From: Bauldia sp.
Lineage (GTDB): Bacteria; Pseudomonadota; Alphaproteobacteria; Rhizobiales; Kaistiaceae
Length of the DNA: 6,587 bases
Assembly: GCA_020442095.1 (NCBI GenBank)
Contig: JAGRKY010000140.1
Coordinates: 1 to 6,587 of the forward strand
Direction of reading: 5' to 3'
This document shows positions 1 through 6,587 of this stretch, piece after piece. The notes beneath the pieces were generated by a model, which was not told the origin of the DNA, ran no database searches, and saw only the letters and a program-made list of their open reading frames with translations. Positions within the stretch are counted from its first letter, which is position 1, and every line of letters starts with the position of its first letter. Both the position numbers and the translations under genes were made by a program.

Positions 1-2
1 TC

Positions 3-1451
3 TATCCGCACATGAACGGCATCGGTGGCGATGCCTTCTTCCTGATCGCCGAACCCGGCAAGCCGCCGCGGGCGATCGACGCCTGCGGCCGCTCCGGGAC
101 CCTTGCGACGATCGAGCGGTACCAGAAGCAGGGCCATGACGAGATTCCGCACCGGGGCGCCGAAGCGGCGCTGACGGTCGCGGGCGCGGTTTCGGGATGG
201 CTGCTCGCCAGCGAGGTGGCGACGGCGCTTGGCGGCCGGATCCCGCGCGGCGAGCTGCTCGAGGCGGCGATCCGCCAGGCGAAGGAGGGAAGCCCGGTCA
301 CCCGTTCCTTTGTCAGCTGCATCGCCAACGACCGCTCGTCGCTGACCTCCGTTCCGGGCTTTGCCGACCATTTCATGGAAGATGGCAAGCCGCCCGAGAT
401 CGGCGCGCTTTTCGTCCAGGAGCGGCTTGCCGACACGCTCGATCACCTCGCGCGGGCGGGTTTTGCCGATTTCTATCGGGGCGATGTCGCGGCCGAGATC
501 GCCGTCGATCTCGAAGAGGCGGGGTCCTATGTCACCCGCGAGGATCTGAGGCGCCAGGAAGCGCGCCTCACCGGTCCGCTCTCGGTTCCGCTCGCCGATG
601 CGACGCTGTTCAACACCCCGCCGCCGACGCAAGGGCTGGCGTCCCTGATCATCCTTGCGATCTTCGACCGGCTGGGCGTGCAGAGGGGCGAGAGCTTCGA
701 GCATATCCACGGGCTGATCGAGGCCGCCAAGCGGGCATTCGAGGTCCGTGACCGCGAGATACGCGATCCCGATCATGCCGGGGAGATCGCGCGTTATCTC
801 GAAGCCGGGTGGCTCGACGAAGCGGCATCCCGCATCGACATGAAGCGTGCCGCGGCGTGGCCCGCCGGCAACGGCGACGGCGACACGATCTGGATGGGGG
901 CGATCGACGGCAACGGGCTCGCCGTTTCGTTCATCCAGTCCCTCTACTGGGAATTCGGCTCCGGTATCGTGCTGCCAGGGACCGGGATCGTCTGGCAGAA
1001 CCGCGGCATCAGCTTCTCGCTGGATCCGCGCGCGGCCAACCCGCTCCATCCCGGCCGCAAGCCTTTCCATACGCTCAATCCGGCCTTCGCCCGGTTCAAG
1101 GACGGCCGCAACATGGTCTACGGCTCCATGGGCGGCGACGGCCAGCCGCAATTCCAGTCGGCAATCTTCACTCGCTACGCCCGCTTCGGCATGGAGCCGG
1201 GCGATGCGATCGCGGCGCCGCGCTGGCGGTGGGGGCGGACCTGGGGCGAGGGAACCGCCGGAGTCGAGGTCGAGAACCGTTTCGATCCCGATCTTCTCAC
1301 CTCGCTCGAACGCGCGGGGCATATGGTGAATGTCCTCGATGTGCCCTATTCCGACGGCATGGGTCATGCCGGGATGATCATCCGGCGGGCCGATGGCCGG
1401 CTGATGGGGGCGTCCGATCCCCGATGCGACGGCGAAGCGGTCGCCGCCTGA
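3..1451 (+). CDS. Gamma-glutamyltransferase-family Ntn-hydrolase, 5' truncated by window edge
   Basis: The reading frame is open from base 3, so the true start lies upstream; roughly 50-60 residues are probably missing compared with relatives of about 540 aa. It begins inside the conserved N-terminal motif PHMNGIGGD, and 482 residues are visible. Enzymes of this family are made as a precursor that cleaves itself before a threonine, which then becomes the N-terminal nucleophile of the small subunit. The candidate is the Thr encoded at 885-887 (GDGD-T-IWMGAIDGNGLAVS). From there to the stop is 188 aa, the usual small-subunit size. GSGIVLPGTG, the NPLHPGRKPFHTLNP stretch and GGDGQPQ (from base 1131) follow in family order. 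The gamma-glutamyl-binding arginine motif FREMAP of E. coli GGT is replaced by IDACGRSG, so glutathione may not be the substrate. Oxamate amidohydrolase (HpxW) and acylase-type relatives are alternatives. The amidase gene starts 23 bases downstream. Family assignment is firm; substrate and localisation are unknown. Confidence 0.93.
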   Translation, partial: YPHMNGIGGDAFFLIAEPGKPPRAIDACGRSGTLATIERYQKQGHDEIPHRGAEAALTVAGAVSGWLLASEVATALGGRIPRGELLEAAIRQAKEGSPVTRSFVSCIANDRSSLTSVPGFADHFMEDGKPPEIGALFVQERLADTLDHLARAGFADFYRGDVAAEIAVDLEEAGSYVTREDLRRQEARLTGPLSVPLADATLFNTPPPTQGLASLIILAIFDRLGVQRGESFEHIHGLIEAAKRAFEVRDREIRDPDHAGEIARYLEAGWLDEAASRIDMKRAAAWPAGNGDGDTIWMGAIDGNGLAVSFIQSLYWEFGSGIVLPGTGIVWQNRGISFSLDPRAANPLHPGRKPFHTLNPAFARFKDGRNMVYGSMGGDGQPQFQSAIFTRYARFGMEPGDAIAAPRWRWGRTWGEGTAGVEVENRFDPDLLTSLERAGHMVNVLDVPYSDGMGHAGMIIRRADGRLMGASDPRCDGEAVAA

Positions 1452-1474
1452 ATTCCAACCAACAGGTTCCTGTC

Positions 1475-2662
1475 ATGCTTATTTCTTCCGATCCGGTGAA
1501 TGCCTTTGTCGACTATGACGATACCCCGGTGGCGAATGCCGAAGCCGGGCCGCTCGCCGGGCTGACCCTCGCGGTCAAGGACATCTTCGACGTCGCCGGC
1601 TATCCGACCGGGTGCGGAAATCCGGAACGTCGCGCGGAAGGCGGTGTCGCGACCGAGCACGCGTCCGCGGTCAAGACTCTGCTTGATGCCGGCGCCCGCT
1701 TCGTCGGCAAGACGCATACCGCCGAACTGGCCTTTTCTCTCGACGGCACCAACACCCATTACGGCACGCCGATCAATCCGGCGGCGCCCGACCGCGTTCC
1801 CGGCGGCTCTTCCTCGGGCTCGGCATCAGCGGTCGCGGCGGGCCTTGTCGATATCGCGCTCGGCAGCGACACCGGCGGCTCGGTCCGTGCGCCGGCGTCG
1901 TTCTGCGGCATTGTCGGGCTAAGGACGACCTTCGGGCGGATCGCGGCCGACAGGGTCATGCCGCTTGCCGAGAGCCTCGATACCGTCGGCTGGTTCACCC
2001 GGGATATCGACCTCTATGACCGGGTCGGGGCCGTGATGCTCGGCGACGACGCAGCGGGACCCGAACTGTCCCGGATGATGGTCCCGGAGGATATTCTCGC
2101 CTGCGTGATGAATCCGGCCGCCATGCCCGCGGTCCAGCCGTTCATTGACAAGCTCGCCGTGATCTACGGAGAGCCGGCGACGCCGACGCTTGCCCGCGAG
2201 GGACTGACCGAGTGGCAGCGCGTCTTCCGCACCATCCAGGGCTATGAGGCCTGGCGGAACCATGGCCAGTGGATCGACGAGCGCAAGCCGAAGCTCATGG
2301 ATGCCGTCCGCGGGCGCTTCGAAGCCGCGCGCCGGGTTTCGGATTCGGACTACAGCGTTGCCTGCGCGGAGAGGGGGAGCATCCGCGATCGCATGCTCGA
2401 TCTGCTCGGCGACGACGGGTTCCTCGTCTGGCCGACCCTGCCGACCATCGCTCCGCTTGTCCGGTCGACCGAAGCGGATCTGGAAGGCTTCCGGGCGCGG
2501 GCGCTGTCGATGCTGTGCACGGCGGGCCTCGCCGGGCTGCCGCAGATTTCGCTCCCGGTTGCGACAGTCGACGGGGCGCCCTATGGCCTGTCGCTCATCG
2601 GTCCGCCGGGGCGGGACCGGGCCCTGATCGCGCTGGGGCGGAAGGTGCTTGGGTCGGGCTAG
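1475..2662 (+). CDS. Amidase-signature (AS) family amidase, AMI1-like
   Basis: This 395-residue enzyme is predicted to hydrolyse a carboxamide to acid and ammonia with the Ser-cisSer-Lys triad of the amidase signature family. Visible motifs are AVKDIFDVAG (Lys35), PGGSSSGSA (cis-Ser about 112) and the GSDTGGSVRAPASFCGI stretch (nucleophile Ser136). These positions sit one residue from those I recall for Arabidopsis AMI1 (Lys36, Ser113, Ser137). The flanking text HYGTPINP, DRVPGGSSSG and SLDTVGWFTRD also resembles AMI1, which cleaves indole-3-acetamide. There is no signal peptide, so it should be cytoplasmic. The frame is open far upstream into the preceding gene, but ATG 1475 is the sensible start: the first residues run straight into the family N-terminus. 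Only a weak AGG (1464-1466) lies 8 bases ahead of it. It is 23 bases after the GGT-family stop and 23 bases before the next start, consistent with co-transcription. The actual amide substrate cannot be read from the sequence. Confidence 0.93.
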   Translation: MLISSDPVNAFVDYDDTPVANAEAGPLAGLTLAVKDIFDVAGYPTGCGNPERRAEGGVATEHASAVKTLLDAGARFVGKTHTAELAFSLDGTNTHYGTPINPAAPDRVPGGSSSGSASAVAAGLVDIALGSDTGGSVRAPASFCGIVGLRTTFGRIAADRVMPLAESLDTVGWFTRDIDLYDRVGAVMLGDDAAGPELSRMMVPEDILACVMNPAAMPAVQPFIDKLAVIYGEPATPTLAREGLTEWQRVFRTIQGYEAWRNHGQWIDERKPKLMDAVRGRFEAARRVSDSDYSVACAERGSIRDRMLDLLGDDGFLVWPTLPTIAPLVRSTEADLEGFRARALSMLCTAGLAGLPQISLPVATVDGAPYGLSLIGPPGRDRALIALGRKVLGSG

Positions 2663-2671
2663 TCCGGCGAC

Positions 2672-2676
2672 AGGGG
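2672..2676 (+). promoter_or_regulatory. Ribosome binding site for the ASK1-like gene
   Basis: AGGGG lies 9 bases before ATG 2686, within the 23-base gap after the amidase stop. It supports the choice of this ATG although the frame remains open upstream into the amidase gene. A GAGG at 2680-2683 is too close to the ATG to be the main site. Confidence 0.5.
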
Positions 2677-2685
2677 ATCGAGGCG

Positions 2686-4056
2686 ATGAAGCCGCTCTGT
2701 TTCGTGCTGATGCCATTCGGCCGGAAACCGGAAGGGACCGGGCGGATCATCGACTTCGACGCCGTCTACAACCAGATCATCGCGCCGGGCGTCGAGGCGG
2801 CGGGGATGGAGCCGATCCGTGCCGACCAGGAGGAGATCGGCGGCACCATCCACAAGCCGATGTTCGAGCGGCTGATGCTGTGCGACTACGCCGTGGCGGA
2901 CGTCACCGGCGCCAATCCCAACGTCTATTACGAGCTTGGCATCCGCCATGCGCTGAGGCCGCGCAGCACGCTGATCATCTTCGCCGACAATACCGCGCTG
3001 CCATTCGATATCGCGCAGCAGCGCGGCGTTCCCTATCGCCTCGATGCGGGCGGCGGGGTCGTCGATGCTGAGGCGGACAGCCGTCTGATCGCGCAGCGGC
3101 TGAGGACCGCCAACGAAAATTCCCACGACGACAGCCCGCTGTTCCAGATGATCGATGGCATGCCCCGTATCGAGGTGGACCACGCCAAGACGGATATCTT
3201 CCGCGACCGGGTCGAGATCGCCAAGGAATACCGGACGGCTCTCACCGCCGCGCGCAAGAAGGGCGTCGAGGCGGTCAAGGCGGTCGCCGAGGATCCGCGG
3301 CTTGCGGATCTCCGCAACGTCGAGGCCGGCATCATCATCGACCTCCTGCTTTCCTTCCGGGCGGTGGGAACGCGGGACGGCTGGCAGGGAATGATCGATC
3401 TCCATGCCCGCATGCCGAAGGAATTGCAGCATGCGCGAATGGTGCGCGAGCAGCTCGGCTTCGCGCTGAACCGCATCGGTCGCTCCGACGAGGCGGAACA
3501 GGTCCTCGTCGACGTGATCAGGGAATTCGGCCCGAACAGCGAGACCAACGGATTGCTCGGCCGCGTCTACAAGGACCTCTGGGAAAAGGCGAAGACAGAT
3601 GGCCAGCGCATCCAGGCGCGGGGCTACCTGAAGCGGGCGATCGAGACCTATCGGGCGGGGTTCGAGGCGGACTGGCGCGATGCCTATCCCGGTATCAACG
3701 CGGTCACGCTGATGGAGCTGCAGGACAAGCCCGACCCGGCCCAGAACGACCTGCTGCCGGTGGTTCGCTACGCCGCCTCCCAGCGCGCCAATCGCGACGA
3801 CGGCGAGGCCGGTGACTACTGGGACCACGCGACGCTGCTGGAGCTCGCGGTCCTGGCGCGGGACGAGGAGGGGGCCGAGGACTCGGCGGCACATGCGCTT
3901 TCGCTGGTGCGCGAGCCGTGGGAACCGGCAACCACCGCCCGTAACCTCCGGCTCATCCGCGAGGCACGGGAGGGGCGGGGGGAAGATGTCGCGTGGCTGG
4001 TCGAGATCGAGGAAGCGCTCGCGGACGCGGAAGCCCGTATGCAGGCGGCCAACTGA
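2686..4056 (+). CDS. Rossmannoid (NDT/TIR-like) domain fused to ASK1-type TRAFs-binding TPR domain
   Basis: This 456-aa protein has no signal peptide or membrane segment. Residues 1-120 resemble nucleoside 2-deoxyribosyltransferase/TIR-like Rossmannoid domains: a first strand CFVLMPFG (5-12), then CDYAVADVTG (66-75) and NPNVYYELGIRHAL (77-90). Glu83 sits where such folds carry their catalytic glutamate, with Asp67 and Asp72 as further pocket candidates. A linker DSPLFQMIDGMP (149-160) leads to a helical region (about 165-455). This region carries GLLGRVYKDLW (289-299) and YPGINAVTLM (334-343), which resemble the GRIYKD and SGIN segments in the TRAFs-binding TPR region (DUF4071) of animal ASK1/MAP3K5. 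Bacterial proteins with this architecture exist, but I know of no experimentally settled function. Cleavage of a nucleotide, nucleoside or NAD-like molecule controlled by the TPR half is an inference. It is probably the last gene of the GGT-amidase unit. No kinase, protease or defence partner is adjacent. Domain calls are fairly sure; function is open. Confidence 0.88.
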   Translation: MKPLCFVLMPFGRKPEGTGRIIDFDAVYNQIIAPGVEAAGMEPIRADQEEIGGTIHKPMFERLMLCDYAVADVTGANPNVYYELGIRHALRPRSTLIIFADNTALPFDIAQQRGVPYRLDAGGGVVDAEADSRLIAQRLRTANENSHDDSPLFQMIDGMPRIEVDHAKTDIFRDRVEIAKEYRTALTAARKKGVEAVKAVAEDPRLADLRNVEAGIIIDLLLSFRAVGTRDGWQGMIDLHARMPKELQHARMVREQLGFALNRIGRSDEAEQVLVDVIREFGPNSETNGLLGRVYKDLWEKAKTDGQRIQARGYLKRAIETYRAGFEADWRDAYPGINAVTLMELQDKPDPAQNDLLPVVRYAASQRANRDDGEAGDYWDHATLLELAVLARDEEGAEDSAAHALSLVREPWEPATTARNLRLIREAREGRGEDVAWLVEIEEALADAEARMQAAN

Positions 4057-4064
4057 GACAAACG

Positions 4065-4091
4065 GGCGCGGTGGCAGCCGTCTCCCGCGCC
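4065..4091 (+). terminator. GC-rich inverted repeat, possible weak terminator
   Basis: GGCGCGG (4065-4071) and CCGCGCC (4085-4091) can form a 7-bp all-GC stem with a 13-base loop, starting 9 bases after the stop of the ASK1-like gene. No T-run follows (the sequence continues TCGATAAAG), so it is not a classical intrinsic terminator. It could stabilise the 3' end or attenuate read-through into the nickel genes, or be a chance product of high GC. Confidence 0.3.
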
Positions 4092-4103
4092 TCGATAAAG
4101 CCG

Positions 4104-4117
4104 CAGTCTTTCAGTCT
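4104..4117 (+). repeat. Short tandem direct repeat in the spacer before the DUF1007 gene
   Basis: CAGTCT occurs at 4104-4109 and again at 4112-4117, with an 8-base period. It lies 22 bases ahead of the DUF1007 start, in the only intergenic stretch of any size in the window. The position would suit an operator, but no known nickel/cobalt regulator site (for example an RcnR-like G-tract palindrome) is recognisable, nor is a clear -35/-10 pair. It may be chance. Confidence 0.25.
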
Positions 4118-4125
4118 CAAGGCAC

Positions 4126-4130
4126 GGGGA
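4126..4130 (+). promoter_or_regulatory. Ribosome binding site for the DUF1007 gene
   Basis: GGGGA lies 8 bases before ATG 4139. It supports this start over the long upstream open extension of the same frame, which runs back into the preceding gene. The chosen ATG also opens a clean signal peptide. Confidence 0.5.
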
Positions 4131-4138
4131 CCAATCGG

Positions 4139-4789
4139 ATGCGATTCATCAAAGCTGCGATTGTCGGTTCGGCTCTTCTCGCCAGCGCGACTGGCGCGGG
4201 CGCGCATCCGCATGTCCTGGTCGACGCAAGGGCCGAGGTCGTCTTCGACCCCGCCGGCGAGATTTCGGCGATCCGCAACATCTGGCAGTTCGACGAGGCA
4301 TTTACCGCCTTCGCCATCCAGGGACTCGATGCCAACGACGACGGCGAGCTGAGCGACGACGAACTGGCGCCGCTCGCCCAGGTGAACGTCGATTCCCTCA
4401 AGGACTATGACTTCTTCACCTACCTGACCGTGGACGACAAGTCGGTCGGCTTCTCGCCGCCGACGGAATATTTCCTTCAGTTCTACAGCGGCCGGCTGAC
4501 TCTCTTCTACACCTTGCCCCTCAAGAAGCCGGTGGCAGCCGGCAAGGCGACGACGCTCGAGGTCTTCGATCCCGAATATTTCGTTGCCTTCACCTTCATG
4601 GAAGATGCGCCCGTGACCCTCGTCGACGCGCCGACCGGCTGCGACGCCGCCTATCAGCCACCGAAGGAACTCGACGCCCAAACCATGACGATCCTCGGCG
4701 CCATTCCCGCGGACCAGCGTGATCTGCCCCCTGCGCTGCAGGACGCCGCGGCGGGTCTCGCCAGCCTTATCCAGATATCGTGCAACTGA
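4139..4789 (+). CDS. DUF1007 family secreted protein, partner of Ni/Co exporter
   Basis: This 216-aa protein has a signal peptide: a short basic start (MRFIK), a hydrophobic stretch (6-19) and a likely cleavage after AGA (residue 22). The mature protein would start at HPHV (23-26), the conserved DUF1007 opening. Residues 64-75 form a canonical EF-hand-like loop (D-A-N-D-D-G-E-L-S-D-D-E). FDPEYFVAF (143-151) is another family segment. The two cysteines, Cys168 and Cys215, could form a disulfide in the periplasm. DUF1007 genes commonly neighbour or are fused to NicO-type exporters. Here the exporter start overlaps the 3' end of this gene by 10 bases, so a role in handling Ni2+/Co2+ for the transporter is likely, though the family's biochemistry is, to my knowledge, unsettled. 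The gene starts a new unit after an 82-base spacer; read-through from upstream is possible. Confidence 0.9.
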   Translation: MRFIKAAIVGSALLASATGAGAHPHVLVDARAEVVFDPAGEISAIRNIWQFDEAFTAFAIQGLDANDDGELSDDELAPLAQVNVDSLKDYDFFTYLTVDDKSVGFSPPTEYFLQFYSGRLTLFYTLPLKKPVAAGKATTLEVFDPEYFVAFTFMEDAPVTLVDAPTGCDAAYQPPKELDAQTMTILGAIPADQRDLPPALQDAAAGLASLIQISCN

Positions 4790-5856
4790 CGCGCAAGAGA
4801 CTGGTCGTTTCGGCCGCCGTCGCGATCGGCGCCTGTCTTGTCGCCGGCGGTGCCCTCGCCGCCCAGTCTCCCTTCGGGATCGCGACACCGGATGGCGGGG
4901 GAAGCGCCTTCGGCGGTCCGCTCGGTCCGGTCTTCTTCTGGATCGCCCAGCGCCAGCGCGAATTCTACCAGAGCCTGACCGCGTCGCTTTCGAGCTTCAA
5001 GGACAGCGGCGCGGCTGTGTGGGCGCTGCTCGGGCTCAGCTTCTTCTATGGCATCTTCCACGCCGCCGGCCCCGGCCATGGCAAGGTCGTGATCAGCTCC
5101 TACATCGTCGCGTCGGGGGAGACGGTGCGTCGCGGCATCGCGATCGCCTTTGCCGCGGCCTTCGTCCAGGCGGTGACGGCCGTGGTCGTTGTCGGGATCG
5201 CCGCGGCGATCCTCAACGTCACCGCGCAGACAATGACCGCGGCGACGGACTGGCTGGAGATCGGCAGCTACGCGCTGGTGGCGGCGGTTGGCGCATGGCT
5301 CTTATGGTCGAAGACCGTTGGTGGCGGCCATCACCATCATCACCACCACCACGTCCCCGTCGCCGACGGGCCGCATGCCGAGCATGCTCACCACGATCAC
5401 GACCACAGCCATGACCATCACAGTCACGACCATGACCACCATGATCACGGGCACGATGATCATCACGGTCATGCCCATTGCCATGGCCATCCGATCGCCC
5501 GGACTGCTCCTGCGACGTCCGGCAATCCGCTGGTCAGGGCGTGGTCGGCAATTCTCGGGGTCGGCATCCGGCCCTGTTCCGGCGCCATCATCATCCTGGT
5601 CTTCGCGCTTTCCCAGGGGCTGTTCTACGCCGGGGTCGCGGCGACCTTCGTGATGGCGGTCGGCACCGGGATCACTGTCGCGGCGCTGGCGACGCTGGCG
5701 GTATCGGCCAAGGGGCTGGCGGCGCGGTTCGCCGGCGGCGAATCGGAGACCGGGCACCGCGTGCTCCGGGTGATCGAGATCGCCGGCGCCCTGGCAGTGC
5801 TGCTGCTCGGGCTTCTCCTGCTTGGCGGCGCGTTGTCGACCCAGTTCGCGGGCTGA
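4780..5856 (+). CDS. NicO/RcnA-family nickel/cobalt exporter with His-rich loop
   Basis: This 358-aa inner-membrane protein is predicted to export Ni2+ and/or Co2+. After an N-terminal hydrophobic segment (8-28), membrane segments are visible at about 78-96, 116-145, 157-177, 266-286, 288-310 and 328-352. FHAAGPGHGK (93-102) is the hallmark metal-site motif of the family, and GIRPCSGAI (262-270) is the second conserved block. Between them, residues 184-237 hold 29 histidines plus many aspartates, a metal-binding loop typical of RcnA-like exporters. The start is taken as GTG 4780, inside the DUF1007 gene. No ATG, GTG or TTG follows in the frame before the hydrophobic segment, and no good ribosome binding site precedes it, so translational coupling to DUF1007 is likely. 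The stop TGA (5854-5856) directly abuts the stop of the convergent gene. Nickel versus cobalt preference, and direction of transport, come from family knowledge rather than this sequence. Confidence 0.93.
   Translation: MQLTRKRLVVSAAVAIGACLVAGGALAAQSPFGIATPDGGGSAFGGPLGPVFFWIAQRQREFYQSLTASLSSFKDSGAAVWALLGLSFFYGIFHAAGPGHGKVVISSYIVASGETVRRGIAIAFAAAFVQAVTAVVVVGIAAAILNVTAQTMTAATDWLEIGSYALVAAVGAWLLWSKTVGGGHHHHHHHHVPVADGPHAEHAHHDHDHSHDHHSHDHDHHDHGHDDHHGHAHCHGHPIARTAPATSGNPLVRAWSAILGVGIRPCSGAIIILVFALSQGLFYAGVAATFVMAVGTGITVAALATLAVSAKGLAARFAGGESETGHRVLRVIEIAGALAVLLLGLLLLGGALSTQFAG
5329..5490 (+). repeat. CAY/GAY-rich low-complexity tract encoding the His-rich loop
   Basis: The tract opens with eight consecutive His codons of mixed CAT/CAC use (5329-5352). 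An interrupted stretch of His and Asp codons follows, to 5490. In total 29 of 54 codons are His. Mixed synonymous codons argue for selection on the protein rather than simple nucleotide slippage, but the tract is likely to vary in length between strains. Confidence 0.85.
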
Positions 5857-5859
5857 TCA
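5854..5859. other. Abutting convergent stop codons in a TGATCA palindrome
   Basis: TGA (5854-5856) ends the exporter on the + strand, and TCA (5857-5859) is the stop of the convergent hydrolase on the - strand, so the two genes meet with no spacer. A 5-bp stem, CGCGG (5847-5851) with CCGCG (5862-5866), flanks the palindrome, but no T-run follows on either strand. Any transcription terminator must lie inside the opposing coding sequence. Confidence 0.8.
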
Positions 5860-6587
5860 CTCCGCGGCTTCGCGAGCGCCCTGTCGCCGGGCCATATGGT
5901 CCCGCGCCGCCTTGCCGAAGGCTTCGAAAAGGCGGGCCGAGGGCTTGTCGCTCGCCACCCAGTATTCCGGGTGCCACTGGACGCCGATGGCGAAACCGGG
6001 CGCGCCGACGACACTCACGGCTTCGATCGTGCCATCCGGCGCCGTGGCTTCGATCGCCAGCCCGGAAGCAAGTTCGCCGATCGCCTGGCGGTGGAGCGAG
6101 TTGACGCGGATCGTCCCTGCGCCGAGGACATCGGCGAGGTCGCTGTCCGCAGCGATCGTAACTTCCTGGCGGATCGCGAAACGTTCGGCCTGGACGTCGG
6201 ACACCGGCGCGCGATGGTCGTCCCTGCCTTCAACCTCCTGGAGCTCGGAAATCAGTGTTCCGCCGAGCGCGACATTGAGCTCCTGCAGGCCGCGGCAAAT
6301 GGCGAAGAGCGGCACACCCTTGCGGAGCGCCGACGCGATCAGCGCGAAGCTCATGGCATCGCGCGCGGTGTCATAGGGCTCCGAGGCCGGGTCCGCGGCC
6401 TGGCCATAGCGCTCGGGATGGACGTTGCTCCGGCTACCGGTCAGCAGCAGACCGTCGACGCGATCGAGAGCCGCGTCGGCAGCGATCGTGTCCGCGAGCG
6501 ACGGCAGGATGACCGGGATGCCGCCAAAGCTTGTCGTGATCGCCCGGAGATAGGGCTCGGCGGCGGCGTGCCAGCGATAGCCGTCGA
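5857..6587 (-). CDS. PuuD-like gamma-glutamyl-GABA hydrolase family (peptidase C26), 5' truncated by window edge
   Basis: The frame stays open on the - strand to the right edge, giving 242 residues. Compared with E. coli PuuD (about 254 aa), only the first residues are missing. The visible N-terminal part reads DGYRWHAAAEPYL, then GGIPVILPSL and DGLLLTGSRSNVHPERYG, which match the family's substrate-loop region. The glutamine-amidotransferase triad is intact: Cys at 6295-6297 in FAICRGLQE, and His (5971-5973) and Glu (5965-5967) in VQWHPEYW. SLHRQA lies between them. The family hydrolyses gamma-glutamyl bonds; PuuD releases GABA from gamma-glutamyl-GABA in putrescine breakdown in the cytoplasm. 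No other putrescine-pathway gene is visible here, so the exact substrate is inferred from family only. Its promoter lies outside the window. It converges head-on with the nickel exporter. Confidence 0.92.
   Translation of the reverse strand, partial: DGYRWHAAAEPYLRAITTSFGGIPVILPSLADTIAADAALDRVDGLLLTGSRSNVHPERYGQAADPASEPYDTARDAMSFALIASALRKGVPLFAICRGLQELNVALGGTLISELQEVEGRDDHRAPVSDVQAERFAIRQEVTIAADSDLADVLGAGTIRVNSLHRQAIGELASGLAIEATAPDGTIEAVSVVGAPGFAIGVQWHPEYWVASDKPSARLFEAFGKAARDHMARRQGAREAAE

Follow-up and report, generated by a model that had tools for sequence, protein, structure and literature searches.

The window analyzed here is a 6,587-nucleotide stretch of a Bauldia contig (Kaistiaceae, Hyphomicrobiales in the NCBI taxonomy), and its central gene encodes a protein of 456 residues that joins a DRHyd domain to a TPR-S array (Table 1). 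The start codon is likely the ATG at 2686, because 13 of the 23 proteins aligned, counting the window's own, open with M-x-PLC at this place; a longer in-frame ORF, from 2269, runs within the amidase gene. The translation contains Glu83 and all five motifs named in the original prediction: CFVLMPFG (residues 5-12), CDYAVADVTG (66-75) and NPNVYYELG (77-85), followed in the helical half by GRVYKDLW (292-299) and YPGIN (334-338). A chance motif match is ruled out by Pfam scores far above their cut-offs (see below) and by a search in which 7158 of the 7999 scored candidates qualified as homologues at E <= 0.001. An NCBIfam search with the 456-residue protein returned no family.

The amidase stop lies 24 bases before the DRHyd-TPR-S start, and a scan of window positions 1400-4300 found no promoter or terminator. 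We rejected the idea that the window's copy is a mobile gene or part of a defence island, given the neighboring genes (GGT, amidase, DUF1007, NicO and peptidase C26); the GC content along the window (0.62-0.70) also counted against such an origin. Incidentally, the DUF1007 gene overlaps the NicO exporter gene (together 4139-5856), which encodes a His-rich loop. Together they resemble an export system for nickel or cobalt, and they are syntenic across the Bauldia loci compared.

Table 1. Features of the window, in order of position
Feature	Position	Strand	Basis
Gamma-glutamyltranspeptidase (GGT)	12-1451		Pfam scan of window
Amidase	1475-2662		Pfam scan of window
DRHyd-TPR-S gene, whole feature	2686-4056	+	456 aa open frame; Pfam matches
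DRHyd domain (NDT/DNPH1/TIR-like Rossmannoid)	2686-3117	+	residues 1-144
Met59 codon	2860-2862	+	gap-free profile alignment with catalytic Asp of DNPH1/Rcl (D80, human); Met in 239/240
PF13281 MAP3K_TRAF_bd match	2923-3984	+	residues 80-433; Pfam
Glu83 codon	2932-2934	+	profile alignment with catalytic Glu of DNPH1/Rcl (YELG); 240/240 proteins
TPR (TPR-S / TRAFs-binding) helical array	3193-4050	+	residues 170-455; model, Foldseek and VIA to ASK1 5ulm, 8qgy
PF20308 TPR-S match	3382-3714	+	residues 233-343; Pfam
TPR-S signature Lys296, Tyr322, Tyr334, Asn338, Trp379	3571-3822	+	identical in 28/28 aligned rows
DUF1007 protein	4139-4789		Pfam scan of window
NicO exporter	4780-5856		Pfam scan of window
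Peptidase C26	5857-6585	opposite to DRHyd-TPR-S gene	Pfam scan of window

The DUF4071/TRAFs-binding match anticipated for the C-terminal half was found: MAP3K_TRAF_bd scores 128.6 bits (cut-off 24.1, E 3.8e-37) and TPR-S 94.5 bits (cut-off 27.6, E 6.5e-27). The protein has the TRAFs-binding TPR region of the ASK kinases (MAP3K5/6/15), and its domain order is probably that of the N-terminal half of ASK1/MAP3K5 (thioredoxin-binding, then TRAFs-binding TPR). Comparison with ASK1 8qgy gives E 1.2e-6 by single sequence and 3.2e-13 by profile, and the top Foldseek match of the model is an ASK1 structure (17% identity in the fold alignment). A Pfam scan of the 456 residues found no protein kinase family at E <= 1, and the protein is not classed as an ASK kinase. 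The original parallel with the half of ASK outside the kinase is supported; the sensing and gating proposed with it are predictions. The parallel may go further than originally stated, to the thioredoxin-binding domain, whose fold the modeled DRHyd domain matches (Foldseek 2.7e-3), although pieces of that ASK1 region are not significant by sequence alone (i-Evalue 40 by single sequence, 160 by profile). In alignments read by eye, Lys296, Gly336, Asn338 and Trp379 recur in ASK1, whereas ASK1 has His at the place of Glu83, Phe at Tyr322 and Gln at Tyr334. Passages of the ASK1 cryo-EM paper describe the thioredoxin-binding domains as thioredoxin-like, embedded between TPRs and touching the TPR of the other chain, with effects of thioredoxin binding on the TPR (PMC10972558); word counts over its main text gave no instance of nucleotide, Rossmann, bacterial or prokaryot.

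The first 79 residues match no Pfam family above its cut-off in the Pfam scan. When the N-terminal half is modeled alone (pLDDT 86.2, pTM 0.84), fold searches lead to DNPH1, NDT and TIR folds, so that residues 1-145 are predicted to adopt the Rossmannoid fold of the DRHyd superfamily (NDT, DNPH1, MilB). DNPH1/Rcl is the top row of the VIA fold comparison of this half and is also found when a profile of 22 N-terminal domains is searched against the PDB (best E 7.8e-4); the PADLOC model "Effector, TIR" matches residues 28-117 (1.6e-9). The nucleophilic Glu of the superfamily, within YELG, is present as Glu83, and it is conserved throughout the 240 proteins compared, as is Met59 in all but one. 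It should be noted that these comprise two sets of best-scoring homologues (the best 120 from the search with the window protein, query included, and the best 120 from that with a distant plasmid relative) and are not a random sample. The expectation of an NDT/TIR-type fold with a conserved Glu is supported, with a TIR fold in the narrower sense as a possible assignment. The catalytic Asp of DNPH1 and NDT enzymes (D80 in DNPH1) is missing, and Met59 stands in its place, as determined by counting residues by eye on the printed profile alignment.

For DNPH1, two papers assign protonation of the leaving base to D80 and the role of nucleophile to E104 (PMC10603095; PMC12751057). Replacement of this Asp by Met59 with Glu83 kept speaks against a deoxynucleosidase and favors substrates of the NAD+ type: a nucleophile without an acid would suit a leaving group that departs unprotonated, as the nicotinamide of NAD+ does. 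A preprint describes the DUF4062 domains, which resemble TIR and NDT distantly, as NADases acting via a conserved Glu (PMC13174449). Residue 56 is His in 118 of 118 proteins of the first set (two rows are gapped) and Asp throughout the 120 proteins of the second; His56 might act as an alternative acid, so the loss-of-acid argument is a prediction, not proof. The predicted nucleotide-cutting site probably works. Of the original NDT/TIR-type reading, the fold and the Glu are supported, but a deoxyribosyltransferase reaction is unlikely given the change from Asp to Met59, and classification as a nucleoside deoxyribosyltransferase proper was rejected on the same ground. A catalytically dead scaffold, as the thioredoxin-binding domain of ASK1 seems to be, serving as a stress or redox adaptor, would fit the shared two-domain order and the His that ASK1 carries (by eye) at the Glu83 place; we consider it very improbable, because Glu83 is kept in every protein of the two sets, unlike in ASK1.

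We read 35 DRHyd-TPR-S loci with profiles built for this analysis, 11 from the clade of the window protein and 24 others, counting a lipase-, patatin- or SLATT-type gene as a partner if at most two genes separate it from DRHyd-TPR-S. Outside the clade, 16 of 24 loci have a lipase-, patatin- or SLATT-type partner: an alpha/beta-hydrolase-TPR-S protein in seven (L091, L093, L095, L098-L101), TPR-S-patatin at the same partner place in three (L092:9313-11706, L096:1767-4100, L097:9209-11923), patatin in three (L009, L104, L108) and SLATT in three (L023, L024, L026). The total of 24 excludes L110, a TPR-S locus that matches the family profile only weakly; L026 was scored as having a partner despite two intervening TIR genes, and L109, in which a patatin and a SLATT gene lie further off, is among the eight without a near partner. 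The partner proteins were checked with Pfam at eight of the 16 loci (L023, L026, L009, L091, L096, L097, L098, L104). SLATT is presented as a predicted nucleotide-responsive pore-forming effector (PMC7159879). At all seven of its loci the hydrolase-TPR-S gene immediately precedes DRHyd-TPR-S in the same orientation, and the pair looks like a two-gene lipase system; in L093, L098 and L101 the two genes share 4 bases if the first possible start codon is taken. The TPR-S signature was read from 28 aligned TPR-S regions, 18 from DRHyd-TPR-S proteins and 10 from partner effectors (abhydrolase-TPR-S and TPR-S-patatin). A single signal read by both proteins would explain why they have the signature in common.

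Other genes also occur near the relatives. TIR, QueC-type and 8-oxoguanine-glycosylase-type genes are found at five loci (L023, L024, L093, L095, L109; Pfam check for L023), the TIR genes being ThsB-type; L023 also has a TIR protein with a weak TGT match. In L091, a gene with a match to NARF (nucleotidyltransferase-associated Rossmannoid) directly follows DRHyd-TPR-S (7006-8025).

Within the clade of the window protein, none of the 11 loci (the window, L001-L008, L010 and L138) has a lipase, patatin or SLATT partner. Against 16 of 24, this gives a Fisher p of 1.9e-4, with the caveat that the loci are not independent: the window, L001, L002, L003, L005 and L010 have neighbors in common, and L007 and L008 share one. 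When contexts are merged and compared with 15 of 23, p is 0.013 with five contexts and 0.028 with four. In a tree of 49 proteins, the 11 loci and 11 relatives of unknown context form one clade (SH-aLRT 100), nested inside partnered lineages; the nearest are L097, with TPR-S-patatin, and L094, with no known partner (group support 89). This is a quick tree with no bootstrap, from which L109, L026 and L108 were excluded (only part of the profile matched). The clade count leaves out L011, which matches residues 1-95 in two frames; this DRHyd front end (847-1652) has no TPR-S match behind it and is perhaps a broken or differently fused copy. The separate effector gene seems to have been dropped in the window's clade. 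Being lone is a property of this clade and not of the wider family, and the original description of a lone protein needs that restriction. The proposed survey of gene neighborhoods for defence partners turned up lipase, patatin, SLATT and TIR genes near relatives, and none of the first three types within the clade.

Alternatively, the DRHyd domain could generate a signal, making an NAD+-derived messenger as in Thoeris for an effector encoded elsewhere in the genome, in which case the clade would be unlinked rather than orphaned. Relatives do adjoin separate effectors (abhydrolase-TPR-S, TPR-S-patatin, patatin, SLATT), and cADPR or variants of it are among the products attributed to certain TIR and DrHyd enzymes (PMC9503650). 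However, a search for TPR-S proteins in nine clade genomes (G1123, with L138, left out) found a single one above the PF20308 cut-off in eight, and we regard a remote effector as unlikely. Because eight of the nine genomes are titled MAG, the absence of further TPR-S proteins is provisional. The ninth, G008, favors the signal-generator idea in that it encodes a further TPR-S protein (L140:44-4276), which also contains HTH and SLOG-like parts (domains by eye, TPR-S by Pfam). That gene is followed by one resembling FHA plus trypsin by eye, another kind of TPR-S system. A weak extra PF20308 match in G002 is, by eye, a TPR-sulfotransferase.

The closest relatives in named genomes are from Bauldia (L001 at 93%, L002 at 87%). 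Any match was found in 18 of 398 genomes for the phylum of Bauldia, 16 of 296 for that of Maribacter, 32 of 397 at the order level, 17 of 248 for the family of G006, 9 of 28 for the Bauldia family (6 full-length) and 5 of 30 for the family of G007 (2 full-length), and the DRHyd-TPR-S gene is in all five genomes searched of the Bauldia litoralis genus. Source names of relatives include Acidobacterial (63%) and Actinomycetota (62%) MAGs, and two relatives with such names (P0083, P0105) fall in the window's clade in the tree. Relatives occur in 65 of 72,556 plasmid records and 34 of 50,697 phage records, with at most 38% of the query covered among the 20 phage matches listed. Streptococcus phage SM1 (gp11, L027:3989-4648) and further Streptococcus and Staphylococcus phages encode DRHyd-like proteins (phrog_3634, annotated as unknown function) that possibly serve superinfection defence; in SM1, repressor and integrase genes are close by.

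We compared the window with five of its six near relatives (L004 left out; GGT was found in four of the five). The pN/pS of the DRHyd-TPR-S gene is the lowest among the window's genes in four comparisons (0.099, against the nearest relative, and 0.164, 0.219 and 0.387) and second lowest in the fifth (0.377, versus 0.369 for C26). The gene is kept intact by purifying selection. Such selection, together with synteny in the Bauldia group, would also be expected of a DNPH1-like housekeeping N-glycosidase for nucleotide hygiene with a TPR regulatory tail, and DNPH1/Rcl gives both the top VIA row and the best PDB sequence-profile matches. We think this distinctly unlikely, as Met59 replaces the catalytic Asp and relatives accompany lipases, pores and TIR genes.

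The reading we prefer, to which we give an even chance, is a self-contained, TPR-S-gated NAD+-cleaving switch that corresponds in bacteria to the half of ASK with the thioredoxin-binding and TRAFs-binding parts, in a clade that seems to lack a separate effector gene. The TPR-S array would recognize a signal, be it a nucleotide, a ligand derived from NAD+ or a protein, through the site that the five signature residues mark. Until it arrives, the array, in a dimer, would hold the DRHyd domain off. The released domain would then cut an N-glycosidic bond with Glu83. NAD+ may be the likeliest substrate, because the protonating residue of DNPH1 is Met here and nicotinamide leaves without a proton. 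The outcome could be NAD+ loss, dormancy or an ADP-ribose-type signal, and sensor and effector would be one protein. We consider gating of the DRHyd domain by TPR-S within a dimer the most likely mechanism; its model is ASK1, in which the thioredoxin-binding domain contacts the TPR of the opposite protomer (PMC10972558). A bolder version, which we think rather unlikely, is that this ASK-like one-protein switch shed a membrane-attacking partner, entered the core genome of Bauldia for good and reached several bacterial phyla, where it controls stress responses or dormancy. If true, ASK as it stood before kinase gain and loss of the catalytic Glu would have a living single-chain model. More generally, with a compact bacterial form that has kept the catalytic Glu, one could test whether ASK arose from a hydrolase of NAD+ or nucleotides gated by a ligand, and the partnerless clade would tell whether an enzyme and a sensor are enough by themselves.

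The family itself has precedents. Bacterial DRHyd-TPR-S conflict systems are reportedly the subject of a paper by Burroughs and Aravind (2020, J Bacteriol), in which the TPR scaffold is said to be predicted to recognize NAD+-derived signals, and some of the partner types may have been covered there already. The family, domain order, and catalytic and sensor residues of these systems are those of the window protein; it is in lacking the partner of the two-gene form that its clade differs. The architecture is not new: Pfam names both pieces (TPR-S and DRHyd-ASK), and the derivation of ASK signalosome parts from bacterial conflict systems is published (PMC8195603, which cites Burroughs and Aravind 2020 for the ASK signalosome). 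DNPH1/Rcl and the nucleoside 2'-deoxyribosyltransferases have the same fold and catalytic Glu, whereas the window protein has Met59 for the catalytic Asp, and a TPR-S tail. The DUF4062 NADases ("Swarozyc", human TEP1) are, like it, TIR/NDT-related, with one conserved Glu and accessory-domain fusions, but they form a different Pfam family, and word counts gave neither "ASK1" nor "TPR" in the main text (PMC13174449). Thoeris (ThsB TIR plus ThsA) has the same proposed logic of an NAD+-using domain and a nucleotide sensor, and some relatives (L026, L023) have ThsB-type TIR genes nearby; here, however, there is no SIR2/SLOG effector, and sensor and enzyme are in a single chain. As far as we searched the literature, what is new against these systems is the change from Asp to Met and the nested, partnerless clade.
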